Positions 1-64,000 of a DNA stretch of 64,000 bases are shown one piece after another (the stretch's first letter is position 1; every line of letters starts with the position of its first letter). Made by a program: the position numbers and the translations under genes. The notes below the pieces were generated by a model. It saw only the letters and a list, made by a program, of their open reading frames with translations. It searched no databases and had not been told where the DNA came from. This stretch comes from Botryococcus braunii (taxonomy: Eukaryota > Chlorophyta > Trebouxiophyceae): assembly GCA_002005505.1 (NCBI GenBank), contig MVGU01000945.1, positions 85,001 through 149,000 on the forward strand, in the 5' to 3' direction.

Positions 1-39
1 CATCATCATCATCATCATCATCATCGCCATCATCGTTAT

Positions 40-71
<32 letters not shown>

Positions 72-165
72 GCAGCACCACCACCAGCAGCAGCAGCACC
101 AGCAGCAGTAGCATGATCATCATAATCTTCTTCTTCATCGTCGTCTTCTTCATCTTCTTAAATCA
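1..165. repeat. Trinucleotide microsatellite (CAT/CAG/CTT mix)
   Basis: Runs of CAT, then CAG/CAC, then CTT/CGT triplets fill the first 165 bases. The tract begins before the window. No reading frame with gene-like flanks leaves it, so it is listed as a simple repeat rather than a coding homopeptide tract. Confidence 0.9.
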
Positions 166-829
166 TTGTCAACATCAAAAGGGCCCCACATGGGGGCCTC
201 CCAAGGAGGGGTTAGGAACCCTCTGATGCAGGTTGTGTGTTTTTAAAGAAATTCATGTTTGGGGTTATGTTTGGATGAACAGGTGAGGAGAGAGGAGGAA
301 GAAGAAAACGGGGGGAGGGGGCAGGAGGGGCACAACACTCGATGTAGTTTTGTTTGTGCGTCCCTGAGTGGTTGAAGGTGAGAACCTCTTCGTTGTCAAA
401 GGCCTGGCGAGGAGACCCGCGACTCTGGAGAGGGGGGGGGAGAGAGTTCAATTTGATGCAATTTGTCGTGCAAGAGGACAATCCAGCTGTCCAAGTTCTG
501 CCGAAAAGGAAGAGGAAAGGGGTTTGCTTGTCTGTCTCAACTGCGTTGTTTCCTGAACAGGCAAGGGGGACTCGGAGAGGAGGCCGGGGCCCCCTTGCAG
601 AAAGAGGAGGGATCATCATTGGGGAAGGGGGGGGGGAGGATTACTAATGACTTCATGGTCAAAACCTTTTTTTCGACTTTCCCTCCCTTTCTTATTCTTT
701 AAAGTTCTTTAATATCATTTTTTTGTCCCCCTCTTTTTTTTTCCGGGGTCCCAGACCTATACCAAAATGCAAAGAGATTTTCACTTGGGGTTGAAATCTC
801 TCCGGCGGGGTGGGGGGGGGGGAGGTTAC
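166..829. other. No gene seen; purine-rich and G-rich DNA
   Basis: Contains G runs (near 430, 628 and 811) and a T-rich stretch (660-745). Open frames here are short and overlap on both strands without codon structure. The right end is the start of the intron that follows the channel-like exon at 830-973. Confidence 0.6.
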
Positions 830-973
830 TTGATGTAATTAGTGTGTACATCCTGAAGGTTGAACATGAGGGCTTCATCCTTCTCGTAGGCTAGGCGGTA
901 GCTGATCCACATGTCCAACAGGAACAGCACCAAGAGGCCGGCCTCTACCCATCCGGCTCGGGTCCCAAACGAG
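830..973 (-). CDS. Internal exon resembling S2-S3 of a voltage- or cyclic-nucleotide-gated ion channel
   Basis: Read on the minus strand the exon starts after TTTTGCAG and ends at donor AA|GTAACC, with 48 codons' worth of sequence. The peptide has a hydrophobic helix followed by LLDMWISYRLAY, an acidic turn (EKDEALMF) and VHTNYIK. This matches the layout of the S2 helix and S2-S3 linker in CNG/HCN/EAG-type channels, where an aspartate in S2 is followed by an F/YRxxY motif and a conserved NYLK-like segment. Only this exon was found: no S4, pore or nucleotide-binding exon is recognisable nearby, and the next exons would lie left of the window start or be too divergent. It could instead belong to another six-helix channel or be a remnant. 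The family call is by eye and moderate at best. Confidence 0.4.
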
Positions 974-1685
974 CTGCAAAATGCCCCCCCCCCACCCCCC
1001 CGGGCACCCACCCCTCAGTTGCACAACTTCTTGAAGGCATTAACATGCCCCTCTTAACTGGGTATGGTCCGGCTTGAGAGTTTCGGACGCTGGCGTCCAG
1101 GCCACCGGCGGGGGTTTGTGGTCCGTTGCAGATAGTTTGTAAGGATTGAATCTGGTTTTTTCGTCCAGATGAATTTTAGTTTCATTCCCGAGTTGGTAAA
1201 GTACTCTGAAATTTTGTTCTAATTTCCATGTCATGTCAACATTCCTATCCATTCCATGTTGTGGTTGACGGCAGTGGGACAACTTCATTTCATTATATAG
1301 TTTGAAATAGGGGCCATTTGTCACAGTTCGTTTCACACAGTCTTATTTGCTCTTTTGAAGTGTTTTTGTTTTTCGTATCAACTTGTATATGGTCGAAATG
1401 CTCCCCCAAACTCAAGTCTTTCCCCTGGCGGCCCAACTACCTGAGCCAACTCCCATCGCAAACTCCCCAAGCCAAGTCCATTAGTGATAGCTGCTCTACA
1501 CTCCCACTGTGAGCAGCTCCCCTTACCCCCCCCCCCAAAACGGTTGGGGCCCAACCCTCCCACCCACCCACCCTCGCTCCCTCCCTCCCTCTCTCTCATC
1601 CCCCCTCTTACTCGCGGGCGCACACGGGCGCGCGCGTGCGCACACACACACGCACACGCACACTTGGCCACACGCACACACACAC

Positions 1686-1771
<86 letters not shown>

Positions 1772-2082
1772 GCGCGCGCGCGCAGGAAGCACTGTCCTGT
1801 GTCCAGACACGGATGAAAGCAGGGGGGCTTACGCCATGGCACAGCCAGCCCTCACACAGCACGAAGACCCTTGAAAACCCAACTTCAAAAAAGGGGGAAC
1901 GACAAGACCAACAACGACAACGACCATGGCAACAAAACAACGACAAAGATGGGGGGGGGGTGGGCGCACTATAGGTCTCGAGAGGTCCCAAAGGCCACCT
2001 GCCAGGGAATGAAGACGGCACTCAGAGCTGCTGCTAATGTGGAGACCACCCTCCACATCTTGTACCTGCTCCCAGCCGCCCA
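974..2082. other. No gene seen apart from a CA microsatellite
   Basis: Open frames at 1378-1842 on both strands are only translations of the dinucleotide repeat. A minus-strand frame at 1040-1336 has no splice sites or recognisable domain that would support it. Confidence 0.55.
1641..1782. repeat. (CA)n microsatellite, interrupted, ending in (CG)n
   Basis: About 140 bp of alternating purine-pyrimidine sequence: CA repeats with a few CG and TTGG interruptions, ending in a short CGCGCG run. Such tracts can form Z-DNA. Confidence 0.95.
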
Positions 2083-2219
2083 TCCTGCCTTTAACCCCAC
2101 TTGCCCCACCGGAAAGCCTGGCGCGCTACAGCACCGACAGGCCCTGCTTGCTCAGACGGATTGAGTCTGATATTTCTAAGACTTTTGAGATGTTGTACAG
2201 GAAATTTTGCCATCAGAAG
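2083..2219 (+). CDS. Candidate exon, unknown protein
   Basis: An open frame reads through ARYSTDRPCLLRRIESDISK and ends FCHQK at a donor, AAG|GTAAAAG (2219/2220). The amino-acid mix looks protein-like and the donor is good. The acceptor is uncertain: several AG dinucleotides follow the pyrimidine-rich 2050-2110 stretch. No partner exon or domain is recognised. It may be chance. Confidence 0.25.
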
Positions 2220-2744
2220 GTAAAAGGAGAGGTCTCTGCAGATGCACGGCTTGGAGCAGAGAGGTCCGGAGAAATCAACGAGGTCGAGAAGTGTACAAGA
2301 GAGGACCAGAGAAATCGATGAAATCAAGAGATGTAGGGGGCGATGCTCAAACTTGCTGAAGACACGGCTGGCTCTGACGGTCCCTTCCGTCCCCTCCTCC
2401 AAATCACCTTACCCCCTTCCCCGCCAACCCTTTTCAAACTGCCACTCCTTTCCGGCGGCTTTCCAATGGACCCTCTGACCCTGAAACATGCTGCTCCATT
2501 CTACTCTTCCCTTCCCCCGCCCACTTTCAGCCTCCCCCAAGTGGGCTTTGTACCTCAGACTTCCCCGCCCTCGCCCGTACGACATGCGGCACGTTCTCTT
2601 TCAACATCCCTCTCAACAACAACAACAACAAGCCCCAGCCCTCTACATGTTTTGGAATGCTTCCCTGCTCATCGCTGTCAACAGCAGCAGCGCAGAAATG
2701 TGGACCCCCTCGTGCCTCCTCCGTTTCTCCCGGGTCTTTTCTTG

Positions 2745-3065
2745 TCATGTCGTCCCTTTCCTAATCCTTTTTATCCTTTCTTTCTTCTTTCTCTCCTTTC
2801 CCCGTCCTTTTTTCCCTTTCGTCGTCCTTTCTCTTTCCCCCCTTTTTGTTTGTGTTTTGTCAATTTGTCTTCATTTCTTCTTTTTACTTCATTCGGTTCG
2901 TTCCTTGTCTCCTTTTCTTTTCTTCTTTCCCTTTCTTTTCTTTCTCCTTTCCTTTTCACTTCTCCTTTCGATTTATTTTCTCTTCTTCATTCCTTTCCTT
3001 TGCTCTTCTTGCCTTTTTCTTTTCTTTTCGGGCTTTTCACTTTCTCCTTCCTGTTTCGGGCATCT
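2745..3065. repeat. Polypyrimidine tract (T/C-rich, about 320 bp)
   Basis: The plus strand is almost purely C and T, in units like TTTCC and TTCTTT, with very few purines. The hydrophobic and basic open frames that cover it on either strand are composition artefacts. Confidence 0.9.
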
Positions 3066-3688
3066 CTTTGACCGTGGAGGGGGGCAGGGGGGGCTACCGG
3101 GGGTCTGAAGGGTGGATGATGCCCTCTGGCAGAGAATCGTACTGCTCTTCACTGAACTCTCCCGACCCGACGGAGCTCCCGCTTCGAGTGGCAGAGGCCA
3201 CCCGCGCCTCCCCTCGCCCCTCTCCTCCCCTGCGGGGCCTGCTGTACAGGCGCATGTGCCCCCTGCCCTCCTGCCCTGCTTCCGCAGCAACACTCCGCTG
3301 GTGTCCCCCAGAGAGACACCATACTCTCCCAGTGGGCAGGCCACCTGGCCTGCTCCTGCTTGGCAGGCCATAAGCTCTGGGCCTTTCTGCTAGTGGCTGG
3401 CCTGCAGCCAAGGCCCTGGGGCTGTATCTGATGTGGCAGTATATGGGCCCGCCCTGCTGCAATAGCCTGCCCTGCCTTTGGTGAGATATGCATCGGATCC
3501 TGGCCTCCCTATCACATGCACAGCCTTCTTGTTAGCTTCAATCCAATGCAATGCGTATCCGGAATCTCCTCACCCTTCCCTGCCCCCTCACTCGTGCCCT
3601 CCACCACCTGTCTTCTCTATCTCGGTTTCCCCCCCCCCCCTCTTCACTCACTCACTCTCTGTCTCTCTCTTGTCCCCCCTCCCCCCCT
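3066..3688. other. No gene seen; GC-rich spacer
   Basis: Overlapping open frames on both strands, rich in Gly/Arg/Pro, without splice structure or a recognisable domain. Confidence 0.5.
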
Positions 3689-3742
3689 GTGCGTGTGTGT
3701 GTATGTGTGTGTGTGTGCGTGCGTGTGTGTTGTGCGTGCGTG

Positions 3743-3822
<80 letters not shown>

Positions 3823-3831
3823 CGCGCGCGC
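3689..3831. repeat. (GT)n microsatellite
   Basis: Alternating GT with CG/AT interruptions at the left end and CGCGCG at the right end. Cys/Val- or His/Thr-repeat open frames through it are artefacts. Confidence 0.95.
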
Positions 3832-6060
3832 GCCCTCTTCCTCCACCCCTCTCTCCAGCTTCTTCAGACAAACAGCCCTTTCCAAATGCATTCCACATCC
3901 GATGCTCAACGGCCTGGCAGAATCTGTCCCAAGACTGCCCCACACATAGCCCCCTCTTTTTGCCCTACACAGGACACCTCATTATTCACGAATTGCAACT
4001 TGATGCAGCAATAGCCAGCTCTGAAATAAGACCCTACTATCCAGAAGAATTGCCGGTTTTCAGAGGTCACAGCCTGGAGCAATGCGGTGGCGGGCGTGAT
4101 GACATTTTGGAATCAAAGAGCAAGAGACATATCTTTCTCGATTTAGGCGCTCGACACATTTCTCATTTTAGGCTTGGCTCAACCTTGCATTGCTAAACAC
4201 TGACACAGCAGAAGTTCAACAACACACCCAGTGCGCATTCAAATGAGGGGCCTGCCTTGTATCAAGGGGATGCCACCTGGAGCCACAACCTGATGGGGGG
4301 GAGGTGTCAGAAATCCCCCTCCCCGTTGTTTCTGTCGCAAACAACCCCACAATACTGATTAAAGTCAGCGTCAACTGTCAAACCAATGGCATGAGCAGTG
4401 CAGCTGGCTTAAGAGTCCAAGCCAACGGCATGAGCAAACCGGGTGGCTTAGGAGGAGAAGCGGATGATGCAAATGCAATTCAAGAATGAAACAGTAGTGG
4501 TGTCTTGCAATGGAACCAGGCGCTGTCAACAAGAACGCGGATTCCGGAAAGCTCGTACCCGCCCATCTGGAGGTTTGAACTCTGCTGTGCACCTTCGTGC
4601 TGCAGGAGATGTCCATCATTGCGCCTCTAAACGGTGTATTTTATTCTATTACGACTGTATATTTCCATACCTATGTCATGATTGGGTAATGTGAAGCTTA
4701 GATTACAGCGCACTACGGACAACCATACTTAGCGAGGAGCATTCGCGGATGCAGCTCTCATTCCGGATCATTTGGCACTGTATCCAATTAAAAATAGCCC
4801 AAGTCTTCGACAAAAGTATCACGCAAGTTTGCCGTCCAGTAGCGATCAAAAGCATTCAAAACCGGAAAGTCCACGACGCATGCGACTGGGATACATCCTA
4901 GCTGCAAGTTCGAATAAATTCTTGGAACTATAAACAAGATAACACCATGATCCTTCCTCTCTGTAAGTGTAGCTGCATGCACAGAAGCATGATGTAGACG
5001 GACAAGCCCTAGCTACGCGGGCGAGTACGACGTTTCTAGAGCGCCGTGTACATCTTTATTCTCCGTCCACACGAGACAGGCCTCGAAACATACCACAAAG
5101 TCCCTGAGCTTGCTTTCACACTGGATGGCTGAGCAAGAAGAGACCGTCCTCTCGAACAACCGGTGGTTTCGCACCGTACAGCATAGCGGTGCCATCATGT
5201 GTGACGACACAAATAAATACAACCAAGGGCTCGCCTGTCCCATACATCATTGTCGACAGAATTTAGAGTGAACTGGATCTGCACAACATTTCTTAGACCC
5301 CTATGCTACGTGCGCTTCAAAGCCAGACCCATATTATTTAAAGTCGACCACGGGGGTTTCACGTGGGAAGTGCGTTGCACGGGACCGTATCTCCTTCCAG
5401 CAGACCCGCTCACGAGCAATGTCCTGTGGCAGAAAGACGCATGTATGCGCTTAGCCCTGTGTCAGGGACGGGTTGCATGAGCGGTCAATGGGTTTGAACG
5501 GGGAAAGGTGGTTAACGGTGTGAACACCTAGACCGTTCTACTGACGCCCGGGGGCTGGTTGTCCTGTAGCGTTTATTAAATTGATCTTGTCACAAGGCAA
5601 TCTTTTGCTTGCTGGACGCTGGAAAAACAGGTGAGCGTTTCCGTAGCTTCCGGGGTCTTGCTGATGGAGAGTCTTGAGCAGGCCAACCATGGACGCTCGA
5701 GGCCCGCTATTGCACCGCTCCAAAGTTAGCTCCATTCCAAAATGTAGCTCTGGGGTCATTATTTAAACATATTTCAAGCCATTACCACAGAGCCCTTCGA
5801 CTCACTGTTTCGACTTTGTTGATCATTTTTGAAAAGCAGCTGCATTTTGTTAAAATTTTCTCCCCCAGAGCAGCTTTCAGGGAACAGAGCAAAACGTTTA
5901 TGGAAGGGACTAAGCAGAGTTCCAGGAGTTTACATAGATGAAGCAATTTTGTCCTATGGAAAGTAGTACCAGATCCTGGCTGATGCGCCTTTTAAGTTTT
6001 GTTGGCTCAGGGATCAGAGCAGGGGCAATGGCAGTCATAGAACTGTTCCGGTCTCATGGC
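3832..6060. other. No convincing gene
   Basis: Short open frames only (for example minus 5243-5013 and plus 4464-4694), without recognisable domains or paired splice sites. Base composition is unremarkable. Confidence 0.5.
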
Positions 6061-6222
<162 letters not shown>

Positions 6223-6764
6223 GCACGCTTGGTGCAGTGGTGTTACATACTCTTTGTACAAAGTTACATACAAGACATGCTTCAAAACTGCCGTTTTCAC
6301 AACTTCAAGTTTTCAGACGCCCCAAAATACAACGGGGATGCTGAAAATTAGTTCCTGAGGCCACTCATCAGTTCTAAGCCCGGGAATCAGTTGGGTAAGC
6401 CTTCAAATCAATTGATACGCCCACAAGTTGACGAATTCAACAAGCTTTTGCTATGCCAATCACACCACCACACTTTCGAGAGCTCTGTGCTGTTCTATAC
6501 TACTGGTGGTACGGCCTGGGGAGCCGGGACTGATACAGCAGTGACCATCACATTGGCCAGGCTCCGTTTGGACCCATATCCCCCCGCCCCCCCTTCCAAC
6601 TGCAGCTTCCACACAAACACGATCCGCCCACCCAAATGTGCACCATAAACGATCAAGGCACGCAAAGGATCTTATCATAGGATCCCTTCTGCTGAAGTGG
6701 GTCTGCTTGAAAGGAAACACTGGGGTAGGTCGAACTATCCAATCACCCACAGCCCCACTGCAAA

Positions 6765-6834
6765 ATATCCACGGCCACAGTGCCAAGTAGCCACGGCCCC
6801 CAGTGCCAGTTATCCACGGCCCCACAGCAAAATT
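6765..6834. repeat. Short minisatellite, about three units
   Basis: Three consecutive imperfect units of about 24 bp, each with TA(T/G)CCACGGCC followed by an AGTGCCA-like end. Confidence 0.6.
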
Positions 6835-7183
6835 TTGAGGCCATTTGGGGCTGAGTGGCCTCCGAGGCAACGTGCTTCGGGCGGTGGATGAGCCCCTTGC
6901 CTCAGATGCCACTCCCGCCCTAATAGCTCACAAGCTAAGAAATCTCCATAGGCTGCGAGCCATGAGCACCCAGACTCAGGCAGGGTGTGAGCTTGTGGGC
7001 CTCACAAGCTGGAGATGAGCTTCACATCCAAGGCCTTTGCAGAGGGCACAGCGCCGGCTTTAGGATTCAAGAACTTTATGTGGGTGCCCCGAGCCACCCG
7101 CACTCCCTCTGAAAGCCAGATTGTGCAGTCGATGGTAGCAGTCCTCTCCGCTATGCTCACCACCTGCTCCAAAGTACACCCAG

Positions 7184-7296
7184 GACCATGCTGTCATCGA
7201 CAATGTGCTCTTGAGCAATGCCATGCAAGACCCAATCACCACCCAGCAGCAGTTTGAATTGCTGGGCAAGGCCATATCCACTCCCATCCTTTCAAG
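7184..7296 (+). CDS. Candidate exon, unknown protein
   Basis: The exon starts after acceptor TACACCCAG and reads DHAVIDNVLLSNAMQDPITT, then a Gln/Leu-rich segment, to a weak donor TCAAG|GTTCC at 7296. Without the donor the frame stays open to a stop near 7359. The composition is protein-like, but no family is recognised and the opposite strand is also open here, so strand and reality are uncertain. Confidence 0.25.
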
Positions 7297-7454
7297 GTTC
7301 CACCTCTACGTCTTGGGACAGGCCCCCCTTTGCGGGGTTTACACCACATCTCTCTAGCGTAGCCAAGACCCCTGTTACAACATGTTGGAAACTTTACATT
7401 GGCATCATCTGCCCCTGTGATCTTGTAAGCACACAAGCCCGCAGGCCTGGGCGC

Positions 7455-7499
7455 GTGCGCGCGCGCTCATGCACCCACGCACACGCGCACACGCAAACA

Positions 7500-7588
<89 letters not shown>

Positions 7589-7599
7589 ACACCCACACA

Positions 7600-7643
<44 letters not shown>

Positions 7644-7650
7644 TGCACAC
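7455..7650. repeat. (CA)n microsatellite with (CACACC) variant block
   Basis: About 195 bp of CA repeats with an internal CCCACACCCAC variant patch, flanked on the left by CGCGCGCG. It may lie in an intron or the 3' flank of the thioesterase gene (minus). Confidence 0.95.
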
Positions 7651-7846
7651 ACATTGCAGGTAATCATAAGCATAGTCATAGTCTTGATGAACCAAGGAAA
7701 CGCCGCAGAAGCAACATGTTCCATTAATGCTTTTAGGGGGGTCATTTTGCTCCCCTTAACTTCAGCACCAATGTAATGGCCCTTCAATAGTACAAAAAGC
7801 CACAACTGCAAAATGGTTTGAGCCAAAAGTCAAGTAGAGACTGTAC

Positions 7847-8341
7847 CTCTGCATGTACTTCGACATCCGTACCCTCTCTCGCATGGTTGAACAGTTCCAC
7901 CTTTATGTGAGCAGAAACCCCAAGGTTCTGTGACAATGTGGCAAGTGCTGCCGTGCCAACTGAATCAATGAGGGTGCCTGGGCAAGGGGGACGAGTTGCT
8001 CATTTCTTAGATAGAGTTGCTCTTGGCATGGAGCTGTTTCAAGCAGATCTGGTGGGCAGGCACGTCAGTCAAGTTTAGATGCGCAGTTCCACGAGCATGA
8101 TTTTTAGTGGGAACTTGGGAGTAACACCTATGCAGCCGCCGTGCAGGTATCCCGCAACTGTGCAGACTTGTCTGGTCACAGGAAACAGACAGGAGATACG
8201 GCCTGGGCTCGAGTCAACCACCACAATGCCGCTCAATGCTGTGGTGTCGAAAATTGTGGATTTATTTGCATCCCTTGAGTCATTGGAATATGTTGCAACC
8301 TTCTCTTGCAGCCATTTGCTTGCTGCTTGAGGTGTTCCCAT
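7847..8341 (-). CDS. Hotdog-fold acyl-CoA thioesterase (THEM2/ACOT13-like), first two exons
   Basis: Exon 1 runs 8341-8128: it starts with ATG and ends ATA G|GTGTTAC. Exon 2 runs 7977-7847, between acceptor GCCCAG and donor GAG|GTACAG. The split codon joins exactly (G|GC) to give HGGCIGTLIDSVGTAAL, the helix motif of the thioesterase superfamily, preceded by SSPGRISCLFPVTRQ as in THEM2-type proteins. The product would hydrolyse acyl-CoA and normally acts as a homotetramer. The family is about 140 residues; 115 are accounted for, so one C-terminal exon is missing and lies below 7847. The Asn that sits about seven residues before HGG in human THEM2 aligns with Thr here, while the Asp after HGG (in LIDSV) is kept. 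Start, phases and motif all agree. Confidence 0.75.
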
Positions 8342-10987
8342 GCTTCAGAGAAGCCACGTTTGATCCAGACAACATCAGAATTGGCGCCAGCTTGAGACAA
8401 TCATGAAAGATTCCGAATTGATCTTGTTCACATCAGTTTTCATGCGATGTTAAGCTGGCATTGAAGTGAACCAGATCGAGAAACACCAATCATGCGACCA
8501 CGAAAAAATTGGACGTCTTACTACGACAAGGTAGAAATATGTGTTCTACTGATTGTGATAGTTAATTTAAAGCAACAAGATAATGGACACAGTTGATGGT
8601 GATGACGGCCGGGCTGGCAGTACGCATAACGACATCACTACCTCCCCATCAACATGCTGCTGGGTCACGAACTGCTATGCTAGGAGATATCGCTCGAGTA
8701 GTGTCAATGCGTGCAAGTTTTCTTAAAGTCTGCTTCGGAAGAAGTATAGTTTCTTACTTGAATTTAGAGCATTTCTTCTGCAGGACAGGTGACTGCTTCG
8801 CGAAGTTGTACTGTCAATGAGACAGGACGAGACACGTGACATCGGAATGAAGTGAGGTAAGGAAGGGTTGGAATGCATGCCTGTTTTGTTTGCGTTGGTC
8901 TTCCAGGAGAGTTCCTTACATATCCTGGGGGAACTCCATGATAAGGCTTGGGGAAACATGACCATTCTCTGGACTACAGGCGCAGGGGATCTGTTTCCCC
9001 GCTGCGGTCATCCTACCGTGTTTGGGTTATAGGACAATGTGGGGGCCGGCGGGGATGTGGGGTAAAGGATAGGTGGTGCTGAACTTGTATCCATATGGTG
9101 CATCTGTTGCTGGGACCATTCGGTCTATTAACATTCGCCAAATTTCTTGACCAAGCAGCTGGAGATGCTTTCCGCATTGTCTGCGTTCTAGAAGCCTCTG
9201 CTTCTTGAAGGAAGACTAGTCTGCATGCCAAATTTACAGCTAAAAAGAGTCAGGGATATGCTCCACGTGTTCCAGCAGACACAGATCCGGCAAATTTTCG
9301 GAGGGGAGAAGAAAAGCAGAACTATACATGTGGCCATACGTATGTGTATACAGACGAGAAAAGGCAACTGTCCATATCTGTACATGCATGACATCTTATC
9401 CTGTCAAAGGAACGCGTAAACACAGCATTTGAAGCAGCAGGCCAAATATAGCTTGTTTAGGATGATCTAGTACACAGATCTGTCTTACGCTTCCCAGCAA
9501 TCTTTTTCAAAACTTTTGTACTGCAATATTAACGCATCCATTGCAGGTAGAATCTGCAGATATATGGGTCTACTTGCAGGCTTGTTCCTACTAGATAATC
9601 GTGTGGAATCCACCCTGTGGATCGACGTAACTACAGTACCAAGCATGTTCACTCTGCAGGTCGACGTCACAGCTCTTCAAGGCTGCTAGTAATTACTGTC
9701 ACAGCTATGTTACAAACAAAGTAGGGACTACTGTATCCCACGCCTCGTCATTGCAATAGTACGGCAATGCTGCATCCGCACTGTGGCGACTAGTGAACAG
9801 GTTGAGAGCATGTATGCCATACCGTGTGAAATGAAACCTACTGGTGCACCGCTTAACCCAGATCTGCGAGATCAACGTAGCAAACCTACAGCAAAACCTT
9901 ACACCAACTCAAAAGGGGACAAACCTTACAAGTCCTTTTACTAGCTTCCTGCCGATACAAAGCCTGGGGTAAACTTATCAGCTATTCTGCCCACCCTGAA
10001 TGACTGCAACAAGCGAGGAACACATTGAGGTCAAGCATCGGCACTGCATTGACCCCTGGAACTGCTTGTGGGCCAGTATGTCCTTCAAGCATGCTAGAGG
10101 TTTCTGCGCAGAAATCTCTCCGTGCTGTTTGAGAAGTCCCTGACATTTGTACTTGAGAAGTCAGCTTATCAATAGAACTGACACCGTTGCTTGCGCTACA
10201 TAACATAGCATGCGCATACACAGGGAGATTCCATGTGCAAATGTATACATGTATACATGGATTACTGACCTCACACATGCATGACCATGGCCCATGTGCA
10301 CGCAGATATATACCTGGCACCACACATATGTGCAAGCGATCCAAACATGTACCACCTTCCTAATTATACGTAGCTTTAAAGCCTCAAATTTGCCTCACAT
10401 GGCCGTTAAGCATCATCCTGTGCAATCCCAGACATGCCAGAGACATCCCAGACATGCAAGGGATCTACCATTGCTTCCTTGCAATTATTGCTGATCACGA
10501 TGTCAACCCATGTCAAGGAAAAGGGTTTCCACTTTAGAGACCGGGGACAAGAACAGGGTACCCCGAGCCGCGGCCCATAACTGCAGCGAGGTCTTCAGCA
10601 CTGGACTTACAAGAATCAACCCTGTAAACATACAAGTACCCACAGTGCCAGCCGCACTGTGGGCATGCTCACTGATTCCAGAGCTTGGCTTGACCATATA
10701 TACACACACGACGGCCACAACATCGTGGCCCGTCGACGGGGTAAATACACATTTTAAAGTCTAAACCTTCTGATAACGCATAAGCCACATCTGCGTGCCC
10801 ATTTCCTTGAGATAAGAAGCGATTACGTTTTTATTCAACGTAATGTATTCAACGACAGGCAACGACCCCAAATACGCAGACTGAATACATCCTTCATGCC
10901 TAAAGGTCCCATGCGCTTGTATACTGATCAGTATACAAGCCTCCTGAGGAAACTGCCTTTATGGCTGCGTACTCTATAGTTATAAGG
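8342..10987. other. No convincing gene
   Basis: AT-balanced unique sequence with only short open frames. Small local repeats (for example CCAGACATGC near 10430-10460) are present. Exons shorter than about 60 bp could have been missed. Confidence 0.5.
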
Positions 10988-11126
10988 CTATGCATAACAT
11001 ATGTATACCATCCCCACTGACACACACAGCGTTTGACAATGCAATCCATACACCCTCCGCCTCCCTATACTACATGGTAGGGGGGCCGAGCATGTTCCAA
11101 ACGGGCGCGTTCCCACAATTGGGAAT

Positions 11127-11133
11127 CCCCCCC

Positions 11134-11161
<28 letters not shown>
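11127..11161. repeat. C7-G28 homopolymer block
   Basis: Seven C followed by about 28 G. It can fold as a C/G hairpin or G-quadruplex, and the length is likely to be imprecise in any assembly. Confidence 0.85.
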
Positions 11162-11164
<3 letters not shown>

Positions 11165-11745
11165 CACCACCTGTGCCATCCCTCGGCCACAGCCCACAGA
11201 GAGCGTTGCGCAGAGGTAGCAACGGCACGGAGGATATTTACATTTTACGAATTTTGTAGTTGAAAATGTCGTATCCACACGTAGAGAAGAGCGTGCCTGA
11301 AAAAACCAGTATGTCCTATCCCTGCAAGCTATAGAACTGGTGATTGCGTGCTTGAGACAGCTGGCGCTTCCACTTCCACTGACAGGTAGCCGGCAAACAA
11401 TTCTTGGGAGTGTGGAAAATGCTTGCTGCAGCGTAAGGGGAGTCGCCAACAACGGGACAACGGTGTTTTCCAGCCTGAATGCACCTACCGAATATGTCTG
11501 TGATGTACTCGGGACGCTACACGCTTTAACCCCCCCCCCCCCGGGCAAGCCCAGCTGGGGACGGCTACGGACGGCTGGGGCACTTGTGCTGTTCAAAATC
11601 CTTGCATTCTTAGATGCATCATCACCATATAGCTTTAAAAGCCTACATAAGCCTGGCAGGCAAGGCACTGCACGCAAAGCGCAACACAGTATCACACAAG
11701 CTTGGTCAATAAAGCTTGTGTAGATTAAGCGCATATTGTGTAAAA

Positions 11746-14143
11746 TTAGGCGCTCTGCGTGCGCATAATGGCACGCGTGCCCTCTGCGACAGCGTGCTTG
11801 GAAAGCTCCCCCGGCAGCAGGAGCCGGACGGCCGTCTGTACCTCCCGCGCTGACATTGTGCTGCGCTGCCCGAAGCGCGTCAGCCGCGCCGATTCGAGCA
11901 CGACCCGATTGTACATGTCTCCCACGAATGCCTGCACCGTTCAATGCCCCAAACATAGACAAGACCCTTCCAAAACAAGCAGATGTGAAGTCCAATTCAA
12001 TCACGTATGTTCAGATTGCAGGGCAAAACCATACTTGGCGCCGTCACTTCCGCATTACCAAAACAAGCAGATGTGAAGTCCAATTCAATCACGTATGTTG
12101 AGATTGCAGGGCAAAACCATACTTGGCGCCGTCACTTCCGCATTACCACATGATAAGGCCGTACACCAGTACACTGGTATAGGGTGCTTGGTGTAGGAAG
12201 CCAGTGCATACGCCCTACCCCCACCCCCCCCCCCCCCCGCCCCGGCAGACAAGTATGAGGTGCTGAATTCATATGAGGTATGAGGTGCTGAATATGAGGT
12301 GCTATTCGAATAGCACACTCACCTGCCTGTGACAAATGCGCTACCACAAGCAACTGTGGCATCAAATCTGGGGATTGAGAGCAAGCACGAACGTCCCATT
12401 CTGGAGTTTCACTGAAATCTTAGGAGAATGCAAAGACCAAGCTGGAGCCAACTGCAGAAATCATGCTACTGAAGTATAGATCTACGGCAGTTTGCAATAA
12501 ATTGAAAAGCGGAGCATTGTCATATCCTTTAGAAGCGTCCCGTAAATCTGATTGGCCAAAAAGCAACACAAATTCGTATAGCATACTGCCCCAGCTAGGG
12601 CAAGTGCAAACCAGGTGATGAATCTCATCAAGATTGGAAAAGACCCACGACAAAAGCATATCAAATTATAATGATCTGATGGTTCATGAGACGTGGGGAA
12701 ACAAGTGCATAGACATGAGCGCTCCGGCCACGGAAGGCCGACACACGCACCTCCATCACGTCCATACCCTTTCGAGAAATGCCCATGTCGGGATGCACCT
12801 CCTTCAAGACTTTGAAGATGTACCTCTGCAAACCCCGCAGAATTGTTGTGAGGAAAGGATCCAAATCCAGCCACACTTGAATGTGCTCTTCCAGCAGAAC
12901 TCCGCACACACTGAATGCCCATTCAGAGTGCCATGCCATAACTCGGGCCACTGTAACCCGCGCATCCTCCTTTGCCTCAGTATGCCCCCCCTCCCCGCCC
13001 TTCCCCCTAATACGGTAACGTTCCAAAAATCATATCGTTACCTCAATGGATAGCACCAAGGGTGAGACATGCCTGTGCAGTGGTACATACCCCACGACAA
13101 GACACTGCTGCACCCCCCCCCCCCGGGGGGGGGGGCTCCCCACACAGATTGGAGGGAGAGGGGGAGCGGGGAGCCGGGGGGGGGGGGGGGTAGGAAAGGT
13201 AGTAAGCTGACAGTCTGTGCTGTGCCACCTCAAATCGGGCCCTATCACCTCTGAATTTGATGATGTACGGCTCCCCCACGTCCACCCCCACATTGAAGCT
13301 CACATGCGCGCAATGCATCCATTGCCAGCACATGTGGTGGAACTTCGAGAGGGTCTGCACGCTTCTGGTTCGAGTCTCTACTGTGTATTGCACTGGATCC
13401 TTTGTCCCTAAGCTTCCTCGCTGTGCGTTAATCAGTGTAGGGCACAAATTGCCCGTGCGATAATGGTGGTGCACATTCCCCAGGTGCTAGAGAACACCAC
13501 TGGTAAGCCGGACTGTAGTATGCATGCTAAATTCAGGCCTACTGATTAACCATATCAATCGTTGTGACAACAATCTTTCCAACATGCAATCTGGGTGTTC
13601 GTTATATTTTAGAACACACTTTTAATAACTCCAGTTGACATCAAACACACGCCCCCACACCATCATCAAAGCTTATTTCCGTGCCTTTTCATATGGACAA
13701 CAACATTTGTGAGGGGACAGGGAATCACAGCAAGAATCGGTCATTGCCACATGCAAAACCGATACGTGCCGGATCATACACATGTGCGACCAGAGATGTG
13801 CAAACGAGCACGCATATGCGCACGCACGCATACAACCACAGACGCACGCGCACACGACCGCCCTCCCCCACCCATGCGCGCACGCGCGCACACACATATT
13901 GCATGTGGACACGCTCCGCACTTTCTGACTTGGCCAGCGTATACACCCTCTCCCATTCTCTAAATTTACAGCACATGGCTCTCACTAGTGCCCTGAAAAA
14001 ATTTGCACAGATGTGACACCCTTGATAGTTGAACGCACCTTGTACGACTCATGGCGACGACCGGAGGTCTGACGCCCACGAGAGGTTTTAGATGGAAGCG
14101 TAGATGCGGATCGGGGCGCAGTCTTTTGTGCTACTCTGGGCAT
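11746..14143 (-). CDS. Histone H2B, intron-containing variant
   Basis: Three exons on the minus strand join in phase 0: 14143-14039 (35 codons), 12825-12751 (25) and 11931-11746 (61 plus TAA), giving 121 residues, the normal H2B size. Exon 1 is a basic tail (MPRVAQKTAPRS to RRHESYK), exon 2 is RYIFKVLKEVHPDMGISRKG plus MDVME, and exon 3 is AFVGDMYNR onward with REVQTAVRLLLPGELSKHAV. These are the alpha-1 helix, loop and alpha-2/alpha-3 signatures of H2B, which pairs with H2A in the nucleosome. Donors are GTGCGT in both introns and acceptors TTTGCAG and GTGCAG. The ATG is chosen because it gives a tail of standard length, although the frame is open further upstream to 14240. The end reads EGTRAIMRTQSA: the Lys that is mono-ubiquitylated in canonical H2B (AVTKYTSS context) is Arg. 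Introns and divergence suggest a replacement or specialised variant. Confidence 0.9.
11970..12148. repeat. 88-bp tandem duplication inside H2B intron 2
   Basis: Two copies, 11970-12057 and 12058-12145, differ at about one base (TATGTTCAG versus TATGTTGAG), and the next few bases repeat as well. They lie wholly inside the second H2B intron (12750-11932). Confidence 0.9.
12211..12240. repeat. C-rich homopolymer tract in H2B intron 2
   Basis: CCCCCACCCCC run followed by an uninterrupted C stretch. Simple repeat. Confidence 0.8.
13111..13190. repeat. C/G homopolymer blocks in H2B intron 1
   Basis: C11-G10 (13113-13133) and a second G12 run near 13178-13190, with GGAGCGGGGAG between them. These lie in the first H2B intron. 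A minus-strand frame here (13474-13043) looks somewhat protein-like but has no supported splice sites. Confidence 0.75.
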
Positions 14144-14240
14144 GATCTTCTGAGCAACCTTCGTTTGGGTGGGAGCCTTCCGCGGAGGCGTTCGTGGGAC
14201 AGTTACCCTCTCCTCCTGGACATCCTCCCTTGTTTTGGAC

Positions 14241-15676
14241 CTAAATGACACCAAGCAATAAAGCTGAAGCGTCGAGACAGGTTCCGGATTCTGAGGCGGC
14301 TTTTCACAAACCTATGTGCCGACCGCCGAAAAAAAATTGAGGCTATCTAAATGCCTAGATGTCGCCAACATGCCTGAAAAAGACTAGAGAACCTGCGCCA
14401 AAGGCCTCAACAAACACGAGGAGCACGAGTGCACTGTCCACGTGGGTAGAGACGCCATCCAATCGAGTTCTGTCTTATACACACGGTGGGTTTACACATC
14501 AGGTCCGACGGGAGCGAGACGATGCTGCAGTCTTGCCATATGGGACCTTAACGTCTACCCTTTTACAAATGTATACATATATACGGGATGCATATACCAT
14601 AAATACATATGCATCAATGAACCCCACAGTCTACCATTCTACCAGGCCATACGTATGCCATCTTTCAAGTGCACACACGTCTGCGTGGTAGATCGTGCGT
14701 ACACTAGGGCGCTCGCTAGCGAGCCATCAGCTAAAAACACGGAGGAAGTCCCAATTGCACTGCAACGGTGCACGGAAGTGGGGGGATGGCGTCCCATACA
14801 CTTGTAAGACTTCGTAGAGGACTCAAATGAAAAGACTCCGTAGAGCACATTTGCATACACCCACCATTCCGTAAAACTCGCCTTAGAAACTCCAGCCCAC
14901 AGTGGTCCACTGAGGCCGTGTCTATGTTTATACCCCACTAGAGGACTCAGGACCACTGGATCGGATACACCGGACCGTATTGACGTTCATGACAGCCCTC
15001 ATGGACGCATCTCCACATGCGTAAGCAGGGGCCACTACCTAGCTATACATGTCCCTCGAATTCCTACATATCTTACCAATTATTTAGGCCTAGGGGTCCA
15101 CGTAATCCCCATGCACTTCTTAAGTGGTTGACTTTGAAGAGTCGCAGTGTGTATAAACGGGTACTCGTGGGCCAGTACGATGCTGCGTCTGCTCGCCTAC
15201 AGTATTGCTTTGCTTACACTTTCTAGCTGGTCACACCCACAATTACAGATAACTCCAAGCTTGAAACACCGACAAGGAAAGCCTACTCAAGTTTGAACTT
15301 AAGTTTGAAACACCGACAAGGGAAGCCTACTCAAGTTTGAACTTAAGTTTGAAACACCGACAAGGGAAGCCTACTCAATGACTGCACTGTCCAAGGTTAA
15401 CTGTTTGGGATACTCCAAACGTTTGTCCTACTCCACTACGTAGTTTTTACGTTCAGCCCATACACTTATATGTATTGACCGCCATGGTGAAAAGGTCATT
15501 TACCTGGCCAGCACCACTACGTACGTCGTACATCTGCTTTACACCAACCGTTTGTCCTACTCCAAATGTTTGTCCATTCCAAGCAGCCCATCCGCTCATA
15601 AAAACCTACAACACTATCTTTCAGGGTCAGAAAATATTTGCCTGACCAGCAACCCTACTTATGTCTGAGAGGGAGA
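14241..15676. other. No convincing gene; short tandem repeats near 15.3 kb
   Basis: Upstream flank of the H2B gene, so its promoter should lie here, but no TATA-like element could be assigned with confidence. It also holds the 44-bp tandem repeat and scattered TTTGTCCTACTCCA motifs (15422 and 15550). Confidence 0.5.
15261..15378. repeat. 44-bp tandem repeat, 2.7 copies
   Basis: Copies begin at 15261, 15305 and 15349, each starting TTGAAACACCGACAAGG. The spacing is exactly 44 bp and the copies are nearly identical. Confidence 0.95.
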
Positions 15677-16971
15677 CTAGTCACGGCCCAAGGTTGTAAT
15701 ACCAGAAGTTCCGGCTGAGGACAGGCCAAGGCAGGCGTACTTCTTTGTTGGCCGTGCCGGCTGCTCCTGCGGCTGCCGGGTTGGCTGACCGCGCTTCCTT
15801 CCCGGGGTCTTTAGAGCGCGGGCCTGACTCACCACAGGACCCCAACGCCACTCACATGTGCAGTCAGCATGTGTACAGTCAGCATACAGTGCAGAAAGGA
15901 GAATACCCCCCTGACGACCCCTCCCCCGTGGGAGGTGAGAAGGAAGAGAGAGAGGATAGAAGAAAGGGAGGAGTACGTGTACACTCGTCCGTCTGACACG
16001 TCTTGTGCTTAACATCCTAAGACTGGACTTCCACTTTGCAGGGTCGCAGGGTTTGGTCGGCCCGGCAGCAGCCCTTCAGGTAGGCCTTGTCTGGTTTCAA
16101 CATGCCGTTAGCTTCACTATATAGGGCTCCTGCGAGCGCAGGTGTGCAATAAGTGTGCCAGCGCATGTAAATTCACTCGGCTTCCCATTTTGGGGAGGGG
16201 GGATCTTAGTGGTTTGTATACAACCCTTGAACTACCAAACCTCGCCCCCCCCCCCTTACTGAAAAGGGGACGGGTGGAGGGGGGGAGAGGGAGAGCAGGT
16301 CAGATTGTTCAGGATATTTGGTGGGGTCAAGACGGTACTACTGTAACAGATGTTTCTAAACAACACAAACGCCATGTCTTGCCAGTACACGCGCTTTATC
16401 AGGGCTTTGAACTCATGTCTTCCCTCCTGCATGTGCCGCTAACTTCAGGATCCTGCAACGGACTCACATGGATCCCCATACAGACAGCACAGAAATCCAG
16501 GCGCTGGGTGACAGAAAAGTCACCCCAATCACGCCCAAGCAGACGTACTTCCAATGAACCACAGGTCAAGTGTCAACACACATTGATGCCCTGAGGTGAA
16601 AACATCAGGATGCTCGGCCGCTTGACAAGGAGGGCCTTCGTTTGGGACTGGGCTTATGGGAGTGGTCGTTGGAAGGACGGGGTGGACGCCTGTCGTGGGT
16701 AAATCTTGTCGCCCGCCATGGGAACGGGTTATGAAAGAGCTAATTGGATAAGGGACCTTCACACCTGGCGCGCCGGCTGTTCCTCCTCTGGGGCCAATTC
16801 AGGCTGAGTTGGGGAGATAGATTGCTGGGTGGGCTGAGAGGGCTGGGTGCCTCCCTTCTTGCTGCCTCGGCCGGCTCCCTTCCCTGCTCCCCTCCTGCCA
16901 CTACGTCCTCGGCTTTCCGGAGCTGGAGCCTCCTCTGCGGAGTGCCCACGCCTCAACATCAGCCCCACCAT
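15677..16971 (-). CDS. Candidate two-exon gene, small basic low-complexity protein
   Basis: Exon 1 is 16971-16765: it starts MVGLMLRRGHSAEE, is rich in Gly/Arg/Ser then Gln/Pro, and ends at donor CAG|GTGTGA. Exon 2 is 15823-15677: it starts ARALKTPGRKRG after acceptor GAGTCAG and ends at TAG. Both boundaries are phase 0, so the join gives 117 residues. Both exons are clearly more GC-rich than their surroundings, as are patches at 17952-18210 and 18790-18962. No domain is recognised. The low complexity and a 941-bp intron keep confidence low; another frame over exon 1 is open too. Confidence 0.3.
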
Positions 16972-17047
16972 TTTGCCTTTCCTCGGTTAGCAGATACAGG
17001 TGCCCATCAGACAGACACAGCTCGCCCATCAACTTGTGCGGGACCGC

Positions 17048-17233
17048 CACAGGTGCCCAGCACGCCAACACAGTTGGCCCATCAAACATACGTTGACATG
17101 TGTGTGGCCCGTCACAGCTACGTAGCCCCACAAACGATGCTTGCACATCAATAAAGCACCGTTGGCCCATTAAAGTGTATGGCCCATCACAGGTGCCCAG
17201 CAAGCCACACAGCTGGCCCATCAACGACAGACG
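17048..17233. repeat. Degenerate repeat with GGCCCATCA motif
   Basis: Two similar blocks of about 40 bp (from 17048 and from 17188) start CACAGGTGCCCAGCA and end in GGCCCATCAA. Further GGCCCATCA/GGCCCGTCA copies lie between and before them. Confidence 0.7.
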
Positions 17234-17617
17234 CGGGGCGCCCGGCCAACAAACAAATCCAAATGCCCCTGCATGCCAGAAGCCATATTCACTTCCCCCC
17301 CCCCCCAAACCCCTCGTCCCACTTTTAAAAAATAAATTTCACTATGTTCATGATTTCATCTTGATCTTGACATCTTGATGATGATCCATGTGTTCCCAGC
17401 CAGCTCCTGTCATCCACTGCCACCACACGCCTGCCCCTCAGTCTCCCTCCATTCCTGTGCGCGTGCATCCGTAGATGCAACCCCTGTATAAGATACAGTC
17501 TCTACCGCCTCAGAGTTGCCACAGCAACATTATTGATGTGTTTTGCGTCAACGCAACAGTATGCACGCATGCTTCAGCACGGACTTGCACAGCAGTCCCT
17601 ACCGGCACATTAGCACC

Positions 17618-17645
17618 CCCCCCCCCCCAAAAAAAAGGGGGGGTG
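17618..17645. repeat. C13-A7-G7 homopolymer block
   Basis: Consecutive runs of C, A and G. Simple-sequence tract. Confidence 0.85.
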
Positions 17646-17951
17646 GAAAGGCCTTGAGCATATGGCAGTCGGAAGCCGATGACTAGCTGAAGCACCGGTC
17701 CCTACATTACTAGCAATGTTCTCCCACAAGAGAACATCACACCCCGCCGATGTATATACATGCACTGAAGCAACCATGAAATAAAACCAAATCAGCAGTA
17801 CAGCACATGATGGGAGAAAAAGAAGAAGAAAGAGGAGGAGGAGCACGACCAGGACCAGACGAAGTACTATAGTAGAAGTAGGGGTACGGGAAGGAGAAGG
17901 GGAATGGGAAGGGGAAGGAGGAGGAGGAGGAGGGTGAGGGTGGGTGGCCAC

Positions 17952-18962
17952 CTTCAACATCGCCCTGGGCAGGGTGCAGAATGCCCTGGAGGACGCGCTG
18001 GGCAGTGCTCTTGGCCTGCTCCACGATCCCGCGGGGAGCGCCCTCGGCCTCCTCAACCGCAGCTGCCTGCTCCACCGCGCGGTTGATGGCGGCCCCCTCG
18101 GCGCCCGGGGGAGCCAGCAGAAGCAGGTCCTCCGGCTGGGTTTCGGGGCCTGCCGTTCCCACCCTGTGCGGAGGGACCACGTGGGACTCGTGGTGCTCCT
18201 CCACTTCCACCTGAGACATGAGCAAGCCCGTGCTCACCTTGGTCCACATCTTGGTCACCTTGGTTCACATGTTGGCAAATGGCCTCCTGTTTCATGTTTC
18301 TGGGCCAAAATCCTGTTTTATGGGAGGAGTGCATTTGAAGGGGACATCTCATACACCTCTAAATTGGTGAGACAAAAAGCTTTTGACCGAAATCAGCAAA
18401 CGCCTTGGGCTTGCGGATCAGATGGCAGAGAGGGGAACGGCCTCTGGTGGCCGGGCTCTGCTTCTTGTGGAAGGCTTCCTGCAATTTTCTGAGGAGGAAA
18501 GGCCTCAGAAGAAGAAATGTTCGAGACATATTATTTCAGAGACGGTGAAGGGAACAGGACATGGGGTCATGAAAGTGTTCCATCAGTTCGACTTGTGAAA
18601 CAAAGTCTGGGAAGAAAGCCATTAAGAATATGCTCAGAGACCTCAAAAAGTGGCGGGTCGCAGGAAATCCTTCCCAGAGAGGAGGGTGGCGAGGGAGGGA
18701 GGGAGGTGGGGCTAAAAACCCCCAGCAATGCCAGAAAGACTTGTAAACACAAGCAAACTGGGTAAAAACTACGTCCACGTAATGAGCAACATGGACGTTT
18801 CGCCAAGTCGTGGAGGGCTTGTTCCACCTCATCTGGCTGTGTGGGAAGCTCCAAGACCTCTTCCGCCTCATCCAGCAGCTCTTGTGTGCCTAGCAGGGGC
18901 TGATCCTGCTGCTGGCTTGCCCTCCCTCGGCGGCCTCCACCACGCTGGCTGCTGCCGCCTTC
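17952..18962 (-). CDS. Candidate GC-rich exons, unknown protein
   Basis: One exon, 18210-17952, follows acceptor TGTCTCAG and ends at donor GAAG|GTGGCC. It reads VEVEEHHESHVVPPHRVGTA and then an Ala/Glu-rich helix-like part (VEQAAAVEEAEGAPRGIVEQ). A second patch, 18962 to about 18790, follows acceptor TTTACGCAG and reads EGGSSQRGGGRRGRASQQQD and then an acidic part (ELLDEAEEVLELP). Both are much more GC-rich than their flanks and open only in one sensible frame. They may belong with the exons at 15.7-17.0 kb, but the phases between them could not be closed. The function is not recognised. Confidence 0.3.
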
Positions 18963-19865
18963 CTGCGTAAACTCACCAAGATACCAGGCACATAAAACCA
19001 GCCCTGACCCAAAGGCACTAGAGCATGCTACACACATCCACCCAGCGTGATTAGGGCCTGCTCAATGTCGCACATGCAGCCAAGGCTGGTAATAGCTGAG
19101 CGCATCATGACACTGTCATATTAGGTCAGGATGTATACGTATATGTGCTTCAGACGTACTCATGCATCAGGATCTTGTGGTTTTTGAGATTTTGCTCTAG
19201 GAGCCCCTGGTAATACTGTACCTTCAGGGCCTTCAGCATTTATCTCAAAAAAGGGCTGTAGAAAGAACATCGATACTTCAGAGTGACTACGTATGTAATC
19301 TGGTATCAGGAGCCCCTGGAAAGCCCAGTGTCCACTGAAGCAGGCAGGACCCTATTGATCCTAGCTTGCGTAGTAAGTGTCGTATATTTCAGAAGTATCT
19401 TTAATCTCTAAAGGGCACTGGATCAGACCTGGGAACCAGGTAAGGACGGGCGCTCGGAAACCTTGCGTTGACCTGCCCCCCTGGTCATCGTGGTCTTTCG
19501 AACAGCATGTTGCTCGGCTGTTGTCACAACTGGTGGGCCATCATCCTCTGCCGGACGCTCAACAGTGACCCTTTCAGTCACTTCACGATACCTGGTGACC
19601 TGCAGATCCCACCGTTCTTTAGAGTCGGACGGCCACGGAGGTCTGCGATTGATCTGATAGTGACACAGAGTGACACAAAGAGAAACCTAATTCTAATCAA
19701 ATGAGAATAAGTTTGAATTAGCCTTTTCAAGTCAAGTGCACAACACTCATTATAGGCTTCCGATAGTCTAAACATCCAGTCCCCACGAAACGAGGCACAT
19801 GCTCACCCGCGCAGAAGGAGCACTGCCTCGACTTCTTGTTATCTGAGAGCCACCTCTTATTTCAG

Positions 19866-20216
19866 ACTCGGTCGCCTGAGAGCCTTTTGGAGGTGCCATC
19901 ACCAGGGGGCCTTTTCGGACTCTATATACCCGCGGACCGCTTTTCTTTACTGGCAAGAGAGAAACCTCTTGGTAAGCCCTTGATAAACACACTTCGTTAT
20001 GAATCCAGTGGTGTGTTACATGCTCTTTACCCAGATCGGCCAAACAGCTGGGACATGTGCAACCCGTCCCAGGATGTCATCGTGTCCCCACAAACGGGTA
20101 TTGTCGTTCACAAGAAGTACGAACAGGAAGACGAGAAGCTAGTGATAATGCGCATCAATGCACTCGCACTACCGACATATATTCAGCCATTGCCAATAAA
20201 CCTCGTCGCTTTTTGA
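19866..20216 (+). CDS. Candidate upstream exon(s) of the 20.2-kb gene
   Basis: Follows acceptor TTATTTCAG. The frame reads TRSPESLLEVPSPGGLFGLY and stays open to a stop at 20214-20216. Possible donors are CTTG|GTAAGC (near 19970) and ACGG|GTATTG (near 20097), but neither joins in phase with the next exon at 20227. The exon may be real with its boundary unresolved. Confidence 0.3.
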   Translation, partial: TRSPESLLEVPSPGGLFGLYIPADRFSLLAREKPLGKPLINTLRYESSGVLHALYPDRPNSWDMCNPSQDVIVSPQTGIVVHKKYEQEDEKLVIMRINALALPTYIQPLPINLVAF

Positions 20217-20226
20217 AATTGTACAG

Positions 20227-21384
20227 GGACCCATTCCTTACTTCAACATTTTTTTTGAATGCAATTTATTACTTCACTATGGCACTGAACTCAGGTTCCA
20301 ACGTTACAGCTGCTAACAACGATATTGAAAGGTATTTAAAATTTTTTAATGATAAAAATTATTCTTTAAAAATTCCAATTGCTGTGGTAAAGGGGGCCTT
20401 AAGACTCAGAACTTGCTTTCATCACTACTAATACATTAGCGTTTGTGATCAGGTTCGAGATTTTCGTGGACAAACAGATAGAAACGCAAGGGTCAAATAT
20501 CACAGAAGACATTAATCAAACAATTTCCTCCGTCATTGCAGAGCACTATCATGCGGAAGAGGGTTCATCTCCTACAAGCTCCTCGATCGATCATGTCGGT
20601 CTAGTGAGGAAGATAATCAGGGTAAGGAACGGCAGTCCAGTTTAAATTATATGACGGCTTCAGAGTTAGAAATAATTTGAAGAATTGAAGCCTCATTTGC
20701 AGAGTCGGCTGCCATGGTTTATATTAGTAGTGCGCGGTGGGCTTTGCTTGTGTTTAGTGCTCGAGGTTGTTGCAATCCTCATGAGGTCAAGTCACCAAAT
20801 ATTGATACTTAATTCATTGGTTTAAATTGCTGTTGCTGGCATTCAGGATGCAGAGATGCTTCTTTTGTATGACAAGAAGGTAAAAGATTTAGAAGCGAAC
20901 ACAGTTGAACAACAACTCCAACAGTTTGCAGCTCTTGATAGAGGCATTGTGCAAGAAGCTGCAATTGATGTGACTGATGCAATCAAGTCTACCATAAGTA
21001 CTGCTGGCAAAGCGATTCATGAATTGGGGTCAGAAACGCTGGTGCGCCCCAGCTGGCTTTGGAACATTGCCATTGTCTGCCGATTACTCTTTCTGAACTG
21101 GATCTTATCGATTGTACTTTGTTTCCAGGTTGTCAAGTCCTATGGTTCCATTTAATCAATTCAAATTAGCCCAAAGCGCTTCTCGAGAGTTGGGTGTTAT
21201 GTGTTGGGTTTGTTCTCATATTTCACAATATGGCGTGATTGGTGATGAGGCATGGCAAAGTCCACAAATGGTCATTAGCCTTGCCGTTGGCGTTTTCTTG
21301 CTACTACTTGATGGGTGTCTGATGATAGTTCGAGCATTGCCCCCCATGGGGAGGGAGGAGGTCTTGTGCTTCGTTCCTGAGTAG
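20227..21384 (+). CDS. Multi-exon gene, unknown function, C-terminal membrane segment
   Basis: Exons: 20227-20331, 20453-20621, 20847-21028 (or -21041) and 21129-21384 (or -21155). Acceptors are TGTACAG, GTGATCAG, CATTCAG and TTTCCAG; donors are AAG|GTATTT, AGG|GTAAGG and GGG|GTCAGA. Split codons join correctly at the first two introns (AG|G and phase 0). The peptide is hydrophilic and helix-like (RFEIFVDKQIETQGSNITED, then LLLYDKKVKDLEANTVEQQL). With the 21028 donor it continues to a hydrophobic stretch (MVISLAVGVFLLLLDGCLMI), probably a membrane helix, and stops at 21382-21384. With the alternative donor at 21041 it ends SYGSI at 21155. The 5' end is missing. I do not recognise the family. 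Confidence 0.5.
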
Positions 21385-21460
21385 CTAGTTTGCCAAGCCC
21401 GCTGATTCGCCGAACAGAGGTGTGATACAGCGCATCCGGATTGCTCTACACTAAACAGTG

Positions 21461-21574
21461 AGCATGATATTGTTGTATATGTTGTTTGTGATCTTCTTGT
21501 AGTATACCTGAAATATGTTGATTGCAATCAAAGAGGGGTGCATAAGTTGTTGAGGGATGAAGACACATCTGCTG
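21461..21574 (+). CDS. Candidate exon, hydrophobic segment
   Basis: After an acceptor AAACAG, the frame reads EHDIVVYVVCDLLVVYLKYV and then DCNQRGVHKLLRDEDTSA, and ends at a good donor GCT|GTAAGT (21574/21575). It lies between the two better-supported plus-strand gene models and could belong to either; phases to neighbours are unresolved. Confidence 0.35.
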
Positions 21575-22033
21575 TAAGTTGATCACTGAGGGATGACCCA
21601 CTACACCTCGAGACTATGAAGTATTTTTAAAATGATTGTTAGTAGTTTACACAATTGGTGATTCCTTATGGGCCTAGTCGGGCAAATGCCTGCACAGAAA
21701 GGGTACGGCTCATGCGTGTCCTGTGTAGAGAAGGAAATCTGATCCATATCCCTTTGGACAAATTAATACATTACCGATGAAACTAATATGTGGAAAACAA
21801 GGAAAAGGAGGAGGAACAGACAGAGTGGAAGTAGGAGGAAGAGTTACATCTGTTGTTGGAGCAGACTCATTTGGATTTCCATACTGTATGTATACCGATA
21901 TGCCACGCAGTAGATTACACATGTAATTGTACGTTCACTTGTAAGCTCTATGTGGCTATCACGAGTCTGAGGACCTGGATTTCTCCATCTGCATGTTGGG
22001 GAAAGGGTGAATTTTGAGTTTTTCTGGATGCAG

Positions 22034-22328
22034 TTTGATAAGGAGCAGCAAGTCATGAAGAGAAGATTCCAGGCAGAGCAGGCAGTGCAACCATTGCGAG
22101 ATCTGGTCAACAAAAAGCCCGTCAGGATCGACATGACGCAGGTGAATGTGAGAATCGGGTTTCTCATGCTGTACGTGGCGGTTCTTTTGGACGTTGGACC
22201 GCCCCGAGGGCCTTTGGATGTCCCATGAAGCACGCCTATCCATGAGTCGCACATTGTGTGGTTGCATGCATCTGCGTGCGCGGCCGTGCGCGTGTGCGTG
22301 TGTGTGCGTGCGCGCGGATGCATCTGTT

Positions 22329-22408
<80 letters not shown>

Positions 22409-22869
22409 GGGGGGGGGTGAGGGTGGGCTTCTGGAGGCGGGTGGCAGGGGGGAGCTGGGCCCCAGGAGGAAGATGGGAGCTCTAACTCTAGAGGGAAAAT
22501 CAGGCTTCGATGAGATCAAAGAATTTTGCTTGGAGATGGAAGTTTATCTACAAATATCTTGGGTATTATTTTGTCAAGGTAGAGGGTAAAATTCACGGGG
22601 TGATGGGTTTTCTACCGGACCGGAGGAGCTGACGAGAGCAAAAGACCTCTGACAGGGACATGAGATTATGAAAGTACAGGAAAGAACTCTGGGGCTGTGG
22701 GCAATGGCAGGATGTAAATATTCCAGAAAAGCTGAAGGCCGCATCCCGTTTTGCAAGGGAACAACAGCAATCCCAGTTGCTGGCTCAGACCGGGGACGTC
22801 CTATATCCAGCAGAAGGTGGAAGCCCTATGCTTGCATCGCCTCTCCCCCAATATATCCCGGTATCTTGA
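22034..22869 (+). CDS. Three 3'-terminal exons of a gene of unknown function
   Basis: Exons 22034-22141 (36 codons), 22504-22578 (25 codons) and 22675-22869 (64 codons plus TGA) all join in phase 0. Acceptors are GGATGCAG, AAAATCAG and TATGAAAG; donors are CAG|GTGAAT and AAG|GTAGAG. The peptide goes from a charged helix (FDKEQQVMKRRFQAEQAVQP) through an aromatic, basic part (NFAWRWKFIYKYLGYYFVKY) to a Gln/Ala-rich tail ending PLPQYIPVS. The mix of aromatic and basic residues resembles small organelle-membrane subunits, but no family is recognised. The first intron carries the (GT)n tract. It may be the end of the gene starting near 20.2 kb. Confidence 0.55.
22322..22418. repeat. (GT)n microsatellite ending in poly-G, within an intron
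   Basis: About 75 bp of GT, then about 11 G. Lies in the 22142-22503 intron of the preceding model. Confidence 0.9.
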
Positions 22870-24124
<1,255 letters not shown>

Positions 24125-24470
24125 TGTTGCCGCCCCTAATCATATTTAATTTAAAGTCGGCACAAGAAGATACTTCAAGGTGTGTGCTCATGTTACCGTT
24201 GTGCAGGCATGTGATGCACACATGTACATGTGACTTTTGTAGACAGTCACGTCACGTGACTCACGTCATGATAACTTGTGCACACATGTGTTCGTGGGCT
24301 GATAGACATTAGCCACCATCATGCATGGCCAGACTGGGCATAATTGTACTTGCCGCCCATAATCGTTTCTTAAAAGAAAAGTTAGCACCAAAAAAAAAAA
24401 AAAAAAAAAAAAAAAAGTGTGCGCTCATGTTGTGCACACATGTGACTCTTGTACACGAGTCACATATTGT
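24125..24470. repeat. Two diverged tandem copies, the second with a poly-A tract
   Basis: Copy 1 (about 24125-24270) and copy 2 (about 24345-24470) share TTGCCGCCC(C/A)TAATC, then an A/T-rich segment, then GTGTG(T/C)GCTCATGTT and TGTGACT. Copy 2 has A26 (24391-24416) at the matching internal site. This looks like a local duplication or paired short retroposons. Confidence 0.6.
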
Positions 24471-25315
24471 TGGACGCGTTAATGTAAGCTTGGATCATGT
24501 TTATACGAACACGTGGGACTATGAGATAGACTCCTGGGGCATCTCACGTAGGTATACTGAATTGAGCTCAAATTTGTCTTGATGCAGCTCGTAGAGTGTG
24601 CCATGTGTGCTGCAGTATAGCGAGTATTCTCGCCAAAAGTCTAAGGGGTGATTATGCTGTAATGTTCAGCGCTGAAATCCGGTGAATCTCCCGCTCACCT
24701 TAGCACTTACAATACTTGGAACCAAAGCATGAGTTACAGATCTGTGGTCATGCTGTCATTATGCCTTAGTGACGACACGTTATGAGATAATTGTACCTTT
24801 CATACCAGCGCCGGGGCTGGAGGGCGATACGAGTGATCTCGTACTGGCTTCCGTGGGAAGCAGTACGAGATCACGCGTATCGCCCGACCAGCCCCAGAAT
24901 AGCTGTTGTGAAATATGCTTATTTGCCAGTCGGAGTGATATTGTGTGCACTTTTGTCGACCCACAGTCGACTTTGTAACATTGTAGATGTCAATTGTATC
25001 GATAAACGTCCATCTCACTACCATCACCTTTGGATCGTTGTGCGCATGGTGAGGCCTAATTTTGCTTGGACATAACGTTGTGTAGCTGGTTGCTCGGCAT
25101 TGATTGACTTTGTTATGCGCAACAGGAGTCCCAAAATGATCCATTTGCAGCAGTTTTTGACAGCTGTTTTGCCGGTGATGAGGCTACAGTGCGCCGTGTG
25201 TTTTTGAACTCATTCAGCCTTCGGCATTCTCCAAGTCCTGTCTGACGTTTAACGAACTTGTTGAAACATATACTCAGTCTCCTTAAGTCGCTGATCTCTG
25301 TCGTTTCCCTTGCAG

Positions 25316-26793
25316 ATGCTAAGTCAGCAGTCGGAAGTGGTTCCTGTGCAGGCTCCTGAGTCCGTTGTTCAGGTCAGATCGCTCCTGCTTCCTGTTCAGA
25401 CCTTTTCACAGGCAATCTGTCTGTACTTGTCATAAGTGCCTCTTACAGCTATTTCCCATAGTTTCTATCGAGGAGTTACTCGTCGTATTCCCGATCGATC
25501 AGATTGACCAAGGGACGGATGTTGTCGCTGACCTCCAACAGTAACGGGAATATCTAGCTAATATATTTTTCGTCTTTGTGCATGATTACAGCGATCATGT
25601 TCCCCTTCAACCGCTAAGAATGGAAGACGTAGTGGGATTTCAACAGGTCAAGATTCCAGGTGCTCGTCCCTGCCTAGCAGAGACTATGTGTCTTGGCTGT
25701 CAGATTTATGTGGACGTTTGATTATTAGTGCTTCATCTGAAAAATTGTTTCTTTCGTGATTCCTGATAATGACGTCCAAGCACAGGGCAATTTGAATGAC
25801 ATATACAGTGTTGGTTTGAAGGTCTAGTTACTTCGTTTCTTTGTCAGCAAAGGTTTCGCTGAAAGTCAGCATTTCGCTTGTCGTAGCTCGTGGACTTTCT
25901 GGCTAGGAATTTTCAATGGATTTTTTTATCCTTTCTTGCAGGAGCACGGTCTTCCGGTAGAAACTAACATGGCATCAACGATATCTGCTACTGTTCAACA
26001 TCCCTTGCAAGAAACGGTGAATTCTTTGTCTGACACCTCATGGTTGTTACTATTTCAATCTTATCAGTGTTCCACAGTGTTTCACGGAACATTCTGTTGC
26101 TCCTGACTTACATGTCCTGAATCTGCTTTTCAAGCAACTGAACCACAAGACCAACCTTTCCTGGGCGAGCCTTGGCCACCAGAGGAATGCTATGGAGTAT
26201 GTCCGTAATGCGTCTGTACAGTCACGGTGTATCATCTTCATTGATGTTATATGTCTGCTGAAATGCTGACTGGTCACGTTATATCATCTTCATTGATGTT
26301 ATATGTCCGGTTGAATGCTGACTGGGCTTACTTCTTGATAGGAGGACGGCTTTTTGCTGGACACCACATATGGAAGACTTGGTGCAGCAGTCAGAAGATG
26401 GGGTACAGAGACAGACAACACTGACGGCATCCTTGGCAATAAGAACACCTTGCGGAAAACCAAAGGTGATGTACGTATTTACCAATCCTGGCAGCAAGAT
26501 ACGCTTGGAGACGATACTCCACTGGAGAATTTATCTCGTGGTGTTATGACGGAAAGGTTGCAGACCTTTGTCATGCAGGTATGTTGCTGATCTAACAGTG
26601 TGAAACGTTCACATGTTTTTGTCCGTTGATTTGCCTGCAAATGTATAAAATTACTTCTAGGTTTTGTAGATCAGGCACTAGAACAAAAAATGGTGTGTAT
26701 ATGCGCTACAAAAGGAGTACCTTGCTGGCTATCGTTGGCTCCATCCAACGTTAGCTGTCGTGCCACATAGCCAGACAGTACCGTGACACCGGA
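25316..26793 (+). pseudogene. Left-arm copy of the foldback gene, frame-broken
   Basis: Has the same exon order as the right-arm gene: 25316-25372, 25592-25646, one from 25942, then one ending at donor CAG|GTATGT after 26354-26579, and a last exon ending at the conserved TGA near 26793. Exon 3 has one extra A, which brings TAA in frame; exon 4 has insertions giving an early TGA; exon 6 has indels. Exon 5 remains open and is three codons longer than its partner. Splice sites are kept. The damage is confined to this arm, so this is the decaying copy. Confidence 0.65.
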
Positions 26794-27096
26794 ACCCATC
26801 CTTTTGCTCCCACCAACGTCTATCAAGATGATGATTTTGGCCATTTTCGCGACAATCTCAATCAGCACCTCCGAATCATCACAGAAGAAGGAGCAGCCGC
26901 AATAAAGCACAGTAAAGTAATCTCTAGGTCTGATTTTGACCTTCCCTTGCTCTAAATCGAATCGCGCATGGCGCCAGAGTCCTCTTTGTCGTCCAAAACG
27001 TTTAGAGCAATCAAATATTTTCTAACTGGCCTATATTGCGCTGTCCGAGGCCATGATGGTCATGCCGGTCGGAAACTTTCCAGCTTCACTTCCGAA

Positions 27097-27132
27097 GTAT
27101 TACCGGATGACAGACCGGTCATCTCGTAATAC
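27097..27132. repeat. Centre of the giant palindrome
   Basis: 15-bp arms at 27097-27111 and 27118-27132 around loop AGACCG. This is the symmetry point of the roughly 4.4-kb inverted repeat. Confidence 0.85.
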
Positions 27133-27441
27133 ATCGGGAATGAAGCTGGAAAGTTTCAGACCGGCATGACCATCATGGCCTCTGACAGCCCAGTATAGGC
27201 CAGTTAGAAGATATTTGATTGCGCTGAAGTCGTTGGAAGACAAAGAGGACTCTTGGGCCATGCGCGATTCGATGTAGAGCAAGGAAAGGTCAAAAGCAGA
27301 CCTAGGGTTACTTTACTGTGCTTTATTGCGGCTGCTCCTTCTTCTGTGATGATTCGGAGGTGCTGATTGAGATTGTCGCGAAAATGGCCAAAATCATCAT
27401 CTTGATAGACGTTGGTGGGGACAAAAGGATGGGTTCCGGTG

Positions 27442-28864
27442 TCACGGTACTGTCTGGCTCTGTGGCACAACAGCCAACGTTGGATGGAGCCAACGATAGC
27501 CAGCAAGGAACTTTTGTAGCGCATATAGACACCATTTTTTTGCTTCTATTGCCTGACCTACAAAACCGATAAAAATAATTCTATACACTTGCAGGCGAAT
27601 CAACAGAGAAAAACATCTGAGCGTTTCACACTGTTAGATCAGCAACATACCTGCATGACAAAGGTCTGCAACCTTTCCGTCATAACACCACGAGATAAGT
27701 TCTCCAGTGGGGTATCGTCTCCAAGCGTATCTTGCTGCCAGGATTGGTAAATACGTACATCGCCTTTGGTTTTCCCCAAGGTGTTCTTATTGCCGTCAAT
27801 GTTGTCTGTCTCTGTACCCCATCTTTTGACTGCTGCACCAAGTCTTCGATATGTGGCGTCCAGCAAAGAGCCGTGTTCCTATCAAGAATAAAGCTTAGTC
27901 AGCATTCAACCATACATGTAACATCAATGAAGATTATATAACGTGACCAGTCAGCATTTCAGCAGACATATAACATCAATGAAGATGATACACCGTGACT
28001 GTACAGACGGATTGCGGGCATACTCCATAGCATTCCCGTTGTGGCCAAGGCTCGCCCAGCAAAGGTTGGTCTTGTGGTTCAGTTGCCTGAAAAGCAGATT
28101 CAGGATGTAAGTCAGGAGCAACGGAATGCCCCGTGGAACACTGATAAGGTTGAAATAGTGACAACCATGAGGTCTCAGACACAGGATTCACCGTTTCTTG
28201 CAGGGGATCTTGAACAGTAGCAGATATCATTGATGCCATGTTAGTTCTACCGGAAGACCGTGCTCCTGCAAGAAAGAATCCAAAAAAACCATTGAAAAAT
28301 TCCTAGCCAGGAAGTCCACGAGCTACGACAAGAGAAATGCTGACTTTCAGCGAAACCTTTGCTGACAATGAAACGGAGCAACTAGACATTCAGACCAACA
28401 CTGTATAGTCATTCAGGAATCCTAAAAGAAACAGTTATTCATATGAAGCACTGAGAATCAAACGTGCACATAAATGCGTCAGCCAAGACACATTGCCTCT
28501 GTTAAGGCAGGGACGAGCAGCTGGAATCTGACCTGTTGAAATCGGACTACGTTTTCGATTCTTAGCAGTTGAAGGGGAACGTGATTGCTGTAATCCTCCA
28601 TAAAGACGAAAAGTGTATCAGCTAAAGATCCCCCTTACTGTTGGAGGTCAGCGACGACATCCGTCGCTTGGTCAATCTGATCAATCGGGACTACAACGAG
28701 TAACTCCTCGATAGAAACAATGGGAAATAGTTGTAAGTGTCACTTATGACAACTACAGTCAGATTGCCTGTGAAAAGGTCTGAACATGAAAGCAGGAGGG
28801 ATCTGACCTGAACAACGGACTTAGGAGCTTGCACAGGAACCACTTCCGACTGGTGACTTAGCAT
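27442..28864 (-). CDS. Right-arm foldback gene, six exons, 213 residues, unknown function
   Basis: Exons 28864-28808, 28587-28533, 28265-28192, 28140-28024, 27878-27651 and 27552-27442 total 642 bp, with every phase closing (0, 1, 0, 0, 0). Donors are GTCAGA, GTCAGA, GTGAAT, GTATGC and GTATGT. The protein starts MLSHQSEVVPVQAP and has a basic patch (KNRKRSP). Exon 5 is the largest (DATYRRLGAAVKRWGTETDN, then QSWQQDTLGDDTPLENLSRG), and the last part is WCLYALQKFLAGYRWLHPTL, ending SQTVP. The last exon shows mainly third-position changes against the left-arm copy, and both arms keep the TGA. The first ATG directly follows an acceptor, so an upstream exon (for example near 28925-29033) is possible. 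No catalytic motif or known transposase signature is visible. Confidence 0.6.
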
Positions 28865-30364
28865 CTGCAAAGGAAACGACAGAGATCAGCGACTCAAGCA
28901 GACCGAGTGTATGTTTCACCAAGTTCGGTAACCGTCAGACAGAACTGGGAGAATGCTGAAGGCTGAATGGGTTCAAAATACAGGGCGCACTGTAGCCTCA
29001 TCACCGGCGAAACAGATGTCAAAAACTGCTGCAAATGGATCATTTTGTGACTCCTGTTGTGCATGACAAAGTCAATCAATGCCGAGAAACCAGCTACACA
29101 ACGTTATGTCCAAGCAGAATTAGGCCTCACCATGCGCACAACGATCCAAAGGTGATGGTAGTGAGATGGACATTTATCGATACAATTGACGTCTCAATGT
29201 TACAAAGTCGACTGTGAGCCAATAAAAGTGCACACAATATCACTCCGACTGGCAAATAAGCATTTTTCATAACAGTTATTCCGGGGCTGGTCGGGAGATA
29301 CGCTTGATCTCGTAACGCTGCCCTCGGGAACCCACTATGAACATCGCTTGCTTTTTCGTTAGCCACAGCTCTGCTAGCCGGTGCCAGCCTACTTGCTGGG
29401 TCCGCGGCTCGTGGTCCTCTTAGTCCACGCAGACCGCTGACCAGGGACGCTACATGGTGCAGGTGTGGGCCCTGACTTCGAACAACTTCATGTCATATCT
29501 TACACGACCCACCAAGATTGGTTTTTGCTGGTCTGACGGGCGAGTTGGTGCACTCTGCACATTCTGGCGTCTTCCGCACTGCAGAGCTACACCTCAAATA
29601 GCGCGCCCGCCTGTTTCTGCCCTTGTTTTGTGATAATTCATATTGAAAACATTTTTGGTTATCATTCTGGGTCTGCGGACGATGCGTATTCGAGGAGTCT
29701 CTGGGGAGCATCTGGGGTCCATTGGGGGATCCGGGCCCTGTTCACTCCATAATCACACACACTGATACAGGGTTCTAGGGGTTCGATCAACGGTGGATGC
29801 TTTGCATTGGTTGGCTTGTGTGTTTACCGGTTGCCTTCCATGATAATACATTTCCCAGAGACGACAGTAACCTTCATATGCCTCAGCCCAGCGGGCATTT
29901 CCCATGGACACCCCATTGAAGATATACCACCTTATCGTGTTTCTATGACCCAGCCACAACACAGCTTCTTGCATGCATGTACACGGGACCTTGTGGGGTC
30001 AGATGAGGGCCCCATCTGCTCCTAAGGGTCCTCCCAAACCTTCAGTGCCAGGTACGGCATTGTGACCAATAAACTTTAAACTTTAACACTTCGTTGTGCT
30101 GTGGAGGTTGTTTGTGTTGTGGGGGTTGTTAGCTCTTTAGACAGAGGGTTTGATATATTTCTGGGGGAAAGGGGTTTGGGGTGCGTAACCGTAGGTCTGG
30201 GCCCCTCGTGACCTGCTCTTTCTTGGTTTCCAGGGTCTTCTTTGTTAGTCATGCTATATACCGGGGGGGAGGGGAAATAGGTCACACCCACAGGGTCACA
30301 CTGCCGGGAGTGTCGGGGTGGGATTTTAGGGCTCTTGCCCCCATCTTCCTTTTTCCCATGGGAA

Positions 30365-30424
30365 GCTGGGAAAATTCTGAGATCCCTCGGGTTAACGCCC
30401 TCGGGATCTCAGAAATTTCCCAGC
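30365..30424. repeat. 22-bp-stem hairpin
   Basis: GCTGGGAAAATTCTGAGATC at 30365 pairs with 30403-30424, with one mismatch over 22 bp and a 16-nt loop (30387-30402). It sits just inside the rightmost copy of the foldback terminal motif. Confidence 0.85.
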
Positions 30425-30474
30425 CTTCCCTCGGGAAGCAGCACTAGATCACACGTATCGCCCTCCAGCCCAGG

Positions 30475-31878
30475 TACACATTCAGCTGTTCAAGAAAAAG
30501 TGTAAAGTGTGCATGACCCGGCAGTGATCTCCCAAGGAACAAAATTGCCAATCTCAGCATCTAGAGCTGTTGGTATAAATCCTGCGGGACAGCTGTTGGT
30601 ATAAATTCTGAAGGACAGCTGTACACCTCGAACGCATGGAGTACTTTATAATATGACGTTCATGTACGTCACTGGGAGTTTTTACCTCCATCTTCCTCGT
30701 CATCCATCTTTCCCGTTTTATATTGTGTTGTACTGAATGTCTGTTGCGGAGACAGTCCCTACGGATGTATACATTCCGGAAATTTCTCTTTGCCGTCTGC
30801 CGTCTTCATATAACTGAAGACGGCAATTCCACATCGATATTGATATCAATAACTACATCTTCGTACCCCTCAGTATGTTGGAGAGGTCCTTGCCAATCTG
30901 AACATTATAAGTATATGGTAAGTAGTCTCCCAACACTTGTATGTATATTACTGTCGTATGGATATTACTGGAAGTCTCACACCGTCGGTCGAGCATCAAC
31001 CGTTTGGTTTAGTTGTCACGTCTGCTATAGCCATATATGCAGATATGTATTAGCTTATTCCATCCATTAGCTCATTCCACACGTGCCACATGTATGGCAT
31101 TTCTTGCCCCAAGTTATACCTTTCTTCTAAAGCTCTCATAGCCTATTCAAGAGGACAGCTGGCCTTTACCGCTAGTACCATGCATATGCGTTCTCACGTA
31201 CATCGAAGTTGAAGTTTAAATCACAGGTGATGCAGGCGCTTGGTCCGCATCATGGGCGGAGACACCAACAACTAACCCTGACCGGTCATAAACCTGTACG
31301 TACAGGTAAAATGTACTCAATGATGCCAGCTCCCTCTTAAAGTTGTTGATTGTACGGTTTAAGGTAACACCAGAGGTTGAGTTTCATGTTATGGTATGCT
31401 TGCCTAGAGTATCAGCATGACCTAGCACGAAACCTATAGTTGATATAAACACGCTTCCACCCTTTGTGTCCATTACCGGATCTGATGTACAAGGCAAGTG
31501 TACAGCCGAAAACAATTATTTGTAGCTATAGAACTTGACAACACCACACTGCCTTGTCAAGCGGCCTGGGCAACAGTGGCCATCGGCCTTAAGTCTTCTG
31601 CTTATATGAAGCCCTATATAGCCTATATAGAAGCCCTCGTGGTTTTAGAATATAGAGTGAAGCATTTCCTAACCGCAAACCACGTATCCTACATGTGGGT
31701 ACCAGACATCCGGGGGCCATGGACAAGACGTGGCAATGAATCATGACCAGTGACATGACAGGGAAAGGAAAGAAAACAGAAAAGGGAGGATAGCGGGGAG
31801 GGTTAGCAACAGAAAACGACGCTGAGCACGAAGGCGACACAGAGATAGAGGCGAGTATTGAGCGGAAGGGGGGAGAGG
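30475..31878. other. No gene seen
   Basis: AT-rich unique sequence with many TAG/TAA stops in all frames. A short internal repeat (GGACAGCTGTTGGTATAAAT-like, near 30565-30620) is the only structure noticed. Confidence 0.55.
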
Positions 31879-32220
<342 letters not shown>

Positions 32221-32275
32221 ACGGGAGAGAGAGAGGGCAAGTCAGGTAGCTCTCTCGAGGGACGAGAGAGGGGAT

Positions 32276-32882
32276 TGTGATCTGCAAGATCCAAAGGTGT
32301 CAAAGATCAAATATAGATTATCAATATACGTACACGTATATCATCCAGATATTGCACCAGTTCAATCAGGCACACATACTCAATGGTGTCGAACTGGTGG
32401 ACAATCAGATTAGACTGTTGCTTTCAGGGAATTGCTCACACACAGTGAGTAAAGCAAGACAATAAGAGAACAGACGAGTCAAACAGGAGACGGCTTGAAC
32501 AAGCCTTTAGAGAGCGAATGACTGCCTGTCCTTCCGGGTTCTAAGCCTATCAATACTCAGATCAGCGCGTGAAGTTTGCGCTATTCAGCAGTACTCCTGA
32601 CCCTTTTCCTGAATTCCTGTCTCCCTAATAGTCCAGAACTTGAGGTTTCGGACCCTTATCCTAACAGTACTCTCATGCACGTTTTTATTAAAGGTAAATG
32701 CATGTGTTTTCAGCCACAAAAGGTAACAGTAGACGACAGCCATATAATGTTTATGCTTCTGATTGATTAGCCAGTGGCAAGGCATCCTCACCTTGAGTTA
32801 ACTGTGAAGTTAACTCACAGCTATTTATCTAATCATAATTACCTCAAATTAACATGACATAATGAAGCACAAAAACCCAACA
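32276..32882 (-). repeat. Element A 3' LTR (607 bp)
   Basis: Plus-strand ends are TGTGATCTGC and ACCCAACA, matching 44366-45031 along most of its length. Lacks about 60 bp present in the other LTR (a CTTTATCTTGC stretch near 44446). The polypurine tract lies just beyond it at 32883-32895, read as CCAAGGGGAAGAT on the minus strand. Confidence 0.9.
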
Positions 32883-32925
32883 ATCTTCCCCTTGGTTCAT
32901 ATGTCAGTTAATTTTACCCCATTGT

Positions 32926-33139
32926 TTAAGACACTCCAAGCTTAGCCCTATGCTTCTCAAATAAGGCAGATGCTAAGGGCTTCGTAAACATATCTGCCAC
33001 GTTTTCAGACGTTGCAATATAGACAGGTTCAATCTGCCCCCAAGCCACTTTTTCACGTGCATAGTGATAACTGATGCTTATATGCTTAGTGAATTTGGAC
33101 ACTATGTGATTTTTCAAGTGCTGAATTGCTCCTTGATTA
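32926..33139 (-). pseudogene. Element A RNase H C-terminal fragment
   Basis: Reads QGAIQHLKNHIVSKFTKHIS and then the copia C-terminal signature SENVADMFTKPL before a stop at 32926. It is the direct continuation of the reading frame ending at 39500 (LFCDN); element B separates the two halves exactly at its target site. Confidence 0.85.
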
Positions 33140-33505
33140 TGTTGAGTTCTGAACATTATTATTGAATGCCTTGTGCTTTAAGTGATCTTCATGTGTGCAC
33201 TATTAGGATATGGGTCTATTGAGAACATAAGGTACCTTGAGACACGGCAGATTCTGGACGTTTTCGAACATAAGGTACAATCCTATCTAGATCACACGTT
33301 TGTCGGATGAACTCTTAAGGCTGCCCCACCGGAGTGAATACCAACTGGTTGTGAAAGATGCTGGGCATCACCAGATGCTAGTCTTGTCCGACAGTTGTGT
33401 GTGGCACTCAGCAGACAGTCGTACGGACTGTAGCTGGAGTAACTTCGTCTATTGACGACCTGTCTGCTTTGTACAGGGAAAGCCGATTGCCCATAACCTT
33501 TCACA
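33140..33505 (+). repeat. Element B 5' LTR (366 bp)
   Basis: Starts TGTTGAGTTCTG and ends CCTTTCACA. Contains two ATAAGGTAC motifs (33227 and 33270), the first within the perfect palindrome AAGGTACCTT. Confidence 0.95.
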
Positions 33506-33539
33506 GGTTATGGGCCCACGCCCTTCCAGCTGAGCCAAG
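33506..33539 (+). promoter_or_regulatory. Primer binding site, initiator tRNA-Met half-tRNA type
   Basis: GGTTATGGGCCCACG directly follows the LTR and is complementary to the initiator tRNA-Met anticodon stem-loop (GTGGGCCCATAACC), not to a tRNA 3' CCA end. The following CCCTTCCAGCTGAGCCAAG continues to resemble the complement of a tRNA D-arm. It is conserved in elements D and E. Confidence 0.8.
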
Positions 33540-33895
33540 TAAAAGCAGGAGTGAAGGTCGTCTACGGATGGGTCAGACGTAAGCGTCAACAAAGGAGCTC
33601 GAGCATGGCGCAGCGGCGCAAGGGAACTCGAGTGTACCAGGACCATTATCTTACTCACAGTTTACCTTTCTGGGAAATTCATAATTGAAGTTTTAGCTGT
33701 GCTTTATCATTCATAGACGTTGTCTAGAAGCACTGAGTGAGTCGGGCCGGACTCCGGCGCAAACTTCTGAGGGGAACATATCTGCTACTACTGTGCAAGA
33801 CTGGCTGGTAAATTTCCATGACATGGAGGGAATTGTAGGGTATTGCTGCATTCCAGAAGTTTATGAGTAAGTTTGGCTGGTGAAGTGACAATAGT

Positions 33896-34657
33896 ATGAC
33901 AAAAAGGGGCAAAGAAAAGGAAAGTAGCAGTGAAACAGCAATGTCTCAACCTGGAGAAGTCAGTGGGGCCACTCCAGGGCAGTCTATGACCGGGACACAA
34001 TCAGCCACTGCAGAACCAAAGGTGGAGATTGACAAGGCAGCCTACATCCCCAATACCTCTAATCCAAAGATGACTGTCATGCTTGATGATGGAGGGCGCA
34101 ATTTTGAATTTTGGTATGAAAATTTGGAGGCGTGCGCAAACACCAAGGGGGTCAGAGCGGCTTTGGAGAGGCCAATGCCAGGGTCGGTGGAGAACTCAGC
34201 CATCAAGCAGTGGCTGATCCAGTCAGTTCCAGTCATCTGGCATTCTCAGATCTCATGCCACAAAGCAGCGTTCGACTTCATCGCGTGGGTGAAGAACAGT
34301 CACACTGGAGGGAGCAACCAAGACATCAACCTTGAGTGGTACAAGGAAATGGAGCAGGGCATCAAGACAGGGGAGACACTCAAGGTCTACCTCTACAGAA
34401 TGATGGATCTGGCTACAAGTCTCAGAAACAACGCGTTCATCCTCTTGGACCACAATGTTGGGGAGCTGATGGTGAAGGGCCTCCCTCCTGTGCTGAGGCT
34501 CGAGTCCCTGGAGGTTATGGCAACCGACAAGCCGCCATTGGAGCTGATTCAAAGAATCCTGCGCGCCGCAGCCAGCCGTGGGTACAAGGACCCACCTGCA
34601 GAGGGAACACCTCAGGCCATGGCAGCTGCAGCAGTGGCTGGTCCCTCTGGGGGGTAG
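33896..34657 (+). CDS. gag: Element B Gag, N-terminal frame
   Basis: 253 residues from ATG (MTKRGKEKESSSETAMSQ) to TAG. It contains the copia Gag core: LDDGGRNFEFWYENLEACAN, then VENSAIKQWLIQSVPVIWHS, with the spacing of UBN2-type Gag. It ends AAAVAGPSGG at a G6 run (34649-34654), just where the next frame takes over with GVAGASSSAGAAPG and the zinc knuckle. The related E element encodes both parts in one frame. Either a -1 shift at TCT GGG GGG TAG is used, or one base was lost or gained in the run. Gag forms the cytoplasmic particle that packages the element RNA. Confidence 0.85.
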   Translation: MTKRGKEKESSSETAMSQPGEVSGATPGQSMTGTQSATAEPKVEIDKAAYIPNTSNPKMTVMLDDGGRNFEFWYENLEACANTKGVRAALERPMPGSVENSAIKQWLIQSVPVIWHSQISCHKAAFDFIAWVKNSHTGGSNQDINLEWYKEMEQGIKTGETLKVYLYRMMDLATSLRNNAFILLDHNVGELMVKGLPPVLRLESLEVMATDKPPLELIQRILRAAASRGYKDPPAEGTPQAMAAAAVAGPSGG

Positions 34658-37600
34658 CTGGAGCGTCATCAAGCGCTGGAGCTGCACCAGGAGTGGGAGC
34701 AGTACCGGGAGTTGGAGCAGCACTACCAGCAAACGAACAGCCTCCCGCTGGCCCCTCTGCAACTACTTTTGGTGGCAGGGGGCGTGGACCTGGCAGGGCA
34801 AGAAGGCCCAGAGAGGAGCTTACATGCCACTTCTGCAAGGCAAAGGGCCACTTCATGACTGACTGCGGACCGCTCAGGCAGCTGCAGGCTCTGCATCAAA
34901 ACATGCAAGCGGCAAGCGTTGGGCCTGCAGCTTACTGGGGCCAGGGAGGCCCACAGTCGTCTCCTCAAGCCTGGTGGGACCATGGATCTGGCCGGGGTGG
35001 CCCGCCTTCATCCGCTTCCAGCCCTGGACCTCCTTCAGCATATAACTATCCAACAAGTCAACACACGTTTCCGGGGTGGCATTTACCACCTCCACCCCCT
35101 CCTTCTGGTGAGGCGATGTTTATCTCTCTCAATGTGCTTGCCCCAACTTCGCATGGAGCTAGCAGCACATCTTGGTTAATAGATAGTGGTGCCTCTGTGC
35201 ATATAGTCAATGATCTCTCATTGCTCCATAATCCAGTTATGCATAGACAGCCTCTTCCTCTGCACTTGGCAACCTCAGACGCCAAGGGAGGAATCATTGC
35301 ATCTGGGTCTGTATGCCTTGTGAATGCAAGGCACGAAGTATTCTGGCTGCACAATGTGCAGTGTGTTCCTTCTGCGCATACCAACCTCATTTCAGTCACT
35401 GGTGCAATTCAGGATGGAGCATCTTTCCTGACTGACACTGCAGGTGGTTACACAGCCATGAAGGGACCTGAAGGGTGGTGTGGAGATATCACCCGCGCAC
35501 GAGGTCTGTTTTTTTTGGAGTTTGTTAGTCCTGTCAGAGGGCAGCAAGTTGGCTGCAGACATATTGATCACATGGCTGAGGCGTCTCATCTTAGGAAAGG
35601 ACACGTGTGTAGCGAGAGATCTCTGTGGCATGCTAGGTTAGGTCATCCTGGTGCCAGCAGCATGCAGAGGTTCTCCAAGGAAGATCTGGTTACAGGAATC
35701 AATATCTCCCTTGCTCCCTGCTCTGAGTGCCCCAAGCACTGTGAATCGTGTATACAAGGGAAACACTCCAGACCTCCTTTCCCTGTATCTTCCAGGCCTG
35801 CACATCACCCACTCGATAGAGTCCATGTGGATACTGTGGGTCCCATATCACCTCCTGCCATCACAGGTGAACGATATTGGGTCACTGTAGTGGATGAAAG
35901 TTCACACCAAGTTGCCTCCCTGCCTGTGAAGTCAAAGGATTGCATCCCAAAGGCTGTGATAGACCTGCTCCGCTTTTGGCAGACCCAACGAGGCACGGTT
36001 GTGAAGTGTGTGAGGACTGACAGGGGTTCAGAGTTCCTGAACCAGCAATTCAAAGAGTTTTGTGCTCAGCAGGGCACTAAGATGGAGTCCTCAGCGCCCT
36101 ACACGCCTCAGCAGAATGGGGTGGCGGAGAGGATGAATAGGACCCTGAAGGAGCGAACAAGGACTCTGTTGGTCCATGCTGCAGCAGACCCCTCCCTTTG
36201 GAAGGAGGCGCTTGAGACAGCTACCCTCCTCTACAATGTGGGTCCTACTTCAGGCAGGTCCCTGACCCCCATGGAATTATTCTTTGGTGTCAAACCTGAT
36301 GTGTCTGTGCTGCGCACGTTTGGCTGTGTAGCCCATGTGCACATTCCCAGTGGCCAAAGGTCTGTTTTTGGGCCCAAGACCACCCCTGGGATGTTTACTG
36401 GTTATTGTCCCCAGTCTAAAGCGTATCGTGTGTACGTGGGGAATGGAGTGTGGAAGGAGAGTAGGGACGTCAGCTTTATCGAGCACTTGAGGGGGGCTGA
36501 GAGAGTGGGTCTATCAAAGGTCCAGCCTGGGTCTGTCTATGATTCTAGGATATCACCCCCCCTTGGCAGTGAGAATCTGGCAACGCCTCAAGCAATTCCC
36601 TCTGCTGCTCCACCCACGTTCTGGGATGAGGAGGATGACCATGGAGTGGAGACGCTTTCCACTGGGGCTCCTGGGACCTCTGGACTTTGTGCTGGGGATC
36701 AGTCTGGAGACGGGACCACAGCAGCACATGACCAAGGAAACCCCACCAGCCTGGATCCTACTGTTGGGACCCCAGAACCATCTCAGCACTCGTGGTCGGT
36801 GCTTGAGCATATGCAGAATCTGGCCAGGGGGGGTGTAGAAACTCAATCCCAGGTAGAAAAAATGCAGAAGGTACAAGAGGGGTTGCGAATGCAGGGGAAG
36901 TCACAAATTCCCCTTCCTCCAGGGACCACCCTTACAAGGGAGCAGCGTTATGTACAGCGCGTGGCTAGGAGAGAGCATTCTGACATCCCATTGCATGCCC
37001 CTGACCCAGGTCAGGCAATTGTGAGTGAGCCAAACATGGTTGGTCTCCCTGATATGCAGGGGCAGGTTGAGACAGTCGAGGCTATGTTCGGTGCAGATGT
37101 AAGAGATGAGAGCAGTGGGTTAGACATGCCAGCAGTAGGGGAAGCTGGTGCCCAATCCCAGTCACTGGCTAGTCATGCTTATGGTGTGCAGGCTGACATT
37201 GTAGGCGCAGCTCAGGCAAGTCTGGGTAGTGTGCCCAAGTGTGAGTCCAGGAGAGAGAGAGAGCTGCTGCTCCCCTCTGCATTGCGGAAGGTGCGAGAAT
37301 GTAAGGGTGCTGCACATGAGTCCAGTAGTCAAGGAGAGAGAGAGAGACTTGAGAAGGAATCAGATAATCCCGGCAGTACTGCCCAGTCCCAGCATAAGGT
37401 ACATAATGTACCTTATTCTGGCAACCAGGGAGAGAGAGAGAGAGAAGGGAACAGCATCAGTAAGGCTGACAGCCCTGCTGCACCACAGCATAAGGTACAG
37501 AGTGTACCTTCTGTCACGTTGGGAAAAGTTCACGTGCCCTCAAACTTGAGGGAAGCCCAGCGCTCACCTCAGTGGGAGTTTTGGCAGCAGGCAATGCAAG

Positions 37601-39108
37601 AGGAGATGGAGTCTTTAGACACCCATGAGGTTATGCAGTATGTGGAAAGACCCCATGGGCAGAAAGTTATCCCTGTTCATTGGATTTTTTCTACAAAAAA
37701 CGATGCACATGGGAATGTCACTCGGTTTAAAGCAAGATTGGTTGCCCAGGGTTGCAGACAGATTCCTGGTATAGATGTTGGTGAGGTTTTTGCACCTACC
37801 AGCAGCTATGGTGCTAGGAGAGCTGTGCTGGCAGTGGCTGCCACACAAAATCTTGAGATCCACCAAGTGGATATCAAGACAGCTTTTCTCAATGGGGAGT
37901 TGGAGGAAGAGGTCTATGTGACCCAACCACCAGGATTTGAGAATGGCAACACGAGAGTTGTGTGCAAGCTCAGGAAGGCACTCTACGGTCTTAAGCAAGC
38001 CCCACGGGCTTGGCACAAGACCTTGAGCGACAAGTTGAGCGTGATGGGGTATAGTGTGTGCAAGAGCGACGCTGGGGTATACATCAGGAGGGCCCCTGAT
38101 GGTAATCTGTCGTTTATTCTTGTTTATGTCGATGATCTTCTCATAGTTGCCAGAGTGGTTGCAGAGATTGAGTGGGGGAAAGAGTTATTGAAGAAGGACT
38201 TCACCATCCATGATTTGGGAGAGGTGAATGATTTCCTGGGGTGTCAGGTCCTACGCAATAGAGTTCAGGGCACTATTTCCATGAGTTGCACTCCCAAGAT
38301 TGATGCTCTTGTGGAGAAGTTTGGCGTTGCTGATGATGGACGTGGGGTTGATACCCCCATGTCCAAGGACTTCGTGGCTAGCAGCAGACCCGAGTCCTCA
38401 GATGGTATGTCACATGGGGCTGGTACCCCTCTGCCACCTGGTCATCGATACTGCGAGTTAATTGGATCGTTACTGTACATAGCCAATACGACCCGGCCTG
38501 ACATTTCTCAGGCTGTTGGAGTGTTGTCAAGGTATAGAATGACACCCACTACCTCACACTGGAATGAGGCCATTCGAGTGCTGAAGTACTTGAGAGATAC
38601 CAGAGAGTTAGCTCTTACTCTGGGTGGAAAGGGCCCTGAGCTAGAAGGCTATGTTGATGCCGACTATGCTGGGGACCTGGACCACAGGTATTCCACCACT
38701 GGCTATGTTCTATCAGTCTATGGTAGTGCCGTGGTTTGGGGAAGCAAGAAGCAGAGCTCAGTTGCTACCTCAACTGTGCAAGCTGAGTTTATGGCAGCTG
38801 GCCATATTGTGAAGGAAGCCAACTGGCTAAGGGGCTTCTTGGAAGAGATAGGGGCTGCACCTTGGAGGGTCAAAATTTTCTGTGACAACCAAGGATGCAT
38901 TTCTAATTTACGGAACCCCCTGTATTCCAAATTCACAAAGCACGTTGCAGTAAGCTTCCACTACGCTAGGGAAGCTATGGCACTTGGGCAGGTAGATATC
39001 CTCTATGTGGAATCTGCACGCAATGTGGCTGACATTATGACCAAGCCACTTGCCAAGCCCGTGTTTGTTGGTCATCGTGATTCACTAGGTTTGAGAAGAT
39101 ACACTTAA
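34654..39108 (+). CDS. pol: Element B Gag C-terminus and Pol (protease, integrase, RT, RNase H)
   Basis: The frame is open from 34336 (1590 codons), but sequence before about 34654 is out-of-frame gag. Numbering from 34336: zinc knuckle CHFCKAKGHFMTDC at 164-177; aspartic protease WLIDSGAS with Asp 283; GAG-pre-integrase WHARLGHPG near 430; integrase D499, D562 and E598 (exactly D-35-E); then a Glu/Ser-rich linker with ERERE runs; reverse transcriptase with FLNGELEEEVYV and YVDD at 1264-1267; RNase H with D1441, QAEF and FCDNQG; C-terminus MTKPLAKP to LRRYT. All catalytic residues checked are present, so the element may still be active. Confidence 0.93.
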   Translation, partial: VAGASSSAGAAPGVGAVPGVGAALPANEQPPAGPSATTFGGRGRGPGRARRPREELTCHFCKAKGHFMTDCGPLRQLQALHQNMQAASVGPAAYWGQGGPQSSPQAWWDHGSGRGGPPSSASSPGPPSAYNYPTSQHTFPGWHLPPPPPPSGEAMFISLNVLAPTSHGASSTSWLIDSGASVHIVNDLSLLHNPVMHRQPLPLHLATSDAKGGIIASGSVCLVNARHEVFWLHNVQCVPSAHTNLISVTGAIQDGASFLTDTAGGYTAMKGPEGWCGDITRARGLFFLEFVSPVRGQQVGCRHIDHMAEASHLRKGHVCSERSLWHARLGHPGASSMQRFSKEDLVTGINISLAPCSECPKHCESCIQGKHSRPPFPVSSRPAHHPLDRVHVDTVGPISPPAITGERYWVTVVDESSHQVASLPVKSKDCIPKAVIDLLRFWQTQRGTVVKCVRTDRGSEFLNQQFKEFCAQQGTKMESSAPYTPQQNGVAERMNRTLKERTRTLLVHAAADPSLWKEALETATLLYNVGPTSGRSLTPMELFFGVKPDVSVLRTFGCVAHVHIPSGQRSVFGPKTTPGMFTGYCPQSKAYRVYVGNGVWKESRDVSFIEHLRGAERVGLSKVQPGSVYDSRISPPLGSENLATPQAIPSAAPPTFWDEEDDHGVETLSTGAPGTSGLCAGDQSGDGTTAAHDQGNPTSLDPTVGTPEPSQHSWSVLEHMQNLARGGVETQSQVEKMQKVQEGLRMQGKSQIPLPPGTTLTREQRYVQRVARREHSDIPLHAPDPGQAIVSEPNMVGLPDMQGQVETVEAMFGADVRDESSGLDMPAVGEAGAQSQSLASHAYGVQADIVGAAQASLGSVPKCESRRERELLLPSALRKVRECKGAAHESSSQGERERLEKESDNPGSTAQSQHKVHNVPYSGNQGEREREGNSISKADSPAAPQHKVQSVPSVTLGKVHVPSNLREAQRSPQWEFWQQAMQEEMESLDTHEVMQYVERPHGQKVIPVHWIFSTKNDAHGNVTRFKARLVAQGCRQIPGIDVGEVFAPTSSYGARRAVLAVAATQNLEIHQVDIKTAFLNGELEEEVYVTQPPGFENGNTRVVCKLRKALYGLKQAPRAWHKTLSDKLSVMGYSVCKSDAGVYIRRAPDGNLSFILVYVDDLLIVARVVAEIEWGKELLKKDFTIHDLGEVNDFLGCQVLRNRVQGTISMSCTPKIDALVEKFGVADDGRGVDTPMSKDFVASSRPESSDGMSHGAGTPLPPGHRYCELIGSLLYIANTTRPDISQAVGVLSRYRMTPTTSHWNEAIRVLKYLRDTRELALTLGGKGPELEGYVDADYAGDLDHRYSTTGYVLSVYGSAVVWGSKKQSSVATSTVQAEFMAAGHIVKEANWLRGFLEEIGAAPWRVKIFCDNQGCISNLRNPLYSKFTKHVAVSFHYAREAMALGQVDILYVESARNVADIMTKPLAKPVFVGHRDSLGLRRYT

Positions 39109-39117
39109 AGCATGCAG

Positions 39118-39128
39118 GCAAGGGGAAG
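39118..39128 (+). promoter_or_regulatory. Element B polypurine tract
   Basis: GGCAAGGGGAAG abuts the 3' LTR. This purine tract primes plus-strand DNA synthesis in LTR elements. The same tract precedes the 3' LTR of element E. Confidence 0.85.
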
Positions 39129-39494
39129 TGTTGAGTTCTGAACATTATTATTGAATGCCTTGTGCTTTAAGTGATCTTCATGTGTGCACTATTAGGATAT
39201 GGGTCCATTGAGAACATAAGGTACCTTGAGACACGGCAGATTCTGGACGTTTTCGAACATAAGGTACAATCCTATCTAGATCACACGTTTGTCGGATGAA
39301 CTCTTAAGGCTGCCCCACCGGAGTGAATACCAACTGGTTGTGAAAGATGCTGGGCATCACCAGATGCTAGTCTTGTCCGACAGTTGTGTGTGGCACTCAG
39401 CAGACAGTCGTACGGACTGTAGCTGGAGTAACTTCGTCTATTGACGACCTGTCTGCTTTGTACAGGGAAAGCCGATTGCCCATAACCTTTCACA
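39129..39494 (+). repeat. Element B 3' LTR (366 bp)
   Basis: Same ends as the 5' LTR with a single mismatch noticed. Followed by the target duplication GATTA. Confidence 0.95.
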
Positions 39495-39499
39495 GATTA

Positions 39500-42304
39500 T
39501 CACAGAAAAGCTTGACAGTCTTCACTGTTACTCCAAGCTCTTCAAGCATACCTCCCATCCACATTACCTCCTTCACTGCTGCACTGGCAGGAACAAATTC
39601 AGCTTCCACTGTGGATGTGGCAACTGATGACTGCTTCTTGCTGCACCAAGACACAGCTGACCCATTCAGTAGAAAAATAAACCCTGTGGTTGATTTTCGT
39701 CCATCAAGGTCCCCAGCAAAATCTGCATCAACTATCCCACCAACTCATTGTCTCCCGAATTAGTATATGTGATGCCCATTTCTTTAGTGCAATTTAAGTA
39801 CCTCAGTACCCTTACTGCCCCATTCCAGTGTGCAGTCGTAGGCTGCCCCCTGAACCGACTCTGTACCCCCAGTGCCTGAGCTATATCAGGCCTTGTTGTG
39901 GTAGCAAGGTATTGTAGCGATCCAATAAGCTCAAGGTACCTGTGACCTTCTGGCAGTGGCATGCCAGCTCCTACCTGCTCACCAGCCCTTCCTAGTGGTG
40001 GCTCAGGATTCTGCGTAGAAACAAACCCATATGCCATTCGAGTATTGACTTCCTTCCCCTGTGCCGGCAGTCCAAACTCCTCCACCAGTCTCTCAATTTT
40101 CAACACATTGGTCATTTTGAGATTTCCAGTAGATTCATCCTTTCTAATTTCACATCCCAAAAATGCTTTTATCTCACCCAAATCATGGATTGAAAAGATG
40201 CTAGTGAGCTGTTGTTTCACACACTCAATAGCTTCACCTTCCTTACAAATAATTAACAGATCATCCACGTAAGTCAGCAGATAAACACGTGACTCATAGG
40301 ACTCCTTGTTAATGAACAAGGATGAATCGCTTTTGCAAGCCTTAAATCCAAACTTGTTCAGCTCTTCAACTAAACGCTTGTGCCAGGCACGTGGGGCCTG
40401 TTTCAAGCCATACAGTGACTTCAGGAGTTTACATACCTTACTGATATCACCATTGAAAAAGCGAGGAGGCTGAGAAACATAAACTTCCTCTTCTAGTGAT
40501 CCATTCAGAAAGGCAGTTTTAATATCTACCTGATGCACCTTCCATCCATTTGCGTTTGCCAAATTTAGAAGCACACGCCTGGAGGAGTGAGTGCTAACTG
40601 GAGCAAACGTCTCAAAATAGTCCACTCCTGGCCGTTGCTTGCATCCTTGAGCAACAAGTCTACCCTTGAACCTGACTACATCCCCAAAACCATCAGTTTT
40701 AATAGCATAAACCCACTTCAGTGGGATCACCTTTGCATGTGATGGCTTGTCACGATACTCAAAGGTTTCATGCGCTTCAATGGAGTCCATTTCCTCGTTC
40801 ATGGCCTCCAGCCAGTATACCCATTGGGGTGAATTCCTGGCTTCAAACCAATCGTTAGGAATCCTCACATCTCTAGATGCAATGTTGACTTTCTCTCTTG
40901 CTCCATTCTGCATGGGTGGTGTAACCTCTGTTGCGCCTAGTAATGGATTGTCCTTTACATGATAAGCGCCTGGAACATACTTATCTGGTTGAGCAAGTGT
41001 CTCTCTTAGATCATACCGACTTGTTCCACCCCTCACCCTTTCCTGCACATCATCATCATTGTCAGACTCATGTGATGAGTTATCGTTATCCGACTCTGAG
41101 CATGGATTATTCACACCCTCCTCTGGATGTTCCTGTCCAGTCCCAAAGCCCATTAACTCTTCCCCTGAGATGGCTGAGCCATGTGTCTCTCTGATCCCAC
41201 TCTCTTCCGCCTGAGCCTGTTCCCTCAGAACTTCGTTCAGTCTCTGCATAACTTCTAGGTTAGCTGGAAGGATTTGATCTACTCCCCTTCCAGCTTCCCT
41301 GTTCAACTCCAAGGCGTCAGCAATGTCAACCGGAATAAAATCCCAGTCATCCTCATCTGCAGCGCTTGGCACCTGATCACAATATACTTCACGTGGGAAG
41401 TCAGAGGGCAATTGGGTTTCAGTAGAGAGAGTGTGAATTTCCAATTTATCTTCGAAAAACTTAACATTTTTCGATACCTTGACCTTACTGCCAACCCTTA
41501 TCCTGTATGCCTTAGATGCTGGTTCATAACCCACGAACATGCCAGCCTCTGACCTAGGGGAGAAGGCAGACAAGTCTTTGTCTGGAATTTTGATGTACGC
41601 CAGACAGCCAAAGACCCTCAAATAATGCACAGAAGGTTTCCTGCCGAACAGTAGCTCATAAGGGGTGGCAGACTTCCCCTTAGTAGCTCAACGATTAAGT
41701 AGCCTGACAGCAGTAGGCAGTGCGTCGGTCCACATACTTTGTGGGGCCTTAGCTTGGAGCAGCAACATTCTAACCTTCTCCTTTAAGGATCTGTTAAAAC
41801 GCTCTGCCCTACCATTTTTTTGAGGTGTGTAGGGTGCAGACGTTTCATGTCTGGTGCCCTTTGACTGAAAAAACTCGTGTAAATCTGAGTTAACAAATTC
41901 AGTCCCCCTGTCAGTCCTAACCACCTTTACAGAGTGACCAGTTTGATTTTCTAAATATAGTAGGATTGCTTTAACAGCATCGCCCACCTGAGACTTGTAG
42001 CATAGAGCCCTTGCTTCACCAGCCTTAGAAAAATCATCCAGCACAGTGAGCATATACCTCTCCCCTTCTGGCCCCGGTACAGGAAGTTCACCAACAATAT
42101 CCATATGGACAAGCTGTAGGCGCTCTGTAGCCGTTGCAGGGGAACGCTGGTAGCTTTCTCTAGTCTGCTTACCCAAAACACACACCTCGCATAGTGAGTG
42201 ACCATGTGAGCAAGGAGATAAAGAGGTTTCAATCCCTTTAACCATATTTTCTGTCTGCAGTCGTTCCATGTTTTTACTTCCAGGATGTCCTAACCTTGCA
42301 TGAG
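39500..42304 (-). pseudogene. pol: Element A integrase, RT and RNase H (N-terminal part)
   Basis: Read on the minus strand from about 42304: THARLGHPGSKNMERLQ, integrase with VRTDRGTEF and APYTPQKNGRAERFNRS, a single in-frame stop at 41688-41690, then LRVFGCLAYIKIP, RT with FLNGSLEEEVYVSQPP and YVDDLLII, a frame break near 39740, and RNase H up to LFCDN at 39500. The frame continues beyond element B at 33139. It is inactive because of at least one stop, frameshifts and the B insertion. Confidence 0.85.
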
Positions 42305-43635
42305 TCAGAGATCATACTCGGAGCACTTGTGCGCAAGACCAGCAGTGTGAGGGGGCTTCATTGACTGACATGATGTTGAACAAAAATGCAACCCTCTCTC
42401 CTTTGTAACTTCCATTGTGAAGGATGATTTCAGACAGCAGACATTTGTGACTTCACCTACTGAATTAGTTGAAAAACTAAGTCCGTCGACGACTCCAGCA
42501 GATACTGACATTAAATTTTCCAACGCAGTCGGATCCCTCAACATACATGTGTTGCCCTGCTGATCAACCAAGCATACGATTCCAGATGCTTTGCGTTGCG
42601 CCACATGTTCACCAGTGGCCAGATTTAGACCCTTTGGAACTGGATACCAATGTACATTATTCATTAATCTCACATCATTGCAGATATGTGTGGAAGCTCC
42701 AGAATCTACTACCCATAGTGAGGACAATTTACCTGAATCTGAGGAGTCAATCATGGCCATTCCTCCAACAGGATTTTGAGATCGCCCCTTGCCAGCCATG
42801 ATTGCAGCTCTCCTGGCACAATCATCTTTGGACTTCTGACAGTCCTGCCTTCTATGACCATCTCCAAGGCAGAACCAACAGCCACGAAACTCTGTTGGTA
42901 GATCATGAGGCATGCCCTCAGGCCTCACACCCTCATAAGTAGGGGCATTCCTTGGTCTGGGAGGAGGAACAAGGTTTGCTGACGCAGAGGGAGCCTTGTG
43001 CTGATCGATTCCTAAGAATTTTGCACTGGCACTGATACGAGACACAACCTCAACCTCATCCTCATCTTTTCCCAAGCATGAATCATACAGATGGCCTAAA
43101 TCATGAGAAAAAGCCTTGGGCAGCCCACTGACAATTCCCATTATGAGGCGCTCATCATCCACAGGGTGATTATTTGCCCTAAGACCTCTCGCCAGCTTGA
43201 ACTTCATGGCTACAAATGCCATGTAGGTCTGGGCATCCTCGATTTTACCTGAATCAAGGAGAAAAGCCCAATTAGACATGAGCCTTTGATTTTTACCTCC
43301 TGTGAACTTACCTTTCAGCCACTCATAGGCTTGCTTGGCTGAAGGCATGTCGAGCGCTTTATCTATCCACTCGTCGGGAATCTTTCTGTCACTAGACTCA
43401 TAGCCAGTGAGTCCCCAGGCGTATCCGGGTGTTCCTCTTCAAGGCATATCCTGATTCTCTTACTATTAGCAACATTTTCAACATCCTTAGCCCACCTGAA
43501 CCCATTTATACAATCAACATCCAGAGATTGTACCAATTTCTGGTTGTTATAAACAGGATTATGTGGGTCAGGTGCTACCTGAGGCAACCGTTGGATTACC
43601 ACCAGGAGCAGATGCTCCAGCTGAATTACTCATTA
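42305..43635 (-). pseudogene. gag: Element A Gag and protease
   Basis: Starts MSNSAGASAPGG at 43635, with frame breaks near 43575 and 43350. Contains Gag core AYEWLKGKFTGGKNQRLMSN, zinc knuckle CWFCLGDGHRRQDC and protease SLWVVDSGASTHICND. A further frameshift near 42300 separates it from the integrase. Confidence 0.8.
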
Positions 43636-43709
43636 TGAACACGTAAGTGCTGTGATCAAACTCAAACTTCAGGTGCCTTGGTACGCCAAAGAATAAACAC
43701 TTGCAAGGA

Positions 43710-44345
43710 CTAAGTGATTGTTTGTTTCAACATCCTCAGCAAATTGGTCAATAATTTTACGTCTTTCACCTTCCAATCTGATTCTAATAAGGTCTTGACC
43801 GTGCAATTCAGGACAGAGTACCAAGTTAAGGATTTTGCCAATGAAAGTAGGGTAAATACTTCAATTACTAACCAGTAGAAGGAAGTGTCTGAAGGATTTT
43901 TGTCACAGGAGTCCACCAATAATCCAGCTTCTACCCAAGGCGATCTAAACTAATGTTTGTGATTCACACAGTCTCTTTCCCAATCACTTAATGAGTGTTG
44001 CTCTTCAATAAAAGGTCGATACGGATAGATAACTTCACACCGACTTCGTTTAACAGGCCGAAGTTCTTCGGATTCAGAGCCAGGTGGTCGGTAAGGATAG
44101 ACAAACTCAGAAATGGGGTTTGTTCTCCTTCTGTCTATTTTCCTTTCCAGGTTTATGTACCCAATGTCACAGAAGCGTTCGAAACGATAGCAACCACTAT
44201 CAATTGCCGATGCTACTTGATCTAAGGGGACCTTTCCAAAGAAGTAGTTATCGCACGAGTCGCAACGGAAGCGCCCTTTTCTATGTTGCTCCACGCCAAA
44301 GTGAATGAGATTCGCACGCTGCACTTCTAGGCGTCGAGACTCCAT
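43710..44345 (-). pseudogene. Element A pre-gag open frame (one in-frame stop)
   Basis: Starts at ATG 44345, in a CCCATGG context, about 20 nt downstream of the LTR and just after the primer site. It reads MESRRLEVQRANLIHFGVEQ, then a Cys pair (RCDSCDNYF), then the repeated motif VYPYRPPG and IYPYRPFI, and stops at a TAG (43950-43952). The same frame continues open to 43710. It precedes gag, which starts at 43635. No family is recognised. Element G has an equally placed long frame, although similarity between the two is not evident by eye. Confidence 0.5.
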
Positions 44346-44365
44346 GGGTGGGGCCCAATAACCAT

Positions 44366-45031
44366 TGTGATCTGCAAGATCCAAAGATGTCAAAGATCAA
44401 ATATAGATTATCAATATACGTACACGTATATCATCCCAGATACCTTTATCTTGCATGATTTCTACTTACTACTTTACCAAGTACATGGCAAATTGATCAA
44501 TCAGGCACACATACTCAATGGTGTCGAACTGGTGTAACAACACCAGATTAGACTGGTTGCTTTCAGAGGGCAAATTGCTCACACACAGTGAGTAGAAGAG
44601 AAAGCAAGACAATAAGAGAACAGACGAGTCAAACAGGAGACGGCTTGAACAAGCCTTTAGAGAGCGAATGACTGCCTGTCCTTCCGGGTTCTAAGCCTAT
44701 CAATACTCAGATCAGCGCGTGAAGGTTGCGCTATTCAGCAGTACTCCTGACCCTTTTCCTGAATTCCTGTCTCCCTAATGGTCCAGAACTTGAGGTTTTG
44801 GACCCTTATCCTAACAGTACTCTCATGCACGTTTTTATTAAAGGTAAATGCATGGTTTTTCAGCCACAAAAGGTAACAGTAGACGACAGCCATATAATGT
44901 TTATCCTTCTGATTGATTAGCCAGTGTCAAGGCATCCTCACCTTGAGTTAACTGTGAAGTTAACTCACAGCTATTTATCTAATCATAATTACCTCAAATT
45001 AACATGACATAATGAAGCACAAAACCCAACA
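44366..45031 (-). repeat. Element A 5' LTR (666 bp)
   Basis: Matches 32276-32882 except for small indels and an extra segment of about 60 bp (near 44438-44498). On the minus strand it ends ATCACA, followed by ATGGTTATTGGGCCCCACC, a one-base-variant form of the initiator tRNA-Met half-tRNA primer site. Confidence 0.9.
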
Positions 45032-45744
45032 CTTGCAGACACTATACCCCATGACACTCAACTTGTCATTCAGGGTCTTATGCCATGCCCTAGGGGCTTG
45101 TTTAAGACCATATAGTGCCTTCCTAAGTTTACACACTACTCTCGTATTGCCATTCTCAAAACCTGGCTGAGTCACAAATACTTCCTCCTCCAATTTCCCA
45201 TTAAGAAAGGCAGTCTTGATATCCACTTGGTGGATCTCAAGATTCTGTGTGGCAGCTACTGCCAGTACAGCCCTCCTTGCCCCTTAGCTGCGAGTGGGTG
45301 CAAATACCTCCCCAACATCTATCCCAGGGATCTGTCTACACCCCTGGGCAACCAATCTCGCTTTAAAGCGAGTAACATTCCCATGTGCATCATTTTTAGT
45401 GGAGAAGATCCAATGGACAGGAATATCTTTCTGTCCATGTGGCATGTCCACATATTCTAGAACCTCATGGGTATCAAGGGAATCCATCTCTTCCCTCATT
45501 GCTTGTTGCCAAAAATCCCACTGCGGGGAGCATTGGGCTTCCCTCAGGTTAGATGGCACGTGAACCTTTCCCAGCTTGACATAAGGTACATTCTGTACCT
45601 TATGCTGAGACTCTACAGTACTGTCAACACTCCTGGGACTGTTGTCTTTAATATCCCTCTGATCTTGGTTCCCAAAATAAGGTACATTTTGTACCTTATG
45701 TTGAGATCCGGCAGTACAGCCAGAACTGCCAGAGCCCTCCCCAA

Positions 45745-45776
<32 letters not shown>

Positions 45777-46109
45777 CTGCCAGACTCATGCGCTCCACCA
45801 TTACAATCTCTCACCTTTCTCAATGCAGGTGGAAGCAGCAGCCCTCTCTCTCTCCTGGACTCACACCTAGGTACACTACTCTGACTTTCCTAAGCTGCGC
45901 CTATCGTGTTAGACTGCACCCCATAAGCATGATTGGCTCCCAGCTCAAATTGGCTACATGCTTCCCCTGCTGCTGGCACTTCTAGCCACTACTCTCCTCG
46001 CTAACATCTTCTCCAAGCATAGCCTCCCCTGTCTCAACCTGCCTGTGCAAATCAGGGAGACCTACCAAGGGTGGCTCACTCACAAGTACCTGGCCTGAGC
46101 CAGGGTCAT
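45032..46109 (-). pseudogene. pol: Element C: truncated copia fragment (linker and RT start)
   Basis: On the minus strand it runs from the integrase-RT linker (MRKVRDCNGGAHESGS, a long ERERER run) to RT (MDIKTAFLNGKLEEEVFVTQ, YGLKQAPRAWHK) and is cut at SVMGYSVCK exactly at the LTR of element A. The right end is cut at GGTCAT by the LTR of element D. It is the same family as E and B. It has a frame break near 45284 and lacks one Pro codon in the TQPPGF motif. Confidence 0.85.
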
Positions 46110-46809
46110 TGTTGAGTTCTAAACATTATTACTGAATGCCTTGTGCTTTAAGTGATCTTCAGGTGTGTACTATTAGGATATGGGTCCATTGAGAACATAA
46201 GGTACCTTAAGACACGTTAGGTTGTGGACGATTTCGAACATAAGGTACAATCTAATCTAGATTACGCATTAGTGTGAAAGGACTCTTAAAGCTGCAATCA
46301 CCGCATAGTCGAGCAACTGGTTTGGAAAGATACTGGGCACATAAGGATGCCAGTCTTGTTCATGCAGTTGCATGTGTCTAAAGAGCAGACAGTCGTCGAG
46401 GACTGTAACTGGAGAGACACGAACTTACGGCCTGTCTGCTTGCTTACAGGTGCGGTGACGCAGGGTGTGTATTGGTAATGTGTTCATGTTTGATTGCTTG
46501 TTTGTAAGTGAACCATCTTAGTGTACAATCAAGTCTCCCAAACAGCTAAGGGACGGAGTCTTGATTGAGTATAGGAAGGTACTTGCTTTCAGCCGTCAGG
46601 AGCTTATCCGTGTGTAGATGCTCATTGACGGATCAACGTGTAACGGAACTGGTTTGGAAAGATACTGGGCACATAAGGATGCCAGTCTTGTTCATGCAGT
46701 TGCATGTGTCTAAAGAGCAGACAGTCGTCGAGGACTGTAGCTGGAGAGGCACGAACTTACGACCTGTCTGCTTGCTTACAGGATACGCCACTGGCCATAA
46801 CCTTTTAAA
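46110..46809 (+). repeat. Element D 5' LTR, long form (700 bp)
   Basis: Starts TGTTGAGTTCTAA. Contains a direct repeat of about 134 bp (46319-46452 and 46651-46784, offset 332) around a unique spacer of about 198 bp. It ends CCTTTTAAA, so the terminal CA is mutated. It matches 52189-52889 in inverted orientation. Confidence 0.9.
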
Positions 46810-46843
46810 GGTTATGGGCCCACGCCCTTCCAACTGAGCCAAG
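46810..46843 (+). promoter_or_regulatory. Element D primer binding site (initiator tRNA-Met half-tRNA type)
   Basis: GGTTATGGGCCCACGCC directly after the LTR, with CCTTCCAACTGAGCCAAG following; near-identical to element B. Confidence 0.8.
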
Positions 46844-47175
46844 GGCAGACATGAGTGCATGGCATCATGGGGATGCATCTGTACTAGGTTTGCCACGGAC
46901 TCGCCTGACGGCAAGAAGAAGTAAAAAGGAACAACTGGATATTCACTCAGAAGGCCTACCTACAGAGTCTTCAATCTCTTGGGAAGTTTTTTTTTCCGTG
47001 AAGTGACCTGAGATTATCACCCGTCGTCGATATCGTGAGACCGTCAGTATGTCCGGGTGGTCAGGCAATTGAATTGCTGAAGAATATTTTGCATATCTTG
47101 CATATTAAGGTTACATGCTAGACCTCGAAAGGGTGGAATACTTGAAAGTGCTGTGGTGTACGCCGGAAGGGTATG

Positions 47176-47265
47176 CTTAAATCAGCTGTGTCAGGCTGAA
47201 CGCTGTGAGAGGAAGTGAAGTGTATGACCAGACCTCAAACTCGTTCTTAAATCAGCTGTGTCAGG
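47176..47265 (+). repeat. 20-bp direct repeat at a deletion junction in element D gag
   Basis: The 20 bp at 47176-47195 recur at 47246-47265. Compared with element E, the second copy replaces about 75 bp of the gag N-terminus and brings TAA in frame after MTRPQTRS. Confidence 0.8.
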
Positions 47266-48681
47266 ACAGACCACTGGAGGCACTGCAGCCAGCTCGTATG
47301 CATACACGATGAACTCCTCCAATCCCAAGATGTCTACGCAGCTGAAGGCTGATCGCACTAATTTCAGGGCCTGGCGTGAAGAGCTGGAGTCCTGCGCAAT
47401 GCAAAAAGGAGCTATGGGAGCGTTGGAGACAGCCCTGCCTAAGACCGCAGAGAACACAGCAGTAAAACATTTCATTTTGCAGTCTGTCCCGTCCATGTGG
47501 CAAGACGAAGTCAAACAGCGGGGGAGCGCTTTTGACTTCATTCAGTGGATGGCAGACCGCGGCACCGGAGGGAAGGACAGGGAAATCAACGAGAAGTGGA
47601 TCAAGGGGCTCAAACAAAGCATGGTGAAGGGAGAGACAGTGCAAGAATGGTGCCACCGAGTCCTCAGTATTGCCGCCTCCCTAGAGGCCAATAACCATCA
47701 GCTGGGCGACCGCTAGATCTGCAGGTATATGTATAAGGGGCTACCTGCAGTCTTGCAGAACGACGCTTGGGCAATTACCTCTGCCAAGTCAGACCCCTGC
47801 AACATGCTGGAGACGATCCTCACTGCCATTGAGAACTTGGAGTACCAGGATATCCCGTTGGCAGAGTCAGTGCAAGTCACAGCATCAGCTGGAGCAGTTA
47901 TGGCAGCAGCAGCAGCAGCCGTACCAGCTCAGGGTGGAATCCCTGGGCCTCCCCAAGGCGCTGGAGCTGCACCGGGCGCTGGAGCAGCACCAGGAGTGGG
48001 AGCTGGAGCACCTGCTGATGGTCAGGCCCACTATGGCCCTTCTGCTCACAACGCTGGAGGCAGGGGGCGAGGGTCTGGACGTGGCAGGAGGCCAAAGGAG
48101 GAACTGGCGTGTCGCTTCTGCAACAGGACGGGACATTTCTGGAGGGAGTGCCTGGATCTGAAGAGGCTGCAAGCTCTACATGGCACAATGCAAGCTGCAA
48201 GTGCGGGCCCAGCTGCGTGGTGGGGCACTGGAGCTCCTCAGCAACAAGCCAGCTGGTGGGATGCTGGCCAGTCCAAAGGAGGCCCTCCCGTGTCAACCTC
48301 ACATGCTCCTGGATCTGTGTCCACTATCTTCCCCTTCTTCCCAGGCTGGCATCTCCCACCACCACCTCCTCCAGGTGCTGGTGAGCCTATGTTCGTTTCG
48401 TTGAATGTGCTTACCCCTACGTCTCATGGGGCTTGCAGTACCTCGTGGCTGATAGATAGTGGTGCATCGGTGCACCTTGTAAATGATCTGTCTTTACTAC
48501 ACAACCCAGTCATGCATGCCCAACCTCTCCCTCTTCATTTGGCCACTTCTGACGCCAAAGGAGGGATAGTTGCAACTGGGTCTGTGTGTCTGGTCAATGC
48601 CAAACAAGAGGTGTTTTGGCTGCATAATGTGCAGTGTGTGCCCACTGCACACACTAATCTGATTTCTGTCACAGGAGCCAT
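47224..48681 (+). pseudogene. gag: Element D Gag and protease
   Basis: MTRPQTRS is followed at once by a stop from the deletion/filler junction. The frame resumes at GQTTGGTAASSYAYTMNSSN and runs through the Gag core (FRAWREELESCAMQKGAMGA); CAG has become TAG at 47714-47716 (E has DRQICRYMYKG). It then continues through the Gly/Ala/Pro-rich region, zinc knuckle CRFCNRTGHFWREC and protease WLIDSGASVHLVND to the F insertion at 48681. Confidence 0.85.
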
Positions 48682-48885
48682 TGTAACAGGGAAAATCACA
48701 CAATGGCACGGAGACCAAGAAATAGCAATAATAGTCTGTTACAAACAGACGGCATCCACCTCATGCTCTATCTTCTCTTGTGTCTTCTTCTCGTTCCTTA
48801 TGCTCGCGACATTAGGGGCACATTCGAGACACCTACAACGCGTACACGCGCTACCAAACCGCTAGGGACCAAAACACCTATTACA
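48682..48885 (-). repeat. Element F 3' LTR (204 bp)
   Basis: Plus-strand ends TGTAACAGG and CCTATTACA. Confidence 0.95.
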
Positions 48886-48900
48886 TCCTCCCCCCTTATT
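48886..48900 (-). promoter_or_regulatory. Element F polypurine tract
   Basis: Read on the minus strand as AATAAGGGGGGAGGA, abutting the 3' LTR; it fixes the minus-strand orientation of F. Confidence 0.8.
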
Positions 48901-49981
48901 GTGAGCGTCCTCGCTCACCGAGCAAAATGAGACACGGATAGAACAGACGGGCCAAGCCCAAACTTGGGCATCCGCCACTCCCGTCAGACCCCGGCCTTCT
49001 GCCGTCTATGCGGGGTCCCCACCATATAACAACAATACAGACAAACAAGGCAGGCACACATGCAAGCAAGTCCCGTCCAAGTCCAAGTCCAAGTCCAGCT
49101 TACACAAACAACTCCATGACATGACAAGCATAAAATATCTTAACCGGTTCAATCAAGCATTAATTATCCTCCTGGATGGATCCCATTGTCACTGCTGGGG
49201 CACATTCATCTCATCCACCAGGCATGCACAGACTAGGGGCGACTCCCTCGTTGGCCCAGCCCCTTCCATTCGTCTTCGGGAGTCTTAACTCCTGGAGAAC
49301 CCCTCTTCGGCGACTCCGTTGGCACACACAGAGCCTTCCCCCAGTGACTAAGGGATGCCAGAGGGCCCACCCGACCTGCCAAGCCCCTCCCGTAAGGACT
49401 TGTGGTTTAACCCCAGGAGCCCCGCTAGCCCCCTTAGAACATCGACGTACGCATGCGTAACTAGTGTTAAGCTTGTTTGGTACCCCACTGAACAAAACCA
49501 CAAGGGTCACCGAGTAGCAGGGGCCCCTACTCCCAGTGCATCGTAAAGCCCTGACACGGAGAGAAACTCCCCGGGTACCTGCTGAAGGAGAACTGAATGA
49601 CGAGCACGCAGAACCCCTCCTGCCACCGCAGTGCAGTTGGCATTTTAGCAGGCACCTGTGAGGGGCAAAACACCCTTTGTCAGTATGGCTAGACTCCGCC
49701 CCTGCGTACTTGCTCAGCGAAGTAAGGGTTAAGAAAAAGTATGAGAGAGAGAGACTCCTCTAGTCTAGGGATAAAACTAACTCTGTCCTCGTCGATGCTT
49801 CAGGCCTGTAAATCCTACGGGACGTGCCAAGGCCTACCGTTTGACACGGGTCCGGCCTCCCCATGCACAGGTCAGCATGCAGCAATCACAAGCAAGGCAA
49901 CCGTGAGCTCCCATTCGCTCAGACCATGCTGACAAGTGCATGAATCAACACAGAGCAATATCAAAACAAATACTTACCATA
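48901..49981. other. Element F non-coding 3' region
   Basis: About 1.1 kb between gag and the polypurine tract. Open frames on both strands are short and unlike pol. A short hairpin (GTGAGCG-TCCT-CGCTCAC) lies at about 48900-48917. There is no trace of degraded RT, so pol may never have been present in this copy's lineage. Confidence 0.6.
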
Positions 49982-50695
49982 TTACCAACGCTTCTTCTTG
50001 AGGCCAGTCTGATCAAAGTAATCTTTTGAGGGGCAGACACTCTGCTTATGCCCAAAGCCAGTACACTTATGACAACGCAGCACATAAGGTAGCTCTGTGT
50101 CTGCTCGGCGCTTGAAGTTTACCGCTGCAACTGCCAAATCTGACACATCGACGACGGGAGGCGACACGACAAGCGTCTCTGCATTTTTCTTGTCTGCAAT
50201 GTGCTGTGTCTTCACTTCAGCTGATACCCCTGCGTCATACCGAGCTGTATACTGAAGAAGAGCTGCCAAAGTCTGAAAGTCTTCTCCTGTGGCCGGGTTA
50301 AGGGTGACTGCACTCTTCAGGTAGGGGGCCAGCCCCTTTTTGAAGAGGTGGACCTGGTCTTGAGCCGAGATAGTGTACTCCGTCGAAACATCCCCTACCA
50401 AAGACATGAAGTCTTGCGTGTACTCCTCAAGGGTACCCGCCATTGACGCAAAATCTAGCTTATGCCGTGCAGTGCGTGCATGATCAGCGGAGTCGTACAC
50501 CATTGCCATGGTTCGCTTAAAATGAGGCCACGAAACTCGGTCTGCAGGTTCCATAGACATTGCAAAAGATAACCATGTTTTGGTCGGCCCGGCACTAAGC
50601 CGCTGAACCGCCGTATGAACCTTGTTTTCCTCCGCGGTTTTGTTGAGCGTGAAATACGACTCAGCAACCCCAACCCAATGGTGAAAAGTCATCAA
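49982..50695 (-). CDS. gag: Element F Gag with CCHC zinc knuckle (Ty3/gypsy type)
   Basis: 237 residues. Residues about 1-150 look like the retrotransposon Gag fold: AVQRLSAGPTKTWLSFAMSM, then WPHFKRTMAMVY, TLEEYTQDFMSLVGDVS and QDQVHLFKKGLAPYLKSAV, with the usual W...F...F...EY...F...L...F..GL pattern. CHKCTGFGHKQSVC at about 208-221 is a CX2CX4HX4C knuckle that binds RNA. The tail is basic (GLKKKRW). The frame is fully open although the element has no enzymes, which suggests Gag is the selected product. The first codon could also be a second Met two residues in. Confidence 0.85.
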   Translation of the reverse strand: MMTFHHWVGVAESYFTLNKTAEENKVHTAVQRLSAGPTKTWLSFAMSMEPADRVSWPHFKRTMAMVYDSADHARTARHKLDFASMAGTLEEYTQDFMSLVGDVSTEYTISAQDQVHLFKKGLAPYLKSAVTLNPATGEDFQTLAALLQYTARYDAGVSAEVKTQHIADKKNAETLVVSPPVVDVSDLAVAAVNFKRRADTELPYVLRCHKCTGFGHKQSVCPSKDYFDQTGLKKKRW

Positions 50696-50787
50696 CGAAG
50701 GCTAAAAAATACGAAGTTTACCCATGATTGAAACGGAAAGACAAAACAAAACGCACGAAGGTCGAGTACAGTCCGACGATCGGCAAC

Positions 50788-50807
50788 CAATCGCCGATAC
50801 CAGAAAG
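50788..50807 (-). promoter_or_regulatory. Element F putative primer binding site
   Basis: On the minus strand, five bases after the 5' LTR, TGGTATCGGCGATTGG. TGGTATC would pair with a tRNA 3' end (GATACCA), so F is primed differently from the copia elements around it. The match is short. Confidence 0.5.
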
Positions 50808-51011
50808 TGTAACAGGGAAAATCACACAATGGCACGGAGACCAAGAAATAGCAATAATAGTCTGTTACAAACAGACGGCATCCACCTCATGCTCTATCTT
50901 CTCTTGTGTCTTCTTCTCGTTCCTTATGCTCGCGACATTAGGGGCACATTCGAGACACCTGCAACGCGTACACGCGCTACCAAACCGCTAGGGACCAAAA
51001 CACCTATTACG
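50808..51011 (-). repeat. Element F 5' LTR (204 bp)
   Basis: Same as 48682-48885 except for one internal A/G difference and the last plus-strand base (G instead of A), which breaks the terminal TG. Confidence 0.93.
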
Positions 51012-52188
51012 GCCATTCAGGATGGAGCATCATTCCTCACTGAGAGTGCAGGTGGGTACACGACCATGAAAGGCCCAGCATGCTGGTATGGTCAGATAGC
51101 CAGAGAGCGAGGGCTGTTTTTTTTAGAATGGGTGTGTCCAGTCAAGAGCCAGCATGCTGCGCAGCCACAGTCCAGTCCTCATGTTGCCTGGTATCATGCC
51201 AGGAAAGGGCACGTGTGTACAGATAGACTAATGTGGCATGCAAGGTTGGGTCATTTTGGGGTTAAGAGTATGACAAGGTTGGACAACGAAGATCTGGTAA
51301 CTGGGATCAATGTGTCCCTTGCTCCATGCTCAGAGTGTCCTCCCCAATGTGAGTCATGTATACAAGGGAAACACTCTCGCCCCCCCTTTCCAGCTTCCTC
51401 TAGGCCTGCAGAGAGTGTGTTAGATAGAGTGCATGTGGACACTGTGGGGGCCATTTCACCAGCTGTCATCACGGGAGAGCGTTTTTGGGTTACCGTGGTT
51501 GATGAAAAATCCCCTCTGATAGCCTCATTGGCAGTGAAGTCGAAAGAAGCCATTCCCAAGGCCCTCATTGAGCTCTTGAAGTACGGGCAGACATTTCATG
51601 AGAAAGTGGTGAAGTGTGTGAGATCTGATAGAGGGACAGAATTTCTGAATCATCTGCTCAAAGAATTTTGTGCTCAGCAGGGCACTAAAATGGAGACCTC
51701 AGCTCCATCCACGCCTCAGCAAAATGGACTTGCTGAGCGCATGAATCGGACTCTGAAGGAGCGCACAAGGACCCTGTTGGTGCACGCTGCAGCAGACCCT
51801 TCCTTGTGGAAGGAGGCACTGGAGTCTGCCACCCTGCTTTACAACGTGGGCCCCACCACAGGCAGGCCTCTGACCCCTACTGAGATGTTCTATGGGGTAA
51901 AGCCTGATGTTGCTTCCTTGCGCACATGGGGCTGTGTGGCACATGTTCACATTCCCCCAGGTCAGCGGTCTGTATTTGGACCAAAGACCATTCCAGGCAT
52001 GTTCACTAGGTATTGCCCACAGTCTAAGGCCTATAGAGTGTACGTAGGCAATGGTGTATGGAAAGAGAGCAGGGACGTTACATTCCTTGAGAATTTGAGA
52101 GGGGGGAGAGAGTGGGTATGTCTAAGGTGCAACCTGGATCCCCTCAATGGCTCTCAGGAGCGTCCTCGCATGGCAGTGGAGGCAATTC
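51012..52188 (+). pseudogene. pol: Element D pre-integrase and integrase
   Basis: Resumes at AIQDGASFLTESAGGYTTMK, then WHARLGHFGVKSM, CSECPPQCESCIQGKHSR, VDTVGAISP, VRSDRGTEFLN and STPQQNGLAERMNRTL. The integrase D, D and E residues are kept. The frame is lost near 52100 in the linker and the element is cut at 52188. Confidence 0.85.
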
Positions 52189-52889
52189 TGTAAAAGGTTA
52201 TGGGCAATGGCGTATCCTGTAAGCAAGCAGACAGGTCGTAAGTTCGTGCCTCTTCAGCTACAGTCCTTGACGACTGTCTGCTCTTTAGACACATGCAACT
52301 GCATGAACAAGACTGGCATCCTTATGTGCCCAGTATCTTTCCAAACCAGTTCCGTTACATGTTGATCTGTCAATGAGCATCTACACACGGATAAGCTCCT
52401 GACGGCGGAAAGCAAGTACCTTCCTATACCCAATCAAGACTCCGTCCCTTAGCTGTTTGGGAGACTTGATTGTCCACTAAGATGGTTCACTTACAAACAA
52501 GCAATCAAACATGAACACATTACCAATACACACCCTGCGTCACCGCACCTGTAAGCAAGCAGACAGGTCGTAAGTTCGTGCCTCTTCAGCTACAGTCCTT
52601 GACGAATGTCTGCTCTTTAGACACATGCAACTGCATGAGCAAGACTGGCATCCTTATGTGCCCAGTATCTTTCCAAACCAGTTGCTCGACTATGCGGTGA
52701 TCGCAGCTTTAATAGTCCTTTCACACTAACGCGAAATCTAAATCAGATTGTACCTTATGTTCGAAATAGACCTCATCCGAACGTGTCTTGAGGTACCTTA
52801 TGTGGATAGTGGACCCGTATCCTAATAATGTACATTTGAAGATCACCTAAAGCACAAGGCATTCTATAATGTATGTTCACAACTCAACA
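52189..52889 (-). repeat. Element E 3' LTR, long form (701 bp)
   Basis: Inverted match to the element D LTR, with the same duplicated block of about 134 bp (offset about 332). Plus-strand ends TGTAAAAGG and CTCAACA. Confidence 0.9.
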
Positions 52890-52909
52890 CTTCCCCTTGC
52901 CTGCATGCT

Positions 52910-54379
52910 TTATGTGTATCTTCTCAAACCTAGTGAATCACGATGACCAACAAACACGGGCTTAGCAAGTGGCTTGGTCATAATGTCAGCCACATTTCGA
53001 GCAGATTCTACATAGAGGATATCTACCTGCCCAAGTGCCATAGCTTCCCTAGCATAGTGGAAGCTTACTGCAACATGCTTTGTGAATTTGGAATAAAGGG
53101 GGTTCCGTAAATTGGAAATGCATCCTTGGTTGTCACAGAAAATTTTGACTCTCGAAGGTGCAGCTCCAATCTCTTCCAAGCAGCCCCTAAGCCAGTTGGC
53201 TTCCTTCACAATATGGCCGGCTGCCATAAACTCGGCTTGCACAGTTGAGGTAGCAACTGAGCTATGCTTCTTGCTTCCCCAAACCACGGCACTACCATAG
53301 ACTGATAGAACATAGCCCGTGGTGGAATACCTGTGGTCCTGGTCCCCAGCATAGTCGGCATCAACATAGCCTTCTAGCTCAGGCCCCTTTCCACCCAGAG
53401 TAAGAGCTAATTCTCTCGTATCTCTCAAGTACTTCAGCACTCGAATGGCCTCATTCCAGTGTGAGGTAGTGGGTGTCATTCTATACCTTGACAACACTCC
53501 AACAGCCTGAGAAATGTCAGGCCGGGTCGTATTGGCAATATATAGCAACGATCCAATCAACTCACGGTATGGATGACCAGGTGGCAGTGGGGTACCTGCC
53601 CCATGTGACAAACCATTTGAGGACTCGGGTCTGCTGCTAGCCACGAAGTCCTTGGACTTGGGGGTATCAACCACACGCCCATCATCAGCAACACCAACCT
53701 TTTCCACAAGAGCATCAATCTTGGGAGTGCAACTCATGGAAATAGTGCTCTGAACTCTATTGCGTAGGACCTGACACCCCAGGAAATCATTCACCTCTCC
53801 AAAATCATGGATGGTGAAGTCCTTCTTCAACAACTCTTTCCCCCACTCAATCTCTGCAACCAATCTGGCAACTATGAGAAGGTCATCAACATAAACAAGA
53901 ATAAAGGACAGGTTGCCATCAGGGGCCCTCCTGATTTATACACCCGCATCACTCTTGCACACACTATACCCCATCACGCTCAACTTGTCGGTCAAGGTCT
54001 TGTGCCAAGCCCGTGGGGCTTGTTTTAGACCGTATAGTGCCTTCCTGAGCTTGCACACAACCCTCGTGTTGCCATTCTCAAATCCTGGTGGTTGGGTCAC
54101 ATAGACCTCTTCCTCCAACTCTCCATTGAGAAAAGCCGTCTTGATATCCACTTGGTGGATCTCAAGATTCTGTGTGGCAGCCACTGCCAGCACAGCCCTC
54201 CTTGCCCCATAGCTGCTGGTGGGTGCAAATACCTCCCCAACATCTATCCCATGGATCTGTCTACACCCTTGGGCAACTAACCTCGCTTTAAAGCGAGTAA
54301 CATTCCCATGTGCATCAATTTTAGTGTAGAATATCCAATGGACAGGAATAACTTTTTTGTCCATGTGGTCTGTCCACAT
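52910..54379 (-). pseudogene. pol: Element E reverse transcriptase and RNase H
   Basis: RT motifs FLNGELEEEVYVTQPPGF and LRKALYGLKQAPRAWHK, then a Tyr codon (TAC in B) changed to TAA at about 53936. After it come DFGEVNDFLGCQVLRNR and RNase H with VDADYAGDQDHRYSTTG, FCDNQGCISNL and the end LRRYT, almost identical to B. A T-run near 54350 shifts the frame before RT. Confidence 0.85.
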
Positions 54380-55200
54380 ACTCTAGAACCTCATGGGTAT
54401 CAAGGGAATCCATCTCTTCCCTCATTGCGTGTTGCCAAAAATCCCACTGAGGGGAGCATTGGGCTTCCCTCAGGTTAGATGGCACGTGAACCTTTCCCAG
54501 CTTGACATAAGGTACATTTTGTACCTTCTGCTGAGACTCTGCAGTACTGTCAGCACTCCTGGGACTGTTGTCTTTTATATCCCTCTGATCATGGTTCCCA
54601 AAATAAGGTACATTTTGTACCTTATGTTGAGATCTTGAAGTACAGCCAGAACTGCCAGAGCCCTCCCCAACTCTCTCTCTTGAACTGCCAGACTCATGCG
54701 CTCCACCATTACAATCTCTTACCTTTCTCAATGCAGGTGGAAGCAGCAGCTCTATCTCTCTCTCCTGGACTCACACCTAGGTACACTACTCTGACTTTCC
54801 TGAGCTGCGCCTACTGTGTCAGGCTGCACCCCATAAGCATGACTGGTTCCCAGCTCAACTTGGCTACGTGCTTCCCCTGCTGCTGGCACTTCTGGCCCAC
54901 TACTCTTCTCGCTAACATCTTCTCCAAGCATAGCCTCCCCTGTCTCAACCTGCCTCTGCAAATCAGGGAGACCTACCAAGGGTGGCTCACTCACAAGTAC
55001 CTGGCCTGAGCCAGGGTCATGCATGGGGACCCCTACTGAGTCCCTCCTAGCCTGGCGCTGTTCATAACGCTGATCCCTTGTGAGGGTGGTTCCTGGGGGA
55101 AGTCTATGTTGAGACTTCCCCTGGAACCTGACCCCCTCCTGCATCTTCTGCAGTTTGTCCAGCTGCGAGTGCGCTTCAGCACCCCCCCGAGCTAAATTTT
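54380..55200 (-). pseudogene. Element E integrase-RT linker
   Basis: Low-complexity linker (QNLARGGAEAHSQLDK, LPPGTTLTRDQRY) broken at a GA-repeat after CESRRER (about 54752), where B has a different GA count. Carries two ATAAGGTACA...TGTACCTT inverted motifs (about 54509 and 54604). Confidence 0.75.
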
Positions 55201-58115
55201 GAAGATGGCCCAGCACTGACCATGACTGCTGTGAGGTCTCTGAAGTGGCGGGGGAACCATCCTGGCTGCTGGGGGCTCCAGCCACAGGTCCGACTGAGCT
55301 CCTCAGCCTGCTGTGATCCTCTGGAGAGCTGGCAGGCAGGAGATCCAGTGGGCTTGCACTCCACCACTGGGTCATCCTCTGCTTCCCAAAATTTCACGGG
55401 AATGGCTGTTGGTGAGCTGGGGACATTGGAATTGCCTCCCCTGCCCTGCGAGGACGCTCCTGAGAGCCATTGAGAGGATCCAGGTTGCACCTTAGACATA
55501 CCCACTCTCTCCCCTTCTCTCAAATGCTCAAGGAATGTAACATCCCTGCTCTCTTTCCACACACCATTGCCTACGTACACTCTATAGGCCTTGGACTGTG
55601 GGCAATACCCAGTGAACATGCCTGGAATGGTCTTTGGTCCAAATACAGACCGTTGACCTGGGGGAATGTGAACATGTGCCACACAGCCCCATGTGCGCAA
55701 GGAAGCAACATTAGGCTTTACCCCATAGAACATCTCAGTAGGGGTCAGAGGCCTGCCTGTGGTGGGGCCCACGTTGTAAAGCAGGGTGGCAGACTCCAGT
55801 GCCTCCTTCCACAAGGAAGGGTCTGCTGCAGCGTGCACCAACAGGGTCCTTGTGCGCTCCTTCAGAGTCCGATTCATGCGCTCAGCAAGTCCATTTTGCT
55901 GAGGCGTGGATGGAGCTGAGGTCTCCATTTTAGTGCCCTGCTGAGCACAAAATTCTTTGAGCAGATGATTCAGAAATTCTGTCCCTCTATCAGATCTCAC
56001 ACACTTCACCACTTTCTCATGAAATGTCTGCCAGTACTTCAAGAGCTCAATGAGGGCCTTGGGAATGGCTTCTTTCGACTTCATTGCCAATGAGGCTATC
56101 AGATGGGATTTTTCATCAACCACAATAACCCAAAAACGCTCTCCCGTGATTGCAGCTGGTGAAATGGGACCCACAGTGTCCACATGCACTCTATCTAACA
56201 CACTCTCTGCAGGCCTAGAGGAAGCTGGAAAGGGGGCGCGAGAATGTTGCCCTTGTATACATGACTCACACTGGGGAGAGCACTCTGAGCATGGAGCAAG
56301 GGACACATTGATCCCAGTGACCAGGTCTTCGTTGTCCAACCTTGTCATACTCTTAACCCCCGGATGCCCCAACCTTGCATGCCACAGTAGTCGATCTGTA
56401 CACACGTGCCCTTTCCTGGCATGCAGAGAGTGTGGCTGCGCATCATGCTGGCTCTTGAAGGGATGTTCTAAAAAAAACAGCCCTCGCTCTCTGGCTATCT
56501 GACCAGACCAGCCTGCTTGGCCTTTCATGGTAGTGTACCCACCTGCACTGTCAGTGAGGAATGATGCTCCATCCTGAATGGCTCCTGTGACAGAAATCAG
56601 ATTAGTGTGTGCAGTGGGCACACACTGCACATTATGCAGCCAAAACACCTCTTGTCTGGCATTGACCAGACACACAGACCCAGTTGCAACTATCCCTCCT
56701 TTGGCGTCAGAAGTGGCCAAATGAAGAGGGAGGGGTTGGGCATGCATGACTGGGTTGTGTAGTAAAGACAGATCATTTACAAGGTGCACCGATGCACCAC
56801 TATCTATCAGCCACGAGGTACTGCAAGCCCCATGAGACCTAGGGGTAAGCACATTCAACGAAACGAACATAGGCTCACCAGCACCTGGAGGAGGTGGTGG
56901 TGGGAGATGCCAGCCTGGGAAGAAGGGGAAGATAGTGGACACAGATCCAGGAGCATGTGAGGTTGACACGGGAGGGCCTCCTTTGGACTGGCCAGCATCC
57001 CACCAGCTGGCTTGTTGCTGAGGAGCTCCAGTGCCCCACCACGCAGCTGGGCCTGCACTTGCAGCTTGCATTGTGCCACGTAGAGCTTGCAGCCTCTTCA
57101 GTTCCAGGCACTCCCTCCCGAAATGTCCCGTCCCGTTGCAGAAGCGACACGCCAGTTCCTCCTTTGGCCTCCTGCCACGTCCAGACCCTCGCCCCCTGCC
57201 TCCAGCGTTGTGAGCAGAAGGGCCATAGGGGGCCTGACCATCAGCAGGTGCTCCAGCTCCCACTCCTGGTGCTGCTCCGGCCCCCGGTGCAGCTCCAGCG
57301 CCTTGGGGAGGCCCAGGGATTCCACCCTGAGCTGGCACGGCTGCTGCTGCTGCTGCCATAACTGCTGCAGCTGATTCTGTGACTTGCAGTGACTCTGCCA
57401 GCGGGATATCCTGGTACTCCAAGTTCTCAATGGCAGTGAGGATCGTCTCCAGCATGGGGTCTGACTTGGCGGAGGTAATTGCCCAAGCGTCGTTCTGCAA
57501 GACTGCAGGTAGCCCTTTATACATATACCTGCAGATCTGGCGGTCGCTCAGCTGATGGTTATTGGCCTCCAGGGAGGCGGCAATACTGATGACTCGGTGG
57601 CACCATTCTTGCACTGTCTCTCCCTTCACCATGCCTTGTTTGAGCCCCTTGATCCACTTCTCGTTGATTTCCCTGTCCTTCCCTCCGGTGCAGCGGTCTG
57701 CCATCCACTGAATGAAGTCAAAAGCGCTCCCCCGCTGTTTGACTTCGTCTTGCCACATGGACGGGAGAGACTGCAAAATGAAATGTTTTACTGCTGCGTT
57801 CTCTGCGGTCTTAGGCATAGCTGTCTCCAACGCTCCCATTGCTCCTTTTTGCATTGCGCAGGACTCCAGCTCTTCACGCCAGGCCCTGAAATTAGTGCGA
57901 TCAGCCTTCAGCTGCGTAGACATCTTGGGATTGGAGGAGTTCATCGTGTATGCATACGAGCTGGCTGCAGTGCCTCCAGTGGTCTGTCCTGACTGTCCAG
58001 CTCCTGAGGAGGCCGTGCTGCCTCCTGCTGGTGTTGCCATAGTCTCTGTACTGCTGGGATTACTTTCAGAAGCCTTGCTTTGGGAACGAGTTTGAGGTCT
58101 GGTCATACACTTCAC
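55176..58115 (-). CDS. gag-pol: Element E Gag, protease and integrase in one frame
   Basis: 979 codons open. Met at 58115 or, better, MTRPQTRSQS at 58106. Gag core FRAWREELESCAMQKGAMGA and KGLPAVLQNDAWAITSAK; a Gly/Ala/Pro-rich region; zinc knuckle CRFCNGTGHFGREC near residue 323; protease WLIDSGASVHLVND near 435; pre-integrase WHARLGHPGVKSM and CSECSPQCESCIQG; integrase VDTVGPISP, VRSDRGTEFLN and PQQNGLAERMNRTLKERT. Gag and pol share one frame here, unlike B. The frame is lost in the linker near 55250, so the rest of Pol is out of frame. Confidence 0.88.
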   Translation of the reverse strand: MKCMTRPQTRSQSKASESNPSSTETMATPAGGSTASSGAGQSGQTTGGTAASSYAYTMNSSNPKMSTQLKADRTNFRAWREELESCAMQKGAMGALETAMPKTAENAAVKHFILQSLPSMWQDEVKQRGSAFDFIQWMADRCTGGKDREINEKWIKGLKQGMVKGETVQEWCHRVISIAASLEANNHQLSDRQICRYMYKGLPAVLQNDAWAITSAKSDPMLETILTAIENLEYQDIPLAESLQVTESAAAVMAAAAAAVPAQGGIPGPPQGAGAAPGAGAAPGVGAGAPADGQAPYGPSAHNAGGRGRGSGRGRRPKEELACRFCNGTGHFGRECLELKRLQALRGTMQAASAGPAAWWGTGAPQQQASWWDAGQSKGGPPVSTSHAPGSVSTIFPFFPGWHLPPPPPPGAGEPMFVSLNVLTPRSHGACSTSWLIDSGASVHLVNDLSLLHNPVMHAQPLPLHLATSDAKGGIVATGSVCLVNARQEVFWLHNVQCVPTAHTNLISVTGAIQDGASFLTDSAGGYTTMKGQAGWSGQIARERGLFFLEHPFKSQHDAQPHSLHARKGHVCTDRLLWHARLGHPGVKSMTRLDNEDLVTGINVSLAPCSECSPQCESCIQGQHSRAPFPASSRPAESVLDRVHVDTVGPISPAAITGERFWVIVVDEKSHLIASLAMKSKEAIPKALIELLKYWQTFHEKVVKCVRSDRGTEFLNHLLKEFCAQQGTKMETSAPSTPQQNGLAERMNRTLKERTRTLLVHAAADPSLWKEALESATLLYNVGPTTGRPLTPTEMFYGVKPNVASLRTWGCVAHVHIPPGQRSVFGPKTIPGMFTGYCPQSKAYRVYVGNGVWKESRDVTFLEHLREGERVGMSKVQPGSSQWLSGASSQGRGGNSNVPSSPTAIPVKFWEAEDDPVVECKPTGSPACQLSRGSQQAEELSRTCGWSPQQPGWFPRHFRDLTAVMVSAGPSSKFSSGGC

Positions 58116-58484
58116 TTGCTCTTACAGCGTTCAGCCTGACACAGCTGGTTTAAGTATACCCTTCCGGCGTACACCACAGCACCTTCAAGTATTCCACCCT
58201 TTCGAGGTCTAGCATGTACCCTTAATATTTAAGATATGCAAAATATTCTTCAGCAATTCAATTGCCTGACCACCCGGACCTACTGACGGTCTCACGACAA
58301 CGACGCCGGGTGATAATCTCAGGTCACTTCACGGAAAAAAACTTCCCAAGATATTGAAGACTCTGTCGGTAGGCCTTCTAAGTGAATATCCAGTTGTTCC
58401 TTTTTTACTTCTTCTTGCCGTCAGACGAGTCCGTGGAAAACCCAGTACAGATGCATCCGATGATGCCATGCACTCCTGTCTGCC

Positions 58485-58518
58485 CTTGGCTCAGCTGGAA
58501 GGGCGTGGGCCCATAACC
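58485..58518 (-). promoter_or_regulatory. Element E primer binding site (initiator tRNA-Met half-tRNA type)
   Basis: Plus-strand CGTGGGCCCATAACC ends at the LTR border and is preceded by CTTGGCTCAGCTGGAAGGG, resembling the D-arm-to-anticodon half of a tRNA. Confidence 0.8.
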
Positions 58519-58886
58519 TGTAAAAGGTTATGGGCAATGGCGTATCCTGTAAGCAAGCAGACAGGTCGTAAGTTCGTGCCTCTTCAGCTACAGTCCTTGA
58601 CGACTGTCTGCTCTTTAGACACATGCAACTGCATTAACAAGACTGGCATCCTTATGTGCCCAGTATTTGTCCAAACCAGTTGCTCGACTATGCGGTGATC
58701 GCAGCTTTAATAGTCCTTTCACACTAACGCGTAATCTAGATCAGATTGTACCTTATGTTCGAAATCGTCCACAATCTAACGTGTCTCAAGGTACCTTATG
58801 TTCTCAATGGACCCATATCCTAATAGTGCACACCTGAAGATCACTTAAAGCACAAGGCATTCAATAATAATGTTCAGAACTCGACA
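58519..58886 (-). repeat. Element E 5' LTR, short form (368 bp)
   Basis: Plus-strand ends TGTAAAAGG and CTCGACA. Equals the long form minus one duplicated block and the spacer (about 332 bp). Confidence 0.9.
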
Positions 58887-59355
58887 GAAACATAGGGTCC
58901 CCCAGGGGGTGTGTTGTATAAACTAATAGGTACGTATAGATACGTGACGGCAAACGTACTTAGATACAAGGGCGCTATCAGTTTATCAAGTGGTTTTAGG
59001 AAACATTGTATAACTTGAACTTCTCCACGTGTGGAGTACAAGGAAGAAGATGCGCCTGAGTGCGTATCTAGGGTAATGTATGGTGATCAGTCAGGTTGAT
59101 CATATAGTGACCTCCATGCAGTACAGGTCTTTTACTAGTGACGGTGTGGTCACAAGGTAAAGATTCCATTGAGTGTGTACACGTGTATAAGTTTGGGATC
59201 CCTGGTGCAGCTGCAGAGCTACACGTTGGCATAGGGTCAAGTCAGGGTTGTTTATGTGGCCATGCAATACGGTACGGCTTCTCGAACGGGACTGTACCGT
59301 TACCGCCGGTTACGATCAGGAAGCATAGAAACGCCAGATCGCGAGCGAGCTTGGC
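58887..59355. other. No gene seen
   Basis: Unique AT-rich sequence next to element E. It may hold the upstream part of the transcript described at 59356-60054, since TTGGCAG before 59357 looks like a splice acceptor. Confidence 0.5.
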
Positions 59356-59842
59356 AGTCGATTGGATGTGGAATACATCTGGGTTGGAGCTCCAAGCTGA
59401 TAAGTGTTTGCTCTATATTGAATGACTGCTTGATAAACGGCTATATCACTCATTGCAATACAGGTAAGCTTGCGATTGATGGCAAGGGTAACAGTCGCAG
59501 CCGGGTGGCTGCGATCGCAGGGTTTAGGCGCATGGTTGCTATTATCATTGTTGATAATGAAGTAATACATGTGCTTGTGTTGCAGGAGTTGCATTGCTTG
59601 TTTGTTACTGTCGGAAGAACAGTAAGGCTATTTGTGTATTGAGAGTTACACACTGGTTAATAGCGGTGAGTACAGATACGCATAACAAGCATGCTCCTGC
59701 TGGTTGAATAACTGTTTTGTTAAGATCCCTAATGAAGCACGTATTGTGCAGATCGGTTGGGAGTAGCCGTCAAACTCCTGGGATTGCTGAGGGCCAAGGG
59801 CGCCCTGATAAGAGAGCAGTCGGTACGTACACATGTGGATAG

Positions 59843-59922
<80 letters not shown>

Positions 59923-60054
59923 ATGGTTTAGATATATTTAGAAGACACTGATGACCCACCAGTAAAAACGTAACGCTCGGGTTGCAGGCAGATATAGACG
60001 GCAGTGCGAGCACTGGTTTATACATACATTGATATTACTTGGTGGTGTTCACAG
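59356..60054 (+). ncRNA. Four-exon spliced transcript unit (inferred), apparently non-coding
   Basis: Exons 59356-59463, 59586-59665, 59752-59822 and 59988-60054 are inferred from the adjacent intronless copy. Introns are 59464-59585 (GTAAGC...TTGCAG), 59666-59751 (GTGAGT...GTGCAG) and 59823-59987 (GTACGT...TTGCAG); the last carries the (GT)n tract. A further donor GTAAAT follows exon 4. All frames have stops, so it is probably untranslated leader or non-coding RNA. It may be the leader of a host gene or of an element related to G. Confidence 0.65.
59848..59920. repeat. (GT)n microsatellite inside the third intron
   Basis: About 70 bp of GT; absent from the spliced copy. Confidence 0.95.
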
Positions 60055-60073
60055 GTAAATATACATAAACCAT

Positions 60074-60472
60074 TGTAATGAGTCGATTGGATGTGGAATA
60101 CATGTAGGTTCGAGCTCCAAGCTGATAAGTGTTTGCTCTGTATTGAATGACTGCTTGATAAACGGCTATCTCACTCATTGCAATACAGGAGTTGCATTGC
60201 TTGTTTGTTACTGTTGGAAGAACAGTAGGGCCATTTGTGTATTGATAGTTACACACTGGTTAATAGCGATCGGTTGGGAGTAGCCGTCAAACTCCTGGGA
60301 CTGCTGAGGGCCAAAGGCGCCCTGATAAGAGAGCAGTTGGCAGATATAGACGGCAGTGCGAGCACTGGTCTATATATCACATTGATATTACTTGGTGGTG
60401 TTCACAGGAAATGACACTCAGCATGCAAACGTACCGCTGACAGTTACGGCATCCTCCAACTAATACACAACA
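60074..60472 (+). mobile_element. Possible element G 5' LTR/leader containing the spliced copy
   Basis: 60081-60407 is a copy of the four exons at 59356-60054, about 95% identical, with all three introns missing at the exact GT-AG borders. The copy sits in a TG...CA interval (TGTAATGAG to ACACAACA), followed by GGTGCTGGGCCCACTGC, which shares TGGGCCCAC with the half-tRNA primer sites. The pre-gag frame starts 27 nt later. The LTR call needs the missing 3' LTR beyond the window. Confidence 0.4.
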
Positions 60473-60498
60473 AAGGTGCTGGGCCCACTGCTTGCTAC

Positions 60499-61479
60499 AT
60501 GCTAGAGGAGGAGGTCATAGTGATCGAAGACACACCAGAACCGGAAGAGCAACGGACACCAAGACCATTCACAACCACAAGAGGAAGAGGACTACGACCT
60601 GCACTACGTCAACAGCATCCGAGAAGACCAGAATATTCAGAGTATCCCATTCCTTTTGTCAGGGCTCACTTTGAAGTCCCGGACTATTTTGGAGACCCGG
60701 GTCTGTATATTCATATTGAGAGGCCAGGTGTTCCAAAAGGCCAGTTTCAGAGACCAATTGTACATCACAAAGACATTGTGCTGAACAACCTCCCTGATCC
60801 TTTTGAACGTGCAAATTATATCTTCATCAAAACTTGTGAAAGTGAGGAAGGGTCTGTCTTGTGTGGAGAGAATATTTCAACATGATTTTTGGCTGGACTT
60901 GCACAGCCACAAGAGGAGCCCATTTTGGTAAAGTGGGAGGAGTTGATTGTGTTCTGTGATCCTCTTGCTGATAGTCTGGTGGACGAAGTGGCAGGGCTAT
61001 ACGGGAGAAGTCTTCCGAAAGAAGACTGGGAGGTTTACTATTTTCTGAAAGTGTGGAACCGTTTGCAGGAACTATTTAGGTTAACTGCACACGGACCACT
61101 GGGAGGTATTCCTTCATTCTATCTCAACAGAGCAATTGTTGAGGGTAGGGAGGGATCAGGCCAGGTGTTCAGGTGGTACAGAGAATACCACGTGTATATT
61201 GAACTGGTACAGTTCCAGTTTCGTATACACCAAGGGCAGAGCAAGGCAGTATTTGACCGACTGCCATCATGGAAGGAGGTGGAGGAGCTGGGACTCAATC
61301 CGTTGCGACTGCATCCGGATTATTTCCAAACCCACGAGGGGATATCACGGGGGTTGCTGGAACCAGTGATGGGGTTGCAGCGACTAACATGGGAGGAGAT
61401 CCAGGAAATGGAGCAGCAGTGGCTAGGGGATCTGAACCAGCCATTACATCTGGCCAGGAAGATCCGACGAGTCCAGTAA
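60499..61479 (+). CDS. Element G pre-gag open frame, unknown function, one in-frame stop
   Basis: Starts MLEEEVIVIEDTPEPEEQ, an acidic segment, followed by a basic Arg-rich part (TRGRGLRPALRQQHPRRP). A globular-looking region follows (IPFVRAHFEVPDYFGDPG, then PIVHHKDIVLNNLPDPFERA). It is interrupted by a single TGA (60883-60885), then continues in the same frame (VKWEELIVFCDPLADSLVDE, WYREYHVYIELVQFQFRIHQ) to a stop at 61477-61479: 327 codons with one stop. It overlaps the gag start (61269) by about 210 bp in another frame. No family is recognised. The position matches the pre-gag frame of element A. Confidence 0.55.
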
Positions 61480-62160
61480 ATTCTAGCTTACAGGTCACCA
61501 CTCCCGTAGATAGATTGGGTTTGTCGTTAGACATCTGGAAGCAAAATGTGTTTCACTGTGCAGTTAGCCGTAATGTGCTGGAATGCTTAAAGACTTCCAT
61601 GCCAGGTACTAAAGGGGATGCAGTGGCACTACATTTGTTGCTGCAGAAGGTACCGGAAGTGTGGGCTCAGAAAGTGGCATTTGCTGAGTCTGCAGCAATT
61701 GCGTTTAAATGGATTATGAGCCAGTTTCAGGGAGGGGCAAACCTGGAAATCAATGATCAATGGCTGCAGTTGTTGGACAGTGAGGTAATGGGCAATGACA
61801 GCACTCAAGAAGAATATGTGTCAAGGAAGGAGCTGCTGGCAAAAAGGCTGAATGATAACAACATGCCAGTAACTCAAACAAAACTCAAGAAGTCAATTCT
61901 GAAATGCCTCCCGTGGCAGTTTGATGCCCACAGGCCCAGTCTACCGTCCTCCACTGCCACTTGCAATGTCACTCAAACATTGGCGGCAATAAGGGTGGTT
62001 GCAGAAACCATAGGCGTTAATAAAGAACAACCGAGGGCTCCAAGGGCGGCGGTCGTCCGCAAGCCGGGTCCAGCTGCCACGCAGGATAATCGGACGTGTT
62101 TTTGAGTGTGGTGAGAAGGGACACATTAGAGTGAACTGCCCAAAGCTTGTGCGCCCATCA
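61269..62160 (+). pseudogene. gag: Element G Gag
   Basis: Starts MEGGGGAGTQSVATASG and has a Gly/Ala-rich N-terminus. The Gag core includes LDIWKQNVFHCAVSRNVLEC, LHLLLQKVPEVWAQKVAF and FKWIMSQFQGGANLEINDQW. The frame ends at 62105 because of one extra T in 62099-62103; the knuckle CFECGEKGHIRVNC follows in the shifted frame. Confidence 0.8.
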
Positions 62161-63900
62161 AACCGAGGTAATTCACTCACTGGAGAAGAGGTAAATCCTA
62201 GGGCTGGGATGGCATCAGCAAAATTACAAAACACGGGGGAAGGCCAATGGATAGTAGACACGGTAGCTACTAACCATATATGCAATGACTTGCATCTGAT
62301 GTCCAATGTTGTTGTGTACGATGAGGCTAAACCACTGGGTCTAGCAGCAAGTGATGGTCAGGCATTGAGAAAGGCACAGGGAAATGTGTGTCTGTCTGTG
62401 CAAGGTGGGGGAAGTGTGTTGCTGACGCAAGTAGAATACGTGCCGACAGCAACTGATAACCTTTTGTCAGTGTCAGCTGCCGTCAAGGACGGCTGCACGT
62501 TTGCTGTAAATGACAAGGGGGAGTATGTAGCTGTCATGTGCCAGGCCAATGAGTTTGTGTGTGATATTGAACCAAAGGGAAGTTTGTACTTCTTGTCGCA
62601 TAAGAATGGGCTCTGCCCGTGGGGAGGGGCGGCAACACGTTTAGTTACTACACGAGAAGAGACCGAGCTGTGGCATAAACGGTTGGGACATCCAGGAATT
62701 GTGTGTATGTCGAGATTGATGAAAGAGCAGATTGTCAATGATGTGAAAGGAAGTGTGAGTGAGGTTGAGAGAGTTGTGACTCACTGTGATGGGTGTATTC
62801 GGGGGAAGCAGATTAGGACGCCCACACCTCCCTCCACTGCAGCTGAGTCTACGGAGAGACTTCAGCTGGTCCATATGGACGTAGTGGGAGAGCTGCCAGT
62901 GGCTGGGCTGAATGGAGAGAAGTATATGCTGGTCCTTTTGGACGACTTCTCGCATAGAATGCAAATAAGAACCTTCAGTTCAAAGACTGAGGTAGGGGCA
63001 CTTGTTCAAGAAGTTGAATTGGGAGGTGTCAACTAAGTGCAAAGTTGGCACTGTTAGGACGGACAGAGGTACTGAATTTGTGAACCGTGAGCTGGCAGAT
63101 TTCTTTGCCCGGAAAGGGATCACACATCAAACCTCTGCTCCTTACACACCCCAACAGAATGGGAAGGTAGAGAGAGTAAACATGGTAATCAAGGAGCGAG
63201 TGAAGGCCCTCCTTTTTACAGCAGAGGCATGGCCTGAACTCTGGGCTGAGGCAGCTCACACTGTGGTACGGCTGCTAAATTTAAGTGCTGTCAGTGGCAA
63301 AGAGTCTTGTCCATATGAGGCATTCTATGGCAGAAAACCCTCAGTTGCTCACTTGAAAGTATGGGGTTGTCTGGCGTATGTGAGCTGCCTGATAGGCAAC
63401 TGTCAGCACTAGGTCCTCGCTCGGCTGCGGGCATGTTCATAGGGTACGAGACAGGATCCAAGGCGTATCAGATCCTGGTGCAAGGTAAGGTGATGGTTAG
63501 CAAAGATGTTAGGTTCATTGAGGATGAGTTGGGTTACCCCGTTGTAACTCCACCTTCTCCACAGCCTGAGGTGAGGGTTGAGGAGTTGTTTCATGATGAA
63601 GAGGAGGTTTCTGATGAATCCCTGGAGAGCAATCGACGCCCCTCGTGATATTGCGATGGATCCGGAATTACGAGCGGGCGATCTGCACGAAGTCATGAGG
63701 CGTGCACGGGAGGTGCTGCAGCAGCTTCCTGCGGAACTACCAGCTGGGGAAGTGACTGATGAGGAAATTGATGATGAGGGAAATGGGGATGATGAGAGTC
63801 AAGGGCAGGCAGGTGACAGAAATGAGGAACAACATGAGAATGAAGAAGGTGAAGAGAGGGGAGAGGTGGTGGGCGTTACGAATTGAGAGAGAGAGTTGGC
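62161..63900 (+). pseudogene. pol: Element G protease and integrase
   Basis: A degenerate protease region reads GQWIVDTVATNHICND: D-T-V replaces the usual D-S-G, so the active-site triad is altered. Then WHKRLGHPGIVCMSRL, HCDGCIRGKQ, HMDVVGELPVAG, a frame break near 63030, VRTDRGTEFVN and PYTPQQNGKVERVN, another break near 63390, SAAGMFIGYETGSKAYQ, and an acidic linker (VTDEEIDDEGNGDDESQ) ending at 63884-63886. RT is not reached. Confidence 0.8.
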
Positions 63901-64000
63901 CCAACAGATAAGTATGTTCAGGTGCATATCACACGCAAGTGAAGGCTCATGCAGTAGTAGTTGATGAGGCAAAATTGAAGGCGTCAGAGTTGTCCATTCC

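Follow-up and report, generated by a model that had tools for sequence, protein, structure and literature searches.

An intron-bearing leader and its spliced copy in the LTRs of a Botryococcus braunii copia family: evidence that the copy is rewritten from the leader

The long terminal repeats (LTRs) of a copia-type retrotransposon family in Botryococcus braunii carry the same leader twice, first as a unit interrupted by three introns (unit A) and then as its spliced copy (unit B). In our reading, to which we give a probability of roughly 0.86, U3 archives the intron-bearing A and B is rewritten as R-U5 from the spliced leader in each cycle. The family is an LTR retrotransposon with a proposed replication step that is not described in the literature searched. 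The window analyzed here is a 64,000-nucleotide stretch of DNA (G000:C230:85001-149000), and the assembly searched comprises 176 Mb. Among marker genes of the host, RuBisCO gave no match; one beta-tubulin exon matched best, within the PDB, the Chlamydomonas entry 6u42, whereas a second exon of the tubulin family matched none.

The element in the window has LTRs ending in TGTTG..CAACA and is flanked by GGGTG on both sides, as seen by comparison with a partner LTR about 6.8 kb downstream. This partner (C230:150714-152260) lies outside the window, is 95.5% identical to the 5' LTR and has the same A and B layout; the sequence-only reading had proposed looking for such a 3' LTR to the right of position 64000. 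A polypurine run, AAAAGGGGAAGA, was present just 5' of the 3' LTR, and GGTGCTGGGCCCA, a candidate primer-binding site, was found directly 3' of the 5' LTR. The complement of 60473-60491 may resemble the anticodon arm of initiator tRNA-Met, which would fit half-tRNA priming as in copia. Half-tRNA priming is mentioned for copia in part of an earlier report (PMC5371799). One of three pieces of the internal region searched contained Pol beta-barrel and GAG-pre-integrase domains (62014-63033; PF22936 and PF13976 above the cut-off); the reverse transcriptase is situated outside the window. Judging from the sequence, transcription would start at 59356, the first base of unit A.

Features of the window element and of the second copia family (window coordinates)
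Feature	Position	Strand	Basis or remark
Second copia family, LTR start	46110..46850	+	exon / GT..TGTAA gap / exon layout
Second family, A exon	46315-46449	+	without internal introns
Second family, gap, GTGCGG..TGTAACGG	46450-46646	+	GT start, TGTAA adjoining second exon
Second family, B exon, ends ACAG, then U5	46647-46781	+	sequence
Second family, further copy	52889-52188	-	same layout
Left target-site duplication, GGGTG	58907..58911	+	identical five bases after the 3' LTR, beyond the window
Complete 5' LTR, 1561 bp, TGTTGTAT...ATACACAACA	58912..60472	+	alignment with partner LTR
Promoter part of U3	58912..59355	+	sequence; 5' of unit A
CATAGAAA, putative TATA-like element	59324-59331	+	25-32 nt 5' of the putative start site
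Unit A, intron-bearing leader	59356..60054	+	exons 59356-59463, 59586-59665, 59752-59822, 59988-60054
Intron 1	59464..59585	+	GTAAGC..TTGCAG; GT..AG in 62/64 LTRs
Intron 2	59666..59751	+	GTGAGT..GTGCAG; GT..AG in 63/64 LTRs
Intron 3	59823..59987	+	GTACGT..TTGCAG; GT..AG in 64/64 LTRs
Putative intron 4, gap plus whole unit B	60055..60407	+	GT donor (two bases after A) in 61/64 LTRs, AG acceptor (end of B) in 61/64 LTRs
TGTAA, putative poly(A) signal, immediately 5' of B	60074..60078	+	64/64 LTRs
Variable junction TGTAA/B, putative U3/R border and first-strand transfer site	60079..60080	+	between-element comparison
Unit B, spliced copy of A	60081..60407	+	first ~12-14 nt putative R, remainder putative U5
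End of U5	60408..60472	+	LTR comparison
Putative primer-binding site	60473..60491	+	sequence 3' of the LTR
Copia internal region, reading frames interrupted	60473..64000	+	domain search

In the window, the right copy equals the left copy minus three blocks, with exon blocks 95% to 97% identical and a distance of 26 bp between the units. The GT...AG borders and coordinates of these blocks, an exon identity of about 95% and the same spacing had been reported by the sequence-only reading, and all were reproduced. Its description of the unit as leading into a copia element had to be corrected, because both units sit within the 5' LTR and not ahead of the element. Between A and B of the window element, 1 of 308 compared sites differed in both LTRs. 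Intron 3 of the window copy holds a (GT)n run. Downstream of A, a fourth GT..AG interval comprises the gap and the entire right copy. This interval thus reads as a fourth intron; splicing it out would fuse A with the last part of U5, and the product would match B-U5 in sequence.

For the family survey, the 327-bp spliced unit was searched against the genome, yielding 210 candidate places, of which 40 were scored and all 40 sequences were examined. A full intron-bearing unit lay just upstream of the spliced unit in 37 of the 40 scored places, far beyond chance. Together with 38 further places, these gave 78 LTR loci, while two other stretches (L053 and L054) gave no LTR match. Both units were complete in 64 of the 78 loci, with a gap of about 26 bp containing TGTAA between them. 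In six loci with a full B, A was partial or its exon 1 was unrecognized (L032, L045, L057, L070, L072, and L087), and in five A was absent (L048 to L052). B was cut in two (L082, which enters N, and L084 in C63, which breaks inside exon 2 into unrelated sequence), and one locus (L086) had a single unit retaining intron 1 only. None of the 75 full-length B units, 309 to 346 bases long, contained an intron. Matching 5-bp flanks were recognized by eye in 14 of 19 LTR pairs, with L081/L080 doubtful and no match shown for L060/L059, L083/L082, L070/L069, and L058/L057. When the genome was searched with U3 fused to the spliced leader (40 scored of 219 candidates), no LTR with a spliced A followed by the gap and B was found; the five full matches to this junction all lacked A. 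The 64 LTRs with both units complete were grouped into 48 elements, namely, 14 pairs, one tandem group of three, and 33 single LTRs.

In L066 (C419), the end of B is duplicated in tandem over 99 bp; the first of the two copies ends in CACAG and runs straight into GGCCAAGGG. In C735:2900-17400, three near-identical LTRs (L025 to L027) lie about 5.7 kb apart in one orientation and are alike outside the LTR too, forming a tandem element array.

The survey bore directly on the explanations offered earlier for the two copies. As anticipated, many elements hold the spliced form inside the LTR, and derivation of the right copy via spliced RNA was upheld by family comparisons in which B is rewritten from spliced A. 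Capture of a spliced leader by the element was the nearest of the earlier proposals, but a single capture does not suffice, as the rewriting is repeated and the evidence points to each transposition. An older element beside a reinserted spliced copy is at odds with the presence of both units within one LTR, at each end of the element, and with a single target duplication. Late gain of three introns by the left copy conflicts with introns at identical places in all 64 LTRs with a full A. The tandem position, previously considered unusual for a retrocopy, is to be expected when B is repeatedly rewritten from the adjoining A. Two further candidates were rejected: blocks arising by chance or as independently inserted repeats, since the positions are the same in the 64 LTRs with a full A, and a processed retrocopy of a host transcript, since B occupies a constant LTR site, continues into U5 and has no poly(A) tail in the loci read.

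In the cycle that we propose, U3 would comprise the promoter, A with its introns and the gap with TGTAA; R would run from the first base of B, and U5 would consist of the remaining part of B and a further 65 nt. Transcripts of the 5' LTR would begin at A, and removal of introns 1 to 3 and of intron 4 would yield an RNA that starts with spliced A fused to the end of U5. Removal of intron 4 would also strip the poly(A) signal from the RNA 5' end. RNA from the 3' LTR would be cleaved about 14 nt past TGTAA, just within B, so that the last bases of the RNA would be the same as its first bases. According to part of one report (PMC3439250), TGTAA serves as the principal poly(A) signal in Chlamydomonas and lies a mean of 14 nt before the poly(A) site. 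If the host uses TGTAA likewise, as is assumed here, this spacing puts the end of the RNA within the opening bases of B. Starting at the primer site, reverse transcription would copy the spliced leader into strong-stop DNA, which would then pair with the last bases of the RNA and be extended through the gap and the unspliced A into U3. The resulting LTR would have the order U3-A(introns)-gap-B, with B freshly copied from spliced A. Thus, because the unspliced A is archived in U3, the introns would persist although copying through RNA normally erases them.

This model requires a spliced 5' leader yet an unspliced A at the RNA 3' end, for which promoter-proximal splicing, cleavage before splicing and the use of two different RNAs are possible solutions. 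Copying of a fully unspliced RNA would yield either ordinary inheritance of B or one extra A. The former is contradicted by the concerted and vertical site counts given below, and a second A unit in one LTR was not found among the loci read. We lean toward the view that reverse transcription in this family depends on splicing, with the intron-bearing leader kept in U3 and a proper LTR made only from RNA with a spliced leader.

The junction just before B varies. In 48 elements, the spacer of 1 to 2 bases between TGTAA and B was CG in 25, TG in 7, G in 6, CC in 5, C in 3, and CT and TC in 1 each. This junction word, with its seven types, differs between near-identical elements and is constant within all 15 groups with several LTRs. 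Column entropy was unsuited to junction variability because it is dominated by subfamily splits, and the number of changes along a tree was used in its place. The tree comprised 31 close relatives and was built from upstream sequence, without support values. On it the junction word changed 10 times and its two columns 3 and 5 times, whereas none of the 1151 upstream columns changed more than 4 times. Three U5 columns changed 8, 6, and 5 times on the same tree and are at least as changeable as the junction columns, so the junction is not set apart by frequent change by itself. The changeable U5 columns fit U3-A and B-U5 being newly joined. The border before A is stable (CTTGGC in 42 of 47 elements). 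G was the last junction base in 38 of 48 elements, as would be expected from copying of the cap. With MMLV-type enzymes on capped RNA, the first extra base is nearly always C, as stated in part of a published study (PMC6885630).

The state of A and B at insertion was examined in 14 LTR pairs by setting A-B differences against the divergence of the remaining LTR parts. In 13 of them, 58 A-B differences were seen and 64.1 were expected from LTR age. One of the 13, L060/L059 (C41:396300-406500), has LTRs 7 kb apart and similarity that continues upstream of the LTR, which may reflect a tandem array or two elements. As it is therefore unconfirmed as one insertion, it was dropped in a second count, giving 52 differences seen and 61.6 expected. 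The rank correlation between A-B and LTR divergence was only 0.49 (P = 0.078; n = 14), most values being near zero. The exception was L014/L013, with 13 A-B differences seen and 0.8 expected, six of them fixed in both LTRs. Its 3' LTR carries the same B sequence as L038, which indicates a leader taken from the RNA of another lineage. Overall, these comparisons indicate that B equalled spliced A at insertion in 13 of the 14 pairs.

The same pairs bear on a variant in which the spliced donor is a separate subgenomic mRNA, whose strong-stop DNA is transferred to the 3' end of another RNA molecule, the unspliced genomic one. Such a route would remove the problem of the unspliced 3' A; L014/L013 illustrates that a B from another lineage is possible, and the U3-A tree is contradicted by several U5 columns, with up to 8 changes. 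Against it, B fits its own element's A within age in 13 of 14 pairs, so that donor and acceptor usually belong to one lineage. This objection is weak, because RNAs of one element or of close relatives are indistinguishable. We regard the two-RNA route as possible, if rather unlikely.

DNA gene conversion, within or between elements, would also homogenize A and B, whose exons are direct repeats 0.7 kb apart, and conversion between such repeats is common. However, conversion would continue after insertion, whereas in both of the oldest pairs the divergence of A from B tracks that between the LTRs (C230, 21 differences seen and 24.1 expected; C516, 23 seen and 18.3 expected), and neither pair combines diverged LTRs with identical A and B. 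Conversion would also have to act exon by exon without ever moving an intron into any of the 75 B units, and it leaves the variable junction exactly at the start of B unexplained. We therefore consider it very improbable as the source of the pattern.

Rewriting of B from A was also evident in the descent of the two units. In a tree of A and B with 77 rows, A and B did not form separate clades; the label changed 23 times, and at least 12 of these changes are forced by well-supported branches. Among the 1128 pairs of the 48 elements, 22011 pair-sites were concerted, 14 vertical and 11 crossed (counts that are mutually nonindependent), falling in 108, 10, and 7 alignment columns, respectively. 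A site was scored as concerted where A and B of one element agreed with each other and differed from both units of the second element, and as vertical where A matched A and B matched B but the two units differed. The direction was equally clear in the subsets. The 31 young elements alone gave 1376 concerted, 2 vertical, and 0 crossed sites, and the other 17 gave 3628, 5, and 6. As the vertical count is about the same as the crossed count, changes confined to B are hardly ever common to several elements. The mean distance between an element's own A and B was 0.0089, compared with 0.070 when partners were shuffled; the smallest mean in 2000 shuffles was 0.048. However, in 11 of the 48 elements, a foreign B was nearer to A than the element's own B. 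On these counts, B has no separate line of descent, and a conventional, vertically inherited R-U5 was not what we found. One ancient retro-event that made B, after which A and B were inherited as ordinary LTR parts (with R from A to just inside B in unspliced RNA), would need only standard LTR copying and would keep the introns without a special step, but it predicts separate A and B lineages and is already refuted by the concerted pattern, the 23 label changes and, for 13 of 14 pairs, the identity of A and B when the element inserted, unless another process homogenizes A and B at every insertion.

The LTRs lacking A were found in C365, in both LTRs of a C48 element (target duplication, CCTCC) and in both LTRs of a C598 element (ACCTC), the latter with LTRs 19 kb apart and the base adjoining the unit start missing. 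L086 (C49:123000-125600) is a solo LTR with GTATG on both sides and without a primer site, in which introns 2 and 3 are absent. The LTRs lacking A and L086 fit a strong-stop DNA that paired with A instead of B. They were not counted as evidence, because DNA recombination between A and B gives the same products.

A second copia family, abundant in the genome, has a comparable layout. Its second exon directly followed the first in 39 of 40 scored places (947 candidates), the fortieth being a remnant of about 49 nt. All 10 copies compared (8 from the genome and 2 in the window) had ACAG/GTGCGG after exon 1 and TGTAA adjoining exon 2, and ACAG at the end of the second exon was retained in 8 of the 10. 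The layout thus occurs in at least two of the copia families in this genome, the second being assigned by layout alone, and may represent an LTR type widespread in algae.

Other features of the window were recorded as well. Related copia LTRs of two further elements apparently have a single unit and no A (33140-33511, 39129-39500, and, on the minus strand, 58886-58513); these single-unit LTRs adjoin family members holding both units. Beside the second-family U5, GGTTATGGGCCCACGCCCTTCC, preceded by an inverted CCATAACCTTTTA, occurs at about 46790-46830 and, on the minus strand, at about 58500-58550. GGGCCCATRACCY has 1837 occurrences in the genome compared with 4 for the reversed pattern and is thus a repeated motif, perhaps tRNA-Met-like. 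Finally, self-comparison revealed a 4.5-kb inverted repeat at 24839-29340, with 89% identity to its own reverse complement over 4570 aligned bases.

An element that replicates via spliced RNA should lose its introns. The family points to a simple route around this loss, in which the introns are kept in U3 and the spliced leader is rewritten as R-U5 in every cycle. If this is true, each insertion naturally records the 5' end of a single RNA, including its start site, cap copy and splice junctions, and start sites, splicing and strand transfer can be read from genome sequence alone. The proposed cycle would also explain how early cleavage in the 5' LTR is avoided by an element whose start site lies upstream of its poly(A) signal.

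We know of no described copia LTR with an intron-bearing leader beside its spliced copy, and this arrangement was not found in the full-text literature searched, which covers few subscription journals. The family shares with Ty1/copia the TG..CA LTR ends, the 5-bp target duplication, a polypurine run and copia-type Pol domains; it differs in that R and U5 appear to be rewritten from exons stored in U3. In foamy viruses, no duplicated spliced leader unit is known, and a single R is inherited in the usual way. Common to these viruses and the copia family is a splice donor inside the LTR near the RNA start, which in the foamy virus lies in R (part of PMC3185757). Penelope-like elements likewise retain their introns when they transpose and carry terminal units in repeated form, and their intron retention is discussed, in the portion of the source used here (PMC3846280), as a result of antisense or unspliced templates. 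They belong to another polymerase class, marked by a telomerase-like reverse transcriptase with a GIY-YIG endonuclease. In the present family, the RNA-derived copy is the spliced one, and it is U3 that preserves the introns. Ogre and EVADE are plant LTR elements with working introns, in which alternative splicing gives subgenomic RNAs (part of PMC12786077); here, in contrast, it is the leader inside the LTR that contains the introns, and its spliced form appears to be copied back into the LTR. An experimental parallel is the Ty element with an inserted marker intron of 1985, in which intron loss in new copies proved the RNA intermediate (same source, in part). The family described here would be a natural record of the same process, except that its introns are not lost from the lineage but kept in U3.
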